Shown here: one piece after another, positions 1-64,000 of the stretch | Numbering within the stretch: the stretch's first letter is position 1 | How the letters are laid out: each line of letters opens with the position of its first letter | NCBI GenBank assembly: GCA_012976225.1 | Contig: JAAVVG010000014.1 | Coordinates: forward strand, 310,001 to 374,000 | DNA: 64,000 nucleotides | DNA from: Golubevia sp. BC0850 | Lineage: Eukaryota; Basidiomycota; Exobasidiomycetes; Golubeviales; Golubeviaceae | Direction: 5' to 3' | Program-made: the position numbers and the translations under genes | Notes under the pieces: model-generated | What the model was told of the DNA's origin: nothing | Database searches by the model: none | What the model saw: the letters and a program-made list of their open reading frames with translations, nothing else

Positions 1-2201
1 TACTTTACTATCCCCTTCTAGATTTGAAATTTCATTCCCTTCTGGCATTCTCCCGGTTTTTGAGAATGGATGATAAGCGATTCTTCCTCCAGGACCAGAT
101 AGAGGATAGAAGAAATAAGAAGTTGTACAGGTGATTAGTCTTGAAGATGGTGGGAGAGAAATGTCTAGATTTGGAAGTGAGGAATGAGTTGGTAGAAGAC
201 TTGAAACTCCGTTTAAGAATCGACGTGAGTAAGAAGTTTGAGGTGGGGAGGAAGAAGAGTAAAAAGTAGGGTTTGATGGGTTTGGTGGATTCGAGCTGGT
301 AGTGGAAGGCTTAGAGATGGAAGGTTGAGATGAATTCGAGTTGGAGATTGGAATTGGAGTAGATATCTTTGGTTGAGTTATGGGAGTTGCTGCTTGGGTT
401 TGAGCTTGAGTTGGTGGAGGAGTTTGTTGAACTGTCGACGCTAAATTTTCTCTTGGAGATCCATTAGTGTTGGACGTTGGAGCAGCTGAAGGGATCGCTG
501 TTTGACTTGATGAAGAACTTGAGATCTTGACTGTTTCCTGGCTCTCAGCTTCTGATTCTTTTTCCCTCACCTCATCTACCGACTTCTCTATCTCCTTCTT
601 TTGCTCCGAAGCAAGGGCTGGAGCGATGTCGATTTTATCAACCTCACTTGCCAGTGCCTCCCCCCCACCCTCTCTCCTCTTCCTTTCTCTCTCCTTCAAA
701 CTACCCTCATCCATCCCCACCAAATCTCTCTCACCCTCCTCTCCCTTCAACCAATTTCCACCCCTTAATTTCCCATAAAAACTTCTAGTATCCGGAAACA
801 AATCACGATGAAAGTCAATATATTGTCTTCTTGGAACATTCAAACCATAAGGGATCAAACTTTTTCCATCTTGGCTTAGAACCACAATCCTTCCAATTTC
901 GGTTTTCATAACCTCTAAAACATTAGTCGGCATCAAACAAAAAGATTGAGCAGAAGTGATCAAGGGGAAACTTCCCTCAGTAAACACTGGCTTTGAAGTA
1001 GTGGTATTAATTTCTAACCATCTCAAAATCGAATCACCTTTAGAAAGAAAGAAACACAAACCTCGATCTTGATCTACTTGAGGTAGGAGAACTGAAGTTG
1101 AGACGTCTAGTTTGTTGGTATGAATTGGAGTTGGAGTTGAAGAAGAAGAAGAAAGAAGAGTTGAAAGTTCCCAAACTGAGAATTCTCTTTCTCTTTGAGC
1201 ACCAAATCCAGTTGTTAGGATATGAGAAGATTTAACGAAGATTGAAAGTGAAGGCTTGAGTTTCGATTGATGAGGTTGGAAGGTCTTAGGATGATCAGAG
1301 GTGGAAATAGGGGACGACGATTAGCTTCATCTGCGGAATTTCGTCCGTGAACTAGTGAACACTCTGTTTTACATAGTTTCTATTTAGTCCATCCAATCTA
1401 TTCCATTCATTCACCTAACACCAAGTCTGGGTCGCCAGGAGAGCTTCTTGTCCAATCGGCTTCGCTTCACCACCTCTTTCGCTCTAGGATTGAACTCACC
1501 ACCAAAGGCTTTACATCCTTTCTAGGATCCCAAATTCTCAATTTTCCATCTTTACAGCTAGCCAACACGTACTTGCCGTCCATACTCCAGCTAGCTACCA
1601 ATGCCGGGCTTTCGGTGTGGAGTTGAATTGAGCTGATAGGAGCTTCCATAGAAATATCCCAAATCTCGACTGCATTGCCAGTATGGTTAGAAGATGATAC
1701 CAAGAGTAAATCTTGAGAATTAGGATGCCATGCCAAAGAGGAGATAGAAATTGAAGATGAATTTGAAGTTGACAGATCGATAGAACTTATCAAAGTTGGT
1801 GAATCCTCCTCTTCTCCTTCTACCTCTTGAGATTTGAATTGAAGTTGATTGTTAAATTGAAAGATGTTGATATTTGAAGATTGATTGGCAACAGCTAACA
1901 ACTGAGAATTGAAACTTGAATGAATTAAATCTGAGACTTTGAAATCTGAAATGTTACCATTGATTGCATGGAAATTTGGTGGTTGGTTTGAAAATTTGCC
2001 TTTATTGGAATGTTTCAAGTAAGTCAAATTTGATGGATTAGAATTGGTAGAGATCAGATGAGTCAAAGATGAGCAAATAGAAGGTGTAAGACTGGAAGGA
2101 TTACCGCAAGATGATAGCTCCTCATATCTATCAGGCGGATTCAGGGCTGTTAATAACGAGTTCCTGTAACTTGAAATGTTCCCAAATCTAGATGGTGCCA
2201 T
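1..2201 (-). CDS. Coronin, probably tandem-propeller (coronin-7/POD1-like), 3' part outside window
   Basis: Actin-binding WD40 protein of the coronin family. Exon 1 is about 2201-1500 (ATG at 2201) and exon 2 about 1284 to beyond position 1. The junction KPLV/TFQPH keeps frame and skips an in-frame stop. Visible marks: an N-terminal SYRNSLLT segment, WD-type repeats ending in GKLRIWDPRKD, then LTTGFGAQREREFSVWE, DVSTSVLLPQVDQDRG and VPRRQYIDFHRDLFPDT, which match the conserved propeller end of coronins. A Ser/Pro/Gln-rich linker follows. Near the window edge (about 1-150) comes YFFYPLSGPGGRIAYHPFSK, which looks like the opening strand of another coronin propeller (DUF1899 type). That suggests a two-propeller protein rather than a short coronin ending in a coiled coil. 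The family assignment is firm; the second propeller is inferred from about 50 residues. Confidence 0.82.
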
Positions 2202-2338
2202 CTTGAAGAATCAAAGCAGGTTACTCTACTCAGTAGATGCTGGGAAACAGACCGATAAGCCAGCGGTGAGCAGCACGAAGCTCTTGCCTTGTGTTCCTTC
2301 CCTTTCGTTCCCTTTCGTTCCCTTTCCATCCAAGTGAT

Positions 2339-3558
2339 ATGCGATTCTCAATTTCCATTCTAGCAGCTGTGGTTGCAAGTTTAAGCTTAGTCTCAGCTCA
2401 AGCAGATTCAGATATCACCAATGATGTTAAAGTGTTGGTCAGTATAGGAGGATTCATCTTTCAATTCTCTTTTCTTCCAATCTGATCCTCCCTCCAATAT
2501 CCCTATCTCTCCGACCAGACTGTCTTCCCAGACAATCCTTTCTCAAGTAAGTCGTCTATCAACCCTCTCTATCTCCTCTCTATCCTCCCCTCTTCTCCCA
2601 CTGATCACCTCATCTCTTCCCCATCTCCATCTCGCCAGTCATCAAAAACGGTCAAGCCAATCGAGTAGTTCTATCTCTCACCAAACCAAAAGATGCAGAT
2701 CGAGTTCTAACTTTAGAAGGGATTACAGGAGCTTACTTGAATCCAATCAAAGCAGATGGTCAAAAGGGAAGAGTCCTTCGTAACATGACTGTGACTCCAT
2801 ACAAGAGTTTACCTTTGAGAGGTCCTTTACAAGCTCCTCTACAGGTACCTTTTGATTTGTTCCCAGAGTTCAAACCTCAGGATCTTTTGGTTGAGATCAG
2901 AGCTATTATTAGTGATGGGGTGAGTTGTGTGAGATGCGAGGGAGAGAGAGGTGTGGGGGAAGAAGAAGAAGAGATGGAGTGGGGATGAGAGTTGGGTTGA
3001 GGTGAAGAAGAGACATAAAGAAAGGAGATGAAATGAAAATCAGATTTCACAGAGAGAGAGAGAGAAACATTGGATCAAGGAAATAGTTCCTGGAAGAGGG
3101 CCTTCCCTCCCTCGCAGTTCTTTCCCAAACCTCATCCCACTAACTCCAACCACTTATCTTCTCTCCACCAGCAAACCGGTAAAAAACACAATCACCTAGC
3201 CTATCGCGGAACAGTAAAAGTCATAGAACCAGAGAAGAACTATTTTGACCTCTCGTTACTTTCAGTCTACCTAATCGTAATTCTCTTTGCTATTGGAACG
3301 ATTTACATAGCTCTTCAAGCTTTCAACAAACCTTCTGAAACCAAGATTTCTACTTCTCAACCAAAGAAACAGGAAAGGTCTAGACCAACTCCAACACCGG
3401 TTAAAGGTGAAAGTTCTTCAAAATCTTTCGATGAAAGTTGGATTCCCGAAGAACATCTTAGGAATAGAAAAGCTAGAACTGGAGCTGGTGCTGCTAGTAG
3501 TGGAGATGAGGAAGGGAATTTGAGTAGTGGAGGTGGGAAGAGGAGGAATAGGAAATAG
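2339..3558 (+). CDS. Translocon-associated protein alpha (TRAP-alpha/IRC22-like)
   Basis: Single-pass ER membrane protein of the TRAP-alpha (SSR1/IRC22) family, which associates with the Sec61 channel and supports translocation of secretory proteins. Four exons (2339-2437, 2519-2546, 2639-2919, 3172-3558) give 264 aa in continuous phase. Residues 1-21 form a signal peptide (MRFSISILAAVVASLSLVSA). The luminal part carries TVFPDNPFS, NGQANRVVLSLTK and VLRNMTVTPYKSLPLRG, which fit the beta-sandwich of the family including an N-glycosylation sequon (NMT). A transmembrane helix lies in LLSVYLIVILFAIGTIYIAL, followed by a basic, Ser-rich cytosolic tail ending in RRNRK. The first intron uses GTCAGT, an uncommon 5' site in this window. 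Tandem CCCTTTCGTT units lie just upstream of the start. Confidence 0.85.
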
Positions 3559-4091
3559 TGGAAGGGTGGAAAGGAAAACACAAATGGGGAGAATGGGATT
3601 GAGGGTTTGTTGTTGGGAAGGAAGGAGAAGGAGAGAGATTCGAGGAAACAGGATTAAGTTGAAGCAGAGATTTGTAAAGGTTGGGAGATTGGGACTGGCA
3701 GAAGGAGCAAGGAGGTAGGGTAGGATGGGGCGAACACTTTTGGGGAGGTTGACTCATTAAGCAAGTAGATCTCTGTTTGCCGATATTCTTAGTAATCTTA
3801 AAAGAAAGTATTGTAGCATATTTCAGAATCATTTCTTCTGTGATGTATGTGAAATCTAAGTGATAGTCCAACCCAAGAAGGAGAGGTGTGAGACATTTGC
3901 GAATGAAGGTATCTTAGTCCCTTCCCCTCTTTTTTCGACTTGATCCTCTCTGTTATGTAAACACTTTTGGTCCGTTGATCTGGATTGAGGATGGACTACG
4001 CGCTGAAAGGATCGTGGCTGTGTGAAGTTTCATCTTTTGATGTCTCTCTTCTCTTCTCTTCTCTTCTCCCTCCTCCTCCACCTTCTCCACA
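3559..4091. other. Intergenic, 533 b
   Basis: This lies between the tandem plus-strand TRAP-alpha and hydrolase genes. It ends in a pyrimidine-rich stretch (CTTCTCTTCTC-type repeats at about 4045-4085) just before the next ATG, as expected of a fungal leader. Open frames in the first half have biased Arg/Gly or Pro/Ser composition and no recognisable domain. I see no RNA gene or repeat. Confidence 0.5.
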
Positions 4092-5968
4092 ATGAATTTA
4101 CAACACGGTACGTCCTGCTCGATTTAATCGCTAATCTTTGCCTCTACTGACCATTGTTTCATCAACACAGTCTCCGGATCTTCAATTGAAAGGTTCTCTT
4201 TTTCGACTCCAACCACTCGTCATCACGTAGAGCTACAAGTCTACATCGATGATGTTCACTCTTTTTCTCGTAATCAATCTGAACCAAACTTGAAGAGAGT
4301 CGTCGTCGCAGTTCACGGTCATGGTAAGGAAAGAGCACTTCAAAAGATGATAAGGACGTAGCGAAACGAGCTGACCGAATTCAAGTCCGTTCTCACATTC
4401 CCCTCTAGATCGTAATGCCTGGGATGCTTACCATGAAACTTCAAAGGCTAGAGATATGGCTTGTATAGAAAGTGGACAATCTAAACAAGAGATTTGCGTC
4501 GTAGCTCCAATCTTTGTGAGTTCTGAATGATTCGAATGAGCGAACCTTGGTTTTCTCGCTAATCTCGTCTTCATTCATCTTTGCCCCCTCTCCCAGTTTA
4601 ATGGTTTAGACAAAGATAAATTCGGCTGGGAAGGTAAAGGAAGTACCGGAAGATTATTAGTTTGGAAAGGTAATGGAGTGAGTATTTCGTCCTTCGACAG
4701 TCTTTCACTATCTGATCCTCTCTCTGACCGACTATCTTGCCGATCCTTTTCCTTTTCCAGTGGGCTGAAGGCTGTGATTCTCAATATCCAGAGTCAGATC
4801 CAGTATCTTCATTCTCTGCTCTTGATGCTCTCCTCCTTCACTATTCTGACAGAGAGAGATTCCCGAGTCTAGAGCAGGTTGTCTTTGGTAAATTCATTGC
4901 AAAGCCTCACTTTTCTATCCAGAACTTCCTGCTGATCCTTGAATCCTATTTTTGAAATCAACTAGCTGGACACTCAGCCGGAGGTCAGACAATTCATCGC
5001 TTTGCCATTCTTGGAGATGCAGCCACCCAGGAAAAGGTCGTCCCTTCTTCTTTCGTAGTTGCAAATCCAAGTTCTTTCCTTTATTTCACCGATGAAAGAT
5101 TTGGTAAAGTTCATGGTTGTCATGTGAGTCTCCCAGTGGCTGAGAAGCAAAAGGGATCGAACCAATACTGAGGTGTGGTTGGAAACGCTTTCTCCATCTC
5201 ACAGGACTTTCATGAATACAAATGTGAGTAGATAGACCGAAGTATTGGAGCTTCTGTGATTTCCCCTCACAGCTATGGCATACAAGAGACGCTCATCTGC
5301 TCACTTGCCCTCGCTTTACCCCTTGTCGTCTTGTCCTTTCTTTCCTCCCACCCGCCTCAATTCGATTCCTCATACTGTGCAGACGGATTGGACAAGATTG
5401 GCTCTATGATCTCTTATCCCTCCTGTCAAGCTTCTAGCGAGTTCTTGCTCAAGAGATACCTCACTAAAAACGTTCATCATCTTCAAGGATTGAAGGACAA
5501 AGGAGTCGGAGATGATCGTCCACAGGCCCTCGCTCAAGGTTAGTAAATTTCTGACTCGATTGTTGAACACAATCAGAGGACGGGAAACTTACCTTTTTCT
5601 TCACCTCACCTTCGAAACCTCTCGTTCGTCTCCATCCTCTCGCCCTTCTCTCCCAGGTGCCACTCGTCTCGAGAGAGGAGAGCACTGGGTTAAGTACTTG
5701 ACTAAGCTGTGTCGTGGATTCCCAGAACTTCATACTATTGACTATGTTCCAGGAGTAGGACACGATGGTGGAGCTATGTGAGCCTCAAAGACATGCTACA
5801 AAAATCTCCTTGTTTCTATTCCTCGTCCTCCATCGACCTTGGGATTGCTGTCTCATGATGTCTTTCCTTCTCTCGCAAATCTCACAAAACTCTCACAGGT
5901 TTGGTTCCCAAGCTGGTATTCAAAGAATCTTCATCGACAGAAGTCATCGTCAACATCAACGTTCATGA
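4092..5968 (+). CDS. Alpha/beta hydrolase-fold protein, ten small exons
   Basis: Predicted serine hydrolase of the alpha/beta fold; substrate unknown. Ten exons (4092-4107, 4171-4323, 4409-4515, 4597-4677, 4761-4887, 4966-5123, 5205-5223, 5383-5538, 5657-5777, 5899-5968) sum to 1,008 nt, giving 335 aa with every phase matched. The first exon is 16 nt and the seventh only 19 nt. Visible motifs are VVVAVHGHDRNAWD (oxyanion-side HG strand), AGHSAGGQTIHRF (GxSxG nucleophile elbow) and DYVPGVGHDGGAM (likely catalytic His). No signal peptide is present, so it is probably intracellular. Between elbow and His the segment DEYK-type/GLDKIGSMISYPSC is not one I recognise from a named subfamily. The fold is well supported; the enzymatic role is not known. 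Confidence 0.72.
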
Positions 5969-6431
5969 GTTTTATAACTATCCTGTAAATGAAAGGGGCA
6001 AGCCTTAGTCTCTACTCTTCTTTTGAAACCACTATACAGGTGTTCAGTCTGAAAAAGATCAGAGCATCACTCTGAGCTTCAAGCGCAGATTTTGAGTGAT
6101 AGAATAGAAGGATTGATTGAAAGTATAGATAGGAGGCAAATAATTGTCCACGAAGGAGAGCAGAGGGAGCCTTCGGATTCTGTTTTTGGAACGCAACAAT
6201 AAGATGAGACCAGCAGTCAAATAGATAACGAAAACTGAGCAACAAAGGTGACAGGAAAGACTCTTTCCAGCAGAGGTGACCCGGAGGATAGGAAATCGAA
6301 GAGCGGAACTTGAGAAGTTGTTTAATGGTGAACAGGAATATGATACTAGGAAAACGAAACGAGAGATGAGAATGGGTTGCTTAAGGCTCGCGCGCGAGAT
6401 GGGGATACCTTGAAGAAGATCAAGGGAAAAT
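5969..6431. other. Convergent 3' intergenic region, 463 b
   Basis: This separates the plus-strand hydrolase from the minus-strand Cys-repeat gene, so it should hold both 3' untranslated ends. I see no coding signal, RNA gene or repeat in it. Confidence 0.5.
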
Positions 6432-8391
6432 CTAATCTAAGATTCCGATAATTCCTCCGACGATCGAAGTGACGGCAGGGAGAAGACCTTCGCCGATCTT
6501 GATGGTTGGGCTGGAGAAGGGGGAAGGAAGGGGAAGAAAGAAAGGGGGGGGGGGTGTTAGTCTTGAACAGACCCGAACTTCCTCCGAAAGGTGTCTTTAC
6601 AGGACTATTGAGCTGTTGAATTGAGAAGTCTGATCCGTGAGATTGAGAAGATGAGACACTTACGAGACATCGAGCTTGAAGCAGTTCAATAGGTCCAAGT
6701 TGACCAAACCAGCCTCGGAGAGAGACTTGCAAATGGCTTCTGGGTCAGATTCACATTGACCATCGTTACCTCCAGATGGGGTAGCACCAGTAGAAGTAGA
6801 GGACGAGGAGGAAGCAGTCTTAGTTGAAGTCTTGGTAGTCGAAGAAGATGGTACTTCAGTCTTGGTAGAAGTCTTGGTCTTAGTTGAGCTGGACTTGTCA
6901 TCGGAAGAAGAGTGGTGCTTGGTCTTGGTGGAGCTAGACTCGGTCTCAGCAGAAGAGTGATGCTTAGTCTTGGTGGAGCTCGAGGCAGTAGAAGAGTGGT
7001 GGTGGTGCTTGGTGTGATCTTTCTTGTGAGTAGTAGTGGAAGAGTCGGCAGTTGAAGTTGAGGACTCTTCTTCACACTCTCCATCATCAGACCCATCATC
7101 AGACCCTCCGTTTCCTCCTGATCCAGACCCTCCATTTCCTCCTGATCCAGATCCTCCGTTGTTGGTTGGGGTAGAAGCAGGCGGGGCGGAAGAAGAGCTG
7201 TCATCTTCGCATTCGTCGTCTCCATTTCCGTTTCCTGAGCCTCCGTTATTGGACCCCGAGCCTCCGTTGGAACCACTTCCTGAACCGCCGGTAGCAGAGT
7301 GCTTCTTGGTAGACCAGGTGGAAGTTGGCTTGGAAGAGTGGTGCTTGGAAGATGGCTTGTCTCCCTTGTGAAGAGTTGCCTCACATTCGCAGTAGTCTCT
7401 CTTCTTGAGGATGTCGTACTCTCCAGATAGATCGATCTCAGAACAGTTCAATAGAGAAAGGTTCACTAAACCGGCCTTAGATAGGGAGAGACACTTGTCC
7501 TTCTTCTTGTCTGAAGAGACCGACTTGACTGGACCAGAGCAACCGATAGCGCTGAAGACGAAGAGTCAGAAAAGAAGAAAGTAAGTCAGTGAAGATGACT
7601 TCGAAGCTTCTCCATCGGCAAATGACACTCACGAAGCATCGATTCCAGATTCAGCGAGAGAAGAACAGATCTCGTTTCGCTTTAAGATGTTGATGGTTGG
7701 GTTGATCTTGGTTTTAGAACATCCGAGAACTGCGAGATTGACCAAGTTGGCCTTGGAGAAAGATTCACAAAGAACCTCGCGGTCGTCTGCTCTGTCTTGT
7801 AGCTGTCCAACGGCACCGCAACCAAAGGTTGGTAGATCTCCGAATTGACCGTTGCAAAGAGACTCTGGGTGGTCACGTTTGAGAATTGAGATGGTAGGAC
7901 TGATGTCGATTTCTGAACAACCCAACAGGTGTAGGTTGGCAAGACCACTGGAGGAGAGGGGGAAGAAGGAGAGAAGAACGAGAGAAGGTTAGAAGGTGTG
8001 AAAATCGAGTGATTGGTGGTGGAGGACCTCATTCCCTTGCCTCGCTCTTCCCCTTGCCATTTAACCAACAACCGATGAATGAGACATGAAATTGCACATG
8101 GAATTCTTTGCTCTCCAATCGTCAGAAAACATCTCGTTGAATGGTTGTTTGTTTGTGGAGTGTGTCTCAGCCGGAGAATAAAATTCCTGCGCCTCCCGAT
8201 CATTCCATTCCTACCCATTCCCTCCGACTTCTTCCCATTATTGAAAGATCTCTTACCCTCTAATATACTCACCCTCTAGATAAAGTAGAGCAAGCTGTTG
8301 TCTTGTCACAGCCGGAAGGGATACAAGTCTTGTGGGCGTGAGCGGTGGAGGCCAAAGTGATGGCTAGAGCGACGAAAGAGAGGTAGTTCAT
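6432..8391 (-). CDS. Secreted Cys-repeat protein with dibasic (KEX2-type) sites and Ser/Gly linker
   Basis: Four exons (8391-8273, 7947-7633, 7551-6664, 6510-6432) give 466 aa. Residues 1-19 are a signal peptide ending THA-like (STAHA). The mature part holds about five copies of a module patterned C-x-S-L-S-x-A-G-L-V-N-L-x-x-L-x-C-S, for example LVNLAVLGCSKTKINPTI and LVNLSLLNCSEIDLSG. The third copy has diverged. Three copies end in ILKRD, ILKRN and ILKKRD, dibasic sites of the kind cut by KEX2 proteases in the Golgi. Between copies four and five lies a roughly 200-residue linker of Ser/Thr/Lys/His and GGSGSGG-like runs with acidic Cys pairs. The C-terminus is hydrophobic (LLPAVTSIVGGIIGILD). 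Each of the three introns falls inside a module. I know no family with this arrangement. The Cys pattern is not that of hydrophobins, as there are no CC doublets. Confidence 0.75.
6544..6554 (-). repeat. Oligo-C tract (11 b) beside a branch-like CTAAC in an intron
   Basis: Read on the coding (minus) strand, intron 3 of the Cys-repeat gene contains CTAACA followed by eleven C and a T/C tract to the acceptor. The same arrangement occurs in the ABC transporter intron near 28730. Confidence 0.6.
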
Positions 8392-10040
8392 GGTTTGTGG
8401 AGCTTGAAGAGAAGTTTAGGAAACGAGTGTGGGTTCTTGAAAGAATGTGTAGGTTAGAAAGCGCAAGCAAGGGAGGAGTGGAAGGGAAGGATTTGAGAAC
8501 GAGAAAAGGAGAAAGAGATGTTGGGAGAGAGGGAAAGGGGCCATGGAAAGAAAGGTTCTGCTTTTTAAGAGAAAAACGCTAGGCAATCAAATTCGACTCT
8601 GCTCTCGTTCCTCTTGAGAAATGTGTCCGGTCCCTTCTCTTAATCCCATTTAATGAGGAGAAGGTCAAGCCACGAGGAAATCCGTGTTGCACCTTCTCTT
8701 GACTTTTCGTGCCGTGATTCTTGTAGCCGAGTGCCCCTGAAACGCGAGCAAGCACTGAAGACCTCCTCCTCGTAGGAAGTACATTCAGATATCCTCAATC
8801 TCTCGCGAAAGGGTTTGAAGAAACGTTCTTGTTAATTGGATCCCAGGTCTCGATAAGGAAAGGGGGAAGAAGGAACAAGGGCGCCAATCCTCACCTTCAA
8901 ATCCAATAGGGGTTGGTTGTTACAGGTAGGGAAGAATCCATCGAGGGATGTACCTACGTTTTTTCTTTTCTTTCAGAAGAAGGAGAAGGAATTGAAGCCG
9001 AGAGGAGAAAGAAGAAGAAGCAAAATCGAAATTGCCAATGCTCCCAGAAGTTGCCACCAGATCTTGTCTTTCTCTGCCGTCCTCCTTCATATGTTCCTGC
9101 ATCTTCTGTCGACGCCCAACTCAACTCTATTATTGTTCATGTGGTCTTCGTTTAACTCCACAGCGTTAAAGGTCACTCTACTGTTTTCTGATTTCCCCTT
9201 CTCTTTTTCCGGGACAATTGACGATCGACCTGATCGTGACCTTCATCTCCGCTTCTCCCGTAACCCCTTAATGGGTCTCTCCATTGCAAGTCTGTGGCTC
9301 TGTGGATCGAGGTCTTCCATTCCACCCAAATTGTTTCTTGGTGACTTGATTCCTGTGTATATATGAAAGGGACACGTTCTCCTCCAGAACAAATCCACAG
9401 CCTGAGGGGGGCGGTTAAAGTCGACATTTCGTCGTAGTGGAGCAGGTAAGTGCTTTGCCGGTAAATGTCCAACTTCCAACCCTCTCAGACAACTGGTGGC
9501 GAGGGATGACGGTACTCAAAACTTCCTGTCAATTTCACCTTTTTTAGTCTCCTTCGGGGAGAAGTGAGAACCCGCGAAGAGCATCCACCAGTACGAATTC
9601 TGTGTTGACTGGACTGAACAGAGAAGATCAGTGACTCCAGCCTCTGGTTGCAATTTTTCAGCCCCTGACGAGGTAGAATGATTCGTCTGCAGTCCCCCAG
9701 GTGAAGCTGGCCCTTGACTTGCCTACATCATGCATCGTCGCTCTAACGAAATGCGCGGGAGGAATGAGGCTCAGCACTCATTGAGATCAACTCCCCTCTC
9801 ACAAAGGCCAGCCAAGGAAGTGTCCTGGGCAATCACAGACTGACAAAGTAGAGCAGACAAGGTAAGTCTTAGGTGAACAAACAGCTGTGTAAGAACGAGT
9901 GGGAAATGACTGGCGACAAATTGCGATGCACTTTCGAGTCGAACTTCCACCTCTTCTCTACTGACTTGCCTTCTTTGAAATCAGGATTTGGTATCAAAGT
10001 TAGGATCAGGATCTTGAAAGGTCTTATGAGCTCGTCAAGC
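8392..10040. other. Intergenic, 1.65 kb
   Basis: This lies upstream of the minus-strand Cys-repeat gene and downstream of the minus-strand unknown gene ending at 10041. The part next to 8391 should hold the promoter of the secreted protein. A TATATATG stretch lies at about 9357-9365, but no convincing gene follows it. Overlapping short frames at about 8913-9480 occur on both strands and have no domain or splice support. I see no repeat or RNA gene. Confidence 0.45.
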
Positions 10041-11643
10041 TTATGTTGTTGTTGATGAGTCTACTTCGTCCAGAAGGACCAAAAGTAGATCCCTGTCTAA
10101 ATCCACCAGATCACTCCCTTCCCCATTCTCCTTCTCCGGAATTGATAGTCTCAATTGCCACTTTCTTCCATCTGAGCCAACTAGCTTTGATCCCAGCATT
10201 CTTCCTAAACTCTCAGCGCTTTGCTTCATTGCTTGAGAGTCCAACATCACCTCTTCTTCACTTGGATCCACCAGTCTAATAGCATCTAAGAGAGAACTGA
10301 TTTGACCCTTGCAAGCTTCTCTGACTTTTATGTCCTCCCAGATGAGTGATAGAGGAGAATAGAACAGCGATTCACCAGATTTAGAACCGAATCTTTCCAA
10401 ATAGTCTTTGATTCTAGAATTGACCTCATCAAAGATTGGATCATTTTCGAACGAATTGCGAGGATGAATTAAAGGACTGACAGGAACTGAGGTATCTGCT
10501 TCGAAAGTCTTCGAGAAGATAGTTCTATGAGGATAAGTCAAAGAGGTGTCGTTTGATTTGAGATAATCTTCCATCCCGATTGGAGGTCTTACAGAGACAT
10601 CTCTACCTCTTCTGGAATCTTGAAGACCTGTCTGATCTGACTTCTCTAAATTCCCGTTGAATCTAACCATTGATACTCCGATTTCTGGAGAAGAGATTGG
10701 AGAGGTGCCACTCAACCAAGGAAGCACTTCCTGTTTTCTGGACCTTGGAGATCTTAGATCTGTAGTATCGTTCTTGCCACTCCTGCCCCTTAAATCCGAG
10801 AAAGAGGAAGCTGAGGAAGAGCTCTCCAATTCTTCTTCATCTTCGTGATCGTCGTCATCTTCCCCTTCCGACTGGCGTGCTTCATTTGGTAATCTGATTC
10901 CCTCATCTTTGCTCTCTGACCTTTCTTGATCTTCACTCGGTGGCTCCTGGATTTCGTGAGTGAATGAAGACTGTTCTTGAGAAGTCGAGGCTTGCTGATT
11001 TCTAGCTTCAATGGAAATCGATCTTCCTCTCAGAAGGTCAGAACAAGGAGAGGCCAACCTTTCTCTCTCATCTTGAAGGTCCCGCCTAGGTCCCATTTCC
11101 GTTCCAGTGTGGTTTTGAGAAGTAGAAGGAGTCGCAGAAAGCGGAACTTGAGGAGTTGAGATACTTCTCATAGTGCTCGTCGAAAGTGGCGGTCTGTTGA
11201 GAGGCGTCCGACTGAGAGGAGGAGAGCTTGAACTTCCAGATCCGACGTTAGAGCTCAGGTTTACGACTTGAGTGTTCTTCATCCTCTTCAAATTGCTGTT
11301 GGCTTCTATGGAAAGATTCCTGAGCAGAGCAGCTGATGTCCACCTTCTCTCTCGACCTCTGACTGGTCCGATTGAAACACGTTTGCTAGACTTTGGATTT
11401 CTAGTGAAAGAACATACCATCGTGGAGATTATCGGATCGTCTCTGGAAGCACTTGAGGTAGACAGGGAAATCGATCTTGAGACTGAATAGGCAGAACTTG
11501 TTCCGCTTGAAACCGAGAGGGAAAGGTTCTCAAGCTTCTCTTTGCTCCAATCTTCTTCCATCCTACCATTCAATGAAGGGACCAGCAGTAGCAGAATAGA
11601 AGGTCTCCACTTGATTAAGAAGAGCTTGACGAGGCTTAGACAT
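10041..11643 (-). CDS. Unknown protein, Ser-rich, with a conserved-looking C-terminal helical region
   Basis: I do not recognise this gene. The preferred model is exon 1 at 11643-11567 (MSKPRQALLNQVETFYSA) and exon 2 at 11505-10041, 513 aa, with a 61-nt intron (GTAGGA...TTTCAAG) and matching phase. The ATG has a good context (TCAAAATG) and a 5' leader free of coding signal. The middle is Ser/Glu-rich and disordered, with an acidic run of about 20 residues. The last 130 residues look ordered: FDEVNSRIKDYLERFG, LIWEDIKVREACKGQISSLL and LESLGRML-like helices, then KWQLRLSIPE and LDRDLLLVLLDEVD. An alternative is a start at 11561 (MEEDWSKEKLENL), or fusion with the upstream gene through a splice at 11795/11730, which also keeps an open frame. 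That exon/exon structure is unresolved. Confidence 0.55.
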
Positions 11644-11732
11644 TTTGACGGAGAAATAGTAAGGGAGCTAGGAGTTTGGGTGATTTGAAAAGTGGTGTTG
11701 AGAACGAGGCGAGAAATGATCAGAACCCACCT

Positions 11733-12585
11733 CTAAAAGGGATGTACGAACCTAAATCAAATGGAAAGCCTTTCTTCCTGGATTAGAGACTCACCTCAAA
11801 TCTATGATCACGCCTTCGTGACCACGTAGTCTAGCATCTTCCAATTCCAACTTTTGAGCGACCAGCAGGTTCAATTCTAAGCTCTTCCATCTTTTGGAAC
11901 AAAAAAGGTTCTCATTTTCCATTAAACTGGCTTGTTTAGCCCCGTTCAAGAGATCTTTGTCCAATGATAATCCAGTTAATTTGGTAATCTGTAAGGGCCG
12001 TCTCTGGTTGAACATCGAGTCTCTGTCCAAATTTTTATAAAGACCTCCAGAAGGTTTCGAGCTTAATCCGATATCTGTATTTTGTTCTTCTCTAGGAGCC
12101 AAAGATGAAAGAGACCGAGATAAGTTCACCTTCTGATCCAGCCCCTTCTTTTCTACTTCGTTTTCTTGTGAAAGTTCTTTGGTGTCCAAATTCGAGAGTG
12201 AAGAGGCTAAGTTCGACAGGGATGAAGAAGGATTTGTGAAAGTTCTACGTCTTTCTATGACGTTCTCGGCGGAATTACTGTTGGAAGGGTCTGTGGGCTG
12301 TACGAGATCTTCTAGGAGGGGAAATCTTTGAAGCGGGAAAAGATCTTGGTGCTTTGGAGGCTGGAGTAGAGTGGATAGAATCGGGTTTGCTGGGTTGATG
12401 AACAAAACCTGTTGAGATGAAGCGTTCATCGCAAAGGAGATGTGAGAAAGGCAGGAAATGAGCGAAGATCAGGAGAAGACATGGGTCTTTGAAGAACAGA
12501 AGAAACAGCTTACAGACTCGATTCCTCCTCTGTTTCTGAGGTTGTCATGGATCCAATCCTGGCAATTGAGAGAATTGGTATCCAT
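11733..12585 (-). CDS. Unknown small protein immediately upstream of the previous gene
   Basis: I do not recognise this gene. Exons 12585-12514 (MDTNSLNCQDWIHDNLRNRG), 12408-11795 and 11751-11733 give 234 aa ending IDLRFVHPF. The first 24 residues and VLFINPANPILSTLLQ look like an amphipathic N-terminal region. The middle is Ser/Asn-rich (SSSLSNLASSLSNLD, then basic/acidic patches). The end is helical (SLELNLLVAQKLELEDARLR). The neighbour on the same strand would begin only about 90 b beyond this stop. Alternatively, the exon ending at 11795 (AG/GTGAGT) may splice to 11730 and continue into the next gene, giving one protein of about 791 aa. The peptide contributed by that junction is hydrophobic and Ser/Leu/Pro-rich, resembling translated polypyrimidine tract, so I prefer two genes. 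Confidence 0.5.
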
Positions 12586-14433
12586 TGAGGAACGAGATTG
12601 GAATGAGCGTTTGTAGAGAGAAGAGGTGTGATGGAAGAAAGAAGATCGAGAGATCTCAGAAGAAAAGTTCCGTTTCGCTAAGGCCCATCAAATCCGGGGA
12701 AGCTTTGCTTAAGGTTAAGATGGAGGTTGGAAAGAAAACGAGAGAACTTTGAAGAAGAATTTGGGATGAAACTGCCTCTCCAACAAGTCCCACGATCCAT
12801 TCCCGGGCTGAGATGATCCAAGGTCAAGGGTGTACAGCATGTAGCAGGCAGCAGGGGTTCTACTTCCAGGAGGAGAATGGAACACAGAGACCTCTAGACT
12901 CACCTGTAGCTCCTGTGACGGTTGATGTGAATTCTCAGTCATCTCTGAATTTTATGAGGGGGAGTATGAGATAGGAAGGGAGGAAGGTTGTGAGGAAAGA
13001 TCGTTCGAAAGATTATCGAAGAATCGAAGTGAAGGTTGCAAGCTCAAGCCAGGAGATTGATTGAACCTACAAGTCAAGATTCGAGTAGTGTATTGTGCCT
13101 TGGAAAGTCAGAAGAAAGAGGACAAGAAAACAAGCAATGAAGTTCCTTGGAAGGACTTGGTTGATTGATTCGAAGAGGCTAACCAAAAGGCCAGCGTGAC
13201 CTCTTTGAGTGTGGAGGAAAGAGAGAAGATGGAGAGAGTTTGAATTCAAGGCTAAGGTAAATTGAGAGCTGAAATGGAAAAGCAATTCAAGAAGAGAGAG
13301 AGAGAGGGAGAAAGAACAGAAGCAGGCTAAAGAGATCGACGATCTGGCTCTGGATCGACAATGAGGACCAGGAGGTTGCTCCAAGTCGGTAGCGATTCGC
13401 ATCAGTCGACCCTCGCAAAAAGTCTGACTGCGTTCGGTACAGAACATCAATTTGCCAGTACTATAACTATATGACTATGAAGATGACCTTTGACGAAACA
13501 TCGTTTGTTTGGAGGGGCAGCACACGTGGGATTTGAGAATGGATGATCTACAATCCTGGAGAAAGAAGGAGATGAGAAGGGCAATTCCACCACCTCCATA
13601 CTCTTTTGAGGTCCTCGGAATGGGTTTATCAGAGTGAACAGAGATCATCCCGGTCAATCTGATGATCTCTTAAGAAGAGAGGTTTGAAGGAGAGAGTCGG
13701 AGCGTCCGATGGGAAAGATCTGGATTCTGGATTTTTGACTTTCCCAAAAAAGTATTTCGTTCTCTTGTCTTGCTGTTCTCCCCAACCTCCTCCTTCAAAA
13801 GTCAAAGATCAATCGTGATTTCACCTCAGGAGAATCAAGAAAAAGCAGTCCAACACACCTTTTTCTTATTTAAGTGATCTCTTTTGTTCTTTGTCTTTCC
13901 CTTCTTCTCCTTCTCCTCCCAGAGGGTAAGTTGTCCATTGGCCGAGTGGCTAGCAGCTAGAACAAGTCAAGACGTCATAATCTTTCACATAGCAGAGTGA
14001 GGGTCAGGTGCAGCTTTTCATTTAAATCTCTGAAAAGACTACATTCAGTTCACATACTGGTCTAGAAACAAGATTGTTGGCCAGCTTGTTCTCCTACCTA
14101 TACGAAGAAGCCCTGTCTCCCCCTCCCCCTCTTTCCTTCCTCCTCTTTCACTTTCCTTCAACTTCAAGCTTCAATTTTCTTAAATTCAACCACTCTGTTC
14201 AAACCTCAAAAGCTGCACCTTGCCCTCTTTCGGTGGTGTACTTCTACCACATATCCCATTTAATCAATCTCTGACTTGGCAACCTTCCTCTTCTCTTCTG
14301 CTCTCAACACTTCTTCTTAATTACTATCTGCAATATCTCCAGTCTTCAAGCTCATCTTCAAGCCATTTCATCGACCGAAGGCTCATTCATTTGTTGCTCT
14401 TCCCGTCCTTGACCTTGAAGCCTTCCCTTCTGA
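12586..14433. other. Long divergent upstream region, 1.85 kb
   Basis: This is the spacer between the divergently transcribed unknown gene (minus) and the C2H2 regulator (plus). The last 400 b before 14434 are rich in C/T runs, typical of a long fungal 5' leader. At about 13935-14020 there is a tRNA-like A-box (TGGCCGAGTGG) without a matching B-box, which I rejected. Minus-strand frames at about 12715-12942 and 13067-13450 have no recognisable content. Confidence 0.45.
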
Positions 14434-16717
14434 ATGACAGTGAGTTCTGGAACCGATGAGTTGATAGTTATGGCGCAGAGTATTAGGGGGGAGAACTTGA
14501 ACTGAACGAAAGATTCTAGTGGAAGTGAGAGAGCTGAAAGGAGCATTGAGCTCACCAGCTGGCCTGCCCCAACTTTTTTCAAATCTCACTCTCTCCTCTC
14601 AGGCTTCTACCGCCACCGCTCGTCGAGCCTCAACTCGAAAAGCTGGTAATAGCACGAATACAGAACCAACCTCAACAACACAAGCAGCCAAACCAATGAA
14701 CTTCAGTCAACCTACCAAAGGTTTCTTCCCATCTTCTCGAGGTGGTACTTCAATCAAGAACTCGGCTAAAGATCAAAAAGATTTCCCTGCTCAACTTTCA
14801 ACTTCTTCAGATAATGATGGTTCAAATCTTGCAAAGTCACCGTCTCAAGTAGGTCCAATGAGACGTAAGGTTTCAGAACCTCTCTCTTCAAGAAACCTTT
14901 CAACTTCTTCTTCTTCAAATAACACTATCAACAATGGGAATGGTCCAACTTCAACTACAGCTAGACCGATTCCAGGAGCTGGTTCAGGTGGGAACAGAAC
15001 TCGTTCACCCTCAACTAGTTTCGGTGGTAGAAATGGAACCGCTTCAAGTAGAAGTTTTGGAAGTTTTGCTTCTAGAGGTGGTGATGACTCTGGTGACCTC
15101 TCAACTTCTTTTGGTGCTGCTGCTGAAGCTTTGTCTTTGTCCTCTTCAAATCCAACTGGTGCTTCTGCTCCTACGACTGGTGGTAGATCCTATCCATCTT
15201 CAACTTCAAATCCTTTATTAAGTTCTTCTCTAAGAGATTCTTCAAATGGTAAAACCAATGGAAACAGTAAATCAATGGGACACAGTCATTTTGGTCAGGA
15301 ATGTTATGGTCCTGGTTCGGGAGATTTGACGAATCCTCCTGTTTCTAGTATGTTGAGCTCTAGTGCTGCTCAAGCTTCTCCTGCCACTACTACCAAGGAA
15401 TCTAAGGAGGAGTCCAAATCTCATGGTTCATCTGGAATTCATAAATGTGAAAGTTGTAGTAAGGTTTATAGACATCCGAGTTGTTTGGTCAAGCACAGAT
15501 GGGTGAGTTTTTGAAATGAGGTGCAAGAGATTCAAGGGAGGACAGAGTATGAAGGGGCAGGTAGAATTGAAATGAGAAAGCAGTAGGACGTTTGGAAATG
15601 TGGCATGCATTGATTGAATCAGGCATGGGAGGAGCTCAGCGAAGACAGAGTGGAATGGAACCTTTGCCAAAAAAAGTGTGAAGATCTCTCTAACTCAAAT
15701 CCCTATCCTGACCCTCTTCTCACCCTTTAGGAACACACCGTCTACTGGAAAGAAGCCTCCAAATTTCTCATGTCGAAGCATCAACAGGTTCAACTCTTAG
15801 AAGCCGCTGCGATTCTAGTCGGAATGGACGCAGGTACTGGATCTTTGCCCGAAGAGAAAGCTCTATGGCCAGCTGCCATTTCTCCACCTGCATCAGGTCT
15901 TCTAGGTTCAGACAAGATCGACTTTGAGAAGCTTAAGTCGATGGCTCAAAAGCAACCTAGACAAGTGACCGAAAGAGAAAGAGAAGACAGAGCTTTCAGT
16001 CCTTTATCTAGCAGGGGAACCGAAAGGAGTCCAAGTGTCGCCACCGATACCAACAACAGCTTTGAAGATGACGAAGAACGGGAAATAAGAGATTATGACA
16101 ACGACGTAGAGATAGATGAAGATTCCGAAGAAGAAAACGAAGATGGAGACGCAGACACTTCTTATCAAACTAGAAGTTCTTCTCGATCTATCAATTACAA
16201 TTCTTCAAATTCAAGAGGAGCTTCGGGAACCAATAGTAATGGAGCTTTACCTCGGAGTTTGAATCTTTCTCCTCTTAATCGAATGTCTGATTTAAGAATC
16301 GCTACTTCTCCAACGAATAAATCTCATCTTTCCTCAATGAATAGAAGACCAAATCATCGTCAACATTATCAATCTTATTCTTCTTCTACTATCCCTACTA
16401 TTTCTTCAAACAATAATAACAATAGTTCAAATGCTAGAAGATCAAATGCTAATTCTAATGCCAGTGGAAATCAGAAATCATCCTCAACTAGAAATTCAAG
16501 TGGAAGAAGGACTGGATCTGAATTGGAATCTAATTCTGAAGAATCTTCATCTAATACCACTGGAACTGATTTAACCGACAGTCCTCCAGATACAACTCAA
16601 TTTGAAGAAGAAGAGTTGTCAAAAGAGAAGGAAAGAGAAATGGAATCGGATAGAGAAAGAAGAGAAAAAGAGGAAAGAAGTGGTGGAGATGTTCTTGCCG
16701 AGATGGATATGGATTAA
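14434..16717 (+). CDS. Single C2H2 zinc-finger regulator, Ser-rich
   Basis: Putative nuclear DNA-binding regulator. Exons 14434-14439 (just ATG ACA), 14603-15502 and 15731-16717 give 630 aa with all phases matched. Starting at the two-codon exon is the only way I found to reach an ATG in frame with MTASTATARRASTRKAG. One canonical finger (C-x2-C-x12-H-x3-H) sits at residues about 287-307: CESCSKVYRHPSCLVKHRWEH. It is split by the second intron between Trp and Glu. It is followed by TVYWKEASKFLMSKHQQVQL and LLEAAAILVGM, a helical block that looks conserved. The flanks are Ser/Asn/Thr-rich and disordered, with an acidic stretch and a charged Glu/Arg tail. A single-finger protein of this layout resembles fungal regulators, but I cannot name its targets. 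The long upstream region fits a regulated gene. Confidence 0.75.
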
Positions 16718-17641
16718 ACTAAATCCTCTCTACCTCCCTCTCTTCCTTACCCTCTTGTCCTTCAAGCTTTAAATCTTTCAAACAAAACAAATCTCCACCC
16801 TACCCACCCCAACCCCATGTCAAATCCCAAACCAACAAAAGGGAAGGGAAAGAAGATTCGCCTTTTAGTACATGCTTTTTCTTGTTTCTCCTTTTCTCAT
16901 TCTCCATGTAAGAATTGTTCAATTTCAAGGACTTCTATAGGGTTTGTATCAATACCTCTTTCTCTTTCATTTCTTCAATTGCCTTTGATTCTGTTCTCTC
17001 TCAAAAACAGTCCTTGCTCGAGAGACTTTGCCTGCTTTGAATTTCGGAATGGTGCCGTTCTTTTCCAATTTCAGCTTCTCAGCAGATCTCGATCGTCGAG
17101 AAATGTGAAAGACGATTTTAGCTCCTTTTGGGCCCTGGATGCTCGGGCTGAGATGGCACTTCGCGAGAGAATGAGAACACCTTTCACGAATCACGATGAG
17201 AATCGTCAAGCAACCTCGTTTTCCTGTGGCTCTTCTGCCTTGAAAAGGTTTTGAGGCGCCGCAGAGATTGAGAAGCAATTTCGAGAAGACCTCACAGCAA
17301 CCTTTCGGGTGGTTTAAAAGAGTGGGGTGGAATCGATAACTTTCTTGAGATTTCCTTCACCCCACAAACTCTTCTTCCTCTTCCTTTTCTATCCCGATTC
17401 TTATCCTCTCTTTGATTCTTTCAAGAATTCTCATCAGTTGATAAGGGAGTTGATTGCATAGGTTTCATTCCATTCTAGCCAGCCCAGTGAAACGAGACAC
17501 ACTTCTTCTGACTCTCACGCGCTCCCTTCGCTTCCCCACCGATCTTCCCTTATACAAGAAGAGCTTCTTTCTTTCTTATCTCTCTCATCCCCTTACCCTA
17601 CTCTACTCTATTCCCTTCAACCTTTACTTCTTCATCTCAAA
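16718..17641. other. Intergenic, 924 b
   Basis: Tandem plus-strand spacer. The final 300 b before 17642 are C/T-rich (TCTTTCTTATCTCTCTCATC-type) and should be the promoter and leader of the SEC14-IML2 gene. A frame at about 16817-17254 is open but has no recognisable content. I see no repeat or RNA gene. Confidence 0.45.
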
Positions 17642-20600
17642 ATGAGCACAAAGAAGAACATTGATGGAGAGGATGTACTTCCAGGTTACAGAGGTAAGTT
17701 AACTCGATTTTCTACTTCCCATTCCATCCATCTCCTCTCCATTCCCACTCTTTTCTCACCCTATCTTCCTTTTCAATGACTCTGAATCCATTCCTGTATC
17801 TCTCTCTCTCTCCCCGTCCCCCTTTCGCAGGTAACTTGGATGCCTCACAGCAAGCATCTCTCAGAGAAATGTGGAGAAGATTCTTTGAACTCTCAGAGAA
17901 GAACAAGCACGTTTCTGAAGAATTGGATAGGAAAGGTGGTCCAAAATTCGCTTCAAAGGACAAATCTGCAGCTCCTCCAGCCAATGAGAAGGATGCTGGA
18001 AAGAACATTCCAAAGGGAGATGCCGCTAAAGAGGAAGCAAAGAAAATGGAGGAAATGAAGGAAATGAACTCCTTCTTGGAGAAATACGGAGGTCCTTACC
18101 TCTTGAGAGCTTGTTGGGAGTTCAACAAGGTGAGTTTTAGAAACTCTTTCCTTGAAGAGAGTGATCCTTTCAACAGGTGTGGGGAAATCGGAGATCGAAT
18201 TTAGATGGCAGTTTGGAGAGGAAGGTCACACAAGTGGAACTCCTCAGAATTGGTCTTCCTTCTTGATGGGTTTCTCGTTTTTGTGTCAGCTTTATTTCGA
18301 TTCTCAATCTCTTGAGAGAGTTGGAGGGAGGAATCCCTGTGGATGAGAGAGGTGATAGGAGACTAGGAGTAGCTCGTTCCGGAAGAGATGGAGATAGCAT
18401 CCAGTCAACAGTTTCTTGTAATTTTCTGGTTTCTAGGATTTTTCAGAAGTCCACCTTGATCTTCGTGTCCTTCCCCGTCTTCCCCCTCTTCGCTTTGGCT
18501 TCTCAACTGACAGCTTCACTCTTCCTCCTTCCCCCCGTCTCTCATCTCGCCCCACAGCATGACAATCCAGACTCTTCGATGCTACGTTTCCTTCGTGCTC
18601 GTAAATGGGATGTAGACAGAGCTTTGGCTATGTTAGCAGCTGCTTTGAAGTTCAGATTTGAGAAAGACATCGAAGGAATCATCCACAAGGGAGAAGATGG
18701 TCTCAAAGATGTCCCTGGTTTCTTGAACCAATTCAGAAGAGGTATCTCTTACATTAAGGGAAACTCTGATGTCGGAGAGTACCCCATCTACTTCATGTGA
18801 GTTTCACAAGGTGGCGAAGAACGAGCAGAAAATCTTGAATTCATTGGGCTTCAGATTCTTACGAGTTTCTTTCTTCTGTCTTCACCTCCACCATTCTACT
18901 TTACAGTCACGTCGGTCGTCATTTCACTAATGCTCAAAAGCACGAAGTCTTGCAACAATTCGTTCTATTGGCTATGGAGAATGCTCGTCTTTTGACTACT
19001 CCTCCTTACGAGAAGGCTGTCATCATCTTCGACATGACGGGATTCGGTCTCAAGAACATGGATTGGCAATGTGTCCTCTTCTTGGTTCAATGTTTGGAAG
19101 CTTAGTGAGTTCCCAAAGCGAAGGAAATCGGAGACGCTCCTTCCAAAAGAAGCTCTCCAACCCCCTTCTGACCTCCGCCTCCTACCTTTCTCTCCATTCG
19201 AACAGCTACCCTGAATCTCTTCAGCGTATCTATGTACACGGAGCTCCTTGGATCTTCAAAGGTATCTGGTCCATCCTACAGCCTATGCTTGACCCAGTCG
19301 TCAGAGACAAGATCAAATTCTCTTCCAAAGCTCCAGAGCTAGTCGATCACATCCCTCCTACCAAGCTCAGAAAGGGTATGGGAGGTACCATGGACTGGGA
19401 TTGGGAATACATCGAGCCAAAGCCTGATGAGAACGATCTTCTCAAGGACACCGAGACTCGTGATGCCATTCAAGCCGAAATGAAGGCCATCACTGACGAT
19501 TACACTGAAACCACCAGGAAATGGATAGAAGCTGGAGACACCGACGACACTGCTCCGGAACTAACTCACAAGAGAGACGTTCTTGGAAAGCAGATGCGTC
19601 TCAAGCAATTCCAACTTAACCCTTACATCAGAGCTGTCACCTGCTACCAGAGAGCCGGAATTCATCACGAAGATGGTACTATCCACTGGGACTACCCTCA
19701 ACTAGATGGTCCAACCAAGACTCAAACCGTCGGTGATCGACACTCTATCCCTGAACTCATCAAGTGGTTGAGGGAGAACAACGAGGACACTCTCGAAGAC
19801 TCTGTCGGAGGTAGACTAGGAGCTTGCGGATCCGAGCGCAGCACTGCTGTCGGAGGAAACAGAAACAAGGCTGGTGGATCCAACTCCAAGGCTGGTAAGG
19901 GAGCCGCAGCGGCTGGAGCAGGAGCTGCCGCCGCCGCTTCCAAGTCGAAGTCTCAACCTCAAGAACAGCCCCAGCCAGTCGAAGCCGAGAAGGCCGCTGC
20001 TCCTCCAGCAGAGGAAGCTCCAAGGTCTCAGCCTACTAACGGACAAGCCAATGGATCTTCTCAAGCCAATGGAGCTGAGAACGGAGAGCCACAATCTTAC
20101 ACTGGAGCTATCTACGGAGCTGTAGCTGGTGGAGCCGCTGCCGCTGCTGGAACTGCGGTTGCAGCCGCTTCTTACGTCACTGGTCAGAAGAATGAAGATG
20201 AGAATTCCAGAGCCGATGAACACGATGACGAGGAAGACAACTACGCTCAAGCCGAAGACATCGACGACTACGACGAGGACGACGCAGGATCTAACGCTTC
20301 CAGCGACTCCATCACTCCAGAGACCGCTGTCCTTCCTTCTCACATCGGAAAGAAGGCACCCACTGCCGCCGAATGCAAGATCGACGACAACGACTGTCGC
20401 GAGGATCTAGCTGTCGTTCGTGAGGCTATGTCTCTCTTCCTCAACTCTCGTATGAAGGAAGCTGAAGAGCTCTGCATGAAGGGAGCTGATCACAGACTCT
20501 ACAAAGCCGAAGGAATGGCTCTCATCAACTCTGTCAAGTCCATGTTGACTTTCGAACCTGCTGACTTCGAGACTGCTATTCTCTGCTGCAAGCACTCCAT

Positions 20601-22514
20601 GGCCGTAGCTAGCACACTACGTAAGAAGAAGGGAGCTGTCTCCAAGCTCATGGGAGGAAGCAAGCAATCCAACTTGAAGGGAATGACTTTGGTTCAACAA
20701 CACGCAGAACTCGTCTTCGCTGAATCTCAACTCCTCAAATCCGTCTTAGGAATCTTCTACGCTGGAGACTCGATCGCCTTCTTGAAGCAAGCTTTCTCTC
20801 TAAGAAGCGCTTACTTCCTCATGAGGGAACTCTTCCAATTCGTCGAGTACTGTGATGGAGAGGCCGAAGAAGCTCAGATCTCTGGACGTAAGGCTACCAC
20901 TACTGTTGATCAAGATTTCCGTTCTGGAGTCTACGTAGGAAACGGTCTCTGCTCTTTGGTTCTTTCCCTTCTCCCAGCAAAGATGCTTCAAGCTCTTCAA
21001 GGATTCGGTTTCACTGGAGATCGCAAGTTCTCCTTGGAAGTCTTCGCTAGAGCTGGAGGTTGGACCAAGCATCGTCCTCTTCCTTCCATCTCTGCCGACG
21101 AGGAAGGAGTCAGACGTCCTCTCTGTGATATCGCCATCTTGACTTACCATCTAGTCATCAGTGCTTACGTCCCTGTCACCGGTGAGTATTCTTTGAGGTC
21201 GAGGGAGATGAAGTCCAGTCCGCCTTTGACATCTTGATCCTTTCCTGACTCTTTCGCTTTTCTTCCCCTTTCCCCCTTCTCTTCGCTCCTCTAGGAATCG
21301 ACTTCGAGTTCGCCGACAAGATCTTGTCCTGGAACTTGGTCAGATTCCCAAACGGAATCTTCTTCCTCTACTACTCAGCTCGTCTATATGCTGCTCAAGC
21401 TCTCCCAGAGAAGGCTATCGAGTACTACCGTAACGCCATCGAGAGTCAAAAGGAGTACAAGCAGTTGCACCACCTCTGCTTCTGGGATCTCTCTCTCACC
21501 TACCTCTGCACTTGCGACTTCGCTCGTGCCTACGAGTGCTACGACGTCCTCTCGAGAGAATCCAACTGGTCCAAGGCCATCTACCAATACGCCAAAGCCG
21601 TCATGCTCTACGAAACTGGAATGGATGACAGAGCCAAGAGCGCTACCATCATGCGCACTGTCTCCAAGCTCGTCAAGAAGGTCGCCGGTCGTCAAATCCC
21701 CTTCGAGAGATTCGCCATGCTCAAAGCCAAGAAGTACATCGCTCAAGGAAACAGACTTCCACTCCCAGCTCTCGAGTTCTCCTACCTCTGGCACTGCATC
21801 GGTCAAACTCCAGTCTTCCTGCTCGTCGAGAACACTCTCACCAGAATCGATGAGTTCATCGACGAGCTTGAGAGCTACGTCGATCCAAAGTCTTACGGAA
21901 CTGGAGAGAACGAATACTGGTCAGCCTACTGTCTCGCTTTCTTCCTTCGTGGAGTTGCTCTCAGATTCTTGGCTCACCCTGAACCACACACTCTGGTTCG
22001 TCTACCAGCTGACGATGCTATCGGACCAGTCGAGGAGATTCAACAAGATGCTATCCAATCCTTCAAGAAGGTCTTCGAGCATGGAGCCAAGCTCGACGAG
22101 GTCGATCGTTACTTGGTCTACTTCGCTCACTACGAGTTAGGAAGACTCAGAGGATGTATGGGACAACAAGATGCTGCTAAGGCCGAATTCAAGTTGGTCA
22201 TGTCTGGAAAGCCTTTGGAAGCCAAAGGAAAGGGTGGAATTGGTGGTAACTCCAAGGCTTCTTACATCCTTAGCAACATGTGTCAAGTCAGAGCTCATGC
22301 GGCTTTGGAGACCATGAGGATTCAAACTTCTCGATCAAGAGGTTCTTTCTTCTCTGACGCTGGTTCTATCGCTGGTGGTTCTTCAATCGGAAGGTCCGTT
22401 TCAACTAGGGATTCCGTTACGTCTTCGATCAGGTCAACTCCAAGCAGGAATACCACCGTCTCTACCAGATCTGGCAGATCCGACTCAAGGTCAACCGACT
22501 ACTCCGGAAAGTAA
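17642..22514 (+). CDS. SEC14/CRAL-TRIO lipid-transfer domain fused to IML2/TTC39 (DUF3808) repeat domain
   Basis: Six exons (17642-17693, 17831-18129, 18558-18796, 18907-19104, 19206-21181, 21295-22514) give 1,327 aa. Residues about 118-330 are a SEC14 module. The N-lobe is SMLRFLRARKWDVDRALAML. The lipid-binding lobe includes VIIFDMTGFGLKNMDW, YYPESLQRIYVHGAPWIFKG and WSILQPMLDPVVRDKIKF. A disordered linker follows (about 430-650) with an Ala/Gly run (AVAGGAAAAAGTAVAAASYV) and an acidic patch. From about residue 655 the IML2/TTC39 family begins: LFLNSRMKEAEELC, FYAGDSIAFLKQAFSLRSAY, NLVRFPNGIFFLYYSARLYA and ALPEKAIEYYRNAI (TPR-like). The tail is Ser/Arg-rich. SEC14 proteins move phosphatidylinositol and other lipids; IML2 is linked to lipid-droplet-dependent clearance of inclusions. 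Both modules are joined inside one 1,976-nt exon, so the fusion does not depend on a splice guess. Confidence 0.9.
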
Positions 22515-23371
22515 TCATCTGTTTTCATTTCTCCTTCCCTCCCTTTTTATTTCTTATGCTTATAGTAATTCTTACTCGCCTCTCTAGTGGTTTCTTTCTT
22601 CGTCTGCCCCAATTTGATTCCTATTTATTTCCAATCCGGAAGTGAAACGCCATACCAACGAAATCCTTCTTGTTCTTACGTGTTGTGTTGCCTGTGCTCT
22701 ATTTCTTTCCCAAGAGATCCTCGAAAATTCCTATTAAAAAGTTGTAAAAAGTATCATCAAAAAAACCAGAAAACATTAGGCACGTCTCTTCTTTCTCTTG
22801 AAATCGTTTGAGTCTGAGGAGAGTTCCATGTTCACATCGCGATTTGACGGTAATTAGACGCGTGCATTAAATTTTGATTTTGACTCTTCGCGATGGGAAA
22901 GAAGTCCCGTTGGATTTGTTAGTTAACTGCAATCTCGAAGCAGTAAAGGGAGAAGAGAACCGAACTGGATGGAGACACGAGCCTCCACGTCACTCACATT
23001 TTGGTCCCATTTCTCAGTAACTCGATCTACATCTACATCTATCAAGCACTTCTTCTTATAAAGGGGATTCCTTCAGTGCGGAAAAGAAGTTCCCTCAAAC
23101 GAGGCAAAAAAAAGATGGGGCAGAACTCCTTTTTCTTTCTCTTACAAATTCCCTTTTTTCCTTTAGGTCCTCACACATTTCCTACTCCTGACTCTGGTAG
23201 TCTACTCTCTTTTCTCTCTCTTCTCACTTCTCAACTTCTCACTTTTCTCAATAAACCTTCCCGTTTAGAGTCGCCTGGAGCGCTCTACCTCAATCCACAC
23301 TCTTTCACTCAATCACTCAAGCATACAAACAATTTACAAGCAACATCCACTAATTACAACTATCTCAACAA
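22515..23371. other. Intergenic, 857 b
   Basis: Tandem plus-strand spacer holding the 3' end of the fusion gene and the C/T-rich leader of the next hydrolase (about 23160-23370). A frame at about 23001-23426 overlaps the next start out of phase and looks like translated polypyrimidine sequence. No other signal is seen. Confidence 0.45.
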
Positions 23372-25688
23372 ATGTCCTCCAAGCTTCTATCCACTCTCTA
23401 CGAAGTATGGGGAGAACCCTTTTTGACAAAGGTTGGACTACTGCCCAATCGTAACACACATGATTTCACTTTCTCAAGGTACAAGATTCCACTCTCATCC
23501 ATGGAGAAACGTCTGCATGCGAATGAGGACTTGGAAGTCTGGTTTGGGACCTGTAAGGATGAAGACGGAAACTTCCATTGGTACCAAGTCTGGGAAGACA
23601 AGAAGGTCAGGGGAAGGTTCGTCGAAGGCAAAGGATTCGAGGGAAGAAAGGGAGATCTATTGTTCATCCATGGGACTGGTGTTCATGGAGGTACCTTTGC
23701 TGTGAGTAGAGAATTCTAATTCGCAACGGAGAAAGATTGGAGATGAAGAATTGAAGGGAAAGAGGCCGTTGGAAAACGAGCCTCTCCGATTGAAGCGCGC
23801 GCGTCGACGACAAAAAGGTCGAACCCCTCTGTCTTCCTCTCACTCCTCCTACTCTCTCCTCCTAATTCTCTCCTCCTACTTCTCTCCGAACTTCAACCTT
23901 TCACAGTCACACTCTCGTAGATATCTTGATGCCGGTTTCCGTCTAATCGTTCCAGATCTATCAGGACATGGCTATTCATCTCATTTACATGTCTATGTTC
24001 CATTCATGAGCCTCTACACCAAAGGTTTACACTCTATCCTTCACGATGTCAATCACAAAGACGACTGTCTCTTAAACATTGGTCGTCCTTTGAAGAAGTC
24101 GGAAAGGAAAAAGACTTTCATCTTAGGATTGAGTTTCGGAGGTCTGGTCTCTGTGTACTATGGTCATGAATATCCAAATTCGGTTAGAGATACTGAAGGA
24201 GGCGAAGATGAGATTCCTATTGATGGTATGGCAGTGGTCGGCCCGATGATTGGGTACTCGAAAGATTCAATCAAGCTTCATCCAGTGGTTCAGAACATCA
24301 TCAGATCTGGTGTCTCTTTCTTACAAGCTGGAAGGTGAGTTCTCAAGAATGTGGAAACTCAAAACATTTTTCTTCGATGAACGACGCTGATGAACATTTC
24401 CATTTTCCTTCTCGTTACTGTGATCAGGCTGGAGCTTCTAGTTCCTCACAAGAAGTCCGTCGATCGGGATCCCAAGGTCTACGCCAAGTTGGTTTCGGAA
24501 GATCCACGCTCACATCAAGGAGCTTTCAGAGCCGCTCATCTGGTTTGCATCGACGACGCAATGAAGTTCTTAGAGCAAAACGTCTCCTCTTTCAAGCATC
24601 CTCTCTTCATTCAACAAGGAGGCCAAGACAGAGTCGCCGACACAAACATTGCCTACGAATACCTAACAAGAACCTCAACAAGCAAAGAAGACAAGAAGAT
24701 GATCATCTATCCAGTTTGTCAACACGTCATTTACAGAAAAGCGAAGACGGAAGAAGAAGATAAAGCTGGAAGGATAGTGGTGATGCGAGACAACGTAGAG
24801 TGGATGGTCATGAGATGTACTCCTATTTCTAGCCAAAATAGAGGCAGGGCTGCTGAGAAGCAGAAATTGGGAATGGAAAGGTCTATGAGCTGGAAAAGCG
24901 ACGCAACCTTGGTCGAAGATCAAGATTCAGGTAACGACAGCAGTAGCGATACTGATGTCTCGGAATCAGAGCAAGGTTCGCTCTTTGGTTCAGAAGCCGA
25001 ATCCGAACCAGATAACGATGACTTCTCGTTCTCAAGGCTTACTAGACGCCACCGTCGCCATCAATCATTCAACTTTCCAACCATCGCAAACTCCTCAGAG
25101 CACAACTTCAGCTACACTCCAGAAAGTGAAATGGAACCTGAGACCCCCAAGTTCTCTGCTCAATTCGTTAACAACCCTACTTCTTTCTCCTCAAGACCGT
25201 CAAATCTTTCGAAGAAGAGCGGCCTTCCATCTCTGTTCCTGGAGAAGAACGATTCAGTCCAGAACAACTTATCAAGCATCTTCTCTCCTTCGATGTTGTC
25301 TCCGATCCCATCTCCAACTCCTAGAGCTAACCATTTCTCATCTGTTATTCGCAAGAGCCCACCCAAAGACTTCTACTCTCATGCCAACCGACCCCACTCT
25401 CAAAGCCTCTCACTTCTACCTCAAAGCCAATTTGCCAATTCAAATCTCTCTTCTTCTCCAACCAAACTCAACTTGAAATCTCCACTCTCTTCGACCAAAT
25501 ATCATTTCAACTTGGCAGAAATCGAGAGAGTCTCTTATTTAGATCACCATTTAACAGCCAAAGCTCATCGTTCTACGCTACCCAAGATCCACAGAGACTT
25601 CTCAGACAAGAGAATCTTCAGACAGAAATGGAGCATGCACGATGCTCTAAGACCGTATGAACTTTCTTTACCTGTCGAATCAGACTGA
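23372..25688 (+). CDS. Alpha/beta hydrolase of the monoglyceride-lipase/S33 type with long disordered C-tail
   Basis: Exons 23372-23701, 23907-24334 and 24428-25688 give 672 aa. The N-terminal 330 residues are a lid-containing alpha/beta hydrolase: LLFIHGTGVHGGTFA (oxyanion HG), FRLIVPDLSGHGYSS, FILGLSFGGLVSVYYGHEY (GxSxG elbow with Ser), GMAVVGPMIGY, QGGQDRVAD (acidic residue) and IIYPVCQHVIY (His). This order matches monoacylglycerol lipase-like proteins, whose substrates are lipid esters, so a lipid substrate is likely but inferred. The C-terminal 300 residues are Ser-rich and acidic, low complexity, with short islands such as FSRLTRRHRRHQSFNFP that could be phosphorylation targets. No signal peptide. 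The gene begins 857 b after the SEC14-IML2 gene on the same strand. Two adjacent lipid-related genes could be coincidence. Confidence 0.78.
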
Positions 25689-26185
25689 ATGGGTTAAATG
25701 TTTGTTTGGATCTCGTCTTGATACCTCTTTCTTTGTCACCCCTCCCTTGCTTTGATTTTGTCTTCCTTCGGGATGTTCTCGCCATTTGATTCAACCGTCG
25801 TTGCTTCTGAACCCATCACTCTTTGCTTTTCTTCTTGTTGTCTTGACTTCCACCTCTATCTATTTTAATTCTCGCACTCTCCACAGTCTGATTTCACAAG
25901 TTTGCTCGTGACCCTTTCTCGAACCACGAACGAGAAGACCGGTCGTCAACTCGGTCATTCTACAAAATGCGTTTCGTTTCACACCAGCATACGTATAAAA
26001 TTATGTCGATTTTATTAGATTAGATTGCTACAAGAGAGTAAAGAGGAAAATATCTATGTATAAAGGCGATGAGGAAAAATATGAGCAAAGAACGAGAGAG
26101 TCCTATGAAGAAAAGCGAAAGTGGTATCGACCTGCCAGGGTTTGATTTTGAATTCGAAGTAAGAAGGTGGAATTTTCCTTTTTTC
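25689..26185. other. Convergent 3' intergenic region, 497 b
   Basis: This separates the plus-strand hydrolase from the minus-strand ABC transporter and should contain both 3' untranslated regions. AT-rich sequence lies at about 25990-26080. I see no gene in it. Confidence 0.5.
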
Positions 26186-29100
26186 TCACTCTTTCACCAG
26201 ACCTGCCTCTGAAGCCATCGAGTAGAAGATGCTCTCTTTGTTGGCCAACAGATTCGATGGAGTATCGAACTCTGCAACAGCTCCGTTGCTCAAGACCAGA
26301 ACTCTCGACGAATCCAAGATGGTGTTGAGTCTGTGAGCGACGGTCAGAGTGGTACCTTTGAACTCTGATCGAACGATTGCCTGAAGTTTGCTGTCGGTTT
26401 CGAGACTGAGAGGAAGAAGAAGAGAAAATGAAGAGTGTCGTCAGAATCACTGTGCCTCGAACGCATCTCGATGGTGTTGATCTTCGCTTGAAACTCACTC
26501 GATGGCTATGATGAGGAAGGAAGGAAAGGAGAACGAGCAGGAGAGAAGATGTAAAAGTCAAAAATTAGACACCCTTAGGGTTTGCAAAGAGCCGTCCAAA
26601 TCGGCACTTACCGGAAGTCGCCTCATCCAGAATGAGAAGCTTTGCGTTTCTCAAGAAAGCTCTCGCAATACAGATGAGTTGACGTTGACCAGCCGACCAA
26701 TTCTGACCACCCTCAGTCAGATGAGCATCCAATCTTCCTTCTAGAGAGTTGACATGTTCTCTGAGATGAGCAGAATCGAGAGCTTTCCAAAGAGCTGCAT
26801 CGTCTGAATTTCCAGTTGGATCCAAGTTATCCCTGAGAGTTCCTTCCCAAAGTTGAGGATCTTGGGGGATGATAGCTAGAGCGCGTCTCAAGGATTTGAG
26901 GCCAATCTTGCTGGTATCGATTCCATCGATAACGATGCTTCCTTTGTCGGCCTCGATGATTCTGAAGAGAGCCAATGTGAGACTCGACTTACCAGCCCCT
27001 GTTCGGCCTGTAAGAAAAGCAGAAGAGAAATAGGAAAAGAAGTGTGTCAGTGAAGCCACCTCGATCGTAAAAGTTCACATAGTCGTAGAACTTACCTACT
27101 ACTCCGATTCGCTCTCCATCTTCAATCTTGATGTTTAAATCTTTCAAAACTAGGTCAAGTTCAGGTCTGTAACGAGTTGAGTAGTTCTTGAACTCGATCG
27201 TTCCCTTTGAAGGCCATGATTCCTTAGGCTTGGTTTCCTCAATCTCATAAGGTTTCTCAGGTTTAAGGTCAGAGTAACTGATGACTCTTTCAACCGAGAC
27301 GATGTTTTGTTCAACGTCAGATGCTGATCTGACGACCCAGTTGAGAGATTGAGTGGTGGAAAGAGTTTGAGACATCATCAGACCCAAGAGACCTGCATCC
27401 ATCTGACCGCCATCCCTTGTTTTGAGGGCCACCGCGAGAGTAGAAGCGAGGAAGATGATGATAGATCCGACCAATTCGATCCTGACGGCTAGCCATCGAT
27501 TAGCAGTGACCGATGGCAAGTAGCATTGTTGATTCCTATCGACTCTAGCCTCGTTTGTAGCAATGAACCTAGATTGCTGTCCGAAGGCTCTGATGACTGG
27601 TAGACCACCCAAGGTCTCACTGAAGAACTGGAAGATGGGAGACTTGGTGGTGGCGTCTAATCTCTTGAGTTCACGAGAGGTAGCAAGATAGTAACGAAGG
27701 ATGAAGTAGTAACCTATGGCTAGAGGAAAGATGATGATGATGAAAGGAGGCACAGAGTAGGAGACTACTGCTAGCACCCCGAGAACTACGGTTCCGGTCC
27801 TAACAGCGCTCTGTAAGGTTCTTGGAAGGACCTCGTCGATGACATTGACGTCTCGAGAGAATAGATTGAGCAGTCGTCCCGTTGGAATTGTCTCGAAGTA
27901 TTGAAGAGGAGAGCGAAGGACAGAGTCGAACATTCCATCGTGGAACTTCTTGGCTGAACTGATGACCAACCAGACTGAAAGAATTAAAGGAGCGATGCAG
28001 ACCATGACGCTTGAAGTCAATCCGACGATGGCGTAGAGGGTTAGGTAGTGACGGGCGATGGCGTTGACGTCTCCTCCGTCGGTGTTGGAAGCACCCCACT
28101 GCTTCAAGACGACGTCTCTGGAGACTTGAGTCACTTGGGCGGCCAGATGGAAGAAGAGGTAGATAAAGACTCCGATGAGACTAGCAGAGGTCACGTATTT
28201 CTTGTAAACGTCTTTAGAGACGGCTCCAGTAGCTCTAGTCTCAGCTGGAGTCGAAGTCTCTCGAAGCTGACGAAGGGTCTCTGCTTTGACCTGACGACGT
28301 GTAAGAGCCTTTGGCCGAATGGAGATGGAAGAGAGACGACGATGAAGCTTGGTCTCCCTGATCGTCTCTTCACCTGCTTGACCTTGCCTCGACATTTGAA
28401 GATCGTAGTCGACCACCTCGGCGTCAGGTGGAGTTGGTGGACTGTCGTGTTCCTCGTCGTTCTTCGACTTTTCCGATTGCTTTCCTAGTCCGGTGATTAG
28501 ATTGTAAAGATCACCTCTCTTAGCCATGACTTCATCATAAGAGCCACGTTCGTCCAAGATGATTCCTCTGCGAACGCTGATGATTTGTTGACAAGATGGA
28601 AGGACTGAGACCGAGTTCAAAGTCAGGATACGAGCCTTGTTCTTGAGTAGACCTTCTGGTCCAATAACGTTCTTGAAGATGTGAGCTCCGACATGAGCAT
28701 CTAGGAGAAGGAGTAGAGAAAAAAGAGGGGGGGGGGTGTCAGAGGAAAGGAGAGGGCGGGGATAAGAAGATCGCGTAGAAACTCACCGACTGCAGCTAGA
28801 GGATCATCTAAGAGATAGACATCAGCTCGAGCATAGACAGCTCTGAAAGTGTAAGCAGGGAAGGAGATTGAGATATGCGGGTCAGTCGAAGAATAGGGCG
28901 AAGGAAACAGCAGAGCTGTACTTCTCTTCTCTTTCTCACCTTGCTAAAGCCACACGAGCTCTTTGACCTCCGGAAAGTGATACTCCACGTTCTCCGACTT
29001 CGGTTTGATCTCCTTGAGGTAAAATTTCTAGATCAGGTCCAAGAGCACAGGCATCCAGAACTTTTTGATAGAATTCTGGTTCGAACTTTAATCCGAAAGT

Positions 29101-32096
29101 GATGTTCTCTCGAATAGAAGTTCCCATAGCCCAACCTCCTTGACTGAAGTAAGCGACTCTGCCACGAACAGTGACACTTCCATCAGACCTGTAGAGTTCA
29201 CCTAGAATTGAGGAGAGAAGACTTGATTTCCCATCTCCGACCTTTCCGAGTACAGCAAGTAATTCTCCTTTCTTAACTGAAAGGTTGATATCTTGAAGAG
29301 TTGGAACTGGTTGGTTTCTCGTCCACTTGAATTCTCCGTTCTTGATGGTAATGATTTCGTCTCCAACTTGAGGAGAAGGTCCAGCGTTGGCAGTGGCGTT
29401 CTCATCTCTAGCGGCTAGAGGATCAGAATTGATGTCTTCTTGAGATAAGATAACCTTTCGAGCGTTCTCATCGAGTTCTCCAGAATCCAAGAAATCGCAG
29501 ATACGTTTCGCTGAGACTCCAGCCTGAATGACAGCAGAGATTATAGAGGCCAGCATTGCGATTGGGAATTGAAGGAGGGAGAAGAGCGACAGAGCTGGGA
29601 AGATAATATCCGGAGTTAGAGGTTGATCGCTAGTTAAAGCGTAGGTAGTGAAAGTAGCGAGTGATACCAGGAAGGGAATGGCTGTCCAGAAGAATTGGAA
29701 GACACTACTGATGGCTCCGACAGTTCTCAAGAGTTTGAGTTCTTCATTGTTCCTGACGTTATAGAGTTTGGCTGTGAAGGCTTCCTCCCAAGCGAAGAGC
29801 TTGATAGATTTGATGTTACTGGGAGAAAAAGGAGAGAGGGGGATGAGAACCTAGTATTCGAGGAAAGCCCACTCGCAATCTCACTCACCTCAAGATCTCA
29901 TTCATCAACCTAGTCCTCCTATCCTTGACTTTCATTTGCTTCTCACTCAGCTTCTTCAGAGTTCTAGCCAAGAAAGTGTTCAAAGGGATTGAAACAACCA
30001 TTATTCCAACTCCAACGAAAGCTTGCCAGCCCAAAAGAACGTAGAGAGAAACGAAAGCCAAAGTCATCTGGAAGAGAGCTGACCAGACGATGTGACCGTA
30101 CGTGCATAGATCTTGAAGCCTTGTAGCGTCGACACTCATGTAATTCACGATCTGCCCGGTACTTTCCTTGCTCTGTTCATTTCCAGTTCTCAAAGCTTTC
30201 TTGTAGATAGCAGAAACCAAACCGGCTCTAACTCTCATACCAGTAGTGAAAGCCAATTGGAAATACTGATGAAGGAAAGCGGTTTGAGTGATGGCAACTG
30301 TTTGGTAAACAAGAGAGAGAGGATATCGAAGTGAGTCAGCGATCTTGAGACTAACTTCCGATCTGTGCTATAGCCTCAAAGATTCAATTGTTGGATCTCC
30401 ATCGCTTTCTTTGATCTAATTCGACAAATATTCACCAATGAAAAGACCTAAAGAAAGAGTGAACCCTTGAATAGCCTTATGATTTGGATCATCATCCCAA
30501 TTCTGAACGAATTGAAGTAACATTCTAAGTAATTGAGGTTGAACGAAAGCCAAAGTATCTTGAATAGCCTTGTAAACGGCAGCCAAAAAGAATGGACCAC
30601 CATAAGAATAAGCCAAAGTGGTCCATAGCTTTGGCTTTCCCGTTTTCTTGGATCTGGTCTTTTCCCAGTTGGCTTGGAATCGTTTTCCAAGAGCTTCTGC
30701 ATCTTCATTGGGTGGTAGAGACCACATGTCTTCTTCTGTTAGGAATTTTTTCGATCCAAGCTGAGCGAAAGAGGGAGGTTGGGGGCAAGTAGAGAGGGTG
30801 AGCTGGAGCGTTTCTTTGGGAAGGAGAGGAAACGTCGAAACACTCACTGTCATTAAAGGTTGCATCCAAGAGAAAGAGATTCTGCTCCAAATGTTAGCAG
30901 TAACAACTGGACATTCCTTTGCAGGTCCTAAAGCTTCCTTTCCTTCTCCTCCTTCAGTCTGACTAGCATTGCTAAAAGAACTTCCAAGTCCATTTGATAG
31001 AGATGAAGAATTACGATGAGAGTGGCCATTCAGTTTGTTTGGTCTCCTACCTCTAAGATTTGAAGCGTTGAGTCCTGAATCTTCATCTTCTTCATCATCT
31101 AAAGGTAAAGCCACACTTTTCCCACCCATTCCAATTTCGATTCCACAACATTCCAATCCGAAAAGTCCTAGTACCAAGACTCCTCTGATAGAGAACAGAA
31201 CGAACTCTACTAGATTGTCCTTGATTGGTGGAGATGGTTTCTCCAATTTGTTTCTCAAGGTTAAAAGAGTGGCAATGATTTGACTTAACCAAAAGAAGAT
31301 TAGAAGAGTTGAAGCTCTTCGAGATCTTTGATGGTTGAAGTTTTGAAGGGGTAGAGATAAAGCATAACCTAGTAATAAGATCAAAGTGGTGTAGAAATGT
31401 AAATCAGAGAATGGATGTTTGAGGGATGAGTAAAGAAAGGATAGGTTTAAAGCCGAGGATAAGATTAAGATTGAGAGAACTGCTTGTTTTGAATGAAAGA
31501 TGATTCTGGATAAAGGGGAAAGAGTTCTGTTTGATTGATTTGCGAAGATGGCTAATTGAATTGCACCTGTGTGAGAGAGAAAGAGAGAAGAGGTGGGATG
31601 GGGAGGTTGAGAATTGGAAGAATTGGAAGTTCGGGTGTAGGACAGGGTTGCCTCCTGCCCTACCACCTTTTCATCTTAGAATGATGAACCAAATGTTACC
31701 AGCATTAAGACGGTATAATGTATTCCCAATTGCGCCTTTAGCCACGACTTTGTACTAACCGAATATCGCTAGTAAAGCGACTGGAGCGATCCATAAGCTG
31801 ATTTCCTGGAAACAAGGAGTGAAATCGAAATCTCTCTGAGATGAAGTTGGACCCCAACCTTCTTGATTTCTACAAATTGATTCAATTCCTTTATGTTTAC
31901 TTAAAGTGGAAATGAAGAAAAAGTTGAAGGAATTCAACAACCAAGAAGAAGTTGTATCAGGAGTGGAGGATGAAGATGATGAAAACTTGTTGGCTAAACT
32001 CGTTGAATTGAAGTCAAAATCATTCAAATTTAGATTTGGTTCGAATTGAGATAATAGATTCAGTTCCTCAAATCTATTCCCTTGAAACGTAGCCAT
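26186..32096 (-). CDS. ABCC (MRP/YCF1-type) full-length ABC transporter
   Basis: ATP-driven exporter of glutathione or other organic-anion conjugates, of the kind found in vacuolar and plasma membranes. Ten exons (32096-31760, 31566-30848, 30760-30436, 30297-29889, 29818-28940, 28842-28787, 28700-27096, 27007-26612, 26505-26499, 26405-26186) give 1,650 aa. The N-terminal TMD0 carries CRNQEGWGP and FTPCF as in YCF1. The first core contains HQYFQLAFTTGMRVRAGL. NBD1 has GKVGDGKSSLLSSI, LSGGQRARVALAR and VYLLDDPLAAVD. NBD2 has GRTGAGKSSLTLAL, IPQDPQLWEGTLRDNLDP, WSAGQRQLICIAR and LLILDEATSAIDLETD. The ninth exon is 7 nt and completes the D-loop (Ser-Ala-Ile-Asp). An upstream in-frame ATG at 32222 would add 42 residues; I chose 32096 (MATFQG) because the extension looks like leader sequence. 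The substrate cannot be told from sequence. Confidence 0.9.
28727..28736 (-). repeat. Oligo-C tract (10 b) beside a branch-like CTGAC in an intron
   Basis: On the coding strand, the 86-nt intron between exons 6 and 7 of the ABC transporter reads CTGACA, ten C, then TCTTTTTTC and a C/T run to the TAG acceptor. It matches the intron at 6544 in both branch sequence and tract. Confidence 0.6.
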
Positions 32097-32649
32097 TCCC
32101 TCTTGACGATTGACCAATTGAGAATATGAGAATGAGAATGGATGGTTGGGCCAGAAGAAATCTCCGCCTCTCGTCGATCGATCTCCTCCCCCTTTACGTG
32201 CCAAACACGTGGCACACGACATGAATGGAAAGGGAAAGAAAGCTAAAGAATAAGATTGGAAAGATGATTACGAACTCGGTTCGTTGAAGCGGGTTTGATA
32301 GAGTATCAGAACAGAAGCGGAACGGGCAAGAGAAGCTGACAAAAAAGAGCGAAAATTAGAGAGTCAAAGAGATAGATGATGTATTTATTTGTTCATTTTT
32401 TTGAGTTTTCGAAAGGCAGAGAAGATTCCAGATAGATACATGGTGAGAGATGAGGGTCATTAGATTCAAGGTAGACTGAGTTATTGGCGTCGTAGAAAGT
32501 TGGGATCGAAGGGTTTGAAACTTAAGATCCGTCTCGTTCTCGAGGTTGATGGTTGAAAGATGTTGAGTCTTGTGATTTTAAAAGATCTAAAATAATGAGG
32601 CTTGATGATGATTGGGTCGTTAAGAATGCGAACTTGAAGAACTGAGACT
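32097..32649. other. Intergenic, 553 b
   Basis: Minus-strand tandem spacer with the ABC transporter promoter and leader on the left and the carboxylesterase 3' end on the right. Up to 42 in-frame codons directly upstream of the chosen ABC start lie here (to 32222). Nothing else is seen. Confidence 0.45.
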
Positions 32650-34753
32650 TTAAGCAGAGTAAAATTGCCAATCGAACTGAACTTGATTTCCCCAAAGGCC
32701 CTTTCCATTCCCACCACAAGTACCAGCTTTTTGACTTTGTTCAATTTTCGATATTCCACTTTCATTATCATTTCCAATCACAAGGAGATTCAAACTCTGA
32801 CCTACACCAACTTGATTCCATTGTAAAAATGCACCTTTGGTCGGATTTGGATTTCCAATCTTTGCAAAACTAGCATACCTAGCTTGTAACTCTTTAGAAA
32901 CCTTGGCTTGAGCAGCATTTGGTTTCACTCCATTTGCATAGTTATTGAAGATTAGTTGGATGTCGTCTTCATGACAAACCACCTTTTTGTGACCTGGATT
33001 GACATTTGAGTCACAGTAATCGTTGTTGTAGTTGGATGGATAAGTGATTCCCAGATTAATTTGAGCTAGCCAAACGTTTGATCCTGTTGATTTTGAGTTG
33101 ATGGCGTTCAACTTGTTTGCACATCTCCAAAGTCCATCCGTAGCAATTTCTTCGGCTAGAGTTCGAAGACCATCTTCTCCTGGAATTGATGGATAGGAAT
33201 CTGAATCGACTAAAACATCAGATCTACCATTGTTGAAGAAAAAGTTTTCCGCTTGAGATAGAGTTAAAGTGTAATTGGTGTCCCCGTCAGCGAAAATGAT
33301 GCCGGTAGCATTGGGTTCAGTTGCGTAGAAGTTGTTTCCAATGGTAGTCCCAGATTCGTTGGAAACGGTGGTGAAGATCTGAAGAAAAAAAAGGGAGTGA
33401 AAGACATGGATTTCGGGTCAGCGAAAGGATACTCAAAATCAAGTTCAACAACAACAAGAGAACCGCAGTCGACGACACTCACAACATCCTTTCCAATCCC
33501 CTTCCCACTTGAAACATCTTTCTCCAAACTTGAAGGGATGAAGATTCCCTGAACAGGTCTGTAAACTTCACCAGCAGGAGAAGTAGAATCTGATTGAGGG
33601 TAACTCTGGTAAGCAGAGAAAGTAGCTTGTAGAACCTCATCTGAAGATTTGGATCTAGCACAAGCGAGGTCATCGTTTCCACAACCCAAAGCTTGAAGAC
33701 CCATCTCTCCTAATGAACCAGCTTGAGATGCAGAAGAGATACTGTAGTCTGAAGTATCACTGACAGAGATGGCTTTTGCGAACAAGGGTTTGGCATCCGG
33801 GGTTGTGAGAATCGATCTGACCATGTGAGCTCCGGAGGATTGACCCATGAGAGTGACAGCATCTGGAGGGGAGGATAGACAAAGCGAGGTAAGGAAAGCT
33901 AAAGAATGAGGGAACACAGTGGCGAAGCGAACTCACTTTTGTCTCCTCCAAAAGCTTCGATGTTCGCTTGAACGTAGCTCAAAGCAGTGACGACGTCTCT
34001 TACGGCTTGATTACCTCCTACTTTGGAAGCTCCTGGCTTTCCTCCAGCAGATTCATCAAGAAGAGCGGATGTTTGTAAGAATCCGAACATACCAAGACGA
34101 TATTGAGCCACGATGACGATGACGTTTTGAGAAGAGGCTAGGGCAGAACCGTCTAGACCTGTGGCAGTTGCACTTCCAGCCATGAAAGATCCACCTAGAT
34201 CAGGTTGAAAGTGATAAAAAAGACGTCAATCAGCAAGAATGTCAACTAATGTAGGCGACGATGGCAGTCCACAACTCAAAACTCACCTGGAAGCCAGATC
34301 ATGACTGGAAGCTTAGAACTAGAAGTAGCCCCAGAAGGAACGAAGACGTTCATGTAGAGACAATCTTCAGAGGGTGAGTTACCACCTCTTGCTCCAAGGT
34401 CTCCTTGATAACAGCTTGAAGCAGTCTTGGTGGCGTCGTAAACTGATTCGTTAAATTTTCCAACTGATTGAGGGTTTGCGAAACGTAAATCTCCGATTGG
34501 AGGCTGATGAGAAGATTCAAGAATGAAATGGAAACGTCGGATTAGGACCCGTGAGGACAAAGGCGATGAACGAAGAAGAACTCACCTCAGCAAAAGGAAG
34601 AGTGAACCTAACGGCACCACCGTTCTCCTTTCCTTTAGCACATCCAAATGAAGAGCAGACTTGAGTGTTAGTATCTTTACGATGATGAGTTGGAGCACAA
34701 GTGGCAAGGGAGATCAAAGAAAGTAGAGAACATAACAAGTTTTTTGAAACCAT
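32650..34753 (-). CDS. Secreted type-B carboxylesterase/lipase
   Basis: Extracellular or cell-wall serine esterase of the carboxylesterase type B family (which includes cholinesterase-like and fungal lipases). Five exons (34753-34586, 34503-34287, 34194-33937, 33862-33483, 33378-32650) give 583 aa. A signal peptide occupies residues about 1-19 (LLCSLLSLISLATCAP). Key motifs are PPIGDLRFANPQ, SEDCLYMNVFVP, LPVMIWLPGGSFMAGSA (oxyanion hole), VAQYRLGMFGFL, VGGNQAVRDVVTALSYVQ, LMGQSSGAHMV (nucleophile Ser), VSNESGTT (acidic residue) and VCHEDDIQLIF (His). The oxyanion loop reads PGGSF, where many relatives have HGGGF. Length is normal for the family. Substrate unknown. Confidence 0.9.
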
Positions 34754-35324
34754 GATTGAGAGTTGATTTGTTGTTAAACGAGAGTCAATTTTGAGATTGC
34801 AAAGAAAAGATCTTCTTAAAAAAAATAGACCAAGTTGAAAAGAAAGAAAGAAAGGATGAAGTGCGGTGTGACAGGGGAAGGTTGGAGGGCGGAGTTCTTC
34901 GATAGAAAAAAGAAGAGACTTTGTGTTTGAGGGATTGAGATGAAAAGAGGCAAGAAAAAGAGAGACTCGGATTTGCTTCTTGATTGAGGTTGAAAATTTA
35001 GAAGAATGTAAAGAAGGAAGAAGGAAGAGAGAGTTCGAAGTGAGCTTCCCTTTATATCAAGTTCTCGGACAAGGGGGGAAAAGAGAGAATCGTGCACCTT
35101 GAAAATTCACATGTACTTGACCCCTTCTTTAAAATTCAGGAACTGAGGTACATGAGGGCGTTTGTTTCACTTCGCCAGAGGGATTAAATTTCATTTAGCG
35201 GTAGAAGTTAGAACAAAGACGTTTTCGGTCTGACGTGAAACGCGGTCATCTTCTTTCCCTTTGTTCTCACCCAGTATCCCGACGACCTTAGGACACCCTC
35301 CTGGCTGCCTTCTTTTTCGGCTTG
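34754..35324. other. Intergenic, 571 b
   Basis: This holds the upstream region of the secreted esterase (minus strand). On the esterase's coding strand it is rich in T/C runs (about 34810-35060), consistent with a leader and promoter. I see no gene here. Confidence 0.45.
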
Positions 35325-35630
35325 ATGGTACATACAATTGTAGAAGACGCGCCCAAATTTGACGGAGGAGTTTACTCCGTAGAAGAACGGAAGAAGTTCT
35401 GGAGATTGTCAGGGAGGCACAAGCTTGTGGTCCCTCACCTCGGTGCAAAGTGTTCTTTCTATGTATCGGCTTTCTCAATTCCATTCTGATTCTTCCAGTA
35501 CGACGAGAAAGCCGAAGAAGAACAAGAGAAGTTTATAGAGTCGCTCGTTTCTAGCGGTAGAAGAGTAGTCCTCATCGAACGGGTCAATCAAACGTCAAAG
35601 AAACACAACCCTTCAGGTTTGTGGGAATAG
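35325..35630 (+). CDS. Possible small protein (89 aa), two exons
   Basis: Tentative gene. Exon 1 (35325-35462, 46 codons) starts MVHTIVEDAPKFDGGVYSVE. Exon 2 (35499-35630) encodes YDEKAEEEQEKFIESLVSS and RRVVLIERVNQTSKK and ends LWE-stop. The 36-nt intron (GTATCG...TTCCAG) has a CTGAT branch-like site and matches phase, but is shorter than others here. The peptide is highly charged, with a coding-like composition of even amino acid use. The frame on the opposite strand (35191-35484) is Arg/Ser/Leu-rich, as shadows usually are. No family is recognised. The gene would sit between the divergent esterase and the convergent OLA1, ending about 80 b from the OLA1 stop. It could also be a chance frame. 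Confidence 0.42.
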
Positions 35631-35708
35631 AGGAAAAAGTAGGATACAAACGAGAGAAGAGGAAGATTCTTTTGTAATTTTGTTTGCAACATGAGAGATT
35701 TCATTCTC

Positions 35709-38058
35709 TTAGGCGGCCTGACGAGGAGTAAGAGAAGAAGTTAGAAAGGTAAGTATCAGTTTCTCCACCATCTCGGGACCAGAGTCGCTTGTGTCTACTC
35801 ACTCCACACTTCCAGTAAGAGATGTCTCCGTCCTGCATCACATATGTTTTACCTGACAGAGGAGAGAGAAAGGACCATGAGCCAGAAGAATTGAGTTGAC
35901 ATACAACCTTTCCTCATCTTCACACTCACCCTTTTGATTGTATTTTCCGGCGGCTTTAACTTCGGTTTCAGTTCCGTGTTCCTTAAGATCAGCCGCTGAC
36001 ATGATTTCTCCACAAACGAAAGTACGTTCGAAGTCTGAGAGTGCATTGTGGAAGATAAAATCAATTCGTTAATTATCAACCCCCCTTCTCTTCTTTGCCA
36101 ATCTAACCTTCCCTTCTTTGCTTTTCCGAAAAAGGAAAACTCACCAGAATGAATGACACCAGCAGCCTGAGGAGCCAAGGTACCCTTTCTTATAGTCCAA
36201 GCTCTGACTTCATCAGGTCCACAAGTGAAATAACGAATCAAATCTAAACCATCATACCCAGCTTTTGTGATCTTTGGTAAGGCTGGAGCTAGGTTCTCTC
36301 CAAGTGTCTTTAGCTCTTCAGCAGCAGCTTCATCAGAACCAGTTTGGAAAAGTCTTTCCTCCAAGGAAACTGAGAATGGAATCAATTGATCACCTGGGTT
36401 GTTCTCGTCGATCCAAGCTTTGATTTTTGGAAGCCTGTGAAGATTGAGAGAAAAGAAGGACCCATCAAACTGAGTTAGTTCTGATAGCAGGAATGGGAAT
36501 AGGAAACAACAACGGAAGGATAGAACCCAGAAAGGCCATTCACTCACCACTTGTTCTTCTTTCTGATGTAATCCTTTTCACTTAAATTGACCAGGTAAAT
36601 GACTGGTTTGGCGGTTAGAAGTTGAAGTTGGTTGACAACGTCAATCTGAAATCATGAAAAAGGCAGAAGGTTGAGGTTAGCACACAATTTCAAATCTCTT
36701 TGAGTTTCGTCTTCCAGAAAAGGGTTCCAAGCAACTGCAACCCCCTTCTTCCCTGCTTCTTTCCCATTTCAAAATCTTTTCTTCGCTGCAATCTTTTTTT
36801 CTTTTCTGAATCAGAGTATGATTTTTATCTCATAGAATCCTTCCTAGGGGATCCTCGACGAGCTGGGTTATTAGATTTTCGGGAGTCTCATATAGCGCTC
36901 CCTTTATCATCATTTAGAACAGGAAAAAAAATCGGAGCCAAGAAAATAGAAAATGCAAAAAGGCAGCAACCCTCTCGAACTTGAGGACGTAGACCAATCG
37001 ATGGGTCCACCTCCGTCCCAAGTAAAGCTCTACCCAAACTGCTGTGCCATCTAAACCTCAATTCCAATCGCTTCATTCTTGTCCATCTAGTTCCCTCGAT
37101 TCCAATCCTCTACTCTCCCCATCTTCCTCGTTCTCTCTTGACTTCTTCTCATCTCTCAACCAGAACTCACCTCTTTATTTCCCCAATCACCCTTCCTAAC
37201 ATCCCTATTATCCTCCTTCAACATCTTCAAGATCTTTTCCTGAGTAACTAAGATCTCCTTGGTCTGTCTATCAGCTAAAGAGTTGTTACCAGCGATTCTT
37301 GCCTTTTTCCTAGTGTCTTCTAGTGTCTTCTCTACCCATTCAATGTCTTTCAACCTTAGTTCTGTTGAAATGATTTCCATATCACGCAGAGGGTTTACAT
37401 CTCCTTCTACGTGGATCACTTCGGCATCGTCGAAGGCACCTGAGAGGTGGGAAGAGGAGGAGTGGAGAGAGAGAGAGAGAGGGAGAGGAAAGGGAGGTAG
37501 GAAAGAGACGAATGGGAGAAGGGAAAGTGAGAGTGAGAGAGAAGGAAGGAGGAGAGAAGTAGAAGGAAGAAAGAAGAAGGAAGGAAGGAAGAAAGAAGAT
37601 TTCTTCAGTCAACAGCAGTACTGCGGTAGTTTAAGAAGTACAACGTCTACCCTCCCCTAGGAGATTAGATATGAATTGTAATACTCACGAACAACTTGAA
37701 AGATCCCATCAACAGCTCTAACGTTACTCAAGAAAGCGTTTCCGAGACCAGCTCCAGTTGAAGCGCCAGCGGTTAAACCAGCGATATCGATGCAAGTTAA
37801 GAAAGCAGGGATTTGAGATTTAGGTTTATATAAGTCACATAACCATAAGAACCTTTCATCTGGAACTGGAACTCTTGCTTCTTCAGGTTCAATAGTTGCG
37901 TAAGGGAAATTGGCAGATTTACCCAAATCACACTTTGCGATCACATTGAACAAAGATGATTTTCCAACGTTGGGTAATCCAACGATTCCCATCTTTAAAT
38001 TATTTGAAGGTCGACCTAACTTGGCCTTCTCCACTACTGCTCCCTTTTTTGGTGGCAT
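35709..38058 (-). CDS. OLA1: OLA1/YchF ribosome-associated ATPase
   Basis: Obg-like ATPase of the YchF subfamily, a translation-linked P-loop protein that prefers ATP. Seven exons (38058-37689, 37439-37171, 36645-36548, 36434-36145, 36034-35930, 35852-35803, 35717-35709) give 396 aa, about the usual length. Start MPPKK is typical. Motifs are [14 protein letters not shown] (Walker A), [37 protein letters not shown] (G3) and [10 protein letters not shown] at the NKxD-like position. The TGS domain follows, with [35 protein letters not shown] in parts and ending [12 protein letters not shown]. The last exon codes only Ala-Ala-stop. The reading frame stays open upstream to another ATG at 38355, adding 99 residues rich in Ser/Arg/Leu. 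This may be leader sequence or an alternative N-terminus. Confidence 0.93.
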
Positions 38059-38466
38059 GCTTCGCTTTTTTGAAGGTGGGGGTGGTTTGGCTAAGGAGGT
38101 ACAACTCCAACTGAAGAATCTCAAGGAATGGGTTGGAGAGAGGTTGAGAGATTTAGATGAAAGTTGTAATGGTCGAGTTGAATGAATAGACAATCGAATC
38201 AAACTTGATGGATTGGCCAGCTTGAACGAATGAACTTGGTGGGAAGCTATAGGAAGGTTTGGCAGAATCAGCGTCGGAGCAGTTTGGCTAACGCTCTGCT
38301 CTGCTCCAACAACTACATCCATCGCATCATCTTCGATTCTTCTTCTTCTTTCCATTGCTTCTTCTAATTCTTTTGCTTCGCATCCTCAACTAACTAGTTC
38401 TAACTCCAACACTCAAGTCTCAAACCAGCAGGTTGAACCCACAAGTCAGCTTACATTCAACTCAAG
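38059..38466. promoter_or_regulatory. Divergent intergenic region between OLA1 and the small surface protein
   Basis: 408 b between two head-to-head genes, so it probably serves both promoters. The left 297 b are in frame with OLA1 (possible N-terminal extension to ATG 38355). No defined motif was identified. Confidence 0.35.
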
Positions 38467-39975
38467 ATGTATCGTTCTCCTCTTGTACTCATCTCCCTTC
38501 TAGCCCTCCTTTCAATTAACTGCGCCAGAGCTCAAGAAGCAGGTGATCCAGTCACTTACACAAATGGGTGCGTTGAATCATTCTAGAGGTCACAAGTTTC
38601 TCTTTCTCCTTGCTCCCCTACCCCTACTCCTACTCCTACTCCAGCTGAACATCTACCTTCCACACTTGCCTCTTCTCAGTGGACTTATCTACACAGCCGT
38701 TTTAGATCCTGATTTGGATACTGTCAGCGAGTGAGTGTGTCTACCCCTCAAGTTATCAAGATCCCATTCTATTGTTGCAAGTGGACTCAAACCCTTTCCC
38801 TTTCATCTCTCCTAACAGCATGCTTGTTGGAACTGCCGGCGTAGCAGGAGTTGGTGGTGTAGTACCTGTAGCAACAACAACCAGGGCTCCAGCAGTCGCT
38901 GCAACTACAACTGCAGCAGTAGTAGCTCATGGAGGAGTGAGTATCTCCTTTCTCTTTTTTGGTCAATCTAAACTCAGTCGGAGGCGGCTGGTAAGAGGTG
39001 CCAAGCACAGGTCGATTTCAATAGCATCAACATTTCTACTTCTTTGCAAGATTCACTCTTTGGATACATCTTCGAATGAAATTAGACCTAATAACCAGGA
39101 GGGAATGATGGAGAAAGAAGGTGGACCGACAAGGTCGGACGAGAGGAGAGGTTTGTTGGAAACTCTGGGCAAACGCTCAAGGAAAGAGAATCGATGAGTA
39201 GAGATGATAGAGGAGAGAATGATGCTCAAACTTTCAGGGGTCGGGATTTGATGCCGGACTGGAAGAGCCATGGATTCGAGGTCTCGAGGAGCTTCAACTT
39301 CAAAGCCTCAAACGGATGACCATCTCATCGCGCGCAACCTTGGTTGGTTCAAGACGCTGGAGAGACGGGTTGAATGGGATCTGATGAAGTAAATGAAGTT
39401 AGAATCGCTAGATTTGGCGAGGGTTATAGGTAGGAGAAGTGAAAAGATGCGGGAGAGAGCATGATCTTTCCTCCTCGCATCTCCTGCCGTCTGTCAAATG
39501 AAGCCTCGCTATCTAGCTCTTGCTTCCCAATATCAAACATCAACAAAACCTCTTTTCAGCCTCATCTGCCGACGACTCCACGATTCAATCTGATCGTCTG
39601 CCTTTCCATCGTTGCCTATACTTCAATCTCTAAACTAACCTTCACGTTCTCTTTACCTTTCCGTCTTCCTAGGGAGGAGTTGGAGGAGGAGCAGGAGTAG
39701 CCACCACATCTCTAGCATCACTACAAGTCATTTCGGGATATAACCCACCTGCTCCTTTAGATCTACCAGAACCAGTCGTTTCTTCAGGATCAATCGCTCC
39801 ACTTTCAGCGATCCCAGGTTACACCGCTTTAGTGGATCAACAACAATCTGGTGGAAATGGTGGAAATACTATTGGTTCTTCAGATGCTTTGAGTTTACTT
39901 CAAGGTGCTACTGGTTTTAGTGCTTTGGTCACTTTGATGGGTGTCGTCGTTGGCGCCGGAGCGGTTTTACTTTAG
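38467..39975 (+). CDS. Small secreted, probably GPI-anchored surface protein
   Basis: Exons 38467-38567, 38680-38730, 38819-38936 and 39673-39975 give 190 aa. A signal peptide (MYRSPLVLISLLALLSINCA, then RAQ) leads into a short region containing GLIYTAVLDPDLDTVSE. A Gly/Val/Ala/Thr-rich stretch with TTTRAPAVAATTTAAVVA follows, then a Pro-rich part (SGYNPPAPLDLPEPVVSSG) and SGGNGGNTIGSSDAL. The C-terminal hydrophobic tail is ALVTLMGVVVGAGAVLL. This layout (signal, low-complexity stalk, small residues before a terminal hydrophobic tail) fits a GPI-anchored fungal surface protein. No enzymatic domain is visible. The third intron (736 nt) is several times longer than is usual here, and the first uses GTGCGT. 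Confidence 0.7.
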
Positions 39976-40674
39976 ATACAAAGACTTTTCAATGATGGAA
40001 TGCAATCTTCCTTTTTTCAAGATATAAGGTTTACTTATCTCGGTTTATTCTTTTCAAAGTCGATCTTGAAAACTTGAAAATCAACATTCAAAAACCAAAC
40101 AAAACCCAATCTCCCACTTTCTTCTACGTCACTTTAATTCTCTACCCTCTTGTCTCTTTCTCATTGGACAATACTTCTGCCCCCCTTTCCTTGTCTTCTC
40201 TTCTCTGATGAAATACCTCCTACCCCTGTTTTTCTCAAATAACGAACGGTCTCCCTCCAATATCTGTTTTCTTTTCTTGCACTTTCTCGAACGTCCTATA
40301 AATAAACCCAACCCCTCCCCCTTCTGTTCTCTCTAGATTTCCTCTATAAGATGTCTCTTTCTTGTTCTCGGCTTTTCTTCTGCTTTTCTACATGGTTTCT
40401 CTGATCTTTCCTCAATTCATTTTCTATCATTTCGAGAGTGAGATGACATGAGGGCGAGAAGAATTGGTATGGAATTCGGGACTCTCTTGGGAAACGTATT
40501 CGATTCTTTTGAGAGGATGGTCCTATTGATAATAATTTAGATGAAGATTAGAGATGGATGATAATTTAGGAGGGTTAGAGATTTCGAGGCGCATGACGAT
40601 ATGACGATGCACTTATCGATCCTACCTTGTTCTTTCTTCCCAACCTCTCATCTCACCCACCCCAGTTTTCAAAG
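39976..40674. other. Intergenic, 699 b
   Basis: Tandem plus-strand spacer. The first 300 b are C/T-rich 3' flank and the last 200 b should hold the O-methyltransferase promoter. No gene or repeat is seen. Confidence 0.45.
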
Positions 40675-41732
40675 ATGACTCAACTAAACGAATTCGTTGA
40701 ATTAAGAAAAGTGTTGAACTCTCAATTAGACGTGAGTATCTCTTTTGAATCTGCAAGCAATTAGTACGTCGAGACTCAACTGCATGAACTTGCAAGTGAG
40801 ACTCAATGATTCTGACCTCATCTCTATTTTCCCCCATTCTCATCACTTTTCTTCTGATTTTTTCTTGTTAGCGCTTTGAGAAAGAACTCAAAAAAGCCAA
40901 CTTAGATCCTCCAGAGACTTCACCTGCAATTTCTCATCCATTCGATTCACCCGACTTTCTTCCAACTCACCAACTCTTTGAATGCAGAGCCATTTTATCT
41001 GGTGCTTTGGGAATGATGCTAACTTGTGTAAAGCCTTGTGGAGAGAGACTACTGGAACTCTCCTTTTCTGTGAGTCATTCCAAACGGAATCGGCTCTCGA
41101 GTCTCACTCTTCTTCAAGACTTCTCCTCTCCCTATCCCTCCGACACCAACTTTTGAAGGCGATTCGCTCCTTTACTGATTTTCCTCTCGATTTCGTGAAT
41201 CTTTTCAGCATCACACAACTACAGCTCTAGATCTAGTCATCAAAGCAGAAATTCCAGACATTCTCAAAGAGTTCGGCCCCTCTCCGGTATCAATCCAATC
41301 TCTGTCTGCTCTATCAAAGATCAACGAGGACAAGTTGCTAGCAGTTCTACGCTATCTCTGCAACATGCACATTTTCACCAACACTTCCTCAGGTTTCTTC
41401 TCCAATTCTCGTACCTCGCTGCTCTTACTCAAAGGCAATCCGGTCCGAAATTTCGTTTCCTACCAAGCTTTCTTCTCTTTGAATGGTTCTACCAAGCTCA
41501 CTGAAGTCCTGTTTGATCCAGTCAAAGGCCTGAGCCTCTCTGCAAAAGATTCACCCTCCGCAATCGCTGCAGGTTTTGAAGAAAAAGGAGTGGAGACCAT
41601 GTACGATTATTTGGCAGAATATCATCCTGATAGATCCGTAGAATTTGCTAGAGCGATGGGAGGGTTTGCTTCCGATGGGTTGATGGGTTGGATCGAAGGT
41701 GAGGAAAAGGGGAAGGGGATGATGGGTTGAAG

Positions 41733-41764
<32 letters not shown>

Positions 41765-42742
41765 CCTCTCAGGAGAGGAAATGTCGACGGCTGAAATTGC
41801 AAGTGGTGGTCTGACTTTCTCCCTGCCTTTGATTCGCCCTTTCTTTGGAATCACCCCACAGACTATCCTTGGAACAAGGTTCCAAAAGGATCAAAGATCA
41901 TGGACGTAGGAGGAGGTATCGGAACCCTTCTTCTGCCTCTTTTGAAAGCCTTCCCCAATCTCTCAGGAGAGCTGCAAGATAGAGAAGAGATCATACCTCT
42001 AGCAAAGGAGTACTTCCAAAAGAATCTTCCAGAGGCGGTCAAAGAAGGTAGAGTCGAGTTCAAAGTCCAAGATTACCTCAAACCTCAATCTCAGAAGGGG
42101 GACGTCTTCCTAATGCGTTGGATTCTCCACGGTAATTCGGATGAGCGCTGTGTTAGTGAGTTTTCAACTCGCTCCACGTTCCTTGAAGCTATGAGCAGGC
42201 TCGATTAACCTGACTTGTTTTTATCTCTCGATTCAATTCTTGAAGCCATCTTAAAGCATGTAGCAGAGGTCATGACACCTGATTCTCGTCTCTTGATAAT
42301 AGTAAGTGGACTGGTGGCGATTGGAAAAGGTCGCAGACTGAACCCTCATTTTCATTCACCACTCAGGATAGTATCATGCAGTCTATACTCATTGGAAAAG
42401 GAAACTCTTCAGCTCCCTTCCCGGTTCCAGAGAGCTTTGGATCCGGTGGTCACTTGAAGCTGGCTATCGCTTACGAGGTGAGCAAAAAAAGGTCAGGCAA
42501 CTCAACACTTCGAGAACGATTTCAAAAGGTTGGGCGATTTGACACCTCGAGAATTCTTTCGACTCACTCATGTTTCTCTTGCACGTTGCTCTCGTATTAC
42601 CAAACAGATGTTACAAAGCACAAGTGGAAGAGAAAGAACCCCGGAGGATTTCTTTTCTCTATTCGAAAACGCAGGACTCTCTCTAGAACGTGTTTATCTT
42701 TGTAGAGCTCCTCAAAGCATCATCGAGGCGAGATTAGCTTGA
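40675..42742 (+). CDS. SAM-dependent O-methyltransferase, COMT/sterigmatocystin type
   Basis: Probable small-molecule O-methyltransferase. Seven exons (40675-40731, 40872-41069, 41209-41698, 41862-42155, 42246-42301, 42367-42477, 42608-42742) give 446 aa. The N-terminal dimerisation region has DLVIKAEIPDILKEFGPSPVS and LLAVLRYLCNMHIFTN. The SAM-binding motif is IMDVGGGIGTLLLPLL (residues about 262-277), then LQDREEIIPLAKEYF. The catalytic-His region reads LMRWILHGNSDERCVTILKH (His about 336). DSIMQSILIGKG and GRERTPEDFFSLFENAGL close the fold as in the family. The last intron spans 42478-42607. A naive reading through it drifts out of frame, so it must be spliced. Substrate unknown. No biosynthetic backbone gene lies nearby. 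A (GA)n run lies in the third intron. Confidence 0.86.
41736..41763 (+). repeat. (GA)n microsatellite in an intron
   Basis: A run of about 13 GA units lies in intron 3 of the O-methyltransferase gene, away from the splice sites. Confidence 0.85.
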
Positions 42743-43099
42743 CGATGATTAGATCTTTCTTCCTTTACTTTCAGTTTCTTTTCTCTCTGTTTCGATCTTC
42801 TGTTCTTCTCTGTCGCCATCCATTGATCTCTGCAGATCCTTCCTCCAAAGTGTACTATTAGCAGGTCGCGATCACACATCCTCGAAACCGCAGAACAAAG
42901 ACAAGTAATTGAATTAGAGTAGAGGTTCACAGAGAGTAAAAGGAGAGTTTAAAAGGAGGACTCGATACGAGAGAAACCGATGCGTTGACTTGAAACTTGC
43001 TCTATTGTTTGAAGAAGTGAACTATTGGCGTTGAAGAAGAGAAGAGAAGAGGGAAAGAAACACAAGGAAAGAGAGATCGTTTAAAAGATGCCCAGAGAT
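42743..43099. other. Convergent 3' intergenic region, 357 b
   Basis: This lies between the stops of the plus-strand O-methyltransferase and the minus-strand Zn2Cys6 regulator, and presumably holds both 3' untranslated regions. No further signal is seen. Confidence 0.5.
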
Positions 43100-46028
43100 T
43101 TAATGAGGATGGAAGTCCATTCCAGAAGAACTAGAACTCGGCAAAGATTCCCACCACAGCATTCCCCCCAAAAGCCCATCCAGGTCTATAGAATTTGGAC
43201 CTGCATCAAAGTCTGGTTGGAAGTGTTGTCCATTCCCATCAGTTATTTGGAGTTGATTTCTTCCATGCTGGTCGAATTGAGATCCACTTTGCATCGATTG
43301 AAATTGATGTTGGTGTTGAGAATTGAATCGAGCATTTGAAGTTGAAGCCATCGGGATTCCAGAAGGCTCGAAGCCATGAAACCCATTTTGAGTAAAAGGC
43401 TGGTGAGGAATTTGACTGGTACTTGCCATAGAAGCCATTTCATCAGAGTGAGAGTTGGGAATTGATTTGACTTGGTTAGGAGCTGATATGACTTTTTGCT
43501 TCTTGAAGTGATTTCTGTTCCTCTGGAATTCGATTGAGTTGAAGTCCTTCTCTCCCGTCTTCTTCTCCCAAATCCTTATCGTCTTCACCATATCGAAGAC
43601 TATTCTAGCTGACGTCTTACAGATGCTACCTCCTTCCACCGTCTGAAAATCCGAGTCCATCTGTGATAAAAGCCTTGAAGTTCGAGTGAGATACTCAATG
43701 ATCTTTGGAGCTTGATTGAACGAGCTGCCGAAGGCAGCATACACACTTGCGGAGGTTTCCAGTACTCTCATAGTTGACCAGACGATCAAGGAACATGTTG
43801 AATGAGAAGGAGCTCCCAAAGCGTGAAGAGAGGGTAGTTCAGGGAAAGGCTGTCCTGAAAGCGAAGGGAATTGTTGTTGAAGCATGTTTGTCTGGTCTTC
43901 TCCTGTAGTTGTCCCATATCGCGTCATGAACTCCAAAAGATTGTGGTCTCTAGCCTTCTGAAAGAATGCTGTCGGATTTCCTATCATCTCGACGAGCTCT
44001 TTCACAAGGATTCCAAGAGCGCAGGAAACGAAGACTGATCCTTTTAAGGGGAGTGATTAAGATATGAGAGGAATGTCAGAAAATTTATCAAGGCGCAGTA
44101 CAGTACACCAAACCGCGTCTTCAGCGGTCTGAGCCTCCCAGCCCACTTCGATTGCCATTTCGATCGCTAGCTCAGGGTCACTGGAATGGTCGACGTTACT
44201 CACTGATTGAGGTGGACTCGACCCTTGACCAATTGACGAGAGAAGTCAGCAGAATTCCCTGCGGAATGGAGGCTGAAGAAGGGAGCAGACGAGAAGATTA
44301 GTTTTAGAAAATAGAGATCGCTCTGGGAACACAAGACCAACTCACAGAACTCTAATTCTCGCGCAGCGTCATTCTCACTAACCAAAGAGAAGTAATTCTC
44401 CAGCACATCTTTTAGCTCGTTCGCTCTAGTCAAACCGAGGGGTAGTTGAGACGCTTTTAGAAGTTGAGGTTTAGTTCGCAATGACAAATCTAACGTTAGT
44501 CTTCTATGTTTACCCCCAATAGCACCAGCTTGCCTAGCTTGAACTTCTTCGTAATTAGAAAAAGAATGAGTGAAAGAGGAAACTAAATGAGATACTTCTG
44601 GATCAAAATCTAAATCTTCATTGGACGTATCGTAAACAGATTCATTCTTGGCTCGCGAACTTGGAGTTGGATCTAAACCTACATCGAAGGTCTTGAAATG
44701 AGAACTCCATGCACAAAGTGAATTCCAAAGGATCGCCTTTTCAGCTAAGTTTGAACATTCTTGATTGAGATTTGAATTGACACTGAAACCTGTTGAGAGA
44801 CCAGATAAAGAGATAGCTTCTTTGAGTCGTTTTAATTCTAGTAGACTTTGATCTAAACCCAAGGCTCTGGCAATGTGAACTGCTGTTGCTAGTGTGTGAG
44901 ATCCTGAGATCGAAGGAGTGTGAGATTCGGGATCGATAGTGCAAGAAAGAGGGGTGTACACTGCGGTTAATTCCAATACTTGAATAGTTCTTATGGAGCT
45001 GAGATTTGAGATAGACATTATTACCAAAAGAAGGTCTTGTTGGATCAATCTTCTTAGAGAGGCTTGAAGTTCTGTTCTGGAAGGATGAGATGGCGGTAGA
45101 GTGATAAGATATAGACAGCAAAGTAGTAAACGAGAAGTAGGATTAGGAGATTCTTGGAACTCTTGAAGGGCTTTCTTGATGGTTGGAAGATGAGGCAGCC
45201 ATAGAAGCATGATCAAGACGTGCTTCTCCATAGTCACTAGACTATCGTTGAGAGAAGTTATAATTCTATCAATTGAGTAAGCACCGGTCCTAGTTGAAGG
45301 TAAGCTCTTCCCGAATCCAGGTTGTCTCAACATTAACTCATTCAACAAAGCTGTCGGAGAAGGAAATAGCAGATAGTTTTCTTTGAAGGTCGACTCGTCT
45401 TGATGACTAGAGTATGACCCTTCTTTTTGTTTCCTCTTTCTGTTAGTCTGAGGAGGAGTTCCAGGCGGAGTCCAGAAATGAATCAAAGTGGTTGGAGCTG
45501 ACTCCTCTTGCTGAAAGCTTGAGAGACTCGAGGCGGAGGAAGCGTTGGAATTCGAGTTGAAGGAAGGTATCAGAGAAGTTGAGCTGGATGATGTAGGTGA
45601 GGTAGATGTAGAAGGAGTTTCGTCTTGATCTGAAGAAGTCTTTTTCCTTTTGTTTGGATTCGAAGTGTAAGAACGGATCGGAGCTGAAACTACGCAAGGT
45701 AGACGTAAGTTTCTGCATCTTCGACAGGCCAATTCGTCTGGCAAAGCATCTGGTGAGGGCACTAGATCTACAGTTGGTAGCTCGCACTTTTGAGAGAGAG
45801 AGGAGAGGGATGCGGCGGTGGAGGAAATGATCCTTTTGCGTCAGTATATCACACCTCTCAACGCTGATTAGTGATCATCACACTCACCCTTGTCTTGCGC
45901 TGTTGACAAGTCTTACACGATCGCTTAGCGTGGGTACGAAAGGCCTTCTGAGTGGTGACTGATTCTTCGTTAACGTTGGATGCAGACCCAGATGCAGAAG
46001 TCTCTGCCCGAGCTTTGGATTTGGCCAT
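43100..46028 (-). CDS. Zn(II)2Cys6 fungal transcription factor
   Basis: Nuclear regulator. Five exons (46028-45888, 45786-44346, 44272-44204, 44166-44107, 44034-43100) give about 881 aa; the fourth and fifth exon edges are the least sure. The binuclear cluster is assembled across the first intron: CKTCQQRKTRC from exons 1 and 2, then after a 19-residue loop CRRCRNLRLPC. This gives C-x2-C-x6-C and C-x2-C-x6-C, with basic KR residues before it. The loop between the two halves is longer than in classic GAL4 proteins. A Ser/Thr-rich region and a nuclear-type KRKKTSS patch follow. The middle homology region is helical (LLCCLYLITLPPSHPSR; HTLATAVHIARALGLDQSLL; LWNSLCAWSSHFKTFDVGLD). The C-terminal 120 residues are Gln/Asn/His/Phe-rich, like an activation domain. 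Targets unknown. The COMT gene converges on it. Confidence 0.83.
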
Positions 46029-46406
46029 ACTTTCTGCCTCTTGATAAGACTGATTAGATGTGAAGAAAGTAGAGCAAGTTGAACAGAAGGGAGGAAGGAA
46101 GAGGGAAGAGAAAAGACGATGAATCTAGAGGGAAAAAGCGGTGTTAAGACAAGAGGTTCACTCTGTACTCACCTTCACGGATTCCCTAGTAGCTGTAGCG
46201 AAAGTTCAGATGCTATAATCCCAGCTCGTTTCTGTATAGATCAAGAAAACTTCCAGAAGAATCGAAGGCTTTGTTGGTGTTGTTGTCAAGGAGAAGAAAT
46301 TCTCCTTGATCACTTCATCGTCACTTGAAGTGAGCCGATGGATCATCTTCGCACCTTCTCTGTTTATCTTTCCCCCCTCCCCCTTCTCTACCAACCACTT
46401 CCTGAG
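46029..46406. promoter_or_regulatory. Divergent intergenic region between Zn2Cys6 regulator and FIG4
   Basis: 378 b between two head-to-head genes, presumably containing both promoters. An in-frame ATG at 46338 upstream of the chosen FIG4 start lies here; its 23 extra codons resemble C/T-rich leader. No binding motif is identified. Confidence 0.35.
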
Positions 46407-49400
46407 ATGAAAGAGGATGCAAAAGAGGTCGGTGGATCATCCAAAGTAGAAATCAAGGATGGAATGCCAAACAAAGGACTACTGGAGGTCAACTCAACAC
46501 ATGCTTCTACTTCTACTTCAGGTCTTCCTGTCGCTTCTCCTTTATCCCTATCATTCCCAGTTTCATCAAAGCATCAACCATCAGATAGACTACCTTCAAT
46601 CTCAGTTTCTGTTTCAGATCAACATAAAGAGAAAGAGAAAGAGAAAGAGACAGGGACTGGGAAGGGCAAAGGGAAGCAGAACGAGCAAACACCTGTCAGG
46701 TCTACCCCATCAAGAGAAAGGATTAGAGCCAATTCAACACCTTCCAAGCTTTCGTTACTATCAACTTCGACTCCTATCACGGCCAATCATGAACCTCAAC
46801 CCACAACTCCCTTCACAGCAACTAGCAATCCTTCTTCAGCATCTCCCTTCCCTTTAGCTTCAACTCCTTTGCCCAAGTCGTCAAGACTTCGAAGAACTCC
46901 AGGCACTTCATCCTTTGGTAACAATGCTTCATTCTCTTCAAGTTCTTCTTCGGAAGGTACCCGAACTCCCACTTCGAGCTCCATACAAAGAGTCTTCAGC
47001 ACTTCAGCTTTGGAAGGAGGTGTCATTCCTGATGCTGCACTCGCTTCTGCTGTCGAGTTCCTACCTCCGATAGTTCGCGATGGGGAAACAAGCTACGCTG
47101 AAGTAGCTGCAAGAGCTCATCAGAGACAGAGAGTTGATTCGAGTGGGAGAGGAGCTACCGCAACTAGAGGTGAAGGTGAACCACCTCCTTACGATGAGGC
47201 TGGATCCACTTCAACAGATCCTAGCTCCTCCCAAGCCAAGGAACAGGAAGGATTTCAGAGCAGAGGGAGACCTCGATCGACTGCCGAGACGTCCAAGTCC
47301 AGGGCGAGTAGAGGAGGTGGACACAAAAGAGGGGAGACAGAGGGAGATGCTGCTGCTGATGAGGCAGGGACAAGGAGAGGTGAATTGAAGCGATTCACTC
47401 TCTGGGAAACTAAGACTGTGAGTCCAAAGGGTCTATCAGTGGTTGTGAACCGAGGTGCAAGATGGGCGGGGCTTGAGAAGTCAGCAAGATCGAGATGGTA
47501 TGTTTCATGATTTGATTCTCACCTTCTGAATCCTTATTACCTCCTCTCTTTCTCAGAGATTCTACCTAGTAGCATACAATGTCTCTCAAACTAGGTTCCA
47601 GATTCTCAAGGTGGATAGGACGCCGCCTGTTCTCATCGACGAACCCAACTCTTCCGGAGCCACTGAATCTCAAGCTTCAACATCTGCGAATGAGCCAGGA
47701 TCAAGCGGCGCCGCAGAGAAGGAGAGACTAGGAGAACCTTCTCATGCTCCCACTGGATTAGCAGGGGCGAGTGGAGGAGGATCTGGTGCTCAGAACCCAA
47801 GTTCAAATCTCTCGAAACCAACTGCTGGCTTCTCAGCTTCTGGAGAGCGTTATCTGTCTTCAGACGTCTCGGAAGTTGCCCAGCTCTGCTCTTCAACCGA
47901 AGCCATGCTATCAAGGGTCGCTGCAGCTCAGAGCAACACAGTCTTTGGAGGAACAGCGACAAGCACGACGAATGCTGCAGCCACGAGCTCTACTCCTGGA
48001 GATGGCAAGGATGGACACGGCGCCTCAGCTTCCACGATTTCAGCTCCTGCATCTGCTCTTCTTAGCTCTGTAGGATCAGGTTGGACCGGGGCTGCGAGCA
48101 GGATCCTCAATCCAGGCAGCTTCCTAGCTGCTCCTTCCACTCCAACTGCATCTGCTTCTCCTTCTACTCCGAACGACAAGAATATTAACTCCGCCAACGC
48201 AGCAGCTGGTTCTTCAAATCCCACCTCAAATCCTCCTCCCCCTAGAAAGTCCAAGAACAACCCTCAGGATTACAAATGGGAGCTCAACGTGACTTCTGAC
48301 AGAGTCATCTACACTCGAACTCAGGTTACAGACTTACTCTCTCTGTTGAGAGAAGGGAATCGCTCCTCGGGTGGTCTCCATGAGGTCGGAAGGTTCTTTG
48401 GGATAGTAGGATTCATCAGATTCACTTCTACTTACTACATGGTCCTTATCTCTCGTCGATCGGTCGTAGCTTTGGTGGGAGGTCACTACATCTATCACGC
48501 CGACGAGGCCAAGATCCTTCCGGTATGTCATCCTTCAGTTCTTTCCAGCTTGAACTCCAACAGGACGAAGGCTCAGGACCAAGAAGAACAACGCCTCCTT
48601 CACGCCTTCGGTCAAGTCGACTTGAGCAAGAACTTCTACTTCAGTTACACCTACGATCTGACTCAAACTCTCCAAGAGAACCTAACGGCTGATCCTTTAG
48701 GTCCTTCAGCTCCGCCAAGGAACACGACGGCATGGGGATTCGCTGAGAAGTTCGTTTGGAATCACTATCTTCTCATGCCGGCGTTCGGTTCTTCTGTTCA
48801 CTCTCGTCCAACTCGAAATGGACACAACTCTCAAGACGACGATCCGAATAGTAACTACGGCAGAGAATGGGTCTTGCCTCTGGTCTACGGATTTGTCGAT
48901 CAAGCAAAGCTCAGCGTTCTCTCTCGGACAGTACATGTCACTCTGATAGCGAGACGAAGTAGACACTTTGCAGGAGCCCGGTTCTTGAAGAGAGGAGTCA
49001 ACGAGAGAGGTCAGGTCGCCAACGATGTCGAGACGGAGCAGATCGTCGCCGAAGCTGCAACGACACCTTTCTTCGCTCCTGGAGGTAGAAGGAAGAATCG
49101 TTCGAATGGAAGGAAGAAGGTCAAGAAGATGAGGACGGAGCTGGACCTCGAAGGTCGATGCATTGACTATGTCTTGGAACCAGGCGGTAGCTTTACAGAA
49201 GAGAACGAGAGCGGAGAAGAGGAAGAAGACGACGATTCAACAAGCCCTTACGACAGCTCCCCCAAGTTCACCTCCTACGTCATGCATCGTGGCTCGATCC
49301 CTCTCTCTTGGACTCAAGACTCCACCAATATGTCGCCTCGACCTCCCATCGAACTCAGCGTGGTAGATCCTTACTTCACTCCTGCCGCTCAACACTTCAA

Positions 49401-51636
49401 TCAAATGTTCTCAAGGTACGGAACTCCAGTCTTGGTCTTAAACCTCATCAAATCGAAAGAGAAATCTCCAAGAGAAGAGAAGCTTGGAAAAGCTTTCGCA
49501 GAATGCATTCAGTATCTCAATCAATTCTTGCCCAACGACAAGAGGATCAAGTACATAGCTTGGGACATGAGCAGAGCCAGTAAGAGTCGAGATCAAGACG
49601 TCATCGGAGTTCTGGAAGATATCGCTGAGGAGACTGTAGAAAGTACTCAGTTCTTTCACTCTGGACCTGAAAGCCATCGAAATACTTCCACTACTTTCGA
49701 CGATCAAGAAGACTACGACTCTGATGGTTCAGTGGATTCGGCAGCTGCTTCGAACAAGCCCAAGTCGAAGCGCAGAATTCATATCCTCTTGCAACAAGGG
49801 ATCGCAAGAGTAAACTGCGTCGACTGCCTGGATCGTACCAACGCCGCTCAATTCGTCATTGGGAAAGCTGCCTTTGGACATCAACTCCACGCTCTAGGTC
49901 TGCTTCATCATCCCAATCTACCTTTCGACTGCGATGCCGTCAACATGTTGACCGAGATGTATCACGACCTGGGAGATACGATCGCTTTGCAATACGGAGG
50001 TGAGTTCGATAGTAGGAAGCGGGGAAGGAAGGGGGTGGTTTCTCAGTCTCTCTGTTCTCTGAACATACTCCCTTCTTTCTCTTTGCAGGATCTCATCTTG
50101 TCAACACAATGGAAACCTATCGTAAGATCAATCAATGGACCTCTCATTCTAGAGACATGCTGGAAGGTCTCAAGCGCTACTATTCCAATTCCTTCGTAGA
50201 CGCGGACAAACAGATGGCGATCAATCTCTTCTTAGGAATAAGAGCCGACGCGCCCGACATCTCTCCCGACACTCCTCTACTTGAGGAAGACGATAGTCAG
50301 GAGGTAGAGACGTCTTTGGTCAAACGAAACGGAAACGAGAGACCTCATTACTGTCGATGGTACGTTCCTGCCAATCTCAATCCAAGAGGAAGTCTCAAGG
50401 AGAGAGAGAAGCGATTGAGAGAGGTTGTCAACAATGACGCTGGTTTCTGGGCTGAGTACTACCGACCTAGACTCTTTACCGAGTAAGCCGTCAGAATGTG
50501 AGGGTAAGGTTTTACACTGTATCAAGCCGCTGACTCTCTTTCTTGAACCTTTCTCTTCACCTCTCTTCTGCCTCTTCTCCAGTCTCATGAGACACCATGC
50601 TTTCAAGATGACTGCAGTGCATCAACATTCTCCCGCGATCACATCAGCCTACTCGGGCTCGTCCCAAGCTTCTTCAAATCAATCTTCGTTTGGGCTTCCG
50701 TCAGCTTCAAGTTCTGGCTTCTCTTCCATTGCCAGCTCTTCAAACGCAACTTCAGCTCCTACCGGTTCAGAATTGGCCGAAATTTCCCCTTTTCAAGCTA
50801 GGTATGGACCAGGTCAGCATCCTCCAGCACCTCGTCGCAACGCTCAGAGCAGAATCAGAAGATCTGGATCTTCGAGCTCTCGAATCCTGACTACCAACGC
50901 TGATTCCTTATCTTCAAGCATGGTAAGTGGCTCAGCAGCTTTTAACGCACCTCCCAGAGCCATCATAGGAGGAGTGAGAAGATGGATGAGCTTGAACAGA
51001 CCTGGATCTTCAGGAGCCAGCAACTCAGAAGCGACGGCGGCTGGAACCTCTCAGCTCAGAAAGAAGTCGAAGAGATACGATGAGCTTTCAACCGCTGGTG
51101 GAGGTGGCGGAGGAACCTCAACGAGGACTGGAGAACCAACCAACGCCAATCCAGGTTCAACGAATCTGGTTGCTTCGGGAGACTTGGTTCGAAAGTTGCT
51201 CTGTCCAGAGGTCAGCATCGGAGAAGCAAGAGAATATCAATGGTACTCTTCTCAATTCGCACCAGATGAACATGAGTCCTCGCTGACCGAATCCGGAGTA
51301 GAAGGTAATCCACTAGGACCTCAACCTCGTTCGACATGTGGAGGGACAGGAGCAAGAGGAGTCTCGTTGACTGCAGCGGGCGCTTGGGCTACTTCAACCG
51401 AAGGAGTTTCAGAAGTGGATCTGGCTATGTATGAAGGTGGAGTTGGACTGGCTTCGGGAGATTTGGAGAAAGTCAAGGAACTGGTCGAGACGGAGGACTT
51501 GTTTGATCCGGCTGCTTCTGCTATCTATGCCAATGCAGTCGACGTCAGGAAATTTGCTTCGAATACAGTCGATCAGAAAGGGATGAGTCAAGAAGCCAGA
51601 TATGCTAAATGGTTGAATAGAAGTTGGGCTGATTAG
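46407..51636 (+). CDS. FIG4: SAC-domain phosphoinositide phosphatase FIG4, with long extensions
   Basis: PI(3,5)P2 5-phosphatase that works with Fab1/PIKfyve and Vac14 on vacuole or endosome membranes. Exons 46407-47417, 47557-49999, 50089-50482 and 50583-51636 give 1,633 aa, much longer than yeast Fig4 (about 880 aa). The first 330 residues are Ser/Thr/Pro-rich and disordered. FIG4 homology begins at KRFTLWETKT/RFYLVAYNVSQTRFQILK. An insertion of about 220 Ser/Ala/Gly residues follows before KWELNVTSDRVIYTRTQV. Then come GRFFGIVGFIRFTSTYYMVL, FYFSYTYDLTQTLQENL, WVLPLVYGFVDQAKL and the catalytic CX5R loop RVNCVDCLDRTN (Cys about 1091). [20 protein letters not shown] and LKRYYSNSFVDADKQMAINLFLG follow. 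The tail is Ser/Gly-rich and ends KWLNRSWAD. Identity is secure. The extensions could regulate localisation; that is inference. Confidence 0.92.
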
Positions 51637-51788
51637 CCCCCAGGGATGTTGGGGCTTCTTGTTGTTTCACGATTGTATGTATTTGCGTTCCATCATTTGT
51701 AACAGTATTCTCATTCCCATTAATTCAGTTTTCCTCTTCTTTGTCTATCAAAGCTACTCGAATCGAGAAACAATGACTGACCAAGCTC

Positions 51789-52736
51789 TCAAGCCATCGG
51801 TAGACCACCCGCAATCCGACCAAGTTCTTCCAAGTCCTTGCACACAAGCTGAGTCATGAGTAGATTTAGAAGAGTTTTAGCAAGAAAGTCAGGTAGCAGT
51901 CAAGTGTGAGGGACAGGCGAAGCAAAGCGTCTTTATCGACTTGTGACTCACGTCGACGTAATCAGGCTTCTCTCCCTCTCCCAATTGATCTTCGGTGGGT
52001 CTTTGAATGAATACAGTGGTCATTCCACAGCTCTTAGCGGCTTGGAGATCCAAAAGATGAGCTGCCACTAGTGCTACTCTTCGAGCACTTTGAGAAGAAG
52101 ATGGATCCAAACCGTTCAGGGAGATCCCTTTCCTGTACATCTCTGGATCAGGTTTGAATGAGCCTAGAAGATCAGACGTTAAGATGAAGTCCCAAGGTAA
52201 AGATCCGTGCCTATTGTAGGGAGAAGAAGGATCGGTGGGTCAGACAGAGACACCCGGAGACAGATCTCTATTACTCACTTGGCCAGGTTGATCATCAGCT
52301 CCAAAGTTCCATTGGTCAAAGTTCCAATCTTGAATTCCCTCTTCAACATATCCAGACCTTTTGAACTGTCTGCCCATGGATTCAGCCTATGCCACGCCAT
52401 GTTCACCGAAGTTCGAACGTCTTCGTCCCAAGCATCTTTCAAGCCTTGATTGTCGCTCTTCTCGATTAGTTCATCCAAGATTTCTCTATGAATTTGGTCC
52501 AGATTTAACTTTCTAGGATTTCCGTTAGTTGCCATGTCAATGATCCGAGTATAGTATCCTTTCCTCCAGGCTTGAGTGAAGGCTAACCAGTTGATAGATG
52601 TAAGAGGAGCTACGTTTGGTAAAGAGTGAGGAGTTGATTTTGACCAATCTGAAAGTTCTGAAGAGACTGAACCACTCCAATCGACCACAGTTCCAAACAC
52701 ATCGAAAAGTAAAACGTCGCAATGAGCTACAGCCAT
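51789..52736 (-). CDS. Type II haloacid dehalogenase-like hydrolase (HAD superfamily)
   Basis: Cytosolic HAD-fold hydrolase resembling (S)-2-haloacid dehalogenases. Exons 52736-52279, 52210-51952 and 51848-51789 give 258 aa, normal for the class. HAD motif I is LLFDVFGTVVDW (nucleophile Asp early in the protein). The cap has WRKGYYTRIIDMATNG and WHRLNPWADSSKGLDML. Motif II is IGTLTNGT. Motif III is SFKPDPEMY. Motif IV is ALVAAHLLDLQAAKSCGM. The C-terminus is VCKDLEELGRIAGGL. Many fungal proteins of this class have unknown natural substrates, so true dehalogenation is not assured. It is transcribed head-to-head with TIP41, with 79 b between the starts. Confidence 0.87.
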
Positions 52737-52815
52737 CTTAAAGCGTTGTGGGTGGGAGAGAAGTCTCGCTCTTCTTCAAACACTCTGCCTTCTTATCCTC
52801 TCTAATCAAAAAATC
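52737..52815. promoter_or_regulatory. 79-b divergent promoter between the HAD hydrolase and TIP41
   Basis: Two start codons face away from each other across only 79 b, including CTTCTTCAAACACTCTGCC-type C/T-rich sequence before the TIP41 ATG. Shared or overlapping promoters are the simplest reading. Confidence 0.4.
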
Positions 52816-54832
52816 ATGAGTTCTTCCAAATTATTCAACTCTTCCACTTCCTCTCCACCAACTTCAACCAAAGGAATTTCAATCTCAGGATGGGAAATCT
52901 CTTCAACTCGAGGAACGATAGCATCTTCTAATTCTATCGATTCAATCACCAACACTTTAGCCATCCCTCTTCCAGAAATGCCATTCCCAAATAATTCTTT
53001 AACGATAAAACACCATAAATCAGGTTTCAATTACACTTTTGATGGAAACAGAGCTTTGGCTTCTATCGAAGGTGTGAACAAGAGGATCAAGCTGGAAGGA
53101 TTAGATCTTAGAGATCAGCCAGAGTTCAAGTCAGATGCAAAGAGAAAGGTTACTACAGGTTTGGGAGAGAAGCCGAAAAGTAAAGGTATCAAGGTAGCTT
53201 ATGCTAATCAGTGGGGAAAGTCTAGGTGAGTCAGAGAGATGGCAAGAGATGGTGAAGATAGACAAGAGGTTGGAAGGAGCTCTAGCTGCCATGAGCAAAG
53301 AGATGACTCAATTTGAAAGCTTTCATCTTGGAAAATAGCTCTGATCTTGACAACTCTCGCCATTTCCAAACTTCTCAGAGACGCCTTTGGAGCTGTTCCA
53401 ACATCTTCCACCAATCCCAATCCCAATCCTCCACCTTCAACCGACCCAGATCCCTCAACTTTCCCATCTGCAACCTCCTCTCATTTCGGTCCAGAAGTAG
53501 CTTTAGCAGCAGCTCAATCTGGAATCGATTCCACAAGACATTACGATTGGACTTATTCTACTACTTGGCCTGGAGTTGAAGGTACTGATAGACCTTTGGA
53601 TCTAGAAACGGAACCCACTGAAACCTCGAAAGAAGAATCTAAATCCAGGCATGAAGCGGAGGGAAGGATATTCAAAGAAGGGAATCCTAGAGAGGATAGA
53701 ATCCCAACTGAGAGATTGGTCCCAGGTCCAAATGCTGAACCGATTCTATTCTACGACGATCTAGTTCTCTTTGAAGATGAACTGGCTGATAACGGTAGCT
53801 CCGTTTTGAGAGTCAAAGTGGTAAGTTTCTTTCTGTTCCATCCGATTATCTCATTAGAAGCGTTCTCCATCGCTGCCCTTCACTCGCTTGCCTTTCCCAA
53901 CCTTTACCTCTCCTTCTCTGACGCTTTGGTCCCTCACTTTCTTCTCTGAAACTTGCATTCCACTAGCGAGTCATGCCCTCCTGCTTCCTAGTCCTTCAAA
54001 GGTTCTTCCTCAGAGTAGACGATGTTCTTTTCCGAATCTTTGACACTCGAATTTGGGTTGATTTCCAATCTGCTCCTCCAGGTCAACTACCTTCTACTTC
54101 AATTCCAAGCATGGCTCCCACTTCAAATCCTTCTACCGGCTCTAACGGCGTACCTTGGGCTAATCAAGCTTCTCGGGGCGGAGGCACGACTGGAATCCCA
54201 AGAAACGTTCCGACGCCTTCTAGCATAGGAGATGGATTGAAAGGGTTGAATCTTGGACCTACTAGAAAGGAGCTGAAAGGATCGAGCAAACCAGATGGGG
54301 TGACGAGTGCTGGAAAGAGCTTGGCAGAGCGGAATGCAGGAGATGAAAATGGTCAAATCAAGATCATCAGAGAATGTTCAGGATCTCAAGCTAAATACTC
54401 TGAAGTCAAATCAGTGAGTCTGGTTGACGCTTTGGATCCCATTCCTTCGCTTTGTTCACTATCAATCTCCCACCACTCATCCTCTCTTCCACTTCCTTCC
54501 AGTTCCTACCTCCCTGGAAAGCTCAAGATCTTTCTCCTCTGACAGAAGAGAACTGGGTTTATCAGACTCTCAAGACAATCAAAGAAACCGAGATCAAGAA
54601 ATCTTTACAATCTTCATCGACTTCAGGACACAAGTCTAAAGGATTAGAATCTGTTTTGAACAGAGCGAGGGAAGAGGTTTCTCCGGCTAGAGTCCCTTTG
54701 GAGAATGATGGAAGATTCGAAAAAAGCGCAGAGATTTTGGGTCAGGTCGATGAAAGGAAATTGGACGAAGAAGAAATTCTTTGGGAAGGTTGTGGTGAAA
54801 GAATCGATGTAGCGGTTTTGAAGTTCAAGTAG
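52816..54832 (+). CDS. TIP41: TIP41-like protein (TORC1/PP2A pathway regulator)
   Basis: TIP41/TIPRL family protein, which binds Tap42 or PP2A-type catalytic subunits and tunes TOR signalling. Exons 52816-53225, 53379-53820, 53967-54413 and 54503-54832 give 542 aa, clearly longer than human TIPRL (272 aa). Family marks are ISGWEISSTRGTIASSNSID, LPLPEMPFPNNSLTIKH, YTFDGNRALASIEG, VAYANQWGKSR, HYDWTYSTTWPGV, ILFYDDLVLFEDELADNG, RVMPSCFLVLQRFFLRVDDV and RIFDTRIWVDF. A Pro/Ser/Asn-rich insert begins exactly at the first exon junction, between KSR and HYDW. A second long insert (about residues 320-430) carries Ser/Gly/Pro before the family's final part. The gene ends EERIDVAVLKF-like. Inserts of this sort are loops on a conserved core. 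Confidence 0.9.
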
Positions 54833-55119
54833 AATGCAAAAATCGTGATTTCTGAATTGTAGACTACTCAAAGTTGACTTGTTCCGATTGTGACTGAAAC
54901 AAAATCAAGCGCAGAAGTTGTTCATCGAAGAGTGGGTGGGGTTCACGCGTCAGCTTCTTCTCCTCAAAGGCAGAAAGGTACAAGAATGATTTTGAGCTTT
55001 CTTCATTTGAATGAAAAGATAGTATTTGGTACTACAAATAGAGAAGTAACGAAAGCAGTGATGATCGGTGCGTGCCACCTTGAAGTGAAGAGCTATAGAA
55101 TCGGACGTGATGAATGAGA

Positions 55120-57608
55120 TCACATTCCTTCTGGACCTCCACCTTCCATTCCTTCCATTCCTTCACCACCTTGAGGCATTTGCTGAGCTTGTGGAGCTCC
55201 TCCACCTCCTCCACCTTGTTGACGTCTTGCCGAGACTACATCGTCGACTCTGAGTAGAAGGGAGGCAGACTGAAGAGAAGAAAGTAGAAACAGAAGATCA
55301 CGAGAAAGCAACAGAAAAGGAAAGGTCAAAATCAGAAAACCAAGAGATGAAAGGGATTATCTCAAGAACACTCACCTCAATGGCAGTCTTGAGAGTTTGA
55401 ATCTTAACAGCAGCAGATTCATAAAGCCCGTATTCTTTCATTTCAACAACTTTTCCAGTATCACCATCGACTCCCCAACTATCATGACCTTCAGCATGCT
55501 TAGCTCTTAGAGTAGTCAAAGTCTTGATAGCGTTTCCACCGCAGTTCTGAATCAAGGTTCTTGGAATGACTTCTAAAGCGTCTGCGACTGCTCGAATAGG
55601 TCCAATTTCGACTCCTTCGATCGTTCTAGCTAATTCATTGAGACCAACTGAGATGGCCATTTCGGTAGCTCCTCCTCCAGGTGCAAGAGCTGGGTTGAAG
55701 ACTACGTTACGGGCCACTGACATAGCATCAGCTAGATTACGATCGATCTCATTGAGAATGTCTTTGGAAGGTCCTCGGAGTAGAATTGTGCAGGCTTTTG
55801 GATCTTTGCACTTTTCTAAGAAAGTGAAGTATCTGTAGAAAGAAGAAATAGAGAAGGGTTTTAGTCGAATTTGAAAACTTCGAACCCATCTCCAAGTTGC
55901 TTGACCACTCACTCGTCTCCTAACTTCTCGATGTGGAACAATCCACACTTGGTTCCGATATCGCTGTCCCTCAAATCTTCGACTCTGTTGACAATTGTAG
56001 CTCCAGTAGCTCTGGCGATACGGTTGTTGTCAGATTTACGAACTCTGCGAATGGCGGTGATATTCTGTTTAAGGAGGAAATGTTGAGCGAGATCTGTTGT
56101 AGAGAAAAACGGGAATGGGTTCAGAGATAGCATACAATCAACTCAAAAGCAGAGTTTTGAGGAAGATTATCTCAAGAGATCGAAGAGATGCTCTTGTGAA
56201 TTCGAAACTCACCACTGACACCCTTCTCAGTGAAGACCAAATCAGGTTTCATCTCAATAATCTTATCACACATCTTCTTAATTTGTTCCTCTTCGATTTC
56301 CAGAATCCTGTTCCAATCCTCTTCCTTTTGAATTTCAATATTAGTTTGACTTTCACCTTTCTTGTATTCCATAGCACAATCCAGGAGCATAATCCTTGGG
56401 TTTTCGATTCTTCTTCTCATTTTTGGATGAGTGACATCTTTAGCCAACATAACTCCATCCAAAACACATGATTGTTCAATTTCTCCTCCAGGAACCTTTT
56501 CAACTCTAGCATATCTCTTTAGATCTACCGTTTTTTCGCCTCCTGAACCACCAGTGACAGAAGCATCGATAACAGCAACTGTTCTAACAGCTTTCAGAGC
56601 TAATTTACACATCTGTTCCGACCATCTTGAGACAAATTTGGTTCCGATAGAGGTCTTGATCAGAGCTAACATTTCTTCATCGTCTTCTACTTTCACTGGA
56701 ATCGAAATTCTCTGAACGATCTCTAGAGCTTCTGCTAGAGCTAGCTTGAAGGCTGAAATGATAACCACTGGATGAATACCTCTTTCAAGGTATGGAAGGG
56801 ACTGCGCGAGAATCTCACCAGCTGGAAGAGGGAGGAAGAGAGAGGAAGAGTCAGAACCCACCCTTGCCAAATACGATTCTGCAAACTGCTTGTTTTTTGA
56901 CATAGTGCACCATCAAAAGCCTCGCTCCTTCAAATTTCGGAGCAATCTTGACAGAGTGGAGCTTGAAGCCTCCAAGGGACAGCAGAGCTCCAGCACCTAT
57001 CCAGTCCCCCTCGATCAAGGCATACAGTCGTCCTTTTTCCTATCGAAGTATTCTGTTTTGCCTCACTGATATTCCAGCAGATTAAAGAGACTCTCTCTCA
57101 ATCTAAGACTCTCGTCTGTGATCTTCTTCCATTCGCTTCCATTCAGTTCCACCTAATCTTCTCGAGTAGCTTTGGAAAGTGACTTGGTACGCACCTAGAA
57201 TGATGACACTTGTCGTTCCATCTCCAACTTCTTCATCCTGAGTCCTACTGAGTTCGATCATACTCTTTGCAGCTGGGTGAGCTACTTCAATTTCTCTTAG
57301 AATAGCATTTCCATCATTAGTTAGAAGAATTCCTCCCATTGGATCTAGAATCATTTTGAGCATCGCCTTTGGACCAAGACAAGTCCTGATAACATCTGCT
57401 ACCGTCTGTTATAGAATGAGAATTGGTGAGAGAAAGAGGATCAGAGGAAAGTGTCAGGATAGAAGGAAGGATAGAGGAGGGGGATGGGGATCAGAAGAAG
57501 TGAAAGTTCTCTCACCTTCGCAGCAGAGATGTTTGAGACTTGAGCTTTTCTACCATGCTGCCTCTCTGGTCCAGTGTTCATTACGAAAACTGGTTGTTGT
57601 CCAGCCAT
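55120..57608 (-). CDS. CCT3: T-complex protein 1 subunit gamma (CCT3)
   Basis: Subunit of the cytosolic TRiC/CCT chaperonin that folds actin, tubulin and WD40 proteins. Exons 57608-57516, 57405-57195, 56821-56213, 56093-55913, 55832-55376 and 55269-55120 give 566 aa, typical length. Motifs are [60 protein letters not shown] (nucleotide contact), [48 protein letters not shown] and [12 protein letters not shown]-like end ([15 protein letters not shown]). The C-terminal tail is Gly/Met-rich ([16 protein letters not shown]), typical of CCT tails facing the cavity. The second intron (373 nt) is relatively long. Its start is 111 b from the divergent BUGZ gene. Confidence 0.95.
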
Positions 57609-57719
57609 TTTGATGAATTGTGTTTGGGAAGGTGCACTGGGTGGTTGGCGTAGAGAAGGAAGCTTCCAAGAGAACTTTTGACTTAACCTAAACCCACACA
57701 TCCACACTCAACATCAAAA
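57609..57719. promoter_or_regulatory. 111-b divergent promoter between CCT3 and BUGZ
   Basis: The starts of CCT3 (minus) and BUGZ (plus) are separated by 111 b. Both are core cell-division or proteostasis genes, and a shared bidirectional promoter is likely. No binding motif is assigned. Confidence 0.45.
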
Positions 57720-59576
57720 ATGGCAAAGAAGAAGAAAGCCCCAGTCTTGGAAGCATGGTGCTGGTATTGCGAGTGAGTAGAAACCGCCAATTTAGAAATC
57801 GATTGGCAGGACAGAGACAGCAGAAATAGAGAAGCAGCTACTGACTTACCCTTCTCTCCTCTTCTCTTCTCTCCCTCTCCTTAATCTGGTCTTAGTCGTG
57901 ACTTTGAAGATGATAAAGGTTTGTAGCGGAGCTAGTCTGTCTATCCTTCTTTACTCTCCCTCTCTCTCTGGATGCTCACTCCCTCTCTCTCTCTCTCTCT
58001 CTCTCCTACCAGTTCTGCTACAGCATCAACGTGCTAAGCATTACAAATGTCCTCAATGTCCAAGAAGGTTAAACACTGCCGGTGGTTTGACAGTTCACCT
58101 TAACCAAGTTCACAAAACAGAGCCAGACAGGTGAGCTACTTATACTTGACCTCCAAGCCCCTCTCATCCAGCTATCTATTCCTGCTCTGACCCTCTAATC
58201 CTCCCTCTCCCTTCTTGCATTCCCCCCTCAGGATCGAGAACGCCCTCCCAGGAAGAGACTCGTTCGACACAGAAATCTATGGAATGGCTGGAATCCCAGC
58301 TGCAGATTTAGCAGAATGGCAATCGAGAAAGGCAAGAGGAGGTGCTTCAACTTCAAATAATGGTCAACCTCCATCCAAGAAACCAAAAGTGGAAAGCGTA
58401 GCTTTAACACCAGAACAATTGAAAGCTCAATTAGAGGCTCACAAAGCTTTGATGAGTGGTGCTTCAACTTCAACTGCAACTCCTGAAGCCTCCTCCTCTT
58501 CTTCCTCAACTCTTCCTTTTCATCCTGGAGTTCCAGGAGCTCCTTCTGGTCCAGGTGGTCAGAGAACTAACAATCCAATTGGATATGGTGGAAATGGTGG
58601 ATATGCTGGAGGACTTCCGCCTCCTCAGATGTATGGTGGTCCACCTCCAATGCAAAATGGATTTGGAATGCCTCCGAGACCTAACTTCCCAGGAGGTCCA
58701 CCTCCAAATATGATGAATCAAGGATTCAACGGTTACCAAGGACCTCCTCCCTCTGGATTTGGTGGTCCTGTTGGTTATCAAGGAGGTCCTCCTACGGCTC
58801 CTTTCCAAGGTCAGCGTCAGTGGGGAAATCAACCACCACCTTCGAATCCAAGTCTTCCACCTCAAATGTATCAAGGTCCACCTCCTATAAACCCTTCAAT
58901 TCCAAAACCTTCTCAATTCTCTCCTCATCAAATCGCAATTAGAACTGGTGCGAAAAGTAGAATGGTTTATACTGATAAAGAGATAAGTCCTGAAGAGAAG
59001 TTAGCTGGATTAGGGAAATATCGATATGTAGATCCAGATGATCCGGTTACAGATCAAGCTGAAGCTAGTACTGCTGCTCAACCAATAGGAGGTTATCAAG
59101 GTCCTCCTCCTTCAATCAACAATCAGTTTAATCAGAACTCTCCTTATCAGATGCAACAGCAACCTCATCAATTCAATGCTCCCCCTTCTCACCCTCAAAA
59201 GATGTGGCCTCAACGATCTGATTCCTCTTCTGCTTCTCCAGCTGCAAACGCTTCTTTACCTACAAACCATAATCCTCATCAATCACCTCCAGCTCAATCT
59301 TATCCTGCAATCCCTCCGAATGCTCTTCCTCCTTCAGCTCAACCTCAAGCTAATACAGCCGAAGCTATTCAACAAGGTAATTTCAACGCTGGGAATGAGA
59401 ACGGTATGGGAGGTGGAACCGAACGCAGAGAGAAAGAAGTTGGAGCGATGATTGAAGGTGCTAAAGAGGAGAAGATTCAATCTGTGGTTAGTAGTAGTAG
59501 TAGTAGTAGTAGTCAGGAAGTTGCTGCTAATGAAGGAACGATAAAGGGAAGGAAAAGGGCCGCAGATTTGTTTTAA
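57720..59576 (+). CDS. BUGZ/ZNF207-like spindle zinc-finger protein
   Basis: Homologue of BUGZ (ZNF207), a microtubule and Bub3-binding nuclear protein that stabilises Bub3 and loads it on kinetochores. Exons 57720-57772, 57896-57918 (23 nt), 58013-58130 and 58232-59576 give 512 aa. The N-terminal double finger is assembled over the short exons: WCWYCDRDFEDDKVLLQHQR then KHYKCPQCPRRLNTAGGL and HLNQVHK. Next are ALPGRDSFDTEIYGMAGIP, the conserved family segment, and a Pro/Gly/Gln/Met-rich low-complexity middle expected to drive phase separation. A GLEBS-like Bub3-binding element follows: SRMVYTDKEISPEEKLAGL. The C-terminal part has an AGT-repeat coding eight or so Ser and a basic KGRKRAADLF end. 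The family assignment is strong. Confidence 0.9.
57983..58004 (+). repeat. (CT)n polypyrimidine tract in an intron
   Basis: About eleven CT units form the polypyrimidine tract of BUGZ intron 2, just before the TACCAG acceptor at about 58012. Confidence 0.85.
59489..59513 (+). repeat. (AGT)n trinucleotide repeat coding a Ser run
   Basis: About eight in-frame AGT codons give a poly-Ser run near the BUGZ C-terminus. Trinucleotide length changes would preserve frame, so length is likely to vary between strains. Confidence 0.8.
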
Positions 59577-60539
59577 AGAAAGTTCAATTGTAGGTCACAT
59601 TAATGCATAGTAGGTCAAAAGAGATGAGAGAACGTATGCATTCGAAGTTCTCGTGACGTCCTTAAGTGAGAGAAGTTTTCCTTTCTTCAACGACTTAATT
59701 CTAAATCCCCCCAAAAATCCTTCCCTCAAAAGAAAACGCCTCAGTCCTAAAGTCAAAAGGTCTTCGGTCAGTAGTAAATGTTCTCTCTTTCGAATTACTT
59801 CAATTTTCAATTTCACACTTTCTCTTTCTAGACTCCTTTGTGGTCTAACTTCAGTGTGACCACCTTCTTTTTGTGATAGTAAGTCAATGGCACTGATGAT
59901 AGAATATGATGTCTGACCGATAACAAGTAAGGTGCAAGAGCCTTTCTCGCTTAATGAGTGAGTGATGAAAAGTGGATTGGTGCTCGAGTGACTTTTTCGA
60001 TAGGTTTGAAGTCTTTCTCCGTTCTTTGAGTTGAGAATTTAGATTTGAAACTTCGCTCTGTCTCGTACTCTCTTTCTTTTCCTTTCTTTTGTCATTCATG
60101 TTCAATTCCAACTTCGATCCTTTCTGTTTCTTCATCTTTTCTCTCTTCCTCTCTCCCGTAGTCTGTCGAATCCAAGTAGGAACGAATAGATTTTCAGAAT
60201 GAACGAGTGATTCACAACGTTTGAAAGCAGGCCCCAAAAGAATCTCCAGGTGACAGACGGTTAGACGTCGATCCTCTTCCTTCTTCCGTTTCTGTTGAGA
60301 AAGTTTGCGCACTTAACCCCCCAAATAGGTGGTGATCCTTCGCTCTAGCGGGAGAAAAGACGAAGAGGTTTTCAAACGAAGGGTATATAGTAGAAGAGTC
60401 ACAAAAGAAGCTCGAGCGAAAAAAAGGAGTGTGGGTGGTCGAGAGATAGGAAAATGAAACGAGAGATAGAATTAGCGGTGACATCGGTCCGAGGATTTCA
60501 GTACTGTCTCGAAAATTGGAAGAAATTCAAAAATCCAAT
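59577..60539. other. Convergent 3' intergenic region, 963 b
   Basis: This lies between the BUGZ stop and the stop of the minus-strand Gly-rich protein. A Lys-rich open frame on the minus strand (about 59884-60312) has skewed composition and I do not accept it as a gene. No repeat or RNA gene is seen. Confidence 0.45.
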
Positions 60540-61517
60540 TTAAGCAGTTGGAGAGGCAGGGCTGGCAGTGATGGTCTGTCGAGCTTGATGGCCAATAGCT
60601 GGGATTGGGATAGTGAATGAGCCGTTGAAAGCAGATCCGATGACAGTCTAAGGGATTAAAAGAAAATGAGGTGGAAGAGAGTTGAAGAGGAATGAAGTGA
60701 GTTTCAAGGGGAAGTTTACGTTTTCACTGAATGCATTCGAGGGTTTGACTTACCAATCCACCGAATTCCAAACCCTTGGAATCGATCCCGAGAGAGATGC
60801 TAGCTTTTCCACCAACCTGTCCAAGGTCTTGTCCAAGATTAAGATGAAAAGCTCCGCTAGCTTTAGCACCAGCACCAGTTTTGGGATCGATTCCAGCTTC
60901 GATAGCCCCTGAAGCAGCAGCAGGTCCATAAGCCACGTAACCAGTTGGATCAATCGTTCCTTGACCCTTAGCATTGATTCCAGCAGTTGGAAATCCGCCT
61001 GAAAAAGGGATAGTAAAGTCGATCATCAGTAATCGTTGCTCTTCTTTCTCCGTCAAATCGTTATCCTGATGCCTCACTCACCCAACACTGTGAAACTTTG
61101 ACCCAAGAATCCTCCGTTTACTAACCCGATCAATCCATCAGCACTCAATAGAGTAGGATTGATTGTTGCGCTGACGTCGACGGGTCTCGAATAAGCACCT
61201 CCATCGATAACTGTGAGAAGTGGCAAGTCGATCGACTCTGTATCTGCCTCTTGAATTCCTCCTTCAATGAAGTTCGAGGTATTAATGTCTCCTCCTAAGG
61301 AAAGCAGACCTGTAACTGATTGTCCGAGTGGTTTTCCAGAGTATTTGACACTGAGACCTGCAGTCAATTTTCCATCCGTATAACCCAAAGTAAGTCCCCC
61401 TACTCCCGGAATTTGAAGAGGTTGAGGTAATGGAGTGGGAAGTGGCACCGCTCGAACGATTGCGAGTCCGAGAGAACAGATGAGAAGAAGTGAAAGGGTA
61501 GAAGAATTGAAAGGCAT
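60540..61517 (-). CDS. Secreted Gly/Ala-rich protein of unknown function
   Basis: Exons 61517-61082, 60998-60754 and 60647-60540 give 262 aa. A signal peptide (LSLLLICSLGLAIVRAVP) is followed by a Pro/Leu-rich stretch, then alternating Gly/Ser/Leu strands: LTLGYTDGKLTAGLSVKYSG, SVTGLLSLGGDINTSNFIEG, LLSADGLIGLVNGGFLGQSF, TGAGAKASGAFHLNLGQDL and KASISLGIDSKGLEFGGL. The regular short hydrophobic segments separated by Gly suggest a beta-rich secreted or cell-wall-associated protein. There are no cysteines in the mature part that I noticed, so a hydrophobin is unlikely. No family is recognised. A 16-b tandem repeat lies about 250 b upstream of the start. Confidence 0.65.
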
Positions 61518-62228
61518 GACTCAAGAAAGCCGTCGCGAGGCGAAGTTGAAAGAATCGACCACGGAGAGAGAAGAGGGGAGAGACAAAATGGGAGGCCAGT
61601 AAAAGGAAAAATCCCTTTCCCCCTTTTATTCCAATCCCTTTCGATCTCAAAGTGATCAACAAAAAACCAGAAACAATTCAAAACCGCGCTAGAAGGGTGG
61701 ACGATCTCATGTTCCTGGACCATTAAGTTGTCACGGTACGCGTGAAACGACGAAAGAATCGAAGTTGTTCAACGTTTAACGTGTTCAACGTTTAACGCAC
61801 AGACTTTCATTCCAGATCTTCAGATTTCAGAGCTGCAGACAGAAAGATTCCAATTGAACTGATTGATCAACTGAGACAACCAAGTATAGCATGCATCGAG
61901 TTGGAAGAGACGGGACAGGAGTGACGCGAAACGAAGGTGATTTTACACGATGGTAGAGGCAAGAAGAACATCGAAGAGAGGTACCAAACGAGTAGCGGAG
62001 AAGAGAAAAAGGAAAGAGAGTAAAGAGAGAGAGAGAAAAGATTAAGTGTAAGTCGAAGAAAAATGCCAATAGCAATAGGCAGGTTGTTTCTTCCTTCTTG
62101 CCGGAACAATGATCGCCACCTCGTCCCTCACTTCTCAGCGTATGCTCTCATGTTCCTGAAAACCTTTCTTGAGAAACCTCTCATAAACTCACCTAACAAC
62201 CCTTCACCTTCTCTCTATTGAATCCTTC
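61518..62228. other. Intergenic, 711 b
   Basis: Minus-strand tandem spacer upstream of the Gly-rich protein and downstream of the MIC12-like gene. It contains the tandem 16-b repeat at 61767-61798 listed separately. Nothing else is seen. Confidence 0.45.
61767..61798. repeat. Two tandem copies of a 15-b unit, possible regulatory site
   Basis: GTTCAACGTTTAACG occurs at 61767-61781 and again at 61783-61797, separated by one T. The unit contains the palindrome AACGTT. It lies about 250-280 b upstream of the secreted Gly-rich protein start on the minus strand, the right place for a promoter element. Confidence 0.5.
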
Positions 62229-63025
62229 TCATCTCAAACTAGTTCCCTGACCCAAATAATTTGTATTAGGTTGAAGTAATCTCGGATCCAACTTTTTGAC
62301 AGCACTCTTGATATTTGAAGGTGTGTCTCTCAATTGACCAGGTCGTGGTTCGGTCAAAGAAGCTGGAAGTCGATCAGATTCTCCGCCAGAGGAAGAGGAT
62401 GAGTTCGAGATGGATTCCACAGCAGATTGAGCAGATTCAGAAAGAGTGGAAGCAGAATTAGAGAGAACTGAAAAAGTTCTTGATGCTAGAGATTCATAAT
62501 CTGTTGTGGATAGAGTTTGGTAGAAGGATGAAAGTTGCTCCTTTTGAGGATTTGGGAGAGAGAGGGTTAGGAATGAGAGATAGAGGGCTTGTCAGCTCTT
62601 ATGCTACTACAGGAGATTGAATGGACTTGCTATAGATTGGATTCAATAGCTATTCCAGCTAATTCATTTCTCCCTCCCCACCACTTAGAAGGTAGACACT
62701 GAAGCTAGACATGTTCATCCTTCCTAACCTTCCCGCCTGTCTCCTTCTCCATTCTCCTTTCAGTCCATCACCTCCATGTTCTGATTCTCACATTCCATCT
62801 GGCTTTGAGTTCCTCTCCCAAAGTAGGTTTCACGGGAGCTCTGAAAGCAGGAGCTAGTTTTCCAGTCGGATCTGGATGATCGACGTTGTTCAGAACTTGT
62901 CTTGAATTGGCTAACTTGCTAGTCATGGCGTTAGTCCTTTGAGTTAAAGTGTCTGAGAAAGAGTAGAGGATTCCACCAGCTACTAGAGCTCCTCCGATTG
63001 GTGCTAGAAATGCTGGAACTGCCAT
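62229..63025 (-). CDS. MICOS subunit MIC12-like mitochondrial protein
   Basis: Tentatively a fungal MIC12/AIM5-type subunit of the MICOS complex at crista junctions of the inner mitochondrial membrane. Exons 63025-62792 and 62540-62229 give 181 aa. The N-terminus is MAVPAFLAPIGGALVAGGIL, a single transmembrane helix with glycines, followed by YSFSDTLTQRTNAMTSKL. Then RAPVKPTLGEELKARWN/EQLSSFYQTLSTTDYESLA matches the pattern of the family: a Pro-rich step, a KxRWN motif, then a helix ending in TDW or TDY. The C-terminal half is Ser-rich with LPASLTEPRPGQLRD and VKKLDPRLLQPNTN. Assignment rests on overall layout and the RWN step. The gene is 156 b head-to-head from the La-motif gene. Confidence 0.5.
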
Positions 63026-63181
63026 GATTTGAGGAATCGAATGAAGGATGGTGGACTTGGTGGAGCAAGAAGGTTGTTTTAAGAGGGAGAAGCTTTCTCC
63101 TTATTTTTCTCTCTCTCTCCCACTTCTCTCAATCCGCCTAATTCTATTGGACACAAATTGGCAACTGATTCGAATTGTTCC

Positions 63182-64000
63182 ATGTCATTTGTTCCAAGAA
63201 AGGTTGCAAGAAAGAATCAACCAAAATCGACGTCGACGAGCCAGTCAAGGACTTCAACTTGTTCTAATCCATCAACTTCAACTTCACTTTCACTTTCTTC
63301 TTTAGAAAACGGAAAGGGTAAATCAAAAGCTATAGATGATGACGAGCCTTCACTTCCAGCAAAGAATCAAGCAACCTCAAATTCAGATGTTGAACCAAAA
63401 CCAGAGTATTCGTCTCAAAATCACTTAACAGCCAACGCTCTGTATCATCTACTATCTCCGGTCTATCTAGTACATCCTAATAACATACAACTCAAAGATT
63501 TGCTCATGAATTTAGGAACGCAGAATGGCACCAAAGGGATTCAAGAAGGCGGAGAGACTTATCTTCATCTCTCTCGTCTGTTAACCAATCCTATCATCTC
63601 GTGTCTTTGTTCCAGTCTAGATTCTTTGACCTCAGCTCTGAGAGAGCTTCAAGACCTAGAATTCATCAAGGTGAGTAGAGTTGAAGGACTGAATCCTCTC
63701 TTTCTCAGCAATCTAACTGTGATGATTTTCATTCCAATTTCCCTTTTTCTAGCTCAGCACCTCAGGTTTCGGTCTGAAACTCACAGAAAATGCGAAAAAT
63801 TGGATATCTAGCTATCTTGACGAAGCTTCGATAGACGAAAAGACCTCCTTGACTTGGATAGAACCACGGACAATTTACCTTGTGAGTCTTGCCTTCCACA
63901 AACCTCCTCTCCTCGCCGTGACTTCTCCTGATCACCAACTTCTTTCCCTTTGATTTCCTTTCATTCCTTTTCTCTTTTTTCAGGAAAATCTGCCACCAGG
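63182..64000 (+). CDS. La-motif protein (La/LARP7-like), 5' part only
   Basis: Probable RNA-binding protein; continues past the right edge. Exons 63182-63670, 63753-63881 and from 63984. The N-terminus is basic and Ser/Thr-rich (MSFVPRKVARKNQPKSTSTS). A winged-helix La-type domain fits the segment NALYHLLSPVYLVHPNNIQL, LKDLLMNLG, YLHLSRLLTNPIISCLC, SLTSALRELQDLEFIKLSTS and GFGLKLTENAKNW. It is followed by WIEPRTIYLENLPP, which looks like the first strand (RNP2) of an RRM, the usual partner of a La motif. Such proteins bind 3' ends of RNA polymerase III transcripts or telomerase RNA. The call is made by pattern, not by strong identity. Confidence 0.45.

What the first reader, a model, noticed from the sequence alone, without database searches (positions are those of the whole stretch)
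17642..22514. SEC14/CRAL-TRIO lipid-transfer domain fused to an IML2/TTC39 module
One protein carries a complete SEC14 lobe (residues about 118-330) and a complete IML2/TTC39 domain (about 655-1265). Both ends meet inside a single uninterrupted 1,976-nt exon, so the joining is not an artefact of splice guessing. SEC14 proteins exchange phosphatidylinositol and other lipids. IML2 is tied to lipid-droplet-dependent clearance of protein inclusions, and TTC39 relatives affect sterol handling. A physical link would place a lipid-transfer module directly on an IML2-type protein and suggests the IML2/TTC39 family acts with lipid exchange. The linker holds an Ala/Gly run (about residues 560-590) that might contact membrane.
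Basis: partly seen in the sequence, partly recalled or inferred. Interest (0 to 1): 0.78.

Follow-up and report, generated by a model that had tools for sequence, protein, structure and literature searches.

The report
Lipid-transfer protein fused to IML2
This fungal gene makes one long protein that joins a lipid-carrying part to a helical scaffold part related to yeast Iml2, and many smut fungi and relatives share the same join, which suggests the two parts work together on membranes or fat droplets.

Summary
Confirmed. A six-exon gene (17642-22514, +) encodes 1327 aa with a Csr1/Sfh2-type Sec14 lipid-transfer module and an Iml2/TTC39 TPR module; the join lies inside one 1,976-nt exon. It is not private: 49 of 71 homologues listed carry both domains. 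Of the 23 with an organism name, 22 are Ustilaginomycotina and one is labelled as a plant, probably contamination. In quick trees the fused copies of each half form one supported group, so one early fusion is the simplest reading. The genome also keeps a stand-alone Iml2 and stand-alone Csr1-like genes, so the fusion is an extra paralogue. The Sec14 half is conservative: two presumed phosphatidylinositol-contact residues are invariant in 49 of 49 rows. The Iml2 half is derived: 12 of 82 conserved columns replaced. An Ala/Gly, glycine-zipper-like motif sits in the linker of 21 of 27 nearer rows and 0 of 22 farther ones. Yeast Iml2 is reported to bind the Sec14-family protein Pdr16 on lipid droplets, so the fusion reads as a covalent version of a known kind of partnership. 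Lipid transfer, site and effect on inclusions are inferred. My searches found no paper describing it.

The parts
17642..22514 (+). CSR1-IML2 fusion gene, six exons, 1327 aa
   Evidence: splice model with GT-AG introns; Pfam; 49 of 71 listed homologues with both domains
17642..17693 (+). exon 1 (start codon 17642-17644)
17831..18129 (+). exon 2: N-terminal extension and start of CRAL_TRIO_N
18558..18796 (+). exon 3: rest of CRAL_TRIO_N and start of CRAL_TRIO
18907..19104 (+). exon 4: middle of CRAL_TRIO
19206..21181 (+). exon 5 (1,976 nt): C-terminal part of the Sec14 domain with E266 (codon 19213-19215) and K298 (19309-19311), Csr1-type C-terminal extension, linker, N-terminal half of Iml2
   Evidence: codon places worked out from the exon model
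20098..20184 (+). Ala/Gly, glycine-zipper-like segment in the linker (residues 561-589)
   Evidence: coordinates worked out from the exon model
21295..22514 (+). exon 6: C-terminal half of Iml2 and Ser-rich tail, stop at 22512-22514

Best explanation
It is a two-module protein of the Ustilaginomycotina: a Csr1/Sfh2-class Sec14 lipid exchanger joined by a variable, acidic linker with an Ala/Gly helix to an Iml2/TTC39 TPR scaffold. Most likely the Iml2 arm, perhaps with the linker helix, holds the protein at lipid droplets or ER (or at the protein assemblies that Iml2 binds), while the Sec14 arm loads and delivers phosphatidylinositol and possibly a squalene-type isoprenoid there. It would do in one chain what yeast does with two, where stand-alone Iml2 binds the Sec14-family protein Pdr16. 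Shown here: the gene, both domains, the fusion in many relatives, the paralogues, the conserved presumed PI-contact residues, the diverged Iml2 half. Inferred: lipid transfer, cargo, site, any link to inclusion clearance.
For: Both domains far over cut-off. Fusion in 49 of 71 listed homologues. Fused Iml2 halves in one group, SH-aLRT 100; fused Sec14 halves in one group, SH-aLRT 98. Sec14 half matches yeast Csr1 (7wvt) over 88-412 at 1.3e-52, against 1.8e-7 for the best Pdr16 chain. E266 and K298, which I take as counterparts of Pdr16 E235/K267 and Sec14 E207/K239 by motif and equal spacing of 32, are invariant in 49 of 49 rows (residues from passages of PMC4331669). Sec14 half keeps 47 of 54 conserved columns, none replaced. 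Yeast Iml2 interacts with Pet10 and Pdr16 on lipid droplets, and a soluble sterol derivative from droplets is considered to mediate clearance (PMC10301655 passage). Sfh2 transfers squalene in vitro (PMC7385082 passage). Ala/Gly segment in the linker. Iml2 part predicted as a TPR-like solenoid.
Against: The yeast partner named is Pdr16, a different Sec14 branch from Csr1. The Iml2 half has 12 of 82 conserved columns replaced, so Iml2's usual activity may be altered or gone. The Ala/Gly segment has a best mean hydropathy of 1.44 over 19 residues, under a usual transmembrane threshold of about 1.6 (threshold recalled); the tight motif is absent from all 22 rows P0027 onwards, of which 9 are named Malassezia and 13 unnamed; and a similar segment precedes the stand-alone Iml2 on C44, so it may not serve the fusion as such. 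Eight rows with only one of the two halves lie inside the fused groups and were not shown to be fragments. No interface model was made: the fused proteins with both whole domains exceed the 1200-residue limit.
Confidence: 0.5

Rival explanations
1. The Sec14 half is the working part and presents PI to a lipid kinase for phosphoinositide signalling; the Iml2 half is only a diverged TPR adaptor that recruits partners, with no remaining role in inclusion clearance.
For: Sec14 half is conservative and Iml2 half derived: 0 of 54 against 12 of 82 conserved columns replaced. A stand-alone Iml2 is kept on contig C44. PI presentation to kinases is one proposed role of Sec14 proteins (PMC9925530 passage).
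Against: The Iml2 half is well conserved among the fused proteins: majority-residue fraction 0.58-0.92 in blocks of 25 along 651-1275, which a generic adaptor would not need; the reported yeast Iml2-Pdr16 contact favours a specific link.
Confidence: 0.3
2. The fusion is a historical accident: two independent activities on one chain, held together by inertia.
For: The linker is long (163 aligned residues in the window, 84-375 in relatives) and mostly variable, so the halves need not touch. Some rows inside the fused groups carry one half only and could be true splits.
Against: Joined copies found in all three classes looked up; that the two families joined are also reported to meet in trans in yeast makes an accident less likely.
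Confidence: 0.15
3. Two neighbouring genes merged by a wrong gene model or read-through.
For: No RNA-seq was available; the splice sites are inferred.
Against: Uninterrupted frame through the linker; 49 of 71 listed homologues, from several sources, carry both domains; each half forms one supported group.
Confidence: 0.02

Closest known systems
Yeast Csr1/Sfh2 (PDB 7wvt), Sec14 family
   Same: Sec14 half aligns over 88-412 with Csr1 67-394 of a 400-residue chain at 1.3e-52, including the region after the CRAL-TRIO lobe; presumed PI-contact Glu and Lys kept
   Different: Csr1 ends there; here about 900 further residues with a second domain follow
Yeast Iml2 / animal TTC39 (PF10300)
   Same: PF10300 at 1.7e-82; TPR-like solenoid predicted; 49 of 82 conserved columns kept in at least 90% of fused rows
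   Different: Carries a Sec14 domain in front; 12 of 82 conserved columns replaced, with changes at the DD pair 1131-1132, R1064 and H1193
Yeast Iml2-Pdr16-Pet10 association on lipid droplets
   Same: Brings an Iml2 protein and a Sec14-family protein together (PMC10301655 passage)
   Different: In trans and with Pdr16; here covalent and with a Csr1-type module
Mixia osmundae P0071, Csr1-like domain with a cytosine-deaminase domain
   Same: A basidiomycete Csr1-like protein joined to another domain
   Different: Partner is a deaminase on the N-terminal side (sequence); whether it is a gene-model merger was not checked

Membership tests
CRAL-TRIO/Sec14 lipid-transfer family | CRAL_TRIO_N and CRAL_TRIO domains over the curated cut-offs | tested here: met
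CRAL-TRIO/Sec14 lipid-transfer family | PI-contact Glu and Lys (Sec14 E207/K239) | tested here: met
   E266 and K298, 49 of 49 rows; correspondence by motif and equal spacing, residues from passages of PMC4331669
CRAL-TRIO/Sec14 lipid-transfer family | binds and transfers lipid | not testable with these tools
   needs purified protein
Csr1/Sfh2 subfamily | closest to Csr1 among solved Sec14 proteins, over nearly its whole length | tested here: met
   182.9 bits for Csr1; next 54.6 (SEC14L2), Sec14 50.1, Pdr16 34.1
Csr1/Sfh2 subfamily | groups with Csr1 to the exclusion of Pdr16 and Sec14 in a tree | not tested
   the tree held only Csr1-like rows
Iml2/TTC39 family | PF10300 over the curated cut-off | tested here: met
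   278 bits against a cut-off of 22.2
Iml2/TTC39 family | TPR-type helical solenoid | tested here: met
Iml2/TTC39 family | family-wide conserved residues | tested here: inconclusive
   49 of 82 columns kept, 12 replaced
Iml2/TTC39 family | role at inclusion bodies and lipid droplets | not testable with these tools
   needs microscopy

The most novel reading that the evidence does not exclude
The fusion is a single-chain machine that carries a sterol-pathway lipid (squalene-type) or PI from lipid droplets to the place where Iml2 acts, and so reveals that Iml2/TTC39 proteins in general work by holding a Sec14-type lipid carrier at a target. The replaced residues of its Iml2 half would mark the surface that stand-alone Iml2 uses to hold its carrier in trans, no longer needed once the two are joined.
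Probability: 0.2. Interest if true: 0.78.

Novelty: new variant of a known kind. Interest (0 to 1): 0.55.

Why it matters
How Iml2 and the TTC39 proteins act at the molecular level is, to my knowledge, unclear, although they have been tied to lipid droplets and protein inclusions and to sterol regulation. A shared fusion to a lipid-transfer domain points to a direct partnership with a Sec14-type lipid carrier and gives a single protein on which it can be tested. It may also serve as a shared derived character of the Ustilaginomycotina.

Tried and rejected
Gene-model artefact: rejected.

Rows with one half only inside the fused groups: P0050, P0051, P0052, P0072 and P0075 (Iml2 only), P0054, P0173 and P0174 (Sec14 only). 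P0051 and P0052 begin in linker-like sequence with the Ala/Gly segment and P0052 is marked partial; P0173 is marked partial; P0054 ends in what looks like a shifted frame; P0174 also carries PF01156, unlike the others. I read these as fragments or merged models. P0050, P0072 and P0075 were not resolved and could be true splits. Short near-identical Iml2 pieces (such as P0073, P0074, P0076, P0085, P0095, P0152) were not placed in a tree.

Age of the Iml2 duplication: the tree joins stand-alone Ustilaginomycotina Iml2 (the C44 copy, Tilletia, Malassezia and two unnamed rows) with Pucciniomycotina (SH-aLRT 95), but an AU test does not reject fused plus stand-alone Ustilaginomycotina as one clade (p 0.29), so it is open whether the duplication predates the subphylum.

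Ancestral neighbourhood: no eukaryote genomes with context were on hand. A weak sign that they were not neighbours there.

Whole-fusion structure: not possible under the 1200-residue limit; P0047 (984 aa) lacks the start of the Sec14 domain. No Iml2-family chain among solved structures by sequence: 3 matches for P0072, all weak kinase chains.

Papers: (CRAL-TRIO with IML2) found 0; some searches gave listings (some capped: 30 of 46, 15 of 29, 15 of 18, 8 of 9, 8 of 34) in which no title or abstract start described the fusion. I read passages only of PMC10301655, PMC5675994, PMC11767658, PMC4331669, PMC7385082, PMC9925530, PMC10225987 and PMC6121590. PMC5675994 holds IML2, CSR1 and PDR16 only as entries of one long Nfs1 pull-down list, no evidence of contact. 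The primary Iml2 paper of Moldavski and co-workers was not read.

Full report
What is there. The gene at 17642-22514 (+) splices to 1327 codons from six exons with GT-AG introns. Pfam finds CRAL_TRIO_N at 107-144, CRAL_TRIO at 178-323 and Iml2-TPR_39 at 669-1093, all over the cut-offs. The 1,976-nt exon 19206-21181 holds the end of the Sec14 domain, the linker and the first half of Iml2 without interruption. The window lies in an assembly of 25.77 Mb in 64 contigs; the best-scoring named relative of the protein is from Violaceomyces palustris.

How widespread. A full-length search listed 71 proteins from 7994 scored candidates; it scored only the candidates sharing most words, so absence from the list means nothing. 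49 of 71 carry both PF00650 and PF10300 (P0001-P0049), 19 Iml2 without Sec14 and 3 Sec14 without Iml2. I looked up five of the named species: Violaceomyces (Ustilaginomycetes), Tilletiopsis, Jaminaea and Tilletia (Exobasidiomycetes) and Malassezia (Malasseziomycetes); the placing of the other named ones is recalled. The named Iml2-only proteins are from Tilletia, Pucciniomycotina and Tremellomycetes (placing recalled).

Origin. In a tree of 81 Iml2 rows the fused copies fall in one group of 28 rows (23 annotated as fused, the window among them, 4 that I had labelled fragments, 1 unnamed Iml2-only row), SH-aLRT 100. In a tree of 74 Csr1-like rows the fused copies fall in one group of 20 (17 fused, 3 labelled fragments), SH-aLRT 98, joined at 99 to an Ustilaginomycotina group of stand-alone Csr1-like proteins. 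Both are quick searches without bootstrap on rows that I chose. One early fusion is the simplest reading. The window's genome also holds a stand-alone Iml2 on C44 and Csr1-like genes on C12, C61 and C44, all outside the fused groups. The age of the Iml2 duplication is open.

The Sec14 half. Its best solved relative is yeast Csr1 (7wvt, 1.3e-52), matched over nearly the whole chain; Pdr16 is far behind. In an alignment of the window with 48 fused relatives (P0047 left out as truncated), E266 and K298 are invariant in 49 of 49. The residues that I take as equivalent are needed for PI binding in Pdr16 and for PI transfer by Sec14 (PMC4331669 passages). The fused rows (20) keep 47 of 54 columns conserved in the 52 other rows and replace none; tested likewise, the other groups replace 14 of 65, 4 of 60, 3 of 57 and 4 of 62 (P0233 and the C44 copy left out).

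The linker. Residues ~470-632 vary strongly in sequence and length apart from an Ala/Gly segment at 561-589. A tight motif (Tyr, then Gly at every fourth place) is present in 21 of 49 rows: 21 of 27 among the window and P0001-P0026, 0 of 22 from P0027 on. A looser zipper pattern anywhere in the linker is present in 26 of 49 (21 of 27 and 5 of 22), in some rows first met in another Ala/Gly run; whole-linker shuffles of the looser pattern give 0.07 rows in all. The shuffle breaks up the Ala/Gly clustering itself, so it shows clustering, not zipper spacing; the tight motif had no shuffle control. A similar segment precedes the stand-alone Iml2 on C44. Hydropathy is borderline for a membrane helix.

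Function. A review states that yeast Iml2 associates with lipid droplets through Pet10 and Pdr16, and that inclusion clearance is considered to be mediated by a soluble sterol derivative from droplets (PMC10301655 passage). Reviews report PI transfer and in vitro squalene transfer for Sfh2, another name of Csr1 (PMC7385082 and PMC9925530 passages; synonymy recalled). TTC39B lowers hepatic LXR-alpha by ubiquitination and affects cholesterol in mice (PMC6121590 passage). From these and the fusion I infer a tethered lipid carrier at droplets or ER. No experiment here tests it.

Novelty. The architecture is present in public databases, some members named 'related to CSR1 - phosphatidylinositol transfer protein', but the searches listed under Tried and rejected showed no paper that describes it; that library lacks most subscription papers. 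It is a new combination of known modules, retained and probably useful, not a new kind of system.

Noticed in passing
window 24381-25688 (+), open frame downstream of the fusion: Hydrolase_4 match (PF12146, 2.5e-8), an alpha/beta hydrolase family that includes monoglyceride lipases (recalled); whether it stays next to the fusion elsewhere was not tested.
   Followed up: partly
window 47530-50199 (+): SacI homology domain (PF02383, 8.9e-82): a likely phosphoinositide phosphatase in the same window, about 25 kb away.
   Followed up: partly
G000:C44:41896-45168 (L012): Stand-alone Iml2 of the same genome has its own Ala/Gly segment in the N-terminal extension, so this feature may belong to Iml2 proteins of this group rather than to the fusion.
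   Followed up: partly
protein P0071 (Mixia osmundae): Csr1-like domain with an N-terminal cytosine-deaminase domain; fusion or merged gene model.
   Followed up: no
protein P0139 (Umbelopsis isabellina): Iml2 protein that also carries PF09511, named by a source as T4 RNA ligase 1-like.
   Followed up: no
protein P0016 (labelled Cichorium endivia): A fused protein with 78% identity to the window's over half its length, labelled as a plant; probably contamination of that assembly.
   Followed up: no
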